From IMG/VR virus record IMGVR_UViG_3300036770_007267, positions 1 through 45,299 of that record: a stretch of 45,299 nt of DNA; one strand, given 5' to 3'. A program made the position numbers and the translations under genes. The notes below the pieces were generated by a model. That model had not been told where the DNA came from. It searched no databases and was given only the letters and a program-made list of their open reading frames with translations. The number at the start of each line of letters is the position of its first letter. Position 1 is the stretch's first letter. Below are positions 1-45,299 of this stretch, one piece after another. The stretch comes from a virus.

Positions 1-1960
1 CAGGCGGTGGATTGCCCCAGTCAAAGTTGCCATTAGGAGCAGGTGGTGGATTGCCCCAGTCAAAGTTGCCATTAGGAGCAGGAGGTGGATTGCCCCAGTC
101 AAAGCTTCCATTAGGAGCAGGAGGTGGATTGCCCCATTCAAAGCTTCCGTTAGGAGCAGGTGGTGGATTGCCCCATTCAAAGCTTCCGTTAGGAGCAGGT
201 GGTGGATTGCCCCAGTCAAAGCTTCCATTAGGGGCAGGTGGAGGATTGCCCCAGTCAAAGCTGGCATTAGGGGCAGGTGGAGGATTGCCCCATTCAAAGC
301 TTCCATTAGGGGCAGGTGGAGGATTGCCCCATTCAAAGCTTCCATTAGGAGCAGGTGGTGGATTGCCCCATTCAAAACTTGCATTAGGAGCAGGTGGTGG
401 ATTGCCCCATTCAAAACTTGCATTAGGAATAGAAGGAGGATTCCCCCAATCAAAGCTAGCATTGTAATCTATTCCTGGAGGCGGGCTTCCCCAGTCAAAG
501 CTAGCGTTATAGTCAATTGCAGGTGGCGGGCTTCCCCAGTCAAAGCTAGCGTTATAGTCAATTGCAGGTGGCGGGCTTCCCCAGTCAAAGCTAGCGTTAT
601 AGTCTACTTGAGGAGGATTTCCCCAACTAAAACTAGAATTGTAATCTACTTGAGGAGGATTTCCCCAATCGAATCTCGAATCTATACTTGGTGGATTGCC
701 CCAGTCGAAACTTATATTTGGAGGACTTCCCCAGTCGAAACTAGCATTGTAATCCACTTGAGGAGGATTTCCCCAATCAAAACTAGCATTATAGTCGATA
801 TTCGGAGGAATTCCCCAGTCAAAGCTGGCATTAATATCTGGAGGATTTCCCCAATCAAAACTGGCATTATAGTCGATATTCGGAGGAATTCCCCAGTCAA
901 AGCTAGCATTAATATCTGGAGGATTTCCCCAATCAAAACTGGCATTATAGTCTATTTCAGGAGGAATTCCCCAGTCAAAGCTAGCATTAATATCTGGAGG
1001 ATTTCCCCAATCAAAGCTGGCATTATAGTCGATATTCGGAGGAATTCCCCAGTCAAAGCTAGCATTAATATCTGGAGGATTTCCCCAATCAAAACTGGCA
1101 TTATAGTCGATATTCGGAGGAATTCCCCAGTCAAAGCTAGCATTAATATCTGGAGGATTTCCCCAATCAAAGCTGGCATTATAGTCTATTTCAGGAGGAA
1201 TTCCCCAGTCAAAGGTTGCGTTAAAATTCACATCAGGAGGATCTCCCCAATCAAAATTAAAATTAATAGTAATATCAGGCGGCACTCCCCAATCAAAACT
1301 AGCGTTAAAATTCACATCAGGCGGATTGCCCCAATTAAAATCAAAATTAATAGTAATATCAGGCGGCACTCCCCAATCAAAACTAGCGTTAAAGTTTATG
1401 TCAGGTGGATCTCCCCAATTAAAACTAGCATTGAAATTCACATCAGGAGGATCTCCCCAATTGAAATCAAAATTAATAGTAATATCTGGAGGATCTCCCC
1501 AATCAAAACTAGCATTAATATTTATATCTGGAGGATCTCCCCAATCAAAACTAGCGTTGAAGTTTATGTCAGGCGGATCTCCCCAATCAAAACTAGCATT
1601 AAAGTTTATATCTGGAGGATCTCCCCAATCAAAACTGGCATTGAAATCAACCTCGGGTGCTGGTCCAAAATTAAAAGAAGAATTGAAATCGACCAAAGGA
1701 GCGGGTCCGAATATAAAAGATCCTGGTTGGATATTAATGTCAGGAGCAGGTCCAAAAATAAAAGATCCTGATTGAATATTAATGTCGGGAGCAGGTCCAA
1801 AAACAAAAGATCCAGGCTGTAAATTTATGTCAGGAGCAGGTCCAAAAACAAAAGATCCAGGCTGTAAATTTATGTCAGGAGCAGGCCCAAAAAAGAAAGA
1901 GGTAGGAACAAAAGGAGCGGGACCAAAATTTATATTTCCGTCAAAACTTAAGGGAGTTAT
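1..1960. repeat. Coding tandem repeat array (FDWG-PP and FGPAP units)
   Basis: About 48 degenerate in-frame tandem units lie inside the minus-strand gene. Positions 1-470 are nearly identical 39-nt units (minus-strand peptide FDWGNPPPAPNGN or close). Positions 470-1660 are longer units with spacers such as DYNAS or DINFNAS before FDWG. Positions 1660-1960 are FGPAPDIN-type units. Homogeneity rises toward the left edge, which suggests recent expansion by unequal recombination or slippage. The array continues out of the window. Confidence 0.95.
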
Positions 1961-2884
1961 ATTTATATCAGGAATATTTATCTCAGGAGGTGTAAATGAT
2001 ACCGTTATAGATATTGGTATCGTGGATAATGGAGCTATGTCAATTTGTGGTATAATTAATTGAGGCAGATCAAATTCTTGTGTCACCGATGGGCAGTCTG
2101 GAATTTCAAGAGTTGGAAAATCAGGAGGAGGAGGCAGCGGAATTTGAAAAGTAGTATCTTCTTGAGTTTCTTCTGGAACCGTGGAACTTGTTCTTTCTAT
2201 TGGCGTTTGAATTACCGTACAAGTATCATTGCTAATTGTTATGATTGGATCTATTTTAGAATTTGGAGAATAAGTGTGACTTCCTGGAGAGCTAGAGTTT
2301 GTAAACTCGCCATCTCCAAAATCTAATCTAAAATTTGTATAATTTCCATTAATTGTAATGGTGTAATTTATTATTATTCCTTCGCAATTGTTTAGGGAAT
2401 CCTGCTCGTTAATTTCAAATATTATTTCTGGGCATTTGATATCATCAAGACAAATAGGCTCTTCTTCAAGTTCTATTATTTCATCTTCTAGATCTAATAA
2501 ATATTGTTCTATGGATATCGTAACATCAACTATTTGGTTATGATGCTCTGCAATCACATAACCCCTCACCCAAGTCCCAGCCTTATTGAATTTTGTTTGT
2601 TTTCCTCCTAAATTTCTGGCACATCTTTTTAATTTAAATACTTTTCCATTCTCATTTTTTTCAACTGCGTCGTAATAAAAAAGCTCACCAGAAATATTGG
2701 CGAATCCATTATCTGCCCATATGTCTTGTTTATCTGAACTGACAGGTTCTATATCTATTTCTTCTGACCAAGCAGAATTGTCTTTTGTAAGCTTTGCTTC
2801 ACTTGTGTTGAATACTGCAAATAGAGTTCTGTCAGAATCTAAAGCTAGCGGATATGTTGGTTGTGGAGGAAATCCTATTGCCAT
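1..2884 (-). CDS. Giant FDWG-repeat tail/appendage protein with PKD-like domain (C-terminus cut by window edge)
   Basis: At least 961 codons are open from the ATG at 2884 to the window edge; the stop lies outside. Residues about 1-130 form an N-terminal domain shared with the next two genes, including an AEHHN motif followed by an IEQYL helix. Near residues 165-215 is a PKD-like segment with FGDG and HTYS. A Pro-rich linker follows, then about 7 FGPAP repeats and about 41 repeats centred on FDWG(N/D/I/S)PP. The unit is mostly 13 residues (39 nt) at the left end and 13-16 elsewhere, and every unit I checked is in one frame. Such Pro/Gly/aromatic repeats suggest an extended beta-rich fibre or whisker. 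A virion role is inferred from the operon; the exact location is unknown. The long plus-strand ORFs here are shadows of the repeat. Confidence 0.85.
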   Translation of the reverse strand, partial: MAIGFPPQPTYPLALDSDRTLFAVFNTSEAKLTKDNSAWSEEIDIEPVSSDKQDIWADNGFANISGELFYYDAVEKNENGKVFKLKRCARNLGGKQTKFNKAGTWVRGYVIAEHHNQIVDVTISIEQYLLDLEDEIIELEEEPICLDDIKCPEIIFEINEQDSLNNCEGIIINYTITINGNYTNFRLDFGDGEFTNSSSPGSHTYSPNSKIDPIITISNDTCTVIQTPIERTSSTVPEETQEDTTFQIPLPPPPDFPTLEIPDCPSVTQEFDLPQLIIPQIDIAPLSTIPISITVSFTPPEINIPDINITPLSFDGNINFGPAPFVPTSFFFGPAPDINLQPGSFVFGPAPDINLQPGSFVFGPAPDINIQSGSFIFGPAPDINIQPGSFIFGPAPLVDFNSSFNFGPAPEVDFNASFDWGDPPDINFNASFDWGDPPDINFNASFDWGDPPDININASFDWGDPPDITINFDFNWGDPPDVNFNASFNWGDPPDINFNASFDWGVPPDITINFDFNWGNPPDVNFNASFDWGVPPDITINFNFDWGDPPDVNFNATFDWGIPPEIDYNASFDWGNPPDINASFDWGIPPNIDYNASFDWGNPPDINASFDWGIPPNIDYNASFDWGNPPDINASFDWGIPPEIDYNASFDWGNPPDINASFDWGIPPNIDYNASFDWGNPPDINASFDWGIPPNIDYNASFDWGNPPQVDYNASFDWGSPPNISFDWGNPPSIDSRFDWGNPPQVDYNSSFSWGNPPQVDYNASFDWGSPPPAIDYNASFDWGSPPPAIDYNASFDWGSPPPGIDYNASFDWGNPPSIPNASFEWGNPPPAPNASFEWGNPPPAPNGSFEWGNPPPAPNGSFEWGNPPPAPNASFDWGNPPPAPNGSFDWGNPPPAPNGSFEWGNPPPAPNGSFEWGNPPPAPNGSFDWGNPPPAPNGNFDWGNPPPAPNGNFDWGNPPP

Positions 2885-2898
2885 AATATGTATTTATA

Positions 2899-5148
2899 TT
2901 AATAAACCCCTAATTTTAGTTGTTTTCCTAAAGGCCTTACTCCTGATCCTGCTGTACTGAAAGTAAGATCAGTTCCATTAAATTTAACAAATGTATTTCT
3001 GCTGTAATCAAAGCTTAAGTAAGCCAATCTATCACCGTCTGAAGTTGCCAATAAAGTATTAGATTTATTATCAAACCCGGACACATTACTGTCTTGTAAA
3101 GATCGGAATGATATTGAAGAAGAATTTGCTCTTCCAATTTCCCAAGTTAAGGAAAAATCATTCCAAGCGGAAATTTCTCCGCTGTTATTGAAAAAGAAAA
3201 CACCGGTGGATAAGTTTACTAATTCTCCTTCTGTTTTGGTTACGCCCGACATATCAGGCAGTCTTGTTAGAGTGTTGTAGGGACTAGACAAATTTCCATT
3301 TGTTTTATAAAAATCAGATATTCTAAAAAATTCATTAACAGAAGAATTTCGTAAGATGTATCCTGTGGAGTCTTTCCACGCTGTCCTATAAGTTGCAAAA
3401 TATCCATTTGTAGGAATTCCTTCTGAATTGAAAAAAGAAGGATAATCTAATAGTTCTTCTGCTCCATTTTCAAAATTAGTGATGTTTAAAGTAACAGGAT
3501 CAGATGCAGATGTGGTTGTTAGGTTATAGTCCGTTCTAATAGGATTTGCTTTATTAGTATTAATTAATGAATCATTTGATTGGCCAAGTATAAAATAAAC
3601 AAAATTAGAAGAAACTAAAGAGGCCCAATTCCAAGTTCTATCTGGAATTGGGTCCAAAGATAAATACGTATCGTCAAATGCGTTGTATCTTCTTATTTTA
3701 ATATCTTGATCAAGCAAAGAAACGCCTCCGCTTGCCCAAAATAACAAAGAGTTTCCACGATCTCCTGACGCTATTGTTCCTTGTGGCGCAAATGTGACAT
3801 TTTTAGAAAATTCTTTTTTTGCTCTTGATTCTGTTTGTGAGTTGAATAGAGAATCTGAATACGCATCTAGAAAAGAATTGTTTCTGGTTAATGCTATGGT
3901 TGAATTTCCTAATTTTTTGAATGTTTCTCCTATGATTCCAAATTCCCAACACTCTAACTCGCCACTGTCTGTGGATGTTTCATTTTTTAAATTAAAAAAC
4001 CAAACGTTTTGATTTTCTATAATGTCTATAGAATTTTCATATTTTGTTATTCTGTAAGATCCAAATTCCGTATCCACTCTGAGAATCAAATCATAATATC
4101 CTCCTATTGAATATGAAGCTCTTGTGTAGCTTGTATTGGAATGGACCAATTCATCGCCCAATTCCCAGGTGTATTCAATAATTTGATCTATAGGACTGCC
4201 AGCAGACAAAAGTTCGCCGGAATAAGAATAACCAGGATTTGAAAGGTTTTCTCCTTCTGGTATTTCTATGTCTATAAAAGTATTTGTTGTAGATCTTATC
4301 TTTGGAAACGAATTATAGGGCGGCCCATTTATTGGATCTCCCTCTGTAAACTTTTGAGTTGTTTTTGGAATAAAATTTATTTTTGCTTCTTCTGGAGCAA
4401 AGATTTTTGCAGTTATCGCTTTTTCAAAAACGACAGTGTCTTCTCCAAAGTCATTAGACACTGTTAATTTGACATCATAGATTCCAGGAGTTAGGTATAT
4501 GTATGTTTGAGATGTATTGTCTGTTGCTGAGCTTATGATGCTCCATTCATTTTCTGTTGATAACTTTGTTGCCCATGTATATTTTATTTCTCCTTTTCCT
4601 TTTCTATAGCTATCTTCTGTAAAATTTACTTCTAGTGGAACAATTCCTAGTCTGGTGTCTATACTGAACCAGGCCCTTGGTTTATAAACTAAATTTTGAA
4701 GAAAATTTAATCTGCCGGTTATTGTTTCTCCAAAAGGCTCAGAATCTGTTTGATCTTTTACTCCTAAAAATTTTTGAACGGCAATCAAGGCGTCTTTTAG
4801 GTAATTATGATGTTTGTCAAGAACATTCATAGTTACATTTGTTATTTTTTTTGGTTTTATTACATCTTCAAATTCTGGAAGCAATTCTAAATTGTCAAAA
4901 GAATTTTGCGTTCTAGAAGAATAGTAAAGACTGACTGCTCTTTTATCTATATCGCTACACTGTTCGGTGAGAGTGATGATTCCCGTTGGTGGAAATCTAT
5001 TTATAATTGTAGGATCTCCTTCAATAAATATGCTCTTGTCACCCGGATTGTAATCTTCTAGCAGTCTAACTCTTAGTGAATCATGAACTAAAAAAAGATT
5101 ATCGTCTGTGTCAAATTTATTTGGATATTCGCTTGAAGCGGGTATCAT
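2899..5148 (-). CDS. PKD-domain virion protein, 749 aa
   Basis: The N-terminal domain (residues about 1-125) matches in layout that of the flanking genes, ending in a DKHHNYLKDALIAVQKFLG-like helix. At least two PKD-like regions follow, about residues 155-250 (ending TPGIYDVKLTVSNDFGEDT) and 305-385 (SIGGYYDLILRVDTEFG). The C-terminal half (about 400-749) is rich in Ser, Asn, Phe and Trp with recurring short strand patterns, compatible with a beta-rich receptor-binding or propeller-like region, but no family was recognised. Its start overlaps the stop of the upstream gene by 4 nt (ATGA), so translation is probably coupled. A tail fibre, collar or appendage role is inferred from context and from PKD domains being common surface adhesion modules. 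Confidence 0.8.
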   Translation of the reverse strand: MIPASSEYPNKFDTDDNLFLVHDSLRVRLLEDYNPGDKSIFIEGDPTIINRFPPTGIITLTEQCSDIDKRAVSLYYSSRTQNSFDNLELLPEFEDVIKPKKITNVTMNVLDKHHNYLKDALIAVQKFLGVKDQTDSEPFGETITGRLNFLQNLVYKPRAWFSIDTRLGIVPLEVNFTEDSYRKGKGEIKYTWATKLSTENEWSIISSATDNTSQTYIYLTPGIYDVKLTVSNDFGEDTVVFEKAITAKIFAPEEAKINFIPKTTQKFTEGDPINGPPYNSFPKIRSTTNTFIDIEIPEGENLSNPGYSYSGELLSAGSPIDQIIEYTWELGDELVHSNTSYTRASYSIGGYYDLILRVDTEFGSYRITKYENSIDIIENQNVWFFNLKNETSTDSGELECWEFGIIGETFKKLGNSTIALTRNNSFLDAYSDSLFNSQTESRAKKEFSKNVTFAPQGTIASGDRGNSLLFWASGGVSLLDQDIKIRRYNAFDDTYLSLDPIPDRTWNWASLVSSNFVYFILGQSNDSLINTNKANPIRTDYNLTTTSASDPVTLNITNFENGAEELLDYPSFFNSEGIPTNGYFATYRTAWKDSTGYILRNSSVNEFFRISDFYKTNGNLSSPYNTLTRLPDMSGVTKTEGELVNLSTGVFFFNNSGEISAWNDFSLTWEIGRANSSSISFRSLQDSNVSGFDNKSNTLLATSDGDRLAYLSFDYSRNTFVKFNGTDLTFSTAGSGVRPLGKQLKLGVY

Positions 5149-6194
5149 GATACAACCACCTTTTTTGTTAAGAAAACTCTCTTGAGATTTTCATTGGCAA
5201 AAACAACCAATAATGAAGGTTGGTATTCTCCTTTGTTTTGATAAATATGTTTGACTTCATGTTTGTTGGGATCGTTTTCTACGAAATTCTCCGATCCATC
5301 TCCAAAAATCCAAAATCTTTGCTTTATGTCTCCATCTGTTTGATCTATAAATCTAAATTCCGTTGGATTAATACCCAAGACATCAGCAGATGTTTGAGAA
5401 ATTCCTTCTGTTAGATTAGAATAGAAAAACGCAGAAGACTCATCGTCAGAAACAACAATGTAATTTGTTTTTGTCGATATTCCTTGGGCGCCGGTACTTG
5501 TAATCACGTTTAGTTTTACAGTATAAACTCCTGGCTGAGTGTAGGTGTGCGTTGGACTTTTTTCTATTGTTTGGCTGTCGTCTCCAAAATCCCAAAGAAA
5601 TCTAACAACATCTCCTTCAGAAAAATTCTGGAATCTTACTGTTAGTGGCGGCTTTCCTATTTTTGGGAAAGCTCTAAATGACGCTTTGGGAGCTAAAAAT
5701 CTTGCTTCTAAACTTTTTAGTCTTTGTTGAAGACTACCATTTGTTGGATTTTCTAATAGCCCTATTTTTTGTTCGATATTTATAATTGCGTCTTTGACTG
5801 CATTGTGTGGTTCTGCTGTAACAGCGTTTGTCGCCCACGAACCAGATGGCCATTGATTTTGTCTCGATCCCGCAAATCCTCTTATTAATTCTTTAAATGT
5901 ATCTTTTGTTCTTTGGCCGTAATAAATTAATTCAGCAGCTCCCTCTTCGCCTGGAGGCGGACCAACTCTAACTAGTCCCTTTTCTGGAAAAGATTCTGCA
6001 TTTTCTACAATAATAAATTTTCCATTATATGATAGGCCTGTTCTTAATTTGGTTTCCGCGTTATTAGATACAGTATAAAGACTGTCTTTTGTGTCTATTT
6101 CTGCTGGATCCGTAGTAGAAGTCCTGGGATTTGGAGAAAAAGAAGACAGATCTCCAGTGGTGTATGTGTTATCTAAACTAGATATTCTTGCCAT
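5145..6194 (-). CDS. PKD-domain virion protein, 349 aa
   Basis: This is the shortest of the three PKD proteins. Residues about 20-160 are the shared N-terminal domain (SLYTVSNN..., YYGQRTKDTFKELIRG, then AEPHNAVKDAIINIEQKIG). Two PKD repeats follow: about 175-250 with the clear WDFGDDS and HTYTQPGVYTVKLNV motifs, and about 265-345 with WIFGDGS and HIYQNKGEYQPSLLV. The PKD fold is an Ig-like beta sandwich found in surface and adhesion proteins. The gene ends shortly after the second PKD, so it may represent the minimal form from which the two downstream, longer proteins were built. Function in the virion is inferred; it is probably an appendage attached through the shared N-terminal domain. 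Confidence 0.82.
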   Translation of the reverse strand: MARISSLDNTYTTGDLSSFSPNPRTSTTDPAEIDTKDSLYTVSNNAETKLRTGLSYNGKFIIVENAESFPEKGLVRVGPPPGEEGAAELIYYGQRTKDTFKELIRGFAGSRQNQWPSGSWATNAVTAEPHNAVKDAIINIEQKIGLLENPTNGSLQQRLKSLEARFLAPKASFRAFPKIGKPPLTVRFQNFSEGDVVRFLWDFGDDSQTIEKSPTHTYTQPGVYTVKLNVITSTGAQGISTKTNYIVVSDDESSAFFYSNLTEGISQTSADVLGINPTEFRFIDQTDGDIKQRFWIFGDGSENFVENDPNKHEVKHIYQNKGEYQPSLLVVFANENLKRVFLTKKVVVS

Positions 6195-6195
6195 T

Positions 6196-6849
6196 TTATC
6201 CCTTTTGCTCTATTGTTTTTTTATTCTCTATAGCTTTGTTTTGTAATTGCTCTAACATATTTACAACTTCTTTTCTTATTGGCGAATCTTTATCAAGAGC
6301 CAATATGCATTTTACAAGTTCTAAATCTATTGGCTTTTGTAATAAAAGTCTTAATTGTAATTCTTGTCCAAAATTCTCATTCCAAAAATTTTGATTAGAT
6401 TCTAAATCATCATATTTTTTGAGCGGTTCTATTTTTTCTAACTGTTTGAACGCACTGATAAAAAATGCCATCTCTTCTTCTGTTTCTTTTAATTTTTTTC
6501 TTAAATTGTGTAAAGAATTGAACAGCGATGATTTTTTTCTTTGTAATTTTCTTATTTGAATTTGTTTGTACTCTTTATTTATGTCATTTTTTGGTTTCTT
6601 TTTTTCTAAACTTAATATTTTTAATTCTAATAATTTAATGTCGTCATTCGTTTCATCTACGCTAAGTATTATATTATTCATAGATTCTACTCTAGCCTCT
6701 GTTTCTTTTAGGCATTTTTGCATTTTTGCTTGTGTAGTAAGCTCTTTTCCTAAAACAAAATGTTTTAGTTGAAAAAAAGTGTGCCTATTAGAAATTTCTG
6801 ATTTCGATATTAATTTAACTGCTTCTTCGTACAATTCTTCGCTTGACAT
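6196..6849 (-). CDS. Coiled-coil protein of unknown function, 217 aa
   Basis: No family is recognised with confidence. The sequence is strongly helical and charged, with a likely coiled coil between about residues 65 and 155 (heptad-like Leu/Ile in a Lys/Glu background). A conserved-looking N-terminal segment (FFQLKHFVLGKE) precedes it. The gene starts at an ATG preceded by AAAAGG and ends one base before the start of the 349-aa PKD gene, so it belongs to the same transcript. A tail-assembly or fibre-assembly chaperone is possible from position and size, but nothing in the sequence proves this. Confidence 0.7.
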   Translation of the reverse strand: MSSEELYEEAVKLISKSEISNRHTFFQLKHFVLGKELTTQAKMQKCLKETEARVESMNNIILSVDETNDDIKLLELKILSLEKKKPKNDINKEYKQIQIRKLQRKKSSLFNSLHNLRKKLKETEEEMAFFISAFKQLEKIEPLKKYDDLESNQNFWNENFGQELQLRLLLQKPIDLELVKCILALDKDSPIRKEVVNMLEQLQNKAIENKKTIEQKG

Positions 6850-6935
6850 AATAACCTTTTTTTTGTTATAAATTGAAATCTAACCTATATTTTACACATT
6901 ATAATATAGAATGAAAACCCTAAAAAAGGCATATA
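6850..6935. promoter_or_regulatory. Divergent intergenic region with -10-like boxes
   Basis: This 86-nt AT-rich gap separates the minus-strand coiled-coil gene and the plus-strand deoxyribosyltransferase-like gene. It holds TATAAT at 6900-6905 and TAGAAT at 6907-6912 on the plus strand, without a convincing -35 at standard spacing. Good Shine-Dalgarno sequences (AAAGG or AAGG) lie before both ATGs. It is probably the promoter for the plus-strand gene and perhaps an internal promoter for the leftward operon. Confidence 0.45.
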
Positions 6936-7475
6936 ATGCAAAAATTTAATAGACTTAATAATCAAAGAGTATATTTGGCTGGGGCTATAGACAGGGTCGC
7001 AGACAGAGGAGCAGGATGGAGAGAATTAATAACCCCGTTCCTACAGGAATTGGGAATTAAAGTTTTTAATCCCCTTAAAAAGCCAACTGGAGTTGGTTTG
7101 GAAGATGATGAAGTTCATTCTATTAAAATTAAATTAAGAAAAGAGCGAAAATATGATGAATTAGCCAACATCATGAAAACTATACGCGCAGTAGACTTGC
7201 GAATGGTGGATATAAGTGATTTTCTTGTTGTTAATCTAAATATAGAACATCATGCTTGCGGAACTTATGAAGAAATTGCCTTGGCAAATCGTTCTAAAAA
7301 GCCCATATTGATTCACGTAGAACAAGGGAAAGAACACACGCCCGACTGGCTATTTGGCACAATACCACACGATTGGTTTTTTTCAAATTGGGATGACCTA
7401 AGAAAGTATTTGATGCATGTTAATGAAGACAAAAATATAAATTTATATAAAAGATGGCAATTTTTTAATATTTAG
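6936..7475 (+). CDS. Nucleoside 2-deoxyribosyltransferase-like enzyme, 179 aa
   Basis: The Rossmann-like start VYLAGAI (residues 12-18), an Asp in ISDFLVVNLN (D95) and GTYEEIALANRSKKPI (109-124, Glu 112/113 as candidate nucleophile) match the nucleoside 2-deoxyribosyltransferase superfamily. Known members transfer deoxyribose between bases or hydrolyse (deoxy)nucleotide N-glycosidic bonds. Which of these applies here cannot be told. A substrate from the nucleotide pool or a modified-base pathway is likely. It is the only plus-strand gene inside the tail operon, has its own SD (AAAGG) and overlaps the convergent glycosyltransferase gene by 4 nt. The placement suggests an independently acquired 'moron' gene. 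Confidence 0.75.
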   Translation: MQKFNRLNNQRVYLAGAIDRVADRGAGWRELITPFLQELGIKVFNPLKKPTGVGLEDDEVHSIKIKLRKERKYDELANIMKTIRAVDLRMVDISDFLVVNLNIEHHACGTYEEIALANRSKKPILIHVEQGKEHTPDWLFGTIPHDWFFSNWDDLRKYLMHVNEDKNINLYKRWQFFNI

Positions 7476-8017
7476 CAAATTTTAATTCCCAAAATAGTCT
7501 TAAAGTTTGCCATTTTTTCTTTTGCTTCTAAGGCCCAAAATTTTCTAGATATTTCTAAAGGATTTTCTGATAACTTTCCCACTTTATTAAAAAAGTTTTT
7601 ATTTATACAGATCCCATTGATTGTACAGTCATAAAATTTATCATATATGTGTTTAACATACCCATAAATGTCGTGTTCTACAATAAGTGGATATAATATG
7701 TCTTCTTGTTTTTGAATAAAAATTTCATATTTTTTATAAAAATTTTTAGGAACTCTAGATCCTTCTAAAATTAATATGTTCCAATCACATTTTGTTTTTT
7801 CAAATCCTTTATTTATCAAAGAAGTTAATGTTAGTCCTCCTTTGTAAACATCACACAATTCTTTGATTTCTTTTATTTGTTCTTTCTTTATTTCTTTAGG
7901 TACAACACAAACGCACTCAGTTTTTTTATAGTTGCCCTCTATTGAGCGCATCGTATTTTTCAAACCGCCGATATTGTGTTCGGGAGAAAGTATTATAAAT
8001 CCAAAATTCACATTCAT
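7472..8017 (-). CDS. Small GT-A type glycosyltransferase-like protein, 181 aa
   Basis: The start FGFIILSPEHNIGGLKNTMRS resembles the first beta strand and nucleotide-binding loop of family 2-type glycosyltransferases. ILILEGSRVPKNFY (about 75-90) sits where the DxD-containing strand is expected, but a classic DxD is absent (EGS instead). At 181 aa it is shorter than most GT2 enzymes, so it may be a reduced or non-catalytic form. Its ATG overlaps the stop of the fibre-like gene before it (ATGA), which points to co-translation with tail genes. Modification of a tail protein or phage surface sugar is a possible job. Family assignment is moderate. Confidence 0.55.
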   Translation of the reverse strand: MNVNFGFIILSPEHNIGGLKNTMRSIEGNYKKTECVCVVPKEIKKEQIKEIKELCDVYKGGLTLTSLINKGFEKTKCDWNILILEGSRVPKNFYKKYEIFIQKQEDILYPLIVEHDIYGYVKHIYDKFYDCTINGICINKNFFNKVGKLSENPLEISRKFWALEAKEKMANFKTILGIKIC

Positions 8018-8832
8018 ATTGTTTGGTCAAAATCAATTAAAATAACATCAGTGGAAGTTATGGCTGAATTTAATGAAAACAAGCCTTGTTCTGGCGATTG
8101 AGAAGCAATATACAAATCCTTCCAATTTTCTAAAACCATAGGATTCATATCTCCTGTCAAAACCTTAACAGGAGATATTGAATTTAATTTAAATCCATTA
8201 ACGTAAACTCTTAGGCTGCCTTCTCTAAAGGCTGTGTTTGCAGATGTTGTCTTGAAATTAATATAATCAGGAAATCCAGCAATTAAATAAGAAGGTTCTA
8301 TCTCATAATGATGAATATGAGCGGCTTCTAGAGTAAATTTAGAATGAGCTTTTATTGTGTCTGGAGCTATAAATTGAAATGCGATTGTATCTGATGATTT
8401 TAATCTTACATAGCCATTATAAATAACAACGTGATCTACTTGAGTTTCTGAAGAAACTGAGTCTTCAATCTCAATTTCGATTTTGTTAGACTCAGATTCG
8501 ATAGTCTCTAGCTTGTCTCTTTCTGCTTTTGTCATTCTAACATATTCTATGCCATCATAAACACCGTCAGAATGATATCCTATATTATGAAGACTAATAT
8601 CCACAGCAGAAGATTTTAGTTTTCCATTATCTTCAATCGAGGCAGACAACCGGTTACTTAAGGTTCCAACACTACCAGCACATCCTCGTAATATGTTTGT
8701 ATTTATATCAACTTGTGCATTAACCAAGTCGATTCTCGTAAGTATATTTTTAAGTGGCAAATTATCGTAGTGAACGTGATATGGTTGATTGCCATCATAT
8801 AGCACTTCTGTTATTTTATTAATATCTGGCAT
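8014..8832 (-). CDS. Putative tail fibre/baseplate appendage protein, 272 aa
   Basis: No named family recognised. The N-terminus includes YHVHYDNLPLKNILTRIDLVN, reminiscent of the HHN-plus-helix attachment segment in the PKD proteins of this window. The middle is acidic and low complexity (residues about 105-130, many Glu and Ser). The rest (about 130-272) alternates strands typical of a beta-rich fibre domain (LRVYVNGFKLNSISPVKV). It lies between the SET-domain gene (3-nt gap upstream) and the glycosyltransferase gene (4-nt overlap downstream). Virion location is inferred from context. Confidence 0.65.
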   Translation of the reverse strand: MPDINKITEVLYDGNQPYHVHYDNLPLKNILTRIDLVNAQVDINTNILRGCAGSVGTLSNRLSASIEDNGKLKSSAVDISLHNIGYHSDGVYDGIEYVRMTKAERDKLETIESESNKIEIEIEDSVSSETQVDHVVIYNGYVRLKSSDTIAFQFIAPDTIKAHSKFTLEAAHIHHYEIEPSYLIAGFPDYINFKTTSANTAFREGSLRVYVNGFKLNSISPVKVLTGDMNPMVLENWKDLYIASQSPEQGLFSLNSAITSTDVILIDFDQTI

Positions 8833-8835
8833 TTT

Positions 8836-9315
8836 TTACCTTCTCAATTGTTTTAAATTATATAGTTCTAGATCCAAAAACATTTGCCAATATTTATCTT
8901 CGTTCATCTTGAGTTCAAAAAGTTGTCCATAATTTCCAAGTATTTCTTCATCTTTCTTAACATCCTTGATAAAATAATAGACAGCAGAACCGGCTGCTGC
9001 ATTTGAACTCGAATGCTTAATGTATCTTAATTCTACATTTTGAAGATTTTTATCTTCTGTATGATTTACTATTCCGCCAAATCCCATTGGAACAATATGT
9101 CTGTCGTATTTGTCGGCAAAATTTGCGGCAAATTTATAGTTTTTTGCATAACTTGTGCAGTGATCAGAGATCGAATTCGCATCGACCATTACTCCAATTA
9201 TTTCTAAAAAACTATCTTTTTTTATATCTTGATTTGCAAAAACGCCTAGTCCAGCATTTGGTATTTTTGATTCTTTTATATAAAATCTATTATCTTTTTC
9301 TTCTACTAATATCAT
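8836..9315 (-). CDS. SET-domain protein, putative protein lysine methyltransferase, 159 aa
   Basis: The SET signature is visible in order. GLGVFANQDIKKDSFL (about 22-37) matches the first conserved block (GxGvfA..dI..g..i), GGIVNHTEDKN (80-90) matches the NHS..PN-like block that lines the S-adenosylmethionine site, and YYFIKDVKKDEEILGNYG (113-130) matches the final block ending in the catalytic-region Tyr-Gly. The length of about 160 aa fits a stand-alone SET domain with no pre- or post-SET additions. SET enzymes methylate lysine side chains; the target could be a virion protein encoded next door or a host protein. The ATG overlaps the preceding stop (ATGA) and the gene is followed after 3 nt by a fibre-like gene, so it is expressed with tail genes. 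Confidence 0.8.
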   Translation of the reverse strand: MILVEEKDNRFYIKESKIPNAGLGVFANQDIKKDSFLEIIGVMVDANSISDHCTSYAKNYKFAANFADKYDRHIVPMGFGGIVNHTEDKNLQNVELRYIKHSSSNAAAGSAVYYFIKDVKKDEEILGNYGQLFELKMNEDKYWQMFLDLELYNLKQLRR

Positions 9316-9563
9316 ACATCAACCTGCCCGGAAATAATTGCTTCATAAGCTTCTTTTATATTCATTTTTTTACCAACAACAGAAGACAAACATTCCAAGA
9401 AAAAATCTTTTATGTTTTCATTTATTTTTTGTAAATCTTCTTCGTTTTCTATTTTTTTTATTTGTTCAATTGCTTCTTCGTCTATTCCCCAATCAAATAA
9501 TTGATTATCAATAAATAAACGATTTTCTCCATCTAAGCTTCTAATTTCTATTAATTTTATCAT
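9312..9563 (-). CDS. Small acidic tail-operon protein, 83 aa, unknown function
   Basis: An in-frame upstream ATG would give 114 aa but would overlap the preceding gene by 92 nt. The ATG at 9563 lies one base past that gene's stop and is the more likely start. The product is helical and acidic (MIKLIEIRSLDGENRLFID, then Glu/Ile/Lys-rich helices) with no motif I recognise. It sits between the H-like collar-fibre gene and the SET gene and overlaps the latter by 4 nt. A tail-assembly accessory role is only a guess from position. Confidence 0.65.
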   Translation of the reverse strand: MIKLIEIRSLDGENRLFIDNQLFDWGIDEEAIEQIKKIENEEDLQKINENIKDFFLECLSSVVGKKMNIKEAYEAIISGQVDV

Positions 9564-9564
9564 A

Positions 9565-10041
9565 TTAAATAAAAGATAGTCTCCAGTTCCAAGTAATTTG
9601 CATTTCAGAGGTTTTTGATATTCCCGGAAAAGTAGCCATGCTATATAAATCTCCATTATTTAATTGTAAGGCCATTTCATTTAATTCAAAACCATTCCCT
9701 TCGTCAAACGGTATGACAGAAGTAAAAATAACTTGCGTTTCGTTGTTGGGGTCTATATTGGAAATTACAGGCCTAACAACTCTTGCTGAGCCAAATAATC
9801 CGTTTCTTTCATCTCCGACTTGTTTTGGAACGCCTCCGTTAGTTCCTCCATCTCCAAATATCATTTTGCTGATAAAGAAATCAAAATCATTTCCTATCCT
9901 ATTAGATAAAGCAAGGGCCAGTGCGGCTCGACCAGTTCTAAGAATTGCATTGCTGAAATTAATTGTTTCTTTTTCGCCATTTTTATATTCTATCGTTCCT
10001 TTTATTGTTCCTTTACATGTAAAAAGATCTAATTGTTTCAT
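9565..10041 (-). CDS. Tail-collar fibre protein (P2 gpH N-terminal/DUF3751-like), 158 aa
   Basis: Residues 30-158 carry the pattern seen in the N-terminal domain of P2 gpH-type tail fibres. There is a GRAALALAL helix, a KMIFGDGG strand-turn, a P....R.GLFG segment, QVIFTSVIP, and a NEMALQLNNGDLYSMATFPGISK stretch (in several pieces). The protein ends after this domain with WNWRLSFI, so unlike P2 gpH it has no long fibre shaft and could serve as an adaptor to which fibres attach. It directly follows the I-like gene, as H follows I in P2. The family call is from remembered patterns and the synteny. Confidence 0.62.
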   Translation of the reverse strand: MKQLDLFTCKGTIKGTIEYKNGEKETINFSNAILRTGRAALALALSNRIGNDFDFFISKMIFGDGGTNGGVPKQVGDERNGLFGSARVVRPVISNIDPNNETQVIFTSVIPFDEGNGFELNEMALQLNNGDLYSMATFPGISKTSEMQITWNWRLSFI

Positions 10042-10043
10042 TT

Positions 10044-13000
10044 TTATTCCTCTTTATATTCAATATTAAAATTAATGGATTCTTGTTGGCTTGTTGAATC
10101 AACAAACTCGTTTCCTGAGTTTATTGAGTTTAGTATTTTGCTTGCTAAAATAGAAGACGAGTACTCAGTTGAATTAACTATAATTTCATTATTTGATCTT
10201 GATATTTGATCGAATTCGTGACCGGGAATTGGAGGCTCTATGGTTTCTGGAATGTTTATTGGTTGTTTCACAAATTTATAAATAGTAAAATCTACTGAAG
10301 TTCCTAATGTTGTCCAATCTTTACTTGGACCATCTATTGTTATTTTGTTTTCATCTATATCTAAGATAGAATAGTAATCTGAACCAATTAATATTAAATA
10401 ATTTTCTTTTAGATTATTAGATTTTGTAATTATTCCATTTGAATTTTTGCCATTTTGAATTCCTAGAGAACTTTCATAATTCGCAAGCGTTTCTAATGAC
10501 AAGCCTCTGTAATCAAATTGACCCACACAATTTTCTATTACTCTTCTGTATACAAATATTTCAACACCGCCAATATCTCCTAAAGAATAATTTTCAATAT
10601 AAAATTTATAATTTTCATTTTTAATAAATGATTTTATTTTATATTGGTTTTCATTAAGCAATAAATAATCATTAATTTTAATTAATTCGCGAACATCATT
10701 GATTGAAGACCCAGATTCTATATCAACCAAACCCCTTCTTTTTATGGTAACGTAACCACCATCACCAGAAGCAACGATTTCTAATTCAGGAGATAAAATT
10801 TCCCAAGAAATATTGGTTCTGTTAGTGCTAAATTCATCGCTATTAGATGGTCCTGAAAAAACAATTTTGTTATCTGGTAAGATCTCTAAAATTTCATATT
10901 CAAAATACTCAGTATCATTGATTTTAATTTTATATCCACTTTCTATTTTAATTTCTTCAAAATTAAAATTTTCATCTCTAAAAATATAGTAATCTTCTTG
11001 AGAAACCAGAACAGAAGATTGATTATATATTTTATTTGAAACTCTAAATTCAAATTGAGATCGATCAAGTGGTTCTGATACTGCGTTGATATTTTTAGAT
11101 AAAACTTCTAAAGAATCTTTAGAAACAGAAGATATACTATAAACCCCTGAATTGGTCGAAGGAGACAAAACTTCTAAAATATTAGAATTATCAAAAGGAC
11201 TTTCTCCTAATAAGTAATCTAAATTAATATTTTTTACATTGAACTTGCTTGTTTTTCCCTTAAATCTTTCATCTTGAAGATTTTCCGTTGAACTAAGATT
11301 TGGGGCAAATAAATAAATAGAGGAATTGAAACCCTGCCCAGAAACATCTCCTGACACATCTTCCATTGATGCTAAAATATTTCTCTTAACTAAATTTAAA
11401 TTTTCATAAGAAATAGATCTGTTGAATATGTGTTGAGCCTCCCCGGATATAACCGCCTCTTCTTTTACGAATCTTATTAGTGCTCTAATATCTTCAATGG
11501 GAGACTTTACAAATTCATTTTTTGCTCCTAAAAAGTTTATAGAATTTATTAATGAATGAAAAGGAATAAATTCTTCAATTATTTGTTTGCATTCTTCTAT
11601 TCTATCATTTGATAATTCTTCTATTTCGACATCAACCGAAAAAGTACTAGACTGACAATCCTTACATGTGTCAATGAAATTTTTATCAATGTGACAAGGG
11701 TCATAACTATCTCTTGTACTGCCGTTATATTCTTCCATATTGTAAATGTTTTCACTATATGGAAATTCGGTTCTTACTTTGCCCCAAATAATCGAGTCTT
11801 TTATAGGATGTCTAACTGGTATTATAATGTCAAAAAGAGGATCGTCTTCTTCTAGTACTCTTGTGTTCCAATTTTTTGGAGGATATTCCTGATCTCTTTC
11901 ATCTCTTTTATCCATTAATTCTAAAGATCTAATATATTTTTCTAAATTTTGTTCTTCTATGTCTGGAATTGGATTGACTTGATACAAAATTTTTATTGAG
12001 TCTCCAATATCTAAAGAAAATGGCCTAGAAGGGTGATTGTCTCCAACCCACTCACAAGTCCAAACTCCAGAATCTTCTTCAATTAGCACATAATTTTCTT
12101 CTATGATTCCCCAAGAATCTGCTCCCTTTGATCTAAACCACAATTCAAAATTTTCAGAATTTACGGGCAATATTATGCTATTGCTTAGTGTGAATTTATT
12201 TTCGCTTTCGCTATTTTTTGTAAAAACTTCTTGATATGTATATTTAGAATTTGTTTGCCAAAGCCTAGTGAATTTTAGCAATTTCATCCCGCCATCAGAT
12301 AGTGCTGTTCTCAACCCTCCTATTGTTCCTTTTCTTTTGAAGTTAGGTATGGCATTTTTTGTTTGCCTTCTCCATAAAGTCGGATCATTAGATTTTAATT
12401 TTAAATTAAAAATATTAGATAGTAATGGAAGAAGTTGTTCGTGAATAACATTTGCATCTAATAAATCTATAATTTGATTAGCAAAATCTTCTAAAAACGT
12501 AAATCCTTTAGCGACAGAATTATTTAATTCTTGTAAAATAAAAGGAGACAAATCATTCTGAGACAAGATGTTTTTGAACATCTCAGGCAGATATCTTTCC
12601 ATTAATATTTCATATTTGTCTTTTCTCGTGAAGTGACTGGGAATAGAAGCGGTCATTCTGGAATCGCTTCCAATAGTAAACATCATGTGAGCAGACAGAC
12701 TATCACCAGCTAAATTCGGATTCCAGTTCCAACATATAAAATAATCTCCCTCTCTAACTCCTATTGGATCCCATTCTAAAACAAATTTTCCTTCAACAAC
12801 TTCGCCATTTTCCTCTAATTGATACAGTATGTTTTCGCTTTCCACTTTTTCTTTTGTTTCAATCGGAACAAGATCTGGATTTAGCCAAGCTGGAAAATAT
12901 TCTCTATTTTCTTCTATAACATCTCTAAGATCTCTTCTAGGGAATTCGCTCTCATTGATATACCCAAAATTATTATCTGCGTAGCCTCCAAAAGTTTTTA

Positions 13001-13334
13001 TTGGATTTGCTTGCTTGTAATAAAAAGAGGAAAAAAACTTTGCATTCTCTACTTCTAATTCCAGTAATCGTAATTTACTCAAGTTCTCTTCTGAGGGAGT
13101 TTCGCAAGCTATTTTTTTTGCATTTTCATATTTGCTTATCAAAGAAGGTTCGACAAAGTCATAAGTGTACTCAGAAACAGTAGAACTCGTAAATTCTCTA
13201 GATATAAAATATATTGTTACTTTGTTTATTTTATAAGGCGTTGATAAACAACTAGAAGAATCAGTTGTTGTTAGTATAAATTTTAATTTATCTGTATTTT
13301 TTATATCTTTGTCTATTCCTACTGTTTTTATCAT
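10044..13334 (-). CDS. Baseplate protein I-like (P2 gpI family core) with large extensions, 1096 aa
   Basis: The segment at about 240-350 (RYLPEMFKNILSQ..., then LWRRQTKNAIPNFKRKGT and IGGLRTAL) matches the conserved core of P2 gpI-type tail proteins: helices followed by an arginine-rich stretch ending in KGT. The usual family member is near 180-200 aa, so over 900 residues are additional. The N-terminal 1-235 include a WEWDP-like and a CWNWNPNLAG strand region. The C-terminal half (about 380-1096) looks beta-rich with several repeated small domains (for example segments ending in VSP or SGPS), probably displayed on the baseplate edge. It lies between J-like and H-like genes, as in P2. A baseplate wedge periphery role is likely. 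Confidence 0.75.
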   Translation of the reverse strand: MIKTVGIDKDIKNTDKLKFILTTTDSSSCLSTPYKINKVTIYFISREFTSSTVSEYTYDFVEPSLISKYENAKKIACETPSEENLSKLRLLELEVENAKFFSSFYYKQANPIKTFGGYADNNFGYINESEFPRRDLRDVIEENREYFPAWLNPDLVPIETKEKVESENILYQLEENGEVVEGKFVLEWDPIGVREGDYFICWNWNPNLAGDSLSAHMMFTIGSDSRMTASIPSHFTRKDKYEILMERYLPEMFKNILSQNDLSPFILQELNNSVAKGFTFLEDFANQIIDLLDANVIHEQLLPLLSNIFNLKLKSNDPTLWRRQTKNAIPNFKRKGTIGGLRTALSDGGMKLLKFTRLWQTNSKYTYQEVFTKNSESENKFTLSNSIILPVNSENFELWFRSKGADSWGIIEENYVLIEEDSGVWTCEWVGDNHPSRPFSLDIGDSIKILYQVNPIPDIEEQNLEKYIRSLELMDKRDERDQEYPPKNWNTRVLEEDDPLFDIIIPVRHPIKDSIIWGKVRTEFPYSENIYNMEEYNGSTRDSYDPCHIDKNFIDTCKDCQSSTFSVDVEIEELSNDRIEECKQIIEEFIPFHSLINSINFLGAKNEFVKSPIEDIRALIRFVKEEAVISGEAQHIFNRSISYENLNLVKRNILASMEDVSGDVSGQGFNSSIYLFAPNLSSTENLQDERFKGKTSKFNVKNINLDYLLGESPFDNSNILEVLSPSTNSGVYSISSVSKDSLEVLSKNINAVSEPLDRSQFEFRVSNKIYNQSSVLVSQEDYYIFRDENFNFEEIKIESGYKIKINDTEYFEYEILEILPDNKIVFSGPSNSDEFSTNRTNISWEILSPELEIVASGDGGYVTIKRRGLVDIESGSSINDVRELIKINDYLLLNENQYKIKSFIKNENYKFYIENYSLGDIGGVEIFVYRRVIENCVGQFDYRGLSLETLANYESSLGIQNGKNSNGIITKSNNLKENYLILIGSDYYSILDIDENKITIDGPSKDWTTLGTSVDFTIYKFVKQPINIPETIEPPIPGHEFDQISRSNNEIIVNSTEYSSSILASKILNSINSGNEFVDSTSQQESINFNIEYKEE

Positions 13335-13342
13335 TTTCCCTC

Positions 13343-14917
13343 TTAGATATACATAAAAGAAATGCCTATGTCTGATGGTCTTATTATTTCATAATATTTT
13401 GTATTGACTAGATTTCCAGAATTATTCTCGTCATTTGTTGTGAAAACTAAGTCATAACTCTGAGGCTCCTTAATTTGCGATAAGTATCTAATAAGATCGG
13501 ATTCTCTTAATGTTTGTCCAAATTCCCAATTATAAAGCCTAAAAAATTCTTCTATTTTGTTTTCTATATTTTGTTTTATTTCTTGTTCAAATTTTTTATT
13601 TATTCTAGACAAAGAAACCTCAACAGAAACGTCCACTTCAATTATTTCTCCATTTTTTATGCAAATAAAATCAGTCATCATTTTGTGTTCTTCCATGTAG
13701 GCAGACAAATCTGCTTTTAATTCATCGCCAGCTTCTTGCAGCCCATCGATTTCTTTTCTAGCTAAAATATAAAGATCAATCACATTTCCTGCACAACCAT
13801 GGTTTCTAAGAACAGCTGTAGACTTTCCTATTTGCCCATGAAAAGGCGTCACAAACTGATCGGCTAAAGTTTTATAGTCTGTTCCCGTTACGGCTCTATT
13901 TTGCGTTCTAAGATAAGCGGGAAGTTTTCTCCTGATGTCTTCTATAGTGTCGCCATCATATCCAAAGTCGCCTTTTGTATAATTTCTTAAAAATACTGGA
14001 ACGCTATTGTCTAATCCAAAAACATTTGCTAATCGTTGTTCTTCAACGTATCCAGTAACTATATTTCCAACTATACCGCCCCCAATTCTGTATGCTACTT
14101 CTATTGTAGAGCCATTTGGGGGAATTAGACCGGCTCTATTATTTCCAAAAACAATGTAAGATCTATAATCTGAGTCATATTCTACTCTGTATTCTTTTCT
14201 GGGCTGAGAGTCAGTAAAGTAATCTACTTTTTCCCATAATACTCCATCTACTCTAACTACCATGGAATCGAAAATAACGGAATCGTATCGAGTTGTAAAA
14301 GTCTGAAGAATGTCTCCGTTAGAATTAAATTCATCAACAATAGTTTTTCCTTCTAGGCCGACTATTGAAGAATTAACAAAAGAACCAGCAGGAATAATTA
14401 TGTCCTCGTCAAATATTGGATTATTATTAGCGTCAGCTGGAAATAATTCAATTACTATCGGAACATCATTCGCAACAACCTCTAATGTCACCGGAGCAGC
14501 GAGAATCACATCAGAAGATAAAGCTCCTCCTAGACTAGCTGTCCATAATGATCTTGAAGGTATCGGTGGAGTTGGCTTAAATCCAACTAATTGAGATATT
14601 CTAAAAGCATTTTCTGGTTCTGTTACTGTGTCTATAAATAATTCATTGACCATTTGGTCAATCTTAAATGACAACGTATCGGCCAAAAATGCCCAATTTT
14701 CAATTAGCATGATGGCTATAGAACCTTCAACTAAGTCGTTAAAGGTATTTGGCAAAGTGTTTCCGTTTTCCCCAAATCGCTCATTGATAAAATCTACTAA
14801 TCTATTTTTTAAAGACCAGAAATCTTGGTTTGTATAATTTAAATTATTTATTTTTTCATTATTAATTAATGAAGATGTTGCATAAGGATTTGTTTCAAAA
14901 GGGCAATTTTCAGGCAT
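13343..14917 (-). CDS. Baseplate J-like protein (T4 gp6/P2 gpJ fold), 524 aa
   Basis: The hallmark region of the baseplate J family is present: a strand-rich core (about 150-300, including YRIGGGIVGNI), then KGDFGYDGDTIEDIRRKLP (315-333) and RAVTGTDYKTLA (341-352). The N-terminal helices (30-110) match the part that contacts neighbouring wedge subunits in the family. The C-terminus has EVDVSVEVSLS and a helical region. The gene sits between the gp25-like and I-like genes with gaps of 1 and 8 nt, the standard W-J-I order of contractile tails. The protein forms the core ring of the baseplate wedge and is structurally essential. Confidence 0.92.
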   Translation of the reverse strand: MPENCPFETNPYATSSLINNEKINNLNYTNQDFWSLKNRLVDFINERFGENGNTLPNTFNDLVEGSIAIMLIENWAFLADTLSFKIDQMVNELFIDTVTEPENAFRISQLVGFKPTPPIPSRSLWTASLGGALSSDVILAAPVTLEVVANDVPIVIELFPADANNNPIFDEDIIIPAGSFVNSSIVGLEGKTIVDEFNSNGDILQTFTTRYDSVIFDSMVVRVDGVLWEKVDYFTDSQPRKEYRVEYDSDYRSYIVFGNNRAGLIPPNGSTIEVAYRIGGGIVGNIVTGYVEEQRLANVFGLDNSVPVFLRNYTKGDFGYDGDTIEDIRRKLPAYLRTQNRAVTGTDYKTLADQFVTPFHGQIGKSTAVLRNHGCAGNVIDLYILARKEIDGLQEAGDELKADLSAYMEEHKMMTDFICIKNGEIIEVDVSVEVSLSRINKKFEQEIKQNIENKIEEFFRLYNWEFGQTLRESDLIRYLSQIKEPQSYDLVFTTNDENNSGNLVNTKYYEIIRPSDIGISFMYI

Positions 14918-14918
14918 T

Positions 14919-15338
14919 TTATCCTCCGATTGGAATTTCTAATCTTAATTCTTCTACTTTTTGAATATTGTCGAAATTTGTGAATAATATCTTAACTAGT
15001 ACGATATGTTGAGTATCTTGTCGTAAATCTTGTGGATCTAAAGAAGAAACAACGTCAGAGCCATTTGTAACCTCAATATTTTGAACTGCTATTCTAGGCT
15101 CCCATATAGATATGGCTCTCGCTATCTCATTTCTTATTTGTTCAAGAACACTAGAATCATTTTGTTCAAATATAAATTTTTTCAAAGCTGTGCCAAACTC
15201 TGGAAGCATCACGCGTTCTCCCGGCTCCGTGAGCAATAAGGCCAATAAATCAGATTTTATTTGATTAATTCCTGATTGTGTGTGAAAAAATCCTCTCGGA
15301 TGCCTTACTAAAGGATACGGACAGCCTAAAAAACTCAT
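14919..15338 (-). CDS. Baseplate wedge protein W (gp25-like), 139 aa
   Basis: The gp25/GpW-type motif is clear: a helix ending LLLTEPGERVMLPEFGT (33-49), followed by LKKFIFEQND and an EIARAISIWEPRI helix. In T4 and relatives this small protein joins the wedge core and connects to the sheath initiation surface; the TxPGER...PxFG motif and the EPR are family signatures. It lies directly upstream of the J-like gene with a 1-nt gap. The length (139 aa) is normal for the family. Confidence 0.93.
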   Translation of the reverse strand: MSFLGCPYPLVRHPRGFFHTQSGINQIKSDLLALLLTEPGERVMLPEFGTALKKFIFEQNDSSVLEQIRNEIARAISIWEPRIAVQNIEVTNGSDVVSSLDPQDLRQDTQHIVLVKILFTNFDNIQKVEELRLEIPIGG

Positions 15339-15354
15339 ATTAATAATCTCCTAT

Positions 15355-17460
15355 TTATTGACATTCTTCTGGAGCTTCTGTATTGCATTTTACAAATGGA
15401 CTTAACATAAATAAGGAAATGCAAGGAGCTGTTGTTGAAGAAGAAGCATAAACTCTGTCACTAGCCTTAAGTTGAGCACCTTTTTCTGTAGGCACCAAAA
15501 CAGCAACCGGACCTATACATGGGCCACATTCCTCTCCTCCAGGAGGAGGCGGACAATCTTTACCTGCCATTAATAATATCAATCTATCAGCTAAAAATGC
15601 GTGAATTTCTGCTTTGTTGAAATAAAAATTACATGAATAATGTAATGAATGCTTGCTAACAGCCGTAAACCAATTTCTTGGACCCAAACAGCCTCCATCA
15701 CAAAATTCTTCTGTCGATTTTCCTACTCCAACTACCGTGTAATGATCTCCTTCTGTCATGCAGATATAATCGCCAGCAGCTCTCACAAAAACATATCCAC
15801 AATTAATGTCTTCTTGCAATCTAATAATATGAGGTCCGCAACACGCTCCTTCTGCGTCTTCTTCGCCCTTTTGAGGAGCTAATATTTGAATATACTGTGA
15901 TTGGCATTTCTTTTGACTGTTGTCATCTGACATTTTTATTTCTAAACCATAACCAGTTCTTATTTTAACAAAAGCATCAGTAGCATCATTTGTCGGAATT
16001 CCTCCTTCTCTTCTATTGGGGCTGCACTGTTTATTGTTTTCATCAATCATTTCGATTGTGTGATTTGAAGTGCTTTGCATAGTGATTCCTCTTTTAGGAC
16101 CCGCACTATCTGATCCGCAGCCGCAAGCACATTGATCACAAGTGCAACTACAGTCATTACTATCGTCATTTAATTCGATTTTATTTCCAGTGGCACTTAG
16201 TATTCTAATAAAATTTTCATCACCCCTAAGTCTAGGACGATCATCGGGTTCAACATCGCTCATCATAATTTGATGGCCATGAGCAGATTTCCAAACTGTT
16301 TTTCCTTTAAATACTCCTTCGCCTTCTGGGCAACCATAATCAAATGATTTCAAAGAGCTTTCCCATTCATTTGTTCCTTTAGGTTCTAACACAGAATCGT
16401 CCATCCAAAGAGTATGGCCGCTAAGAGATATAAATTGAATTCCTGACTGGGGCAATGTTACTTTGTCAACTTTGTTGTTTTGACAATTTTGTGGTCCTTG
16501 GTAAGGTTTACATTCATTTCTATGTTTGAAATATGGATTGGCACAAGATTGATCAAAGGCATCTGCCGGACAATTGTCTAATTTTTCTATTGGTTGATCG
16601 CGCCCTGCATCTATATCTCCTTCATTACATTTGCTTACGTTTCCTCCACCACATCCGCAGCCTGGATGTGCCCACTGAGCAGTTGGGTGGACTCTATCAT
16701 CTTTTAATATTATGTGATTGCCCTGAGCTGACTTGATTTCTAATCTTTGCCAACGAAAATTACATTTATAATTTCCATCGACCATTTTTATCATGTGTTT
16801 TTGAGGGGTTTTCCATCCGTATATATTAGGATATGTAATTTTATTTTGAGCGTCTTCGTCTTCTTCAAAATCTAAAATTGAATCAATATCGTTTCCATTA
16901 TAGTTTTCGGTATTCCATGGAGGAAACACTTGTCCCTCTTGATTTCCTACTAAATATCCGCCTCTATGTCCCCTGTGGATTCGCTCATACTCAGGAATTG
17001 CTATGTCCCAACCTTGAGATCGATCTCTGTCCCAAGTTGTTCCAATATAATACCCCCAACTTCTATTGCCTGCCTCAAATAAGATGCATAATTTTGAGCC
17101 TGCTGGCGGAACCCAAGTGCAACCAGAATCATCAAAGCCTCCTTGATTCGAAACTGGGTAGGCCCAAGGAAGAGCTTTAACGGGCGTTTGAAAATCATGT
17201 AATAAAGGACTAAAAAATCTTACTCTTCCTTGTTTCCAAGGGTCTATTGTTTCTACGCAAACTGCCGTGTGAAGAGAATGCATTGTCTCGGCCTGAGGAG
17301 CTATTCTAAAATTTGTTTTTAGTTCGCTTTGAACCATAGACCTGAAGTTATACCCCATGTCAGAAAATCTTGCTTCTACCTGAGCTAATCTCGACGCTAT
17401 ATTGTCTATTTTATCCGGCAAGGGAAGATTTGTTATGTTATTACTTTCATTATTAGCCAC
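15355..17460 (-). CDS. Cys-rich baseplate spike protein (gpV/gp5-like OB fold), about 701 aa
   Basis: The first possible start is GTG at 17469. A GTG at 17460 is preferred because AGAGGTG lies 6 nt upstream of it. An OB-fold region (about 68-145: VETIDPWKQGRVRFFSPL, then VPPAGSKLCILFEAGN) matches spike proteins. Repeated short units with polar-hydrophobic pattern and Asp (HIILKDDR, HTLWMDDS, HQIMMSDVE, KIELNDDS, HTIEMIDE, EIKMSDDN) follow to about 515 and resemble the beta-helical shaft. Unusually it is rich in Cys: GCGCGG at about 270 and a CSCTCDQCACGCG cluster at 441-452, counted from the 17469 start. It lies between hub and W genes. No lysozyme domain was seen. Its role is membrane puncture at the tip of the tail. 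Confidence 0.85.
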   Translation of the reverse strand: MANNESNNITNLPLPDKIDNIASRLAQVEARFSDMGYNFRSMVQSELKTNFRIAPQAETMHSLHTAVCVETIDPWKQGRVRFFSPLLHDFQTPVKALPWAYPVSNQGGFDDSGCTWVPPAGSKLCILFEAGNRSWGYYIGTTWDRDRSQGWDIAIPEYERIHRGHRGGYLVGNQEGQVFPPWNTENYNGNDIDSILDFEEDEDAQNKITYPNIYGWKTPQKHMIKMVDGNYKCNFRWQRLEIKSAQGNHIILKDDRVHPTAQWAHPGCGCGGGNVSKCNEGDIDAGRDQPIEKLDNCPADAFDQSCANPYFKHRNECKPYQGPQNCQNNKVDKVTLPQSGIQFISLSGHTLWMDDSVLEPKGTNEWESSLKSFDYGCPEGEGVFKGKTVWKSAHGHQIMMSDVEPDDRPRLRGDENFIRILSATGNKIELNDDSNDCSCTCDQCACGCGSDSAGPKRGITMQSTSNHTIEMIDENNKQCSPNRREGGIPTNDATDAFVKIRTGYGLEIKMSDDNSQKKCQSQYIQILAPQKGEEDAEGACCGPHIIRLQEDINCGYVFVRAAGDYICMTEGDHYTVVGVGKSTEEFCDGGCLGPRNWFTAVSKHSLHYSCNFYFNKAEIHAFLADRLILLMAGKDCPPPPGGEECGPCIGPVAVLVPTEKGAQLKASDRVYASSSTTAPCISLFMLSPFVKCNTEAPEECQ

Positions 17461-18991
17461 TACATGCACCTCTTACTCTAATTCCTGTTTCGTTTGCTCC
17501 GAGAAAATTACTCGCACTCAGCTCTACGGCGGGACTGCCCAACATTACCTTTAATGTAGTAACAAAAGATCCTTCTTGAACTGTATGATTTACGCCCATA
17601 ACAGTCCAATTTTTATTGCTATAAAAAGGATGACAATCTGCTTTTTTTAAAAAATCTCCACAACTTTCTCCTGTTTTTCCTCCGCTAATATAATTTGGAT
17701 TTATCACCACTATAGAACAAGGGGCACCAGCTATAATTTCGTAAAATTTATAAAATGTAGTTCCGACAATTCTAAGTTCTGCATTTATTGCTGATCCTTG
17801 AACGTCTACAAGTCTGCTCGCTTTAAGGTGTGCCTCAGAAGACTTATTGACATTATCTGGAGCTTTTGTTCCGTCAGAAGAAAAAGATGATTGATTTGGA
17901 GAAACTTGACTAGTGGTTCCAACTTGTTTTTCATTTTCGTCACAATTTATTCTTTTTACTTGTGGGTCTTCTTTTTTAGATTGTTTCGAACTAAGTGCTC
18001 CTTTAGTAGAACCACCAGAACTAAAATATCCTAATGCACTCACAAAGTCATATGTTGGACTAAATTCTAAAACACAACTGCATTTCCCTCCATTTACAAT
18101 AAATGTTCCTAAGTGTCTAGGATCCACTCTTTCGTCACAAGACTTTGAAGGGTCCATTAATATTACCAAATCGTTGTATTTTTTAGGATCGTGAACTAAA
18201 ATTACACCTTTACCATTTTTACCATCATCTACTCTATAACCTTCTAGCCATTTTGCTATTGTAGAATATTTATTTTGACTATCTGAGTGCCAGATTGCTT
18301 TAGGCCCTTTTTTTCCATGATCAACCCAATCAAAATCAGTATATATCAATTCTCCACTTTCATTATAATATGCATATCTGACATTTATCTCTGGAGCCTC
18401 CGCAGCCAATTGTCTTATGGCGTCTTCTAAATGTTCTTTTTGTCCGCTTTTTTCTTGCCCAAATGTTTTGTCATACCTCAAGCTTTGAACAATAGAAGCC
18501 GCAGCAGAAAATTTAATTTGAAATTTAATTATTCCATTGCTTAAATTTGAAGATACTTGTAAAATTACAACTTCACATGTTGGGGAAGTAACTATTCCCT
18601 TTGATCCGTCACATCTTGTAAAAACCCATCCAAGTTTATATTGAAGCACAGATCCTTGATTCCATTGCGATCCACATTTCTGTACGGCATCTAGAAAAAC
18701 ACTTAATTGACCTCCCTCTTCATCCACGATCTCCACAGATCCTTGCGACTCGTTTATCCAACCAGATTCAAAAGACTTTATTACGGCTTTATTGGGGTTA
18801 TAAGGATAAGACTCATTTCCCACTGTTATTTCGTTGTCTCCATTATTTATCTTAATCCAAATATAAGGAGCAAAATTTTCCGCTTCTGGTTGTCCTTCAA
18901 GAAATGGAGTTTGATTCCATAAGGGAGGAGCTTTGTATTTATCCACACAACCAGCTAAACAATTATAGGTTTTAGGTCCATAGTCAGGCAT
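17453..18991 (-). CDS. Baseplate hub protein (gpD/gp27-like), 512 aa
   Basis: The gene lies in the D position, just before the spike gene. The C-terminal third contains AELRIVGTTFYKFYEIIAG, then VINPNY and a later NWTVMGVNHTVQEGSFVTTLKV. That order (strand, AxLxIxG, NP, vxVxHxxxxGxFxTxLxv) is characteristic of the late-control D and gp27-like hub fold. The N-terminal part (about 35-190) is a beta domain of unclear type. A Ser/Lys-rich linker at about 335-395 separates the halves. The hub joins the spike to the tail tube. Its 3' end overlaps the start of the spike gene. Confidence 0.8.
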   Translation of the reverse strand: MPDYGPKTYNCLAGCVDKYKAPPLWNQTPFLEGQPEAENFAPYIWIKINNGDNEITVGNESYPYNPNKAVIKSFESGWINESQGSVEIVDEEGGQLSVFLDAVQKCGSQWNQGSVLQYKLGWVFTRCDGSKGIVTSPTCEVVILQVSSNLSNGIIKFQIKFSAAASIVQSLRYDKTFGQEKSGQKEHLEDAIRQLAAEAPEINVRYAYYNESGELIYTDFDWVDHGKKGPKAIWHSDSQNKYSTIAKWLEGYRVDDGKNGKGVILVHDPKKYNDLVILMDPSKSCDERVDPRHLGTFIVNGGKCSCVLEFSPTYDFVSALGYFSSGGSTKGALSSKQSKKEDPQVKRINCDENEKQVGTTSQVSPNQSSFSSDGTKAPDNVNKSSEAHLKASRLVDVQGSAINAELRIVGTTFYKFYEIIAGAPCSIVVINPNYISGGKTGESCGDFLKKADCHPFYSNKNWTVMGVNHTVQEGSFVTTLKVMLGSPAVELSASNFLGANETGIRVRGACSG

Positions 18992-19310
18992 AGATATTAC
19001 CGGGTAAAATTATTGTTATTCCAGTTTTAAAATCAAATATGTCTTTTATTTGATTAACCTCCATTATTTTCCACCAAAAATCTACTGTCCCATATCTATC
19101 TCTAGAAACAAGATCAGGCCTATACTGCATACCTGGGGGTATGACAGCAACTTGATCTTGCTGAGAAGGTGTGAATTTTTGTTTTTTATATGTTTCGAAT
19201 GTGGTTATTTTGTCATCAGAATAAAAAATGACTCTACTATTAGCGTATCTACTTGTAGCAGTTACAAATCTTGTAGAATTTATATCTGTGTACTCGATTT
19301 TATTTGCCAT
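18984..19310 (-). CDS. Tail protein X-like / LysM or gp53-like baseplate protein, 108 aa
   Basis: The C-terminal half has DRYGTVDFWWKIMEVNQIKD and a final GITIILPGN, the LysM-like pattern of P2 gpX and of gp53-type wedge proteins (YGxxxxWWxIxxxNxIxD...G..IxiP). The N-terminus (NKIEYTDIN, RYANSRVIFY) has extra strands. Position between the U-like protein and hub matches the P2 series. Its start lies one base past the preceding stop and its stop overlaps the hub start by 8 nt. In contractile tails this protein helps join the wedge with hub or tube; peptidoglycan binding is possible but not implied. Confidence 0.72.
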   Translation of the reverse strand: MANKIEYTDINSTRFVTATSRYANSRVIFYSDDKITTFETYKKQKFTPSQQDQVAVIPPGMQYRPDLVSRDRYGTVDFWWKIMEVNQIKDIFDFKTGITIILPGNIYA

Positions 19311-19311
19311 T

Positions 19312-19944
19312 TTATGCTCCTAGTGTGAATATTCTTTGTTGTCCGGGTAAATCTGAACTTGAATATACTACGTCCCAAGTTGTATCTATATCAAATTTCA
19401 TAGGAGTAAAACTATCGCCAAACCCATCTTCAGAGCTGCTAAACCATGACACTTCTGTTAGAAATTTTACGCTATAACTTTTTAATATTACGCATAATTC
19501 TCCTGCGTTTGACAATAATTTGCCACATTTAATTCTACAAACAGGAGGCGGAAAAAACGGAGATCTATTTGTCCCTTCTCCCTCTCCTTCTCTAGGATAA
19601 GTTGCGCTTTGAATTGCTCTGAGATTTAATAAATTAATATCCACATCTTCAGGTTTTGATATTATAAAGTGAAGTTGCATACTTATTGATCGATTATCTG
19701 ATTGAGAATATGTTTTTAATGGAGATGCTCTTCCTATAACAACTTCATCACTATAATTGGCTGATTTAGTGTCACTTATTTCGGGAAGATTGTCTAAAAC
19801 TATTTTATATTCTTTGTTTTGTATTCTGCCGCTAACGGCGGGAGGAAGTTCGGAGAGCTGGGATTCAGGAATATCAATAGGAATTATTATATAACAATCA
19901 TTTATTGGTTTAAGTGCTCCGCCTATTATTGTGGCTTTTGGCAT
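19312..19944 (-). CDS. Tail/baseplate protein at the U position, 210 aa
   Basis: The gene lies directly after the tape measure and before the X-like gene, where P2-type tails have the gpU tube-terminator-type or baseplate-tube protein. Visible segments are LDNLPEISDTKSANYSDE, IGRASPLKTYSQSDNRSI and a strand-rich C-terminus (KFDIDTTWDVVYSSSD). No named family is certain. The arrangement of a P.Y..S..R.I...L.F strand pair is common in tube-interacting proteins. It likely joins the tube to the baseplate hub. The functional call is based on synteny. Confidence 0.65.
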   Translation of the reverse strand: MPKATIIGGALKPINDCYIIIPIDIPESQLSELPPAVSGRIQNKEYKIVLDNLPEISDTKSANYSDEVVIGRASPLKTYSQSDNRSISMQLHFIISKPEDVDINLLNLRAIQSATYPREGEGEGTNRSPFFPPPVCRIKCGKLLSNAGELCVILKSYSVKFLTEVSWFSSSEDGFGDSFTPMKFDIDTTWDVVYSSSDLPGQQRIFTLGA

Positions 19945-19946
19945 AA

Positions 19947-22900
19947 CTATTCTCCTGTTCTCAATACGTCTTTATTAGCCGTTCCTGATGGGTATCCAAA
20001 TTTCATTTTTCCAAAAACAGCGGAGTGCATGGGTCTTCTTGGATCTCTTGTTGATCCTGGCAACTGATTAGAAGGCCCAGCTATTCCTCCTCCGCCTCTT
20101 GGTTTCATTAGCGTCACTAACTCATTTATTCCTTCTTTTATTTGTTCTAATTCTTCCACTTGTCTATATGCTGTTTCTTCCATTCTTGTTAATTCGTCGC
20201 TTTGCAACTTGCCAGTTCCAGAACTAGCACTTGCTTTCTCTCTTAATATAGTTTGTCCAATGTCTCTTAAGTGCACAGGTTGAACATCCGCAGTTCCTTC
20301 TGTTAATGGGCGAGCCTCTACCTCCGCAGGTCTTGCCATCGGAATCGCATGTTTATTTAATAAATCTTGACTTCCAGCTAGCGATCCATCTATTGATGCA
20401 TTTAAATTATTTAATTTTTCTAAGTCTGATTTTGGCGTCTCAGGAACTTTTTTCTCTGTGGCCCATTTGTATAATTCGGCTCCTCCTCCTAATAAACCGC
20501 CTATGCCTGCGCCAAGAGCAGTGCCCACAACAGGAATTATGCTTCCAATTGCAGCCCCAGTCATCGCTCCTGTTGCCGCTGCACCGCCAACGCCTAAAAC
20601 CTTATCGGTAGTAGATCCTTCTTGCACACCAAGATATTTGCTCATGGTGCTGCCAGTTTTCGCATCTCCAGTTATGGCTCCCAACACACCCGCTTCTAAA
20701 GTAGATCTACCGGTTTCTTTAGCTTGCATGGCTCCAGAAACACCTCCTGCCGCTAATCCCAAGAAAGGCAAGGTTCTACTTAGTGTTTTTGAAACCAAAG
20801 GATTTGAGGCTATATTTCCAACTACTCCAGTTGCTTTTGAAACCAATGGATTAGAAGTAATTTTACCTGTTAGATTTTTTGTTAATTCTGCTCCTTTTCC
20901 TAACAAGCCAGAACCTGCACTTGACGGAGCAGGTGCCATTCCACCAAATGGTTTCTTTAGTAAAGAAAGTAAATTTTCATCTCCAAGTGCTGTGAAATCT
21001 GCTCCAACTTCCATCATGCTAAATCTAGATTTTTGAGCACCCAGCCCCAAAGCAGATCCTGCTAAAGCTAAATTAGGCATGTCGCCAAATCCTGCTGATA
21101 TTTGGGTGGTTTTTGTCAATGGGTCTAATTGTCCAACGACACTCATAGGAGTTTCGGTTTTATTTATTGCCAAAGCAGATGGTTCTTGAGGCTGTAGATT
21201 TTCAGCGTTACGATTTACCAACTGCATCGGGTCTACCCACATAATTCCATTTTGATTAGGAACTCCATTTTTGTCGTTAAATAAAGAGTTTGTTGTTAGT
21301 GCTTCGGCAGATTTGAGTTCTTCAGACGCAGCCTTCTCTGCTTGTCTAACTAATACGCCAGAACCAGAAACCCCAGCTTTATAAAATTCAGCCATCAAAG
21401 GCAGTATTGATTCTAAAGAAACTTCTTCTTTTCCAAATCCAAAAAATCCTTTTATTCCTTCCCACGCTCCAGAAGCAGCATTTGCAACTGCGGACCCGGC
21501 AGACTTTACTCCGCTCCAAGCACCAGAAGCAACATTTGCAACCGTAGAACCGGCTTTTGAAAGCATCCCCTCTTCTTTTCCACCAGCTGTTGTTTCTCCT
21601 CCCCCGCCACCAGCTAAACTTTTTACAACCCATCCCAATCCTACTTTAGAAGCGGCCCAATACAGAGCATTGTATATAGCTCCTGGTATGGCTCCCATTA
21701 GAGATGTTATTCCTCCAACAATAGTAGACATTAGCCACACTGGCAAATCTATAAATATAGATTTTATTCCATCGACGATTATTCCGCCCAACCACATAGG
21801 AAGATCAATAAATATTTTCTTAATTCCTGAAATCACTAAGCTTCCTAGCCACATTGGCAAATCAATAAATATAGACTTGATTCCGCCTATTATCATTCCG
21901 CCAATCCACATTGGCAAATCAACAAATATTGATTTTAATCCCGAGGCAATCATGCCGCCAAGCCACATTGGCAGATCAACAAATATTGATTTTAATCCCG
22001 AAACAATAGTTTTGCCTAGCCACATTGGTATATCAACAAGTACAGACTTCAGGCCAGTTGCTATCATACCTCCCAGCCATACCGGTATGTCAACAAATAT
22101 AGACTTCAAACCTCCCGCAATTATTCCGCCTAACCAAACCGGCAAATCAACAAAAACAGATTTCAATCCTGAGGCTATAATTCCACCTAGCCACATTGGA
22201 AATTCAACAAATGCAGACTTTAGTCCAGAAGATATACTAGAGAATAAACCACTTAAGTCTGGCATCATTGATGCTTTATTTATAATTTCATTTGCTTCGC
22301 AACAACAATCTATTGCTTGAATTTCTGGAGAGATTGTTTTTTGTTCTAGTGTAGTTGGTAAAACCGTTTGTTCTAATGGTTTACTTGTTGGCAAGGTCTG
22401 CATAATAGTAGAATTATTAATTGCAGCTGTTGCTGGCTCAGCAGAAATGTTAGTAGTTGGTAAAACCGTTTGTTCTAATGGTTTACTTGTTGGCAAGGTC
22501 TGCATAATAGTAGAATTATTAATTGCAGCTGTTGCTGGTTCAGCAGAAATGTTAGCCACATTTGTTTGTGCTGTTGTTGCTATCACTGATGGCTCTTGTG
22601 ATTGTAAAGCACCTGCTCCAGCAGTTCTATTTACCAATTGCATTGGATCTACCCACATAATTCCATTGGGATCTGGGCGACCATTTTTGTCATTGAATAG
22701 CGAGCTTGTTGATTGTTCTATTTTTGTGTTTGACTCTATAGATTTATCTGGAATCTTTATGTTTGAAGACGCAGATGATAATTTATTTGAAATTTCTATA
22801 AATTTATCTACATTTTTTTCCATACTCCCCAAATCAGCTAATTGACTTATAAATTCTTTAATGCCTGACGACATAGAAGTTATAGAGTCCGAAAATATTT

Positions 22901-25900
22901 TTAGATTAGGGCCAGCAGCCGCCAATTCCATTATTTTGTTTACAACACCATCGCCGCCAAAAAAGCTCACCCAACCAGCAACAGCGGTTGCGGCAGAAAA
23001 AGCTATCATGGCAGCAGATAAAACTGCTAATCCACCTGCAACAGCAACCAGTCCTGCTGCTTTTTCTAAGCTTACTGCTCCTAAGAACATCGTCATTCCG
23101 GCAGCAATAGAAGATATGACGCTACCTATTCCTGAAAAAGCTGCATTTATGGCTGATCCAAAGGCTATTACTAATGGAGAAAGAGCACTTAGTGCATATC
23201 CAAATGGTATCATCGCAATGCCTAAAGCGCCAATGGCAGCTATGCCCATCCAAAGCATCGGATTAGCCGCAGCTGCTCCAAAAGTTGAAAGCCCTACAGA
23301 CAAAGAAGTTAAACCAGAAGTTATAAGTCCAGACATAGATCCTAAAATCGCAAGAACTGGAAGTGCTGGTAGCATTGCTAATAATGCCAAAGAAGCTAAA
23401 ACCAAAGCTCCAGATCCTAGTAATACTTTCCCACTGGCCATTTGTGACAAGCCATTTGCTAATCCTGTTAGCGATTCTCCTATTTTTTCTCCATTTAATT
23501 TTTCGACTAATTTTGCTCCAACAAAACCAGGAATCATAGCAACTAACCCAACCCCAGCAGGAATTAAGTTTAATGCTCCTAAAAGGACATCTTTATTAGC
23601 AAAAGCTTTTATGCCTTCTGCTAAATTTGAAAGTGCTTGTTTTACATTTTCAAAACTACCTTTGATCGAACCAGCAGCATCCGTTGCGTTTTTCAATCCG
23701 TCTGTTCCCGGTATTTTTGTTTCTTCTGTTGTGGATTTAATTCCTACGATTCCCTTTGCTTTTTCTAATAATCCTCCTCCTTTTTCTTTTGCGGATTTGA
23801 ACATACTGCTTGCAAAATTTTGAATTTTTGAAAAAGCTTTAGATCCTTGATTTTTTATTACATTGAAAGCTGATCCTGCCATTTCTGATATTGATCTGCC
23901 TTTTGTTATAGACATATATTGACTTGTTATGCCTTTAGACAAAGATGAAAATATTCCTTCTCCTGCTTTCATTGATCTAGTAAATCCAGATATCATGGGA
24001 GCAAAAGCATTAGAAAAATAACCGCTCATACTAGAAAAAGCTGAGCCTGCATAATTTTTAATTGATTCTGGAACGAAACTTTGAATTTTTCCAAATGCTG
24101 AAGAAGCATATTTCTTGATAGAGTCAGGAGCGTTTTTCTTAAATGCTTCAAATGAAGAACTTGCTATTTCTGATATTGATTTGCCTTTTGTTATAGACAT
24201 GAATTGTGCTTTTACGCCTCTGGATATTGACGAGAATAAACCTTCTCCTGCTTTCATTGATCTTGTGAATCCTTTTATCATTGGCGAAAAGCTATTTGAA
24301 AAATACCCGCTCATATTAGAAAAAGCAGAGCTTGCATAATTCTTAATCGAATCAGGAACCAATCCCTTAATTGTGCCAAAAGCAGAAGCAGCATAATTTT
24401 TAATTGATTCTGGAACTAAATTTTTAACACTAGAGAAAGCAGAGCCGACTATTTCAGATATTGGTTTGCCTTTGGTTATTGACATGTACTGACTTGTTAC
24501 TCCTCTTGACAAGGCAGAGAATATTCCCTCTCCCGCTTCCATTGATCTAGTAAAGCCCTTAATCATTGGAGAGAAAGCGTTGGATAGTCCGCTATTTATA
24601 GCTGCATACTGACTAGTTATTCCTTTAGCCATTGCCGAGAATATTCCTTCTCCTGCTTCCATTGATGTTGTGAACCCCTTAATCATTGGAGAGAATGCAC
24701 TAGACAATCCATCGCTTATATTTGAAAATGCTGAGCTTGCATAATTTTTAATTGATTCTGGAACTAAATTTTGAATAGTTCCAAAAGCAGATGCGGCATA
24801 ATTTTTAATTGATTCTGGAACTAAATTTTGTATATTATAAAAAGCAGATTTTGCTATTTCTGATATTGATTTTCCTTTAGTTATGGACATGTATTGTCCC
24901 TTAATACCTCTGGACATTGCAGAGAATATTCCTTCTCCTGCCTCCATCGATCTATTGAATCCAGTGGTAAGAGGAGCAAAAGCATCAGAGAAATAATCGC
25001 CCATCCCAGTAAAAGCAGATCCAGCATAATTTTTAATTTTCTTAGCTAGATTTTTTGTAAACTCAAAAGATTTTTTTATTGATTTGGCCAAAAGCGTTTC
25101 GTCTATATCAATAGTTACTGCTGGACTTGCCATCGTAGAGCCAACAAAAGCTCCGCTGGCTGCTCCGATAAACTCTTTTGATGGAGAACTTAATAGTTCT
25201 TTTGATTTTTCCATTGCTCCAAATGGGCCATTTCCTTCTGCTGTTATTTTATTTGTTAGGTCAGCTGGTATTACCATTTCTCCTTGATGAAGCATTGCAA
25301 GACCTGGCTCTTCTATTTTTCTTGTTCCTTCTTCAAAATAATTGAAAGGATTAAGATAAGAGCCTACCGCCTTTACTCCTCCCCAAGCAGAGCTTGCTGC
25401 ATTTTTTAAATTTTCACCGGCAGCATAAACGCCTTCTTTCAAAGCCAACCCAGCTTTAGAAGCAGCCTCACCAACATCTAGTTGAAGTAAATCTGCTCCT
25501 GCTCCTGCTAATCCTCCTATTGCATGAGCGGTACTTGGGCCTTCTTTTGCCATAGTGGCCGCTTGTTCGGCTGCATTCTCTGAATATCCTCCCGCTGCAC
25601 TTTCTACTGTTTTCATTCCCGGAATCCAGCTCTTTATCCAATCCCAAATTCCTTCTAAAGCAGATTTGAATCCATTGAAAATATAAGTTGGCAAATCTAT
25701 GAATGCTGCTTTTAAAGATGTTAGTAAGAAAGATCCTAATCCTCCTAAAGAAATTGTTATTGAATCATATAAAAAGCTTCCGACATTAGACAATGAAGAA
25801 ATAATTACAGAGCCTATTCCTTTTATTCCTTCCCAAATTTTTGATGGATCTAAAGTAAATATTCCTTGAATTATATTAAATATATTGCTCAATCCCTCAG

Positions 25901-28900
25901 ATAGCAATCTTATAGATTCTCCGATAAAGCCTACTAAGTTTCCAATTTGAGCTATCATTGGTCCTATTATTGGAATGTCTTTGAATCCTTCTAAATAAGA
26001 ACCTATGCCGGACATTGCTTCGCCAATTTTTCTTGGAATTGCTAATAATGATTTAAATATTAATACTGGTAATTTTGCAAACCAAGAAACAATTGCTATT
26101 ACTAAATCTGGAATTATAGAATGACCAACCAAAGTGTCGTATAGCCATTGGAAAGGAGTGATTATTCCTTTTATTAGTGCTCCTACTATTTTAAGAACAA
26201 ATCCTAAAACATGTGTGAGTAAAATTATTGGAGATAAAATCCAACTAATTACATACGAAAGTCCCCAGATAGCTTTTTGTAAAATCCAAATAGCACCTGC
26301 AAGTATTCCTCCTCCTTCACTAGCTCCAAATAAAGCCACGCCTAAGTCATTGAATACAGTGTAAATTCCGCTAAATATTTCTGATATAGGAGTCCATACG
26401 GCCATAAATCCGTCAAACAAAGCTTTGAAAGCGTCGTGCAGAGTTTTGAATATTGGACCGACCCAAGAATTTTCTGCTAGACTTGATAGTCCGTCTAGTA
26501 TTGATTGCATAAGCATTCTTGGGATTTCCCAAATCATGCTTATAGATCTCATTATTAATTTTGGAATGCCAACAAGACCGGTCTCTAAAAATCCAATTAG
26601 TAATCTAGGAATTAATGCCAATGTACTGCCAATTGCATTGAACACCCCTTTGAACACACGACCCAAGTCTAAAGTCACTATTCCGGCTAAAATATCATAA
26701 ACGTCTTGAAATATAAAATAAATATAATCAACAACAACCTGAACAGGCTTGAATACATTTCTAAGAATATCAGTTCCTTCTGTTACGATTTTTATTATTT
26801 CTGTTACCGCACCGACCGCCGCGCCCACAGCGGCAAACACAGGCATCAGCGGTGGGAAAAATGTACCAAATGCTGCGCCCGCCATGGCCCCCCAAGCAGC
26901 AGCTCCTGCAACACCTAAGGTTTTGTCTGCTACTGTTCCTTTTTCTATTCCTAATGTTGGGCTTAAGAAGCTTCCTGTTTTTGCTCCTCCTGTAAATACT
27001 CCTAAAATTGCTCCTTCAGCCTTTGTTCTTTGAACGCTGTCTGCTTCCATTGCTCCTTTTATTCCGCCTAGTAAAACAACCGCTGGTCCCAGAGCTTTTT
27101 TAAGTACTTGTCCAATAGGAGTAGCAATAAAAGCAGAAGCCTTAGCAAAAGCTCCCGATATTACTCCCGCCTTCCCAGTAATTGTTTCTACGAAAACATC
27201 GCCAGCTTTTTGGAAAGACTCCAGCAAGGTTCCTGGCTTATAAAACGAACCTCCCATTTCCTTTACTTTATCTCTTGCTTCTTTTATAGAACTTCCTGAC
27301 TGTCTAAGTTTCTTGTAAAATTCTATGGAGTTCCAATTTGAAAAAGACACAGAATCTTGATTTGCTCCAAAACCTTTTCTTGTGTCTTTAAATACTTTTC
27401 CAAATTTAGAAAAAGCCGCAGGGATGTTGAGGATTGATTTCTTTAAACTAGGAGCAAATTCGGCAAATTTGGACCCGCTTAGCCAAAATGTTAATGCACT
27501 TACTTCTGCTGCTAAGACTCCCATTATAATTCCCAATGACCCCATAGCAAAAGTCAAAGCAGTAACAGCTACGCTGAGAGTTCCGCGAATTGCTTCGTTT
27601 GTTTTATTTATTATTAATCCAAGTTCCTTGATTGGGTCTACAGAGGCTTTGTCTTGTATATCAACTTTCTCAGCAGCCTCGTTCATTTTTGCCACTATTT
27701 CTCTGAACCCAGCAGAATCTCCTTTCTTCATGGCAATTTTCAATTGAGAAGAAAAATCTTCAACTTTAACTCCTTTTTCTCCTGCTGCCTTTTGAAGTTT
27801 TTCCGCAGAAGCTAATCCGGCCATTTGTAATTTTTGCTCATCGCTTAGCTTTGATATGTCCTTGCCCATTTTCTCAGCTATTGAGGCAACGTCTTCTTCA
27901 AAATCTTTTTTGAATTGATCGTCTAAACTACTCAGAGCAGAAGATACATCTCCTCCTGTTTTTGAAATTTGTTCACTTACAGAATTGAGCATGGACAATC
28001 CGCCTTGCATTAGCGTTTTGTCCATGTCTTCTTGTGCCTTTCTTCTTTCTTCTACTGTTGATACACTGCTCTTAAATATTTTATCAAATCCTGCAAGCGT
28101 ATCTCCTAAACTTTCGCCACCTTTTTTAAAAGTGAGAGCGGTTTTTTCAAATTCGGCTATTTCCATTCCTGTTCGAGCTTTTAATTGTATTGCTAAATCT
28201 CTTCTTTGCGTATCGGTGAGTTTGTTCAAGTCTTCGAACGTTTTTACATCTGCTCCCAATCCTTGAGCCATTTCCATCATCATTGATTCCATTCCTTCGC
28301 CCATTTTTTTCATTCTGGATCGAGATTTCATAAATGTGCCAGCTGACATGCTATCAAACTCGCCCATTCTACCAGCCATTTGAAACAAGAAAGCTTTTGT
28401 TTTATCATCTGCTTCAAAAAATAATTTATTAGTACTAGAAAGAGCATCGCCCACTTTACCAAACGTTTCATCAACTCCTAGTTTTTTCGCTTCTGTCATC
28501 GCCTTGATAACATTCTTCATGGCAGAATTTGTTAAGTTTCCTTGATTCTGAAGATTTTTGAGTATACCTTCAGAGGATTTCATGGCTTCTATTAAGTGGT
28601 CACCTGTTACTCCTGTTGATCTAGCAATTTGCTTTGTGTCTCTTGATAATTGGGCCATTTGTTGCGAGCTTAGTTTTAATGTTCTATGCCAATCCCCAAA
28701 TAAATCAGCAGTGTTTTCTGAATTAGCTCCTATCATGTAAGATAGATTTAATCCACTCTTTATAACTTTTAATCCTTCTTTTTGAGATTTTGTACTTTTA
28801 TTTTGTTGGATCATTCCTTTCTTAATATTTTTCATGTAGCTTTCTTGCATAACTTCCAAAGGATGTCCAGTTTGCTGCGTTATATTTTTGCCTAAATTTG

Positions 28901-29816
28901 CAAATTCATCTTGTAGTCCTCTTGTTGAAGATCCTATTCCTTCAATTTCATAGGCAATTGATCTCATTTCTTTTCCAAAAACTATTGCGTCTTTTGCAGA
29001 TCCTTTAAATAAAAGTTGCAATATTGAAGCCCCGGCAGTAACCATAGAAACAATATCTGTAAGCTTTGCTTGGGCAGAATTGAGAATTTTTTCTGTGTCA
29101 CTTTTCTTTTTGTCTTCAAGAGCTTTTTGATTTTGTTTTTCAATTGCTTCTGCATTTGTCTCGGTTGCTTTTGTGAAACGGTCTACGGTTTTTTTTAAAT
29201 CATTTATTCCTAAATCATGAGCCATTTCGGGTCGAACTGTTCCAGGATCCGCTGCTTTGTCTATTACCTCTAAAGATGGTCCGCCAACTGAAGAAGAAAC
29301 GCTTGCAGAATTGTCTAAACCAGAGCTAATGGCCGCATTAGAAGCAACTATATTGACATTGTTTGCAGAAAATTCTATATCAGCCAGACCCGCTTTTTGA
29401 GCGGCTGTTACGGCTCCTTCTAATCCTTCTCGTAAACTTTTGCGTTTTTCTATTTCTGATTTTATTTGATCAAGTAGTATCTTTTGAAGATTAATTGTTC
29501 TGTTTGCTGTGGTTTGGTCTACCTTTCCTTGACTTATGCTTTCGTTAATTTGTTTTATTTGTTCTTTTATTGCGTCTGTTTGTTCTTCATATTCTTTTCT
29601 TAATTCTGGGGAGATTTCAAAAAGTTTTTGAAATGCATCATCTATACCGGCAGCTAGAGCTTCTGAAGAATCTTTTTGTTTTTCTGTTGCTTTGTCGTAT
29701 TCTTTTATAACGGTTGTGGTAGAAGCTATTTGTTTTGTTACATCTTCAAATTTATTTGATGTGTACTTAATGCTTCTGCCTAAGCTGTCTTTTATTACAT
29801 TATCATCTTCAGCCAT
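19947..29816 (-). CDS. Tape measure protein, 3289 aa
   Basis: By far the longest gene here; length, helical content and position just before the baseplate genes identify it. Residues about 1-250 are coiled-coil rich. The region up to about 730 is a helical domain common to tape measures (GMEIAEFEK, GGESLGDTLAGF). Gly/Ala-rich hydrophobic segments follow; one at about 920-1010 is similar to another at 3030-3120. Internal repeats include five copies of a unit with SMEAGEGIFS, nine 19-residue FVDLPMWLGG units, and a 34-residue tandem duplication. At about 0.15 nm per helical residue the tail could be near 490 nm. It sets tail length and probably forms the membrane channel. No peptidase or lysozyme motif was seen. 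Confidence 0.93.
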   Translation of the reverse strand: MAEDDNVIKDSLGRSIKYTSNKFEDVTKQIASTTTVIKEYDKATEKQKDSSEALAAGIDDAFQKLFEISPELRKEYEEQTDAIKEQIKQINESISQGKVDQTTANRTINLQKILLDQIKSEIEKRKSLREGLEGAVTAAQKAGLADIEFSANNVNIVASNAAISSGLDNSASVSSSVGGPSLEVIDKAADPGTVRPEMAHDLGINDLKKTVDRFTKATETNAEAIEKQNQKALEDKKKSDTEKILNSAQAKLTDIVSMVTAGASILQLLFKGSAKDAIVFGKEMRSIAYEIEGIGSSTRGLQDEFANLGKNITQQTGHPLEVMQESYMKNIKKGMIQQNKSTKSQKEGLKVIKSGLNLSYMIGANSENTADLFGDWHRTLKLSSQQMAQLSRDTKQIARSTGVTGDHLIEAMKSSEGILKNLQNQGNLTNSAMKNVIKAMTEAKKLGVDETFGKVGDALSSTNKLFFEADDKTKAFLFQMAGRMGEFDSMSAGTFMKSRSRMKKMGEGMESMMMEMAQGLGADVKTFEDLNKLTDTQRRDLAIQLKARTGMEIAEFEKTALTFKKGGESLGDTLAGFDKIFKSSVSTVEERRKAQEDMDKTLMQGGLSMLNSVSEQISKTGGDVSSALSSLDDQFKKDFEEDVASIAEKMGKDISKLSDEQKLQMAGLASAEKLQKAAGEKGVKVEDFSSQLKIAMKKGDSAGFREIVAKMNEAAEKVDIQDKASVDPIKELGLIINKTNEAIRGTLSVAVTALTFAMGSLGIIMGVLAAEVSALTFWLSGSKFAEFAPSLKKSILNIPAAFSKFGKVFKDTRKGFGANQDSVSFSNWNSIEFYKKLRQSGSSIKEARDKVKEMGGSFYKPGTLLESFQKAGDVFVETITGKAGVISGAFAKASAFIATPIGQVLKKALGPAVVLLGGIKGAMEADSVQRTKAEGAILGVFTGGAKTGSFLSPTLGIEKGTVADKTLGVAGAAAWGAMAGAAFGTFFPPLMPVFAAVGAAVGAVTEIIKIVTEGTDILRNVFKPVQVVVDYIYFIFQDVYDILAGIVTLDLGRVFKGVFNAIGSTLALIPRLLIGFLETGLVGIPKLIMRSISMIWEIPRMLMQSILDGLSSLAENSWVGPIFKTLHDAFKALFDGFMAVWTPISEIFSGIYTVFNDLGVALFGASEGGGILAGAIWILQKAIWGLSYVISWILSPIILLTHVLGFVLKIVGALIKGIITPFQWLYDTLVGHSIIPDLVIAIVSWFAKLPVLIFKSLLAIPRKIGEAMSGIGSYLEGFKDIPIIGPMIAQIGNLVGFIGESIRLLSEGLSNIFNIIQGIFTLDPSKIWEGIKGIGSVIISSLSNVGSFLYDSITISLGGLGSFLLTSLKAAFIDLPTYIFNGFKSALEGIWDWIKSWIPGMKTVESAAGGYSENAAEQAATMAKEGPSTAHAIGGLAGAGADLLQLDVGEAASKAGLALKEGVYAAGENLKNAASSAWGGVKAVGSYLNPFNYFEEGTRKIEEPGLAMLHQGEMVIPADLTNKITAEGNGPFGAMEKSKELLSSPSKEFIGAASGAFVGSTMASPAVTIDIDETLLAKSIKKSFEFTKNLAKKIKNYAGSAFTGMGDYFSDAFAPLTTGFNRSMEAGEGIFSAMSRGIKGQYMSITKGKSISEIAKSAFYNIQNLVPESIKNYAASAFGTIQNLVPESIKNYASSAFSNISDGLSSAFSPMIKGFTTSMEAGEGIFSAMAKGITSQYAAINSGLSNAFSPMIKGFTRSMEAGEGIFSALSRGVTSQYMSITKGKPISEIVGSAFSSVKNLVPESIKNYAASAFGTIKGLVPDSIKNYASSAFSNMSGYFSNSFSPMIKGFTRSMKAGEGLFSSISRGVKAQFMSITKGKSISEIASSSFEAFKKNAPDSIKKYASSAFGKIQSFVPESIKNYAGSAFSSMSGYFSNAFAPMISGFTRSMKAGEGIFSSLSKGITSQYMSITKGRSISEMAGSAFNVIKNQGSKAFSKIQNFASSMFKSAKEKGGGLLEKAKGIVGIKSTTEETKIPGTDGLKNATDAAGSIKGSFENVKQALSNLAEGIKAFANKDVLLGALNLIPAGVGLVAMIPGFVGAKLVEKLNGEKIGESLTGLANGLSQMASGKVLLGSGALVLASLALLAMLPALPVLAILGSMSGLITSGLTSLSVGLSTFGAAAANPMLWMGIAAIGALGIAMIPFGYALSALSPLVIAFGSAINAAFSGIGSVISSIAAGMTMFLGAVSLEKAAGLVAVAGGLAVLSAAMIAFSAATAVAGWVSFFGGDGVVNKIMELAAAGPNLKIFSDSITSMSSGIKEFISQLADLGSMEKNVDKFIEISNKLSSASSNIKIPDKSIESNTKIEQSTSSLFNDKNGRPDPNGIMWVDPMQLVNRTAGAGALQSQEPSVIATTAQTNVANISAEPATAAINNSTIMQTLPTSKPLEQTVLPTTNISAEPATAAINNSTIMQTLPTSKPLEQTVLPTTLEQKTISPEIQAIDCCCEANEIINKASMMPDLSGLFSSISSGLKSAFVEFPMWLGGIIASGLKSVFVDLPVWLGGIIAGGLKSIFVDIPVWLGGMIATGLKSVLVDIPMWLGKTIVSGLKSIFVDLPMWLGGMIASGLKSIFVDLPMWIGGMIIGGIKSIFIDLPMWLGSLVISGIKKIFIDLPMWLGGIIVDGIKSIFIDLPVWLMSTIVGGITSLMGAIPGAIYNALYWAASKVGLGWVVKSLAGGGGGETTAGGKEEGMLSKAGSTVANVASGAWSGVKSAGSAVANAASGAWEGIKGFFGFGKEEVSLESILPLMAEFYKAGVSGSGVLVRQAEKAASEELKSAEALTTNSLFNDKNGVPNQNGIMWVDPMQLVNRNAENLQPQEPSALAINKTETPMSVVGQLDPLTKTTQISAGFGDMPNLALAGSALGLGAQKSRFSMMEVGADFTALGDENLLSLLKKPFGGMAPAPSSAGSGLLGKGAELTKNLTGKITSNPLVSKATGVVGNIASNPLVSKTLSRTLPFLGLAAGGVSGAMQAKETGRSTLEAGVLGAITGDAKTGSTMSKYLGVQEGSTTDKVLGVGGAAATGAMTGAAIGSIIPVVGTALGAGIGGLLGGGAELYKWATEKKVPETPKSDLEKLNNLNASIDGSLAGSQDLLNKHAIPMARPAEVEARPLTEGTADVQPVHLRDIGQTILREKASASSGTGKLQSDELTRMEETAYRQVEELEQIKEGINELVTLMKPRGGGGIAGPSNQLPGSTRDPRRPMHSAVFGKMKFGYPSGTANKDVLRTGE
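21717..22229. repeat. Nine tandem 57-nt units in the tape measure gene (19-residue hydrophobic repeat)
   Basis: Nine consecutive 57-nt units encode a minus-strand peptide close to SGLKSIFVDLPMWLGGMIA. Conserved are Gly2, Lys4, Phe7 (Leu in one copy), Asp/Glu9, Pro11 and Trp13. The frame is exact throughout (9 x 57 = 513 nt). Each unit has one Lys and one acidic residue in a hydrophobic background, consistent with amphipathic membrane-active segments. Confidence 0.92.
22351..22554. repeat. Near-perfect 102-nt tandem duplication in the tape measure gene
   Basis: Positions 22351-22452 and 22453-22554 are identical except for one base by eye (ggctcag versus ggttcag). It encodes 34 residues (minus-strand peptide beginning NISAEPATAAINNST). 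The near identity shows a very recent in-frame duplication in a Pro/Thr-rich linker. Confidence 0.93.
23870..25000. repeat. Longer repeats in the tape measure gene (SMEAGEGIFS / SITKGKSISE / VPESIKNYA units)
   Basis: Five copies of a unit with F(N/T)(R/T)SM(E/K)AGEG(I/L)FS, most followed by QYMSITKGKSISEIA, alternate with copies of VPESIKNYASSAF. The units differ by scattered substitutions, so they are older than the 102-nt duplication nearby. All are in frame, and the Gly/Ser-rich helical units would lengthen the rod. Confidence 0.85.
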
Positions 29817-29819
29817 TTA

Positions 29820-30401
29820 TTATTCCGTTTGATTTTGTGCAACAGGGACTGTTTTTATGGTAGGAACTGTTCCTATTTGTTGAGGGGCTTCTTTACTATT
29901 TAGTGTCTTCACGTTAACTTCGTACGATTTAGGGTTAATTTGTTGTTTAATTTGTTCTTGAACGTTTTTTCTTATAATTTGGACTTCAGCGGGGTCAAAA
30001 CTTCTTATTGTTCCTATTATATTTAATAAAAAGTCACAATTAAGAACTTTTACCTGCCTCACGCCAGACCATTTATATGATCTGTATGCATTTTTTAAAT
30101 AATTATCTCCTTTAATAGAATTAGAGTAAGAAAACATAGGATTACCGCAGCTTTTTAGTATTTTTTTAATATAATTAAATGTCAAATAGTGCAGATTTAA
30201 CCCATAAATTTTATTAGAAGGTAATACTTGACTTATAATTACAAGCGGATAAGGGTCTTTTTTCCAAAAAGAATAATTAAAAGTTACTAAATTGCCCTTT
30301 TTTATTGCGTAATTTGATGATAGTCTTGGATTTGGATTATCTATAACGTCATGGTTAACAGGCTTAAATATTTGTTCTATTAATTTATTATTAACTGCCA
30401 T
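29820..30401 (-). CDS. Tail-operon protein of unknown function, 193 aa
   Basis: No named family. Clear conserved-looking blocks are GNLVTFNYSFWKKDPYPLVI, KIYGLNLHYLTFNYIKK, YRSYKWSGVRQVKVLNCDFL and a C-terminal Gln/Val-rich tail. The DPxPLVI...GLNLHYL pattern is one I associate loosely with conserved proteins of large T4-like phages, but I cannot attach a role. It lies 2 nt downstream of the 158-aa protein gene and 3 nt upstream of the tape measure start, so it is co-expressed with tail genes and may be a tail assembly or tape-measure chaperone-like factor. Confidence 0.65.
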   Translation of the reverse strand: MAVNNKLIEQIFKPVNHDVIDNPNPRLSSNYAIKKGNLVTFNYSFWKKDPYPLVIISQVLPSNKIYGLNLHYLTFNYIKKILKSCGNPMFSYSNSIKGDNYLKNAYRSYKWSGVRQVKVLNCDFLLNIIGTIRSFDPAEVQIIRKNVQEQIKQQINPKSYEVNVKTLNSKEAPQQIGTVPTIKTVPVAQNQTE

Positions 30402-30403
30402 TA

Positions 30404-30880
30404 TTATTTGTTATAAATGCTATTTGAAAAGTCTCCACTGTTGCTTCCAACAATAACGGAGCTATTAGAAATGTCATTTTTATTGAATTGACCAACAGAA
30501 AACTCTTTGTCTAATTTGGCACTTTTATCAAAAAAATTGTTGAATTCTTCTACTAGTGCGTCTGCAATAACGCCTCCTGCTTCTTCTTCTGACATATCTG
30601 GAATAATGTCTTCAAACATTTTTTCCAAATTTATTGGATAAGCCTTTCCATAAGGCTCTGTCTGACTTTCGTTTTGTATTCTGTAGGCCCAATTAGATCC
30701 AATTTTATAAACTCTTACTCCTTGAAAAGGCGTATCTTTTTTTGCTTTGAGATAAATATAGGGATCTTCGTTTTCCAAATAAGTTTCTATTTGAAAATCT
30801 TTAGATAATATTTCCTTGAGTATTTCTAATTGTTTTATTGTTTGTTTATTTTTTATATCTATAAAGCTTGAAAATTTCAT
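30404..30880 (-). CDS. Unknown protein with capsid-targeting-like N-terminus, 158 aa
   Basis: ATGs occur at 30886 and 30880. The second overlaps the preceding stop as TAATG and has GAGG 8 nt upstream, so it is preferred. The product begins MKFSSFIDIKNK, similar to four or five other proteins in the window and to T4 internal proteins. The middle (about 35-75) looks like a small alpha/beta domain (YIYLKAKKDTPFQGVRVYKI) and the acidic helix (DMSEEEAGGVIADALVEEF) is distinctive. The C-terminal 30 residues are Ser/Asn rich. No family recognised. It is followed after 3 nt by the next tail-operon gene. Confidence 0.6.
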   Translation of the reverse strand: MKFSSFIDIKNKQTIKQLEILKEILSKDFQIETYLENEDPYIYLKAKKDTPFQGVRVYKIGSNWAYRIQNESQTEPYGKAYPINLEKMFEDIIPDMSEEEAGGVIADALVEEFNNFFDKSAKLDKEFSVGQFNKNDISNSSVIVGSNSGDFSNSIYNK

Positions 30881-32199
30881 TAGCATTGCCTCATTAACAT
30901 GTCGTGAGCACTATAAACGCATCTTCTTATTGATTTTAGTTCGCTTGGATTTCCTTGATAAGGAACTTCTTTGAACTCTGTTCCTTGCAAAGCAGACGCG
31001 GCATCCTTTATCACAGGCAAACCAGCGGTTAAAAATAACATTCCATTTTTCTTACTCATAAATTCTACTTCTTCGCCTATTGGTCCGCTTGGACCTTGTT
31101 CGCCTGTTTGTTTGACGAAATATATTTTTAGATCAACCATTGGAACTATTGAGCCTTCGTCATTTATCATGGCTTCTGAATTTTCTGAGTTGTTTGTTTT
31201 TATTACTAATTTGCCTTCCGTGTACGCTCCTCTTAGAGCGTTTGATATATCCCAACCTAAATAATAAATTGTTCCATCATCTCCAACAACATTTATTACG
31301 AATGCTTGTTCTTCAAATTGTTTTGCTATTGATTCAACAACAACTCTTCTTCTCAAAACATCTCGCTCCTCAGGACTCCCCTCAGAAAGTCTTTTTAGTT
31401 CTGGTTCGGAAAGGTATCTCTCTGGATCATCTTCTTTTAAGGACCAACTTCCCAAAGCAACATCTCCCCATTCCGAATTAAGTCTTGTCGCCATCTTTAC
31501 AGAATATTCTCTTTCATTAAAGATGATGTTTTCTTTATCAGGACTACTGCTAACCTGGACAGATCCAGTTAGAGCAGCTATAAACTTTCTGTGTAATTCA
31601 CCTTTGTTTCCTGAATATCCCATCATTTTTATAAATGTATTATTTAAGTGGGGCATCGTATCAAGAACATTTACAATATGATTAACGATACTTGTTGCTG
31701 GATTGTTTTTATCAAGCTGTTCTCTTATATTTTTTCTAATTAGTTTAGAAGCGTCTAAAATATTAGAATTTAATCTTATTAATTGTACATTGTAATTATC
31801 TTCAACAAATTTTCTTTGATAAGGTTGAAGATTGTCTCTGTCTCTAACAGGATTGAGCATATCTAATAATTCGTTTGCGTTTCCTTTTGTTGTTTCTTTG
31901 AAATAATTAGATTTCCAGACTTCAAAATCAGTTTCTTCATTAGATTCTTCTGGCATGTCTGGCACTTGCGGATCCATAGATATATCGTCTTGTTGGTTTG
32001 GCTCGGCTTGCGGCATTTGTTCTGTGTTTTGAGCAGACATGTCTGGATTTGGCATGTTTGGATCCGGCCCAGGTTCATTCGCCATTGTGTCTGCAAAATC
32101 TGGATTTCCTGTTGGCGGACCCATAGGAGCATCTGGATTTGCTGCTGCGGCTGGTATGTCGAACTCAACAAGCCAATCTTGAAGATTATGATTTTTCAT
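30880..32199 (-). CDS. Unknown structural-operon protein, Pro-rich N-terminus, 439 aa
   Basis: The N-terminus MKNHNLQDWLVEFDIP carries a possible LVE cleavage site, followed by a disordered stretch of about 70 residues rich in Pro, Asn, Asp, Gln and Met (about 18-90). The remainder (90-439) is a mixed alpha/beta region with DNYNVQLIRLNSN, YLGWDISNALRGAY and a Cys-terminated tail; nothing in it matches a family I know. It overlaps its upstream neighbour by 14 nt and its downstream one by 1 nt. A role in head, neck or tail assembly, or as a packaged internal protein, is possible. Confidence 0.65.
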   Translation of the reverse strand: MKNHNLQDWLVEFDIPAAAANPDAPMGPPTGNPDFADTMANEPGPDPNMPNPDMSAQNTEQMPQAEPNQQDDISMDPQVPDMPEESNEETDFEVWKSNYFKETTKGNANELLDMLNPVRDRDNLQPYQRKFVEDNYNVQLIRLNSNILDASKLIRKNIREQLDKNNPATSIVNHIVNVLDTMPHLNNTFIKMMGYSGNKGELHRKFIAALTGSVQVSSSPDKENIIFNEREYSVKMATRLNSEWGDVALGSWSLKEDDPERYLSEPELKRLSEGSPEERDVLRRRVVVESIAKQFEEQAFVINVVGDDGTIYYLGWDISNALRGAYTEGKLVIKTNNSENSEAMINDEGSIVPMVDLKIYFVKQTGEQGPSGPIGEEVEFMSKKNGMLFLTAGLPVIKDAASALQGTEFKEVPYQGNPSELKSIRRCVYSAHDMLMRQC

Positions 32200-32629
32200 T
32201 TTTCTTTTCCTTTTGAATTTTTTCCATTAAAGCTTTTCTATTAACTCCGCTTGAATCATAAATATTTATGGTATTTCCAGAGGAGTCTTTCTTGTTCATC
32301 CAAGGTTGATAAGTGTCCGGTTGTTTTAATTTTATTCTGGTCATTAGGTCCGCAATTCTAGACATTTTATCTGTAGCTTCTATTTTTGTTTTTATTAAAT
32401 TTACCAATGCTTCTTTGCTAGAAGTAGAAGAATCTCCATCATTAATAACCATATTAGAAAAAGTGTTTACCAGATCAGCCACTTGATTTCTATCATCTCT
32501 TAGGTTGTTCATAATTTCATCATAAACCCCCAAAAGATTGTCATCAGAAATGATGCTCAATTCTTCTTTATTATTTTTGGTTTCTTTCACCAAAATAATA
32601 TTTTCTTTGTCTTGCGTTTCTTCGCTCAT
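32186..32629 (-). CDS. Unknown helical protein, first gene of the structural operon, 147 aa
   Basis: A charged N-terminal tail (1-25) leads into helices (LLGVYDEIMNNLRDDRNQ, VADLVNTFSNMVIND, MSRIADLMTRIKLKQPD) and a polar C-terminus ending in Lys/Glu-rich sequence. The layout is compatible with a small DNA-binding or multimerising protein such as a small terminase or scaffold, but no motif proves it. The upstream leader has no recognisable Shine-Dalgarno sequence before the ATG. It is the first gene after the divergent junction at 32630-32672, so the operon's leftward promoter should be there. Confidence 0.6.
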   Translation of the reverse strand: MSEETQDKENIILVKETKNNKEELSIISDDNLLGVYDEIMNNLRDDRNQVADLVNTFSNMVINDGDSSTSSKEALVNLIKTKIEATDKMSRIADLMTRIKLKQPDTYQPWMNKKDSSGNTINIYDSSGVNRKALMEKIQKEKKNEKS

Positions 32630-32672
32630 ATAATATATATATTAACTGATAAGTAATTGTTAAAAGGTATTT
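32630..32672. promoter_or_regulatory. Divergent promoter region between structural operon and plus-strand genes
   Basis: A 43-nt AT-rich gap with alternating TA (ataatatatatatatt) separates head-to-head genes. The rightward gene has AAAAGG 6 nt upstream of its ATG. The leftward gene has no obvious SD. TATATT and TATAAT-like boxes are present, but no reliable -35 could be placed, so promoter positions are inferred only from the divergent layout. Confidence 0.4.
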
Positions 32673-32999
32673 ATGGTTGAAAATGATGGCAATTTTGAAT
32701 ATCTAAAAGAAGAAATTAATAAATGCATTGATAAATCAAAGCTTTTATTAAAAAAAACAAAAGATATTGAAGAAAAATGTCAAAATTTAGAGACCATGAT
32801 AAGGATATTAGAGAATAAAAATGTTGATAAATTATGTGATGAAGTTCACAAGTTAGAAATTAGACTAAGAACAGTAGAAATTGCACAAGGAGGACATGAA
32901 GAAAAATGGAAAAACATAATAAATTTCGCTGTTCAAGTTATTTGGGTAGTTATGGCTGCATATATACTATTAAAATTAGGACTGCAACCTCCTTTATAA
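32673..32999 (+). CDS. Coiled-coil protein with C-terminal TM segment, holin-like (XhlA-type architecture), 108 aa
   Basis: Residues about 8-78 form a charged coiled coil (heptads with Leu/Ile, many Lys/Glu). A single hydrophobic helix at about 84-102 (FAVQVIWVVMAAYILLKLG) closes the protein before QPPL. This arrangement is typical of XhlA-type haemolysin/holin-associated proteins and some phage holins. No endolysin is next to it, so the lysis role is tentative; an inner-membrane anchor is an alternative. A good SD (AAAAGG) precedes the start. Confidence 0.55.
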   Translation: MVENDGNFEYLKEEINKCIDKSKLLLKKTKDIEEKCQNLETMIRILENKNVDKLCDEVHKLEIRLRTVEIAQGGHEEKWKNIINFAVQVIWVVMAAYILLKLGLQPPL

Positions 33000-33006
33000 G
33001 GATAAA

Positions 33007-33717
33007 ATGAAATTTAGAGAATGGTTAAATATAAATGAAGATGTCGGAAGGTCCAGAGCAAAACAGGCCGACTTGCAAAATGTGAGAATTGGCAAGTTGG
33101 GTCCGTATGGAACATTCGGACACGCAGACTATCCGAACCCATTTAGTCAAGCTGCATCTGGCTATTTTGGAGCATTAGGACAGTCTCTTTCCGATGAAGT
33201 GGGCAGAGTAGATCCGCTTTCAAGACTAGTAAATCCATTCGAAGATTTTTTTGCTGACGGAAAAAGGTCAGCAGACACGCTAATTTTTCAGTATCCGTCA
33301 GTAGGAGGAAGATCTATTGGCCTTAGAATAAATCCTAATAATCCAAAATTAACTTTCGATAATGTTTATGCTTACGTTAAAAATAATTTTAACTTAATAA
33401 GAACAAATCCAAGTGAAGAGGGCGTTTTTGACTTATTTGTTTATGAAGAAGGCGAAAAAGACGAAGACGGAACTAAATATGCAAAAAGAGAAGTTTCAAA
33501 AGCATTTACAACTGCCCTTTCTAAGATAAGACTAAGAGAACAGTTTGTTAAAGATTATCCAAGAATAGATGAAAAATTTGATTTTAAAAATCCTCAAGTT
33601 TTTCAAAAAGTAATATATCATCAAGACTATCCTTATTTGCAAAGCATTTTTCAATACAAATCAATAAAAAGTTCCATGGAAGATGAAGATCAATACAAGA
33701 CTGCTTGGGAGAATTAG
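33007..33717 (+). CDS. Candidate packaged internal protein with capsid-targeting-like N-terminus, 236 aa
   Basis: The N-terminus MKFREWLNINE/D resembles the T4 capsid-targeting sequence (MKTYQEFIAE/) with a possible LxxE- or NIxE-type cleavage after Glu 11. The remaining sequence includes GKLGPYGTFGHADYPNPF, SLSDEVGRVDPLSRLV and a C-terminal helix-rich part; none matches a family I know. It follows the holin-like gene with a 7-nt gap and precedes the nucleotidyltransferase-like gene by 3 nt, so they share a transcript. Function unknown. Confidence 0.62.
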   Translation: MKFREWLNINEDVGRSRAKQADLQNVRIGKLGPYGTFGHADYPNPFSQAASGYFGALGQSLSDEVGRVDPLSRLVNPFEDFFADGKRSADTLIFQYPSVGGRSIGLRINPNNPKLTFDNVYAYVKNNFNLIRTNPSEEGVFDLFVYEEGEKDEDGTKYAKREVSKAFTTALSKIRLREQFVKDYPRIDEKFDFKNPQVFQKVIYHQDYPYLQSIFQYKSIKSSMEDEDQYKTAWEN

Positions 33718-33720
33718 ATT

Positions 33721-35076
33721 ATGAAAAGTTTTAAAGAATTTTTATCTATTAAAAATAGCATCATAAAAGAAGAGAAAAATCAAGATTCTCAAAAAGATTG
33801 GAAGAAAGAGTTTATTAAATTAGAAAAAGGATTTGTTCCTCCTTCTAACTTAAAGCCAATTATATTAGCTTTTGGAGAAAGCGGCAACATATCAGTCATG
33901 AACGACACATCTAAAGAAATTAATATGCCTAAAAAATCTTTATTTTTAACTGGCGGTTCTGTTCGTGATTTCTTGCAAAACAAAACTCCAAAAAACTATA
34001 ACCTAATAACGAATGCAACTCCTGAACAAGTTGAATTAATTTTACAAAATGCGGGCTTTCAAGATTTTGATGACTCGGATGACAATAATAAAACGTTTCA
34101 TAGAAACGGAGATTCTGTTGTCGCGAATGTAAAAGGAGATAAATTCGAAATTGAGACTCTTAGAAATATGTCTGGAGAATATACCGATAATATCGAAGAA
34201 GATGCTAAAAGAAGAGATCTAACTATAAATTCTATGTACATAGAATTATCAAAAGATGGAGAAAATAATAAATTATACGATCCCACTAAAAAAGGCTGGT
34301 ATGATGTTAGTCATGGCAACATAAAGTGTGTAGACAAGCCAGAGAATTCTTTTAGAAATGATAAATTGAGAATGCTTAGAACAATAAGATTTTATTCTCA
34401 ATATGGAAAAGGAGAATTAGATAAAGAAATAAGATCCGCAATTTCTGAACTTAAGTCAGAAATAAATGAAATTCCTTATCAAGAAATAAGAGAAGAATTC
34501 TTAAAAGGATTGGTTCATCCTGATATAGATCCAAGAAAGTATCTTCAAAATTATATAAAATTAGGAATGATAGAAAAAGTATTCCCAGATGTGGAACTGA
34601 ATATGGAAGTTCCGCCTGATTTTTCAAATAAAAAAGATAAAATACTCGCTCTTGCTTGGATTTTGCAAAATAATCCTATCGAAGAAGTAAGAAAGGCCTT
34701 ATCTTCAACAATAAAAATAAAAGACAAAGAAGAAAAAACAGGATGGTCTGGCCAAGAAAGAAACGCAGTTGTTCTTTTACTAAAGCTAAAAGATTTTAAT
34801 TTAGATGAAATTGATGATCTTTTAGAAATGAAAAAATTTGCAGGATTATCCGAAGAACAAATAAGAAACTGGGTTGAGTTGTTTAATGTTGAAGGAAAAT
34901 CTCCAAGACCACACTGGTCAAAACAAGTGAAAAGCTTTGCTAAATTTTCGCCTAAAACAGAAGACTTACTGAGCTGGAACTCAGATGAAATTGGCGAAAC
35001 AAGTCCTTTGATTAGAAGAAAACTCTTAAAAGACTTAAATAAAAATAAATTAAAACAAATGTTTAAAAATTTATAA
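33721..35076 (+). CDS. CCA-adding/poly(A) polymerase-like protein with mutated catalytic DxD, 451 aa
   Basis: Class II nucleotidyltransferase architecture is visible: GGSVRD (78-83), motif region KNYNLITNATPEQ (91-103), RRDLTINSM (164-172), LYDPTKKGWYDV and RNDKLRMLRTIRF (about 214-226). In active enzymes the second block has DxD (KDxDLxT). Here both Asp are Asn (N92, N94), so metal-dependent catalysis is probably lost. The N-terminus MKSFKEFLSIKNSIIKE/E looks like a capsid-targeting signal. The C-terminal half is helical, as in the tRNA- or RNA-binding region of these enzymes. A role as an RNA-binding protein, decoy or regulator of CCA addition is inferred. The phage tRNAs here lack encoded CCA. 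Confidence 0.82.
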   Translation: MKSFKEFLSIKNSIIKEEKNQDSQKDWKKEFIKLEKGFVPPSNLKPIILAFGESGNISVMNDTSKEINMPKKSLFLTGGSVRDFLQNKTPKNYNLITNATPEQVELILQNAGFQDFDDSDDNNKTFHRNGDSVVANVKGDKFEIETLRNMSGEYTDNIEEDAKRRDLTINSMYIELSKDGENNKLYDPTKKGWYDVSHGNIKCVDKPENSFRNDKLRMLRTIRFYSQYGKGELDKEIRSAISELKSEINEIPYQEIREEFLKGLVHPDIDPRKYLQNYIKLGMIEKVFPDVELNMEVPPDFSNKKDKILALAWILQNNPIEEVRKALSSTIKIKDKEEKTGWSGQERNAVVLLLKLKDFNLDEIDDLLEMKKFAGLSEEQIRNWVELFNVEGKSPRPHWSKQVKSFAKFSPKTEDLLSWNSDEIGETSPLIRRKLLKDLNKNKLKQMFKNL

Positions 35077-35101
35077 TAAAAACAGCATTTTCACACTATA
35101 T

Positions 35102-35141
35102 TATTGCATATTCCTCTATTCTTGGTTCTTAATATGCAATA
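35102..35141. promoter_or_regulatory. Inverted repeat overlapping a start codon (possible translational control hairpin)
   Basis: TATTGCATATT (35102-35112) and its perfect complement AATATGCAATA (35131-35141) flank an 18-nt loop. The second arm contains the ATG (35134-35136) of the downstream glycosyltransferase gene, so the start codon would be base-paired in an 11-bp stem. No Shine-Dalgarno sequence is visible in the loop. It may also be an operator for a dimeric repressor. Confidence 0.65.
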
Positions 35142-35997
35142 TTTAGTCAGCGTTGAAAATACAAATTATTTTTATTGGCAAATAGAATTGCTCATTGAAA
35201 GTTTTCTAATGAACGGATTGCAAGATAATCTTGTAATAGCCCTAGCAGAAAATGATGATCCAAAAATAAAAGGGTATTCAAAAAATCTAGTAAAACATAA
35301 AAATAAAGTCATACACACGAATGTTGGAAAAGAAAGAGATTGTCTTGTTGCAAATAGATTTTATGCAATAAGAAATCTGTACCTATCTGGACAAATTCAA
35401 TTGCCATTTACAGTGATTCATGCAGATATGATCATGAAAAATCCAATTGACAAATATAATCAAGATGCAGACTTTGTAATGAATAATTATAATGTTAGTA
35501 AAAATTATTTAACAAATGCTTACATTGATAGTATTGGATTAAAACAAGAGTTGATTAATGAAGAAAAAATGACAGAAGAAGAAGTAGAAAATTTTCCTTT
35601 TTCTATGCCAATTATTTTTAACGAAAGTTTAGGCAAAGATTTTTTCTTGAGATTTTTAGATAAATTAGTTATAAATTTAGAGGAATTAATAAATAAAAAA
35701 CATGATTTTCCTATCGAAAGAACTTGCTGGACCAAAACTTTTCTCGAATCTTTAGGCTTTTATTCAGCAGCAGGATCTTTTTTAGCTTGCGAGCTTATGC
35801 ACTCAGAAGATTTAGATGTTCCTTTCATTCATTATAAAAATGGAATTCCCCCAATATTTAATAAAAAATTCTTTAAATTTGAAAAAGGAAGATATTATAT
35901 GGATGGGCCATATGAAAATTTATTAGAACACAACCCCACAGAAAATACTGAATATATGCATCAAGTTATTAGATCCTATATGAAAAGAAATCGCTAG
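35134..35997 (+). CDS. Glycosyltransferase-like protein, 287 aa
   Basis: A TTG start at 35104 is possible in frame, but the ATG at 35134 gives a cleaner N-terminus (MQYLVSVENTNYFYWQIELL). Features are a first strand followed by a helix, an FTVIHADM motif (about 91-98) where a DxD-like sugar-nucleotide/metal motif is expected, and a C-terminal part with Phe/Tyr-rich strands. The pattern resembles GT-A enzymes of nucleotide-sugar type, but the DxD is not canonical (HAD). It is one of several sugar-transfer proteins in this region. The start lies in an inverted repeat. Confidence 0.55.
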   Translation: MQYLVSVENTNYFYWQIELLIESFLMNGLQDNLVIALAENDDPKIKGYSKNLVKHKNKVIHTNVGKERDCLVANRFYAIRNLYLSGQIQLPFTVIHADMIMKNPIDKYNQDADFVMNNYNVSKNYLTNAYIDSIGLKQELINEEKMTEEEVENFPFSMPIIFNESLGKDFFLRFLDKLVINLEELINKKHDFPIERTCWTKTFLESLGFYSAAGSFLACELMHSEDLDVPFIHYKNGIPPIFNKKFFKFEKGRYYMDGPYENLLEHNPTENTEYMHQVIRSYMKRNR

Positions 35998-36067
35998 GGT
36001 CTTGAAATTAATTTTTTTTATGATAAATTTGTCGTTTTGTACCGACACTCTTTGTAAAATTTTTATC

Positions 36068-36298
36068 ATGAGAAGCTTTGAAGAAATTAGACAAAAAATA
36101 AGAGAATTAGCATACGTTAAGTGGGAACAAGCAGGCAAAAATGGAAATCAAAAATATTTCTGGAAACAAGCAGAATTAGAATTGTTTGGTCCAAACGGAA
36201 TGAGAGATGGGGGATATTATCTAATGAATAAAAATGGGAAAAAAGTATTAGTAGCTCCAAATTTTCCAGCAAAAGAAGATTGCGTTTTTTGTAATTGA
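36068..36298 (+). CDS. DUF2934-like small protein, 76 aa
   Basis: A TTG start at 36002 would add 22 hydrophobic residues; the ATG at 36068 leaves the recognisable part. IRELAYVKWEQAG...YFWKQAELELFG (residues about 8-37) is the DUF2934 pattern: a helix beginning IRxxAYxxWExxG followed by WxxAExEL. The C-terminus (GYYLMNKNGKKVLVAPNF, ending CVFCN) adds a strand-rich tail with a CxxC. DUF2934 proteins have no established biochemical role. It is followed by the two-domain glycosyltransferase after 14 nt. Confidence 0.65.
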   Translation: MRSFEEIRQKIRELAYVKWEQAGKNGNQKYFWKQAELELFGPNGMRDGGYYLMNKNGKKVLVAPNFPAKEDCVFCN

Positions 36299-36312
36299 AA
36301 CTATTTTATAAT

Positions 36313-37986
36313 ATGAATAAAAATGTAACAATAATAACAGGATTATGGGATCTAGAAAGAGCTAATTTAGAAGGGTGGGCACACAGAGACTTTTCTTCGT
36401 ATAAAGACAAATTTTTTCAGATGTTAGAGGCAGATGCTCAAATGTGCATCTGGATTCCTGAAGAACTTAGACAAGAAGTCGAAGAAATAAGAAAAGATAA
36501 ACCTACAAGAATTTTTATAAAAGAAAATAAAGATTTTGAAACCTGGAATCCATTTTTTGAAAAAATACAACAAATTAGACAAAATGAAAATTGGCTAAAT
36601 CAAGCAGGATGGTTGAGAGAATCGCCTCAAGGTTCTCTTAGATATTACAATGCGATGATGTTCACCAAAATGTTTATGGTGAATGATTCTGCAATTACAA
36701 ATCCTTTTAACTCTAAGTACTTTTTTTGGATTGATGGTGGGCTAACCAATACGGTTAATTCTGGATATTTTACGCATGATAAAGTTTTAGATAATTTAGA
36801 AAACTACCTAATTTCTAATAGATCTGATTATATGCACATAACATATCCTTACGAAGGAAGCTCAGAAATACATGGATTCGAAAGATCGGCAATCGCAAGG
36901 TACTGCGGGACAGACTTTGTTAAGTATGTTGCAAGAGGCGGGTTTTTTGGAGGAGAAAAAGAAACAATACATAAAATAAACAGCCTGTACTACTCCATAA
37001 TGCATTCTTCATTAGAAGAAAATTTAATGGGAGCAGATGAATGTTTTTTCACTATTCTATGCCACAAATATCCAGACTTAATTCATCGTTTTAATATTGA
37101 AGGAAATGGATTGGTTTGGCCATTTTTCGAAGAATTAAAAAAATATGATCAAAAAATAAATGTTCCCATGAATAACGGAGTGGGTTTATATGTTATAACT
37201 TTTAATTCTCCAAAACAATTTGAGACATTAATTAATTCAATGCTTAAATATGATCCTAATTTTATAAATAAAACAAAGAAATTTTTATTAGACAACTCAA
37301 CAGACTTATCAACAACTCCTAGATATCAAGAACTTTGTAATCAATACGGATTTGAACATATAAAGAAAGACAACATAGGAATAACAGGCGGCAGACAATG
37401 GATCGCAGAGCATTTTGACAAACAAGAAGATCTTGGATATTACTTCTTTTTTGAAGACGATATGTTTTTTGTAGATAAGCAAAAACAAAAAGTTTGCAGA
37501 AGTGGATTTAATAGGTGTGTTGAGGATTTATATAATAAATCTTTAGAATTAATTAAAAAAGAAGATTTTGATTTTCTAAAATTAAATTTCTCTGAATTTT
37601 ATGGAACAAATGAAAAACAATGGGCTTGGTATAATGTTCCACAAGACTTCAGAAGTCAGAAATGGCCAAATTATCACAAACTCCCGGAAAAAGGACTAGA
37701 CCCAAATTCTCCTTGTTTGGAATTTAATAATATAAAAGTTTATAAAGATATCCCGTACGCAACAGGAGAAATTTATATTTGCAATTGGCCAATATTATTA
37801 TCTAAAAAAGGAAATTATAATTGTTATATAAAAACAAAATATGCACATCCTTTTGAACAAACAATAATGAGTCATTGTTATCAAGAAACATTAAAAGGAA
37901 ATGTTAGGCCTGGATTAATGCTTATAACACCAACAGAACACGATAGATTTGATCATTATGACGCTAAATTAAGAAGAGAATGTTAA
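36313..37986 (+). CDS. Two-domain glycosyltransferase (HtrL/YibB-like plus GT2-like), 557 aa
   Basis: A TTG six codons upstream is in frame, but the ATG at 36313 (MNKNVTIITGLWDLER) is more natural. The first domain (about 1-285) has TIITG, then YFFWIDGG (about 139-146) and ARGGFFGG, matching HtrL/YibB-type putative glycosyltransferases. The second (about 290-557) begins GLYVITFNSPKQFETLINSML and carries FFFEDDMFF (about 378-386), an EDD in the DxD position of GT2-type enzymes. Bifunctional enzymes that add two sugars in sequence are common in surface polysaccharide synthesis; whether the target is phage or host sugar is unknown. It follows the DUF2934 gene. Confidence 0.72.
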   Translation: MNKNVTIITGLWDLERANLEGWAHRDFSSYKDKFFQMLEADAQMCIWIPEELRQEVEEIRKDKPTRIFIKENKDFETWNPFFEKIQQIRQNENWLNQAGWLRESPQGSLRYYNAMMFTKMFMVNDSAITNPFNSKYFFWIDGGLTNTVNSGYFTHDKVLDNLENYLISNRSDYMHITYPYEGSSEIHGFERSAIARYCGTDFVKYVARGGFFGGEKETIHKINSLYYSIMHSSLEENLMGADECFFTILCHKYPDLIHRFNIEGNGLVWPFFEELKKYDQKINVPMNNGVGLYVITFNSPKQFETLINSMLKYDPNFINKTKKFLLDNSTDLSTTPRYQELCNQYGFEHIKKDNIGITGGRQWIAEHFDKQEDLGYYFFFEDDMFFVDKQKQKVCRSGFNRCVEDLYNKSLELIKKEDFDFLKLNFSEFYGTNEKQWAWYNVPQDFRSQKWPNYHKLPEKGLDPNSPCLEFNNIKVYKDIPYATGEIYICNWPILLSKKGNYNCYIKTKYAHPFEQTIMSHCYQETLKGNVRPGLMLITPTEHDRFDHYDAKLRREC

Positions 37987-38010
37987 TAATTATATATAAA
38001 AATACATTCA

Positions 38011-38016
38011 AGGAGG
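38011..38016 (+). promoter_or_regulatory. Strong Shine-Dalgarno (AGGAGG) for the 63-aa membrane protein
   Basis: AGGAGG lies just upstream of the ATG at 38020. It is the strongest ribosome binding site noticed in the window, suggesting high expression of the small membrane protein. Confidence 0.85.
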
Positions 38017-38019
38017 AAC

Positions 38020-38211
38020 ATGAAAAGGTTTTTATATATTGTCTGTCGAGCAATAGATTACAGAGTGGGATTAACAGATCACGACAAGCCCGAAGTTCCT
38101 ATACTTACTCAACAAGAAGCATGGACTGCCTTTAGTATAAAATTAGCAATAATTATAATTAATTTTATAACCTGTGCTGCTGTTATTGCAAATGTAATTC
38201 ATCATTGGTAA
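38020..38211 (+). CDS. Small single-pass membrane protein, 63 aa
   Basis: A basic N-terminus (MKRFLYIVCRAIDYR) and a hydrophobic helix at about 36-58 (FSIKLAIIIINFITCAAVIA) point to a one-TM inner-membrane protein. It is preceded by a perfect AGGAGG. No family recognised. It sits directly before the tRNA-Gly. Holin, superinfection-exclusion or host takeover roles are possible but unsupported. Confidence 0.7.
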   Translation: MKRFLYIVCRAIDYRVGLTDHDKPEVPILTQQEAWTAFSIKLAIIIINFITCAAVIANVIHHW

Positions 38212-38228
38212 ACTATTATAAAATAAAT

Positions 38229-38299
38229 GCGGGTATGGTGTAGTAGCAACACGAAAGATTTCCATTCTTTAGATGTCGGAGCGTAACCGACTACCCGCT
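38229..38299 (+). tRNA. tRNA-Gly(UCC)
   Basis: Folds as a cloverleaf: acceptor GCGGGTA/TACCCGC, anticodon stem AAAGA/TCTTT with loop TTTCCAT (anticodon TCC), T arm GTCGG-AGCGTAA-CCGAC, discriminator T. The T loop is atypical (AGCGTAA rather than TTCRANY). CCA is not encoded. It would read GGA and perhaps other GGN codons. Confidence 0.85.
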
Positions 38300-38336
38300 C
38301 TTGAAAAAGTTATAAATCTTGATAAAATGCACACAC

Positions 38337-38408
38337 TGCCCAGTAGCACAATGGTACTGCAACGGATTTTGGTTCCGTCGATTGCAGGTTCGAGTCCTGC
38401 CTGGGCAT
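38337..38408 (+). tRNA. tRNA-Gln(UUG)
   Basis: Acceptor TGCCCAG/CTGGGCA, anticodon stem ACGGA/TCCGT with loop TTTTGGT (anticodon TTG), T arm GCAGG-TTCGAGT-CCTGC, discriminator T. The fold is complete. CCA is not encoded. It reads CAA codons. Confidence 0.93.
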
Positions 38409-38436
38409 TGGTGATCTGATGAAAGGTGATTTTAAA

Positions 38437-38682
38437 ATGGATCGTTTTGATTTAGAAAATAGCATAACAAGTTGTTGGGGCACAAAAGATGATATTGAAT
38501 TGCTTGCCGATTCAATATCTAATAAAAATATGACTGAAGATGAGGTCTTGAATTCTTTGTTAGGAATAAGCCAGCTTCATGAAATGAGATGTCAGAAATT
38601 ATTTAATATTTTCGAAGAATTAATTAAAAATAAATTAATTATAAATAAAGAAGATGATTTTTCCGAAATGCAACAATATTAA
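38437..38682 (+). CDS. Small acidic phage protein, 81 aa, unknown function
   Basis: An ATG at 38419 is possible, but the ATG at 38437 has AAAGGTGAT 7-8 nt upstream and is preferred (MDRFDLENSITSCWGTKDD). It is a helical, acidic protein with CWGTKDDIELLADSI and LLGISQLHEMRCQKLFNIFE; the overall layout is similar to small conserved proteins of large phages that I cannot name. It lies between tRNA-Gln and the tmRNA. Confidence 0.7.
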   Translation: MDRFDLENSITSCWGTKDDIELLADSISNKNMTEDEVLNSLLGISQLHEMRCQKLFNIFEELIKNKLIINKEDDFSEMQQY

Positions 38683-38692
38683 AAAACCTAAC

Positions 38693-38720
38693 TTTACTTT
38701 TTGTTTTTTTAGTCTATAAT
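38693..38720 (+). promoter_or_regulatory. Sigma70-type promoter for the tmRNA
   Basis: TTTACT (38693-38698) and a perfect TATAAT (38715-38720) are separated by 16 nt. The tmRNA 5' end lies 12 nt beyond the -10 box, consistent with a start a few nucleotides upstream of the mature end. It suggests expression by host RNA polymerase. Confidence 0.7.
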
Positions 38721-38731
38721 ATTGTTGTTTA

Positions 38732-39082
38732 GGGCGCGTACTGGTATCGATGTAGTGATAGGAGATACTGGTGGCACGTCGAGGTTGGTCAGCAGGCCTC
38801 GTTAAAAGCAGACCAAAGCCTTAATCGGCACAAATAGTTACGCAATGGCTGCTTGAGAAAGCAACCACGAATTTAGGAAGCCACGCGGGAAGCGTCCGAA
38901 AATTCGTTGTAAAATCCTGCTGGCATTGGGCTGGGCAACTTAGCCTAATGTGAGAAAATAGGTTGAAAGACTCAGAGACCTTTGTTCGTTGTGGTCAATG
39001 AAGTCTATTGAACAACGAAACAAACGTGTAGAAACCATTTCAAATACGCTCACAGACAAGGGTTCGAATCCCTTCGCGTCCA
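38732..39082 (+). ncRNA. ssrA: Phage-encoded tmRNA (transfer-messenger RNA), tag GTNSYAMAA
   Basis: The acceptor stem pairs GGGCGCG (38732-38738) with CGCGTCC (39075-39081), discriminator A. The 3' T arm AAGGG-TTCGAAT-CCCTT and the 5' D-analogue (ACTGGTATCGA) are typical. After the conserved TTAATC the resume codon GGC begins at 38827, giving tag GTNSYAMAA and a TGA stop (38854-38856). The tag ends in AMAA, close to the ALAA that ClpX recognises in bacterial tags. tmRNA with SmpB frees stalled ribosomes. No SmpB gene is seen in the window, so host SmpB would be needed. It is transcribed from a strong TATAAT promoter. Confidence 0.95.
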
Positions 39083-39424
39083 ATGATTGACGGTGGATTC
39101 CCTATTTATATTTTAGATGATGACTCTATCTTTTTTGTAAAAAGAGATATGAGTCACTCTAAATTTTGGGAAAAGATTGTTGCCAAAATAGTCGCCAAAA
39201 AATACTCAATATCAACATGCGATATAATTAACCTTCCTTATTCTCAAAGAAGAGCTAGAGTAGTTAATAATAAATTATATTGCGGCGAAAAATTATCTAA
39301 AAAACTGCTCGAAAAAATACAAAAAGAAATTGGGATAAAAGTATCTTGTGTTTATGATGAACATGAGACAAGGTGCAAAATAAGCGTGTCTGAATTCAAT
39401 TCCTTAAAACCCCATGTCTACTAA
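39083..39424 (+). CDS. Unknown protein directly behind the tmRNA, 113 aa
   Basis: The ATG is the first base after the tmRNA discriminator nucleotide and no Shine-Dalgarno sequence is possible without overlapping the tmRNA T arm. If the tmRNA 3' end is cut by a tRNA-processing nuclease, the downstream mRNA would begin exactly at AUG and be leaderless. The protein (MIDGGFPIYILDDDSIFFVK..., later CDIINLPYSQRRARVV and KLLEKIQKEIGIKV) has alternating strand and helix character but no family I recognise. It converges with and overlaps the 854-aa gene by 21 nt. Confidence 0.65.
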   Translation: MIDGGFPIYILDDDSIFFVKRDMSHSKFWEKIVAKIVAKKYSISTCDIINLPYSQRRARVVNNKLYCGEKLSKKLLEKIQKEIGIKVSCVYDEHETRCKISVSEFNSLKPHVY

Positions 39425-41968
39425 AACATAACGATCCTTTGCGTCAATAATATTGTCTTCAAAATCAGACAAATCAATTTTATAAAATTTTCTTAATTGA
39501 TATAGAGTTCTGAATAACTCAAAAAGCTTGTTGTGCTCTTGATCATTATTTTTGTCATATTTTTCCATTATTAATTTTTGCTTTGGATTTCCGCCTTGAA
39601 GAATCCAATCGCTTGCTAAATTAAATTTGCCGCCTAATGTTAGTTCATAAAAGTCATTTGTTGTATAAACCATTGGAGACCCAACTATATTTTCAACAAT
39701 TATGGCAAAAGAACTTAGGTGAGGAATTTCTTTTATTTTTTGTTTGTTGTCCCAATCATAAACCTTAGCAACATTATTACTATTTAATTGTTGAGCTTTT
39801 ACTAAATTATAAACATCTTCTTTGTGAGATGTTATTTTTATAATTCTATCTTTGTGTTTTGGATGTTGGTATAAAGTTGCAAAGCTCCCTTGATTAATTA
39901 TATTTAAATTTTTAGGAAAACCTAATAATTTGCCTACGTTTGTTTTTTGAGTTACATCTCTTTGGGCAAAAGCTTTTTCATAAGCTAAATTTTCTAGCCA
40001 TTCTTTAAAATTTAATCCTAATTGCTTTTGAGGCCTCTTGAAGATTGGTTTTTGAGCCAATTGTTTTTGATTATTTCTTAAATCTTTATCTAATGTCATT
40101 CTTCCCATGCTAAGTAATCTACTTCCTTGTTCATCTGGGAGTTTTTCTATAGGGGTGCCCAATGAATCTTGAGAATAAGATTGTTTATTTCTAATAAAAA
40201 TATCAAACAATTTAGCTAATTTTTTAATATAAAAATCCCAATTATTATCTAAATTTTTTAGTCTTTTTATAACTTCTGAATTTTTATATAAATCTATAGT
40301 TAAGGAAATTGTCATATTAAAATAAACCCAACCAGTTAATTTTGTTGTGTTTTCTGGGAGATTACTATCTCTGTAAGAAGATTCTTTGCTGTCGCTATAA
40401 GCTCCTGATGTTGAATTAGGATCTAAAAATAAATCAAAATTACTCTTTGTAACTTTGAATGGAAGAATCCTATATTGGTTTATCAAATTGGGAAATTCTT
40501 CATTCCATTGTCTAATTTTTATTTTGTCATAAGTGCTTACATTGTTTTTGCTAATTGAATAATCTTTTAGATATCCTATTTTTTCGGGTTCGTTTGTTGA
40601 TACTGTGAAGTCTTCGTCATCTAATTCTACATAAAAGTTTTTAAATTCTATTTTTTCTGATAAATCTTTTATATATCCTTCTTCTAAAAGAGCTTTATGA
40701 ACTCTATTTACGTGCTCTTCAAAATCTCTATCAACTTCGTCAACATAATCTAAAAAATGCTCAAACATGTTTAGTTCGTCGCCGTAGCCATCTCTTTCTT
40801 CAAAAGAAAAGCTAAAAAAATAAGAATCTTTATGTTGAGTTATTTCGATATCTTGCAAACCATTAATATCCAAAGCATCTTCCACTATTCTTTTTACAAT
40901 TTTATAATTATTATCTTTCCAATCTCCTATCTCAACAGTAAATAGTTTTTTAGAAATAGAGAAGCCACCAGAAGCAGAATAGTGTAGATATCCTTCGCTT
41001 TCATCTAAATAAACATCTGTATGTTTCCAATTTTGTCTATGATCTTGCAAGGCTCTTTCTGCTCGTTCTAAAACATCCCCAGTTTCATCTTCGTTTTCTT
41101 CGTCTTCGTCTTGAGATCTTTTTGATCCAGAAACAGAAACGTCAAAAAATCCAGACCAAACTTTTCCTGTGTCATTGTCTTGGTAACTTCCGCCTTTTAA
41201 TTTAAACGATTTGTATCCTTCAACCGGGTCTATTTTTGATATCAAGCTATGTTGAGCATTCTTCGCCCAATTTTTTACTGCACTTAAGAATCCTACATTC
41301 TTGATGCCGTAAGTTCTTAGTTCTGGCATCAACAAATCAATTTCGCCATTTGTTAGTCTTCTTAATCTAAGTCTTTCTAACGGCACTATGCCTTCAACAT
41401 CGCGATCATAATCTTTAAATATTTCTTTGTCTTGTAAATTAACTTTCTTAAGATCTGAATTCTTCACCACATAAGCGACAGCGCCGCCTGTTCTTGCTTC
41501 TTGTCTTGCACATTTGTAGAACTGACCATCAGGACTGTGACAACTACTTATTCCATCGTGATCACTCATCCTAAGAACGTCTATTGGACTTCTCGAAATA
41601 ACTATAGAAGCTCCAACCTCATTGTTTTTTAAATTTTCTCCATTTTTTTGCCACCAATCCAATAATTCTCTTTGGTTATTAGATTGTAATATTTTTCCGA
41701 CTTTTTCTGGCCTGAGTTTTTCGCCTTGTTGAGTTTTTATTTTTTTGTAAGCTTGTTTTTTATTTATAAGATCTTCGTAATCAACTTCATAACCAAGTTC
41801 TTCTATTTTAGATATTAATTTATTTATATTTTCGTCTTGTTCTAAAGGCACTACTACTCTAAGCTTATTTCCGAATATATTATTAAAATGAAGATCTCTG
41901 TTTGGATTTATTTTTTTTAGATCTTCTTCGCTTACTTCTCTTAATTTTAAATATTTTGCAAAACTCAT
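39404..41968 (-). CDS. Large protein with capsid-targeting-like N-terminus and kinase-like C-terminal domain, 854 aa
   Basis: The N-terminus MSFAKYLKLRE/V is like T4 internal-protein signals. Residues about 120-175 contain SRSPIDVLRMSDHDGISS followed by CHSPDGQFYKCARQEA and GGAVAYVV, a conserved-looking Cys/His block of unknown role. The C-terminal part (about 677-854) has features of a protein or small-molecule kinase: INQGSFATLYQHP...DRIIKIT (glycine loop 693-696, Lys 711), then IDLSDFEDNI (831-840) and VDMGF (850-854) as possible catalytic Asp-Asn and DxG. The spacing departs from the canonical loop, so activity is uncertain. An acidic Asp/Glu stretch (about 288-300) separates regions. It is on the minus strand with the flavodoxin-like gene. 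Confidence 0.68.
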   Translation of the reverse strand: MSFAKYLKLREVSEEDLKKINPNRDLHFNNIFGNKLRVVVPLEQDENINKLISKIEELGYEVDYEDLINKKQAYKKIKTQQGEKLRPEKVGKILQSNNQRELLDWWQKNGENLKNNEVGASIVISRSPIDVLRMSDHDGISSCHSPDGQFYKCARQEARTGGAVAYVVKNSDLKKVNLQDKEIFKDYDRDVEGIVPLERLRLRRLTNGEIDLLMPELRTYGIKNVGFLSAVKNWAKNAQHSLISKIDPVEGYKSFKLKGGSYQDNDTGKVWSGFFDVSVSGSKRSQDEDEENEDETGDVLERAERALQDHRQNWKHTDVYLDESEGYLHYSASGGFSISKKLFTVEIGDWKDNNYKIVKRIVEDALDINGLQDIEITQHKDSYFFSFSFEERDGYGDELNMFEHFLDYVDEVDRDFEEHVNRVHKALLEEGYIKDLSEKIEFKNFYVELDDEDFTVSTNEPEKIGYLKDYSISKNNVSTYDKIKIRQWNEEFPNLINQYRILPFKVTKSNFDLFLDPNSTSGAYSDSKESSYRDSNLPENTTKLTGWVYFNMTISLTIDLYKNSEVIKRLKNLDNNWDFYIKKLAKLFDIFIRNKQSYSQDSLGTPIEKLPDEQGSRLLSMGRMTLDKDLRNNQKQLAQKPIFKRPQKQLGLNFKEWLENLAYEKAFAQRDVTQKTNVGKLLGFPKNLNIINQGSFATLYQHPKHKDRIIKITSHKEDVYNLVKAQQLNSNNVAKVYDWDNKQKIKEIPHLSSFAIIVENIVGSPMVYTTNDFYELTLGGKFNLASDWILQGGNPKQKLIMEKYDKNNDQEHNKLFELFRTLYQLRKFYKIDLSDFEDNIIDAKDRYVLVDMGF

Positions 41969-41972
41969 AATA

Positions 41973-42839
41973 TTATTTATTTAATATGGCATTAATTAAA
42001 TTGTCTACTACTTTTCTTGATCTTTTGAATAGTTCTTGTTCTAAATTATCGTCATTAGTTGGATAGTCAGTTCCGAAACCTGATATGAGTCCGTCCACAC
42101 ACCCTTCTTTTACATAAATGCCTGAATACACCAATTGTTTTACTATTGGCTCTATAGATGCGATGGGATCGGATTTGATAGTTTTTCCTTTCGTGTATTC
42201 AACATAAGAATCTGGCTTTTTGATATCTACATAATCATCTGCTCCGTTGTCTCCTTGCATAAAGAAAGCGGCAAATTTTCCTTCTAAATGATTTTTTAAT
42301 AAATCATTATGTTCTCCGCTTTTTGCTAAAGGTCTTGTTATTTCACTGTTTTTTAAGTTGTCTTTTCCTAAAACTTTTTTGGCATCTTCTAAGGTTAGGG
42401 TCAAATTGCAGCAAACCAATCTATCAAAGAAACTTTTCACAACGCTACTAGGAGCATCCCAGTTGATAGGAGAAAAAACTACAAACCCATCGCAATTTTC
42501 TAGTTTTTTGTATACGTTTTCTTGATGCATAAAATCTTTTGGGTCGCTTTTTTTGCTGTAGCAATCGCACGGCCAATGACAATGATAACCGCCTGCTGTG
42601 CTGATGCAGGCTTTACAGGGTTGAATTACATTCCCGTCACACTTGATAGAAAGATCAATAACGTCAAAAAGAACATCTTTTCTATCTTTTATTGCATTTT
42701 TTAATAATTTATAACTCTTGGATTCTTTGTCAGGACAGCAGTTTTCATTTCTAGCCGATCCTTGAATTGCCAGAATATTAATTTTGGCATTTTTATTTTT
42801 AATTTTTTCTTCAGTTAAAAAATCTAGAAAATCTCTCAT
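41973..42839 (-). CDS. Flavodoxin-like NADPH-dependent FMN reductase family protein, 288 aa
   Basis: An ATG farther upstream (42977) would run antisense through the tRNA-Asn. The ATG at 42839 gives MRDFLDFLTE/E, which matches the capsid-targeting-like pattern, and is chosen. ILAIQGSARNENCCPDKESKSYKL (in pieces) is the phosphate-binding loop of flavodoxin-like FMN reductases, and FVVFSPINWDAPSSVVKSFFDRL (in pieces) is the second flavin-contact block. A Cys-rich segment (PCKACISTAGGYHCHWPCDCY) lies between them. The C-terminal part adds helices. The family transfers electrons from NAD(P)H through FMN. A role inside the injected phage particle or in cell redox is only inferred. Confidence 0.7.
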   Translation of the reverse strand: MRDFLDFLTEEKIKNKNAKINILAIQGSARNENCCPDKESKSYKLLKNAIKDRKDVLFDVIDLSIKCDGNVIQPCKACISTAGGYHCHWPCDCYSKKSDPKDFMHQENVYKKLENCDGFVVFSPINWDAPSSVVKSFFDRLVCCNLTLTLEDAKKVLGKDNLKNSEITRPLAKSGEHNDLLKNHLEGKFAAFFMQGDNGADDYVDIKKPDSYVEYTKGKTIKSDPIASIEPIVKQLVYSGIYVKEGCVDGLISGFGTDYPTNDDNLEQELFKRSRKVVDNLINAILNK

Positions 42840-42851
42840 ACTTTTATATAG

Positions 42852-42879
42852 TTGATTTTTTACTATATTATGATAGAAT
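42852..42879 (+). promoter_or_regulatory. Promoter for the tRNA-Asn/Ser transcript
   Basis: TTGATT (42852-42857), a 16-nt spacer and TAGAAT (42874-42879) preceded by TGA (extended -10) form a good sigma70-type promoter. The predicted start, 7-9 nt downstream, coincides with the tRNA-Asn 5' end at 42888. This supports transcription of the split tRNA-Asn locus. Confidence 0.68.
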
Positions 42880-42887
42880 GTTTTCAT

Positions 42888-43023
42888 TGGCGAATAGCTC
42901 AACGGTAGAGCAAGCGGCTGTATAAAGCCACTGAATTGAAGCCCAAAAGGCTGGAAATTATTGGGTTCAAATCCCAACGGTGGATTAACCGCTAGGTTAC
43001 AGGTTCAAATCCTGTTTCGCCAG
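42888..43023 (+). tRNA. tRNA-Asn(GUU) split by a 64-nt insert in the anticodon loop
   Basis: Removing 42921-42984 leaves a standard 72-nt tRNA: acceptor TGGCGAA/TTCGCCA, D arm GCTC-AACGGTA-GAGC, anticodon stem AGCGG/CCGCT, loop CTGTTAA (GTT), T arm ACAGG-TTCAAAT-CCTGT, discriminator G, no CCA. The junction could also be one base later. The insert contains a second T-arm-like hairpin (TTGGG-TTCAAAT-CCCAA, 42961-42977) and other small hairpins. At 64 nt it is too short for a group I intron. It may be an unusual intron, a scar of tRNA recombination, or a pseudogene. Confidence 0.8.
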
Positions 43024-43028
43024 TTAAA

Positions 43029-43115
43029 GGAAGAATGGCAGAGTGGACTAATGCATCTGATTACTAATCAGAAGAGACCTAAAAATCTCCGTGGGTTCGA
43101 ATCCTACTTCTTCCG
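43029..43115 (+). tRNA. tRNA-Ser with anticodon ACU
   Basis: Acceptor GGAAGAA/TTCTTCC, anticodon stem TCTGA/TCAGA, loop TTACTAA (anticodon ACT), a long variable arm (GAGA...TCTC) typical of Ser tRNAs, T arm GTGGG-TTCGAAT-CCTAC, discriminator G, no CCA. Ser tRNAs for AGY codons normally carry GCU; here position 34 is A. It is 5 nt downstream of tRNA-Asn and co-transcribed. Confidence 0.88.
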
Positions 43116-43118
43116 TTT

Positions 43119-43301
43119 ATGGGAATTGTGCTCTTGCTAATAATTAGTTTTTTATTTATTTTTGGTGGCTCAAATATAATACTTAGCATATTTTTTGAAA
43201 AAGATGACGAATGTGATTTTGCATATAAAAAACATGATCAATCTTATACTGATCATGCTGAAGAAGATTTAATAATCAATGATTATGAAGATTTAGAATA
43301 A
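43119..43301 (+). CDS. Small N-terminal TM protein, 60 aa
   Basis: MGIVLLLIISFLFIFGGSNIILSIFF is one strongly hydrophobic helix, followed by an acidic tail (KDDECDFAYKKHDQ, then EEDLIINDYEDLE). Its ATG is 3 nt after the tRNA-Ser and has no Shine-Dalgarno sequence, so like the gene behind the tmRNA it could be translated as a near-leaderless message after tRNA processing. The stop overlaps the next ATG as TAATG. No family recognised. Confidence 0.55.
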   Translation: MGIVLLLIISFLFIFGGSNIILSIFFEKDDECDFAYKKHDQSYTDHAEEDLIINDYEDLE

Positions 43302-44713
43302 TGCAAATAAAAAATAATTTTATTTCAAATGAATTAGTTAAAATAAATAAAATTCCTCATCATATTTGTAATATGAACCAAGAGGAAAGATTACTTCAAA
43401 TAAATAAAATTAAAAAATATATCAAAGAACTAAAAATAAAAATAGAGAAATGTCCTAAAGATAAAAAAGAAAAAACAGATCCTAATTTCTTGAATTTATC
43501 TTTGCCAGTATTTATGTTGGCTTATTATGGCTTTTCTATAAAAAGCATTTTAGAAGACTTGGTTTTTATTTATAAAGATATATTTCAAGATTACATTGAT
43601 GAAATAAATAATAAATTTTACTGTTCTTTTCCATACAAAAAGCCTTATAAAAAAATATTATTTTGTAGTAGTCGATTAGGCAAATCTACAACTTCTGTTT
43701 ATAAATCAACTTATGAGATAATAAATTATTTGTCTAGTTTGCCTGATTTTCATGTTGATTTGATGACATGTTTTCCTCTCGAAGAAAACGCACAAAAAAG
43801 TTATCAAAATTGTAAAAATATATTAAAAATATCATCTTTAGAAAACAATATAAATCTAATAGGAGGAGGCAGATACGATGCAATCATCTACCCAGATATG
43901 AATATGGATGCTTCTACCTCTTGCATTGGCTTTTTTAGACTTGCTCCTTATCAAATAACTACTTTTGGACACAGCGAAACCAGCGGGCTTGCTGATTATT
44001 TCATAACTTCTAAATTTTATGAAACATCAACTCCTGATGAAAATTACACAGAAAAGGTCATTTCTTTTAATTCTTTGGCTCTAAAATATAAAAAAATAGA
44101 AATAGAAAATTATAAAAAAGATTTTAAGCCTAGGTATTTTTTTCAAATTCCTGAAAACAGCAATGTGTATTATTGCAACTCATCTTTTTTCAAGATGGGT
44201 TCAGAAATGTTTGAGATATTCAAGGGAATACTAGATTCTGATCCTTTGGCTATAATATGTCTAACTAAATTAAATATAGAATATTGGGATGGTATATTTT
44301 TTCAGTCATTAGATCATCATTTGGAACTAAAATATAAAAACAGAATAAAATTTATTCAAAGACTAGATTATTTGCAAAATTTAAATTTTCTAAGCATAAG
44401 TGATGTTTTTATTGAAAGTTATCCTTTTGGAAACATGAACAGTACATTAGAGGCTTTTTCTGTTGGATTGCCTGTAATTTCTATGCCAACAACAAAATTG
44501 AACGGAAGATTCACCTACGGTTTTTATAAAAAAATAGGATTAGAAAAAGACTATTGTGTTTTTAGTATAAAAGACTATATTAGTAAAGCTGTTACTGTCG
44601 CTTGTGAAAAAAATTCAAACAAAAGAAATGATTTGATTGAAAAATCAAAAGTTTTATTTGAAGAACAAGAATCGGTAATTGAGTGGGAAAATTTTCTGAG
44701 GAATTTAGAATGA
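43301..44713 (+). CDS. GT41 / O-GlcNAc transferase (SPINDLY)-like glycosyltransferase, 470 aa
   Basis: The catalytic C-terminal half matches the bacterial and eukaryotic O-GlcNAc transferase fold: RLAPYQITTFGHSETSG (213-229) with ADYFIT, and ESYPFGNMNSTLEAFSVG followed by LPVI (372-393), which correspond to the RxAPxQ...G..GTSG and TTSLDAL..GxPvvT signatures. The N-terminus (1-110) lacks recognisable TPR repeats, so it is a short form. Such enzymes transfer GlcNAc or related sugars from nucleotide sugars to Ser/Thr. The target could be phage tail proteins or host proteins. It is coupled to its neighbours at both ends by overlapping start/stop codons. Confidence 0.8.
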   Translation: MQIKNNFISNELVKINKIPHHICNMNQEERLLQINKIKKYIKELKIKIEKCPKDKKEKTDPNFLNLSLPVFMLAYYGFSIKSILEDLVFIYKDIFQDYIDEINNKFYCSFPYKKPYKKILFCSSRLGKSTTSVYKSTYEIINYLSSLPDFHVDLMTCFPLEENAQKSYQNCKNILKISSLENNINLIGGGRYDAIIYPDMNMDASTSCIGFFRLAPYQITTFGHSETSGLADYFITSKFYETSTPDENYTEKVISFNSLALKYKKIEIENYKKDFKPRYFFQIPENSNVYYCNSSFFKMGSEMFEIFKGILDSDPLAIICLTKLNIEYWDGIFFQSLDHHLELKYKNRIKFIQRLDYLQNLNFLSISDVFIESYPFGNMNSTLEAFSVGLPVISMPTTKLNGRFTYGFYKKIGLEKDYCVFSIKDYISKAVTVACEKNSNKRNDLIEKSKVLFEEQESVIEWENFLRNLE

Positions 44714-44949
44714 ACAATAAAGAAGCTTTAGTAACATTTTTTTTGGTGATTTTTTCTGTTTCTGCCGTGTTTTTATTTCCTTTAGTTTTTATATGGTCTC
44801 TTAATAATTTATTTAATTTGGGCATCGAATATACTTGGAAAACATGGATTTCAACTTATGTTTTGCTGGTTGTGTTTGGAGCAATTATAAAGGATCAAAA
44901 AAAGGAAGACAAAATAAAGACAACAGACATTTGGTGGAAAAGATTATAA
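44710..44949 (+). CDS. Small membrane protein with two TM segments, 79 aa
   Basis: An in-frame upstream ATG (44683) exists, but the start at 44710 overlaps the glycosyltransferase stop (ATGA) and is preferred. MNNKEALVTFFLVIFSVSAV and ISTYVLLVVFGAII are hydrophobic helices; the C-terminus is basic (KDQKKEDKIK, ending WWKRL). No family recognised. It could anchor or assist the glycosyltransferase, since the two are translationally coupled. Confidence 0.65.
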   Translation: MNNKEALVTFFLVIFSVSAVFLFPLVFIWSLNNLFNLGIEYTWKTWISTYVLLVVFGAIIKDQKKEDKIKTTDIWWKRL

Positions 44950-45002
44950 TATTGATTTTTTATAAAAAACCTTTACAATTCTTATAAAGAAAGGACATAG
45001 AT

Positions 45003-45239
45003 ATGGGTAAAAATAAACTATTAAAACAACAAGAAGCCAAACAAAGACAAGATAAAAGAGATAAAAGAAGTCCCAAAGAACAATTATCTCATTTAGACTC
45101 TATATTTGGCAAAGATGTTGGTGCAAAAAAGGAACGAGAAAGACTTTTATCTTTGATAAATAAAAAATCAGAAAAAAAAGAAATAAAAGAAGAAAAGGAA
45201 GAAAAACCAAAGAAAAAAAAGAAAAAGAAAGATGACTGA
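45003..45239 (+). CDS. Lys-rich small protein, 78 aa
   Basis: The protein is highly basic with Lys/Glu-rich stretches (KKEIKEEKEEKPKKKKKKKDD at the C-terminus, in two parts) and one helix with LSHLDSIFG. It is probably disordered or nucleic-acid binding. AAAGGA lies before the ATG. No family recognised. The last 8 nt overlap the next gene's start. Confidence 0.6.
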   Translation: MGKNKLLKQQEAKQRQDKRDKRSPKEQLSHLDSIFGKDVGAKKERERLLSLINKKSEKKEIKEEKEEKPKKKKKKKDD

Positions 45240-45299
45240 ATGGTACTATGTAGAAGATATAGAAAAATTTCTTGATCATATAAGAAAAGTCTCATATGA
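45232..45299 (+). CDS. Start of a CDS cut by the right window edge
   Basis: An ATG overlapping the stop of the preceding gene opens a frame of 22 codons (MTEWYYVEDIEKFLDHIRKV...) to the window end. The coupled start and acidic helical sequence make it a plausible gene, but the function cannot be judged. Confidence 0.5.
   Translation, partial: MTEWYYVEDIEKFLDHIRKVSY

Follow-up and report, generated by a model that had tools for sequence, protein, structure and literature searches.

A tRNA-like insert between U35 and U36 of a phage tRNA-Asn gene and its possible excision by tRNA end-processing enzymes

The textbook introns of bacterial and phage tRNA genes are group I ribozymes, of which a compact member is about 200 nt long, and a phage tRNA gene carrying a far shorter insert raises the question of whether, and by what means, that insert is removed. 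Such a gene lies in the stretch of DNA analysed here (hereafter the window, 45,299 nucleotides, positions 1 to 45,299 of IMG/VR record IMGVR_UViG_3300036770_007267), a 45-kb virus fragment which encodes phage baseplate proteins, three further tRNA genes, a tmRNA and a CCA-adding enzyme. At positions 42888-43023, a tRNA-Asn(GUU) contains 64 extra nucleotides, which split the anticodon between U35 and U36 (Table 1). The Rfam tRNA model (RF00005) spans the whole of this region with 56.3 bits, its alignment bridging a 67-nt insertion, and ARAGORN misses the gene when introns are disallowed and, when they are allowed, reports a tRNA-Asn(gtt) in which base 35 is followed by a 64-nt insert. After in silico joining of the flanks, ARAGORN identifies a tRNA-Asn(gtt), with a 7-nt loop and a GUU anticodon, in the window and in 28 other insert-bearing genes (29/29). 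The first-pass annotation, which had described faultless tRNA-Asn flanks around a 64-nt insert in the anticodon loop, was therefore correct, and the junction can now be placed exactly: the exon ends are CTGT and TAA, and the insert starts with ATAAAG and ends with GGAT. A shift by one T would also allow a G34/U35 junction, and U35/U36 was chosen because the inserts of relatives begin or end with different letters.

Interruption of the anticodon loop is also known from group I introns (RF00028) in the tRNA genes of bacteria and phages. The insert had been judged too short to be one, in agreement with its 64 nt and with the absence of any RF00028 match to it; the same model does recover one in another tRNA gene of the related phage G013 (L486:143-328, on the contig of relative L086; 45.6 bits, E 1.3e-10).

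A strong promoter had been claimed at the 5' end of the gene. The site exists, with an extended -10 element, and a TATAAT-like box also occurs just upstream of the tRNA in relatives L028, L050 and L086; the case for a promoter is only moderate (a score of 9/12, as one of 6 sites found where 2.3 are expected). The tRNA-Asn and the adjacent tRNA-Ser are probably co-transcribed. The window also carries a phage-encoded tmRNA (38732-39082) with the tag GTNSYAMAA, identical to that in relative L050.

Table 1. Features of the window in and around the interrupted tRNA-Asn gene, with the CCA-adding enzyme.
Feature	Position	Strand	Basis
CCA-adding enzyme (tRNA nucleotidyltransferase)	33721..35076	+	phrog_2244, E 2.4e-36; PF01743, 76.5 bits
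Promoter-like site, extended -10, about 8 nt upstream of tRNA-Asn	42852..42879	+	9/12 match; TATAAT-like box in relatives
tRNA-Asn(GUU) 5' half, positions 1-35	42888..42921	+	RF00005; ARAGORN with introns; joined flanks
64-nt tRNA-like insert (class C putative intron), between U35 and U36	42922..42985	+	Site shared with 46 other phage contigs; covariation with four relatives
Leader of 5 nt, AUAAA (AYAAA in 5/5 class C inserts)	42922..42926	+	Alignment; tRNA numbering
Acceptor-like 5' strand, G1 + CCACTG; G1/A72 mismatch kept in 5/5 class C inserts	42927..42933	+	Covariation; numbering
Internal hairpin arm in place of D and anticodon arms, AATT GA AGCC CAAAA GGCT GGA AATT	42934..42959	+	Fold; covariation
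T-arm of the insert, TTGGG-TTCAAAT-CCCAA	42961..42977	+	Fold; shuffles; covariation; T-arm finder
Acceptor-like 3' strand CGGTGG, A72, U73; end 13 nt past T-loop	42978..42985	+	Ruler
tRNA-Asn 3' half, U36 to discriminator base, CCA not encoded	42986..43023	+	RF00005; ARAGORN; joined flanks
tRNA-Ser	43029..43115	+	Asn-Ser order kept in relative L050

The insert had been noted for a second T-arm, and this hairpin is real (none of 200 dinucleotide shuffles of the insert yielded an equally good motif), but the description was an understatement, since an acceptor-like stem and a hairpin resembling an anticodon arm are also present. A 6-bp stem (CCACTG/CGGTGG) directly adjoins and closes the T-arm, and the resulting stack of 5 + 6 bp plus the G1/A72 mismatch, with a 7-nt T-loop, gives the roughly 12 layers of T-stem and acceptor expected of a mascRNA-like substrate of RNase P and RNase Z. 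At its 3' side, the exon starts directly after base 73 of the insert, and at its 5' side the exon does not end at base 1, as 5 nt separate U35 from G1. Taken together with its relatives, the predicted fold shows the insert to be a conserved D-armless mini-tRNA, consisting of an acceptor-like stem and a T-arm. A possible tRNA-Tyr composed of the 5' exon and the start of the insert was dropped, because its acceptor strands do not pair.

This type of insert (class C) is shared with four relatives (L028, L046, L050 and L086), and an additional scan for the class returned no members beyond these. In the alignment of the five inserts, standard pairs occupy 94.6% of the 93 pair cells, against 21-52% in slid controls, and five pairs have changed on both sides, a number reached in 3 of 500 shuffles, with at least one such pair in each of the four helices. 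The class C insert has thus been kept under selection for structure. L050 retains the neighbouring tRNA-Ser and the next gene, and in L046 and L086 the surroundings differ, a hairpin with T's behind it coming directly after the tRNA. The 204-kb contig of L050 (G012) encodes 15 tRNAs for 15 different amino acids, and its interrupted gene is the sole tRNA-Asn. The predicted minimum-energy fold of all five class C precursors is an exon-intron pairing, 2-6 kcal/mol below the cloverleaf with mini-tRNA; in this alternative fold (window 42912-42998 and the four relatives), the anticodon strands of the exons pair with the acceptor strands of the insert, and the splice sites stand in hairpin loops.

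In order to look for other inserts at the same position, viral contigs were scanned for any insert of 27-87 nt at the U35/U36 site, with the content of the insert unconstrained and the flanks fixed as CTGT and TAA, so that the scan reports this exact junction and cannot detect inserts one base to either side. True inserts were found in 46 other phage contigs; with the window included, they amount to 26 distinct inserts in 17 sequence groups, with less than about 70% similarity between groups. Six hits were set aside on inspection, five as tandem tRNAs (L067, L070, L074, L087 and L094) and one as a chance hit (L082). One bacterial contig, from an Elusimicrobia MAG (L239), has an insert at the same site. 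An exact 21-mer of the window insert had no match in the viral contigs, and BLAST of the insert-bearing tRNAs against annotated phages gave no match at E 1e-5; relaxing the threshold to E 10 brought up Lak and Citrobacter phage Ci1. The search for homologous inserts in other phages, which had been suggested at the outset, thus shows that the locus is no one-off. Similar inserts at one exact position in unrelated phages point to a tRNA splicing route not yet described.

The inserts fall into three layouts, from 43 to 79 nt, whose only common features are a T-arm and an acceptor stem: in all 29 analysed inserts, a T-arm (3-5 bp, with a 7-nt loop of T-loop type) is closed by an acceptor-like stem. 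Shuffled sequences hardly ever contain this combination. Class A inserts (43-75 nt) start flush at tRNA position 1 and end after position 76, class B inserts have a leader hairpin of about 25-32 nt and end after position 74, and class C, that of the window, has the 5-nt AYAAA leader and ends after position 73; the insert of L034 is flush and runs from position 1 to 73. Class B inserts also occur in tRNA-Thr, tRNA-Ala and tRNA-Lys of L065 and L135. With an automatic T-arm search that had no information on the splice site, we measured a distance from the T-loop to the 3' splice site of 13, 14 or 16 nt in 29/29 inserts (13 in the window), compared with about 7% of shuffled inserts. These three lengths of the ruler correspond to tRNA positions 73, 74 and 76, at which the 3' ends of tRNAs are generated or completed.

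The most complete insert is that of L012 (class A), where an entire tRNA-Gly(UCC) (L012:2158-2232; 64.4 bits on its own), flush from base 1 to CCA, is nested between U35 and U36 of tRNA-Asn and is the sole tRNA-Gly found on its 138-kb contig. The L078 insert is a degenerate tRNA-Gly-like form, and the remaining class A inserts are progressively reduced, the 3 nt past base 73 not being CCA in most cases. The 1-72 pair is paired in L012 and L078 and mismatched in the reduced class A inserts, in L034 and in class C. The inserts probably originated as whole tRNA genes in the anticodon loop, which would later have lost all but the parts needed for excision. The first-pass annotation had raised the possibility of a tRNA recombination site, which is half right: it may hold for the origin, given the tRNA-Gly of L012 at the same place and a tRNA insertion that may be ancestral.

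Introns in phage tRNAs had been reported before, so that the suggestion of a new type has to be narrowed. The tRNAs of Lak megaphages carry 'enigmatic' introns, one of which, in a tRNA-Thr, 'may encode a tRNA', and the main text of that study gives neither a mechanism nor a ruler (Devoto et al. 2019, PMC6784885); in the open-licence literature, the Lak papers were the only ones retrieved on phage tRNA introns. Lak megaphage A2 (MK250019.1), being outside the original scan, served as an out-of-sample test. In each of its interrupted genes, those for tRNA-Gly, tRNA-Thr and tRNA-Asn, the insert ends 14 nt past the T-loop (3/3), which places the Lak introns in class B, and its tRNA-Asn insert occupies the same U35/U36 site as that of the window. 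The window insert shares with them the location in the anticodon loop, the T-arm with acceptor-like stem and the fixed T-loop distance, and differs in layout, with a 5-nt leader, a 13-nt ruler and an extra internal arm instead of the long 5' leader hairpin and the 14-nt ruler of the Lak inserts. While phage tRNA introns were already known, the ruler, the shared site and the classes appear to be new.

A further likeness comes from the best Rfam match of the window insert, the mascRNA/menRNA family (RF01684), at a sub-threshold 18 bits against a cut-off of 42.5 (E 0.072). Like the insert, mascRNA is a D-armless tRNA-like unit within a longer transcript, and the two align over the full 56 positions, so that bases 1 and 72 coincide. 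RNase P and RNase Z generate the ends of mascRNA and so release it. It is mammalian, however, and its flanks are not rejoined, unlike those proposed for the window, so that the likeness is one of functional analogy, not of kinship.

RNase Z cuts pre-tRNAs after base 73, and the minimal substrate of RNase P and RNase Z is a T-loop on about 12 stacked base pairs. Because of the ruler positions, this minimal-substrate stack and the likeness to mascRNA, we propose, with an even chance of being right, that the window encodes a working tRNA-Asn, whose tRNA-like intron is cut out by the tRNA end-processing enzymes RNase Z and RNase P and whose halves are sealed by an RNA ligase. The 3' cut would be made by RNase Z, or by another enzyme measuring from the T-loop. 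RNase P would make the 5' cut in the flush class; in the window class, owing to the 5-nt leader, this cut would call for RNase P together with trimming, or for a different endonuclease. With the remaining cloverleaf keeping the tRNA-Asn halves together, a 3'-OH/5'-P RNA ligase, encoded by either the phage or its host, would then join them. The 3' end of the joined tRNA-Asn would be completed by the CCA-adding enzyme of the phage, which could act on tRNAs that lack CCA. Removal of a small insert had already been envisaged, and it is well supported by the recurrent exact site, the intact exons, the conserved structure and the ruler, that is, from sequence only. We put forward more tentatively, as possible rather than probable, the wider proposal that splicing can dispense with both splicing endonuclease and ribozyme, a minimal-tRNA intron being excised by ordinary tRNA end-processing enzymes and the halves religated.

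The proposal does not fit all classes equally well. It explains both cuts for the flush, CCA-bearing inserts of L012 and L078, and only the 3' cut for the window, which needs a second 5' activity because the AYAAA leader precedes base 1. In general, RNase P alone would give no exact 5' exon where there is a leader (5 nt in class C, about 25-32 nt in class B), and plain RNase Z on class A would leave 3 extra nt, since the end lies 3 nt past base 73. As for the sealing step, RNA ligase genes are common in phages with an insert, but among contigs of 80 kb or more they were not significantly enriched (9/14 with an insert, versus 7/16 controls; Fisher p 0.30), and RtcB was found in 1/28 of the first contig set versus 1/16 controls. 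The three large class C relatives do encode RNA ligases (Rnl2 in G001, Rnl1 and Rnl2 in G012, Rnl1 in G013), the window itself being a 45-kb fragment; none of Rnl1, Rnl2 and RtcB is present in several insert-bearing contigs longer than 100 kb, where sealing would have to rely on a ligase of the host.

Among the other explanations, the one that survives best, although unlikely, is that the insert is a very small new self-splicing or self-cleaving ribozyme, with the T-loop as a merely structural motif. The strict conservation of site and structure, the failure to find a splicing endonuclease and the conserved alternative fold predicted for class C, in which hairpin loops expose both splice sites, would suit such a ribozyme; the three very different layouts, sharing only T-arm and acceptor stem, the complete ordinary tRNA-Gly of L012 and the lack of a match to group I or any other ribozyme family argue against it. 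We also consider it unlikely, and rank it next, that the insert is retained and that the RNA serves as a decoy, or as a tRNA armoured against anticodon nucleases. The insert does sit at the target of anticodon nucleases, among them the colicin E5 family, whose targets are GUN anticodons, yet a split anticodon cannot decode, the exons are faultless in 29/29 genes, and G012, in a set with one tRNA per amino acid, has no tRNA-Asn other than the interrupted gene. A third reading, which we hold to be improbable, gives the nested tRNA-like RNA the role of principal product, with the tRNA-Asn halves as mere flanks, as the complete and sole tRNA-Gly of L012 might suggest; in other phages, however, it is the inserts that are degenerate (no D arm, no anticodon, a mismatched 1-72 pair and mostly no CCA), and the exons that are intact.

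Archaeal tRNA introns with a bulge-helix-bulge, which the tRNA splicing endonuclease cuts in archaea and eukaryotes, are also small, and some interrupt tRNA-Asn at the same spot. An insert of this kind is nevertheless very improbable here, because no bulge-helix-bulge was apparent at the splice sites when the folds were judged by inspection, the splicing endonuclease domain (PF01974) was found in none of 23 contigs (the genome of the window being a fragment), and the tRNAs and the tmRNA of the phage belong to the bacterial type. That the gene is broken, by a one-off rearrangement or an assembly error, as had also been considered, has nothing but the interruption itself in its favour and is hardly credible, being refuted by the 46 other contigs, with 17 groups at one site, and by compensatory changes across independent contigs.

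If the excision of the insert by end-processing enzymes is confirmed, several consequences follow. An intron could arise from a tRNA dropped into another tRNA, complete nested tRNAs, such as the tRNA-Gly within tRNA-Asn of L012, would yield two tRNAs per gene, and phage RNA ligases, usually viewed solely as repair enzymes against anticodon nucleases, would gain a new role. The inserts form a widespread small kind, too short for group I and with no splicing endonuclease found, and their signature (T-loop ruler, tRNA-like fold and fixed site) turns the 'enigmatic' introns into a directly testable mechanism.

A generic insert scan over all isotypes also revealed, among the matches listed, other classes that are not tRNA-like. 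In a second small class (about 35-50 nt), which interrupts the anticodon stem in phage tRNAs of many isotypes, a hairpin is followed by ACAGCAA or ACTGCAA, with no T-arm (L110, L156, L163, L164, L165, L203 and L012:5-122), and several tRNAs per phage can be affected. Citrobacter phage Ci1, an isolated member of the Straboviridae, has two tRNAs with an insert of this ACAGCAA type (L434:2995-3229, corresponding to OR515478.1:77084-77318), namely a tRNA-Lys(CTT) according to ARAGORN and a gene annotated as tRNA-Pseudo-AAC, and offers a culturable test system for such inserts. A third class (about 50-65 nt), ending in GTTACTT, lies near the 5' side of the anticodon stem in L100, L116, L143 and L161, with several inserts within L116.
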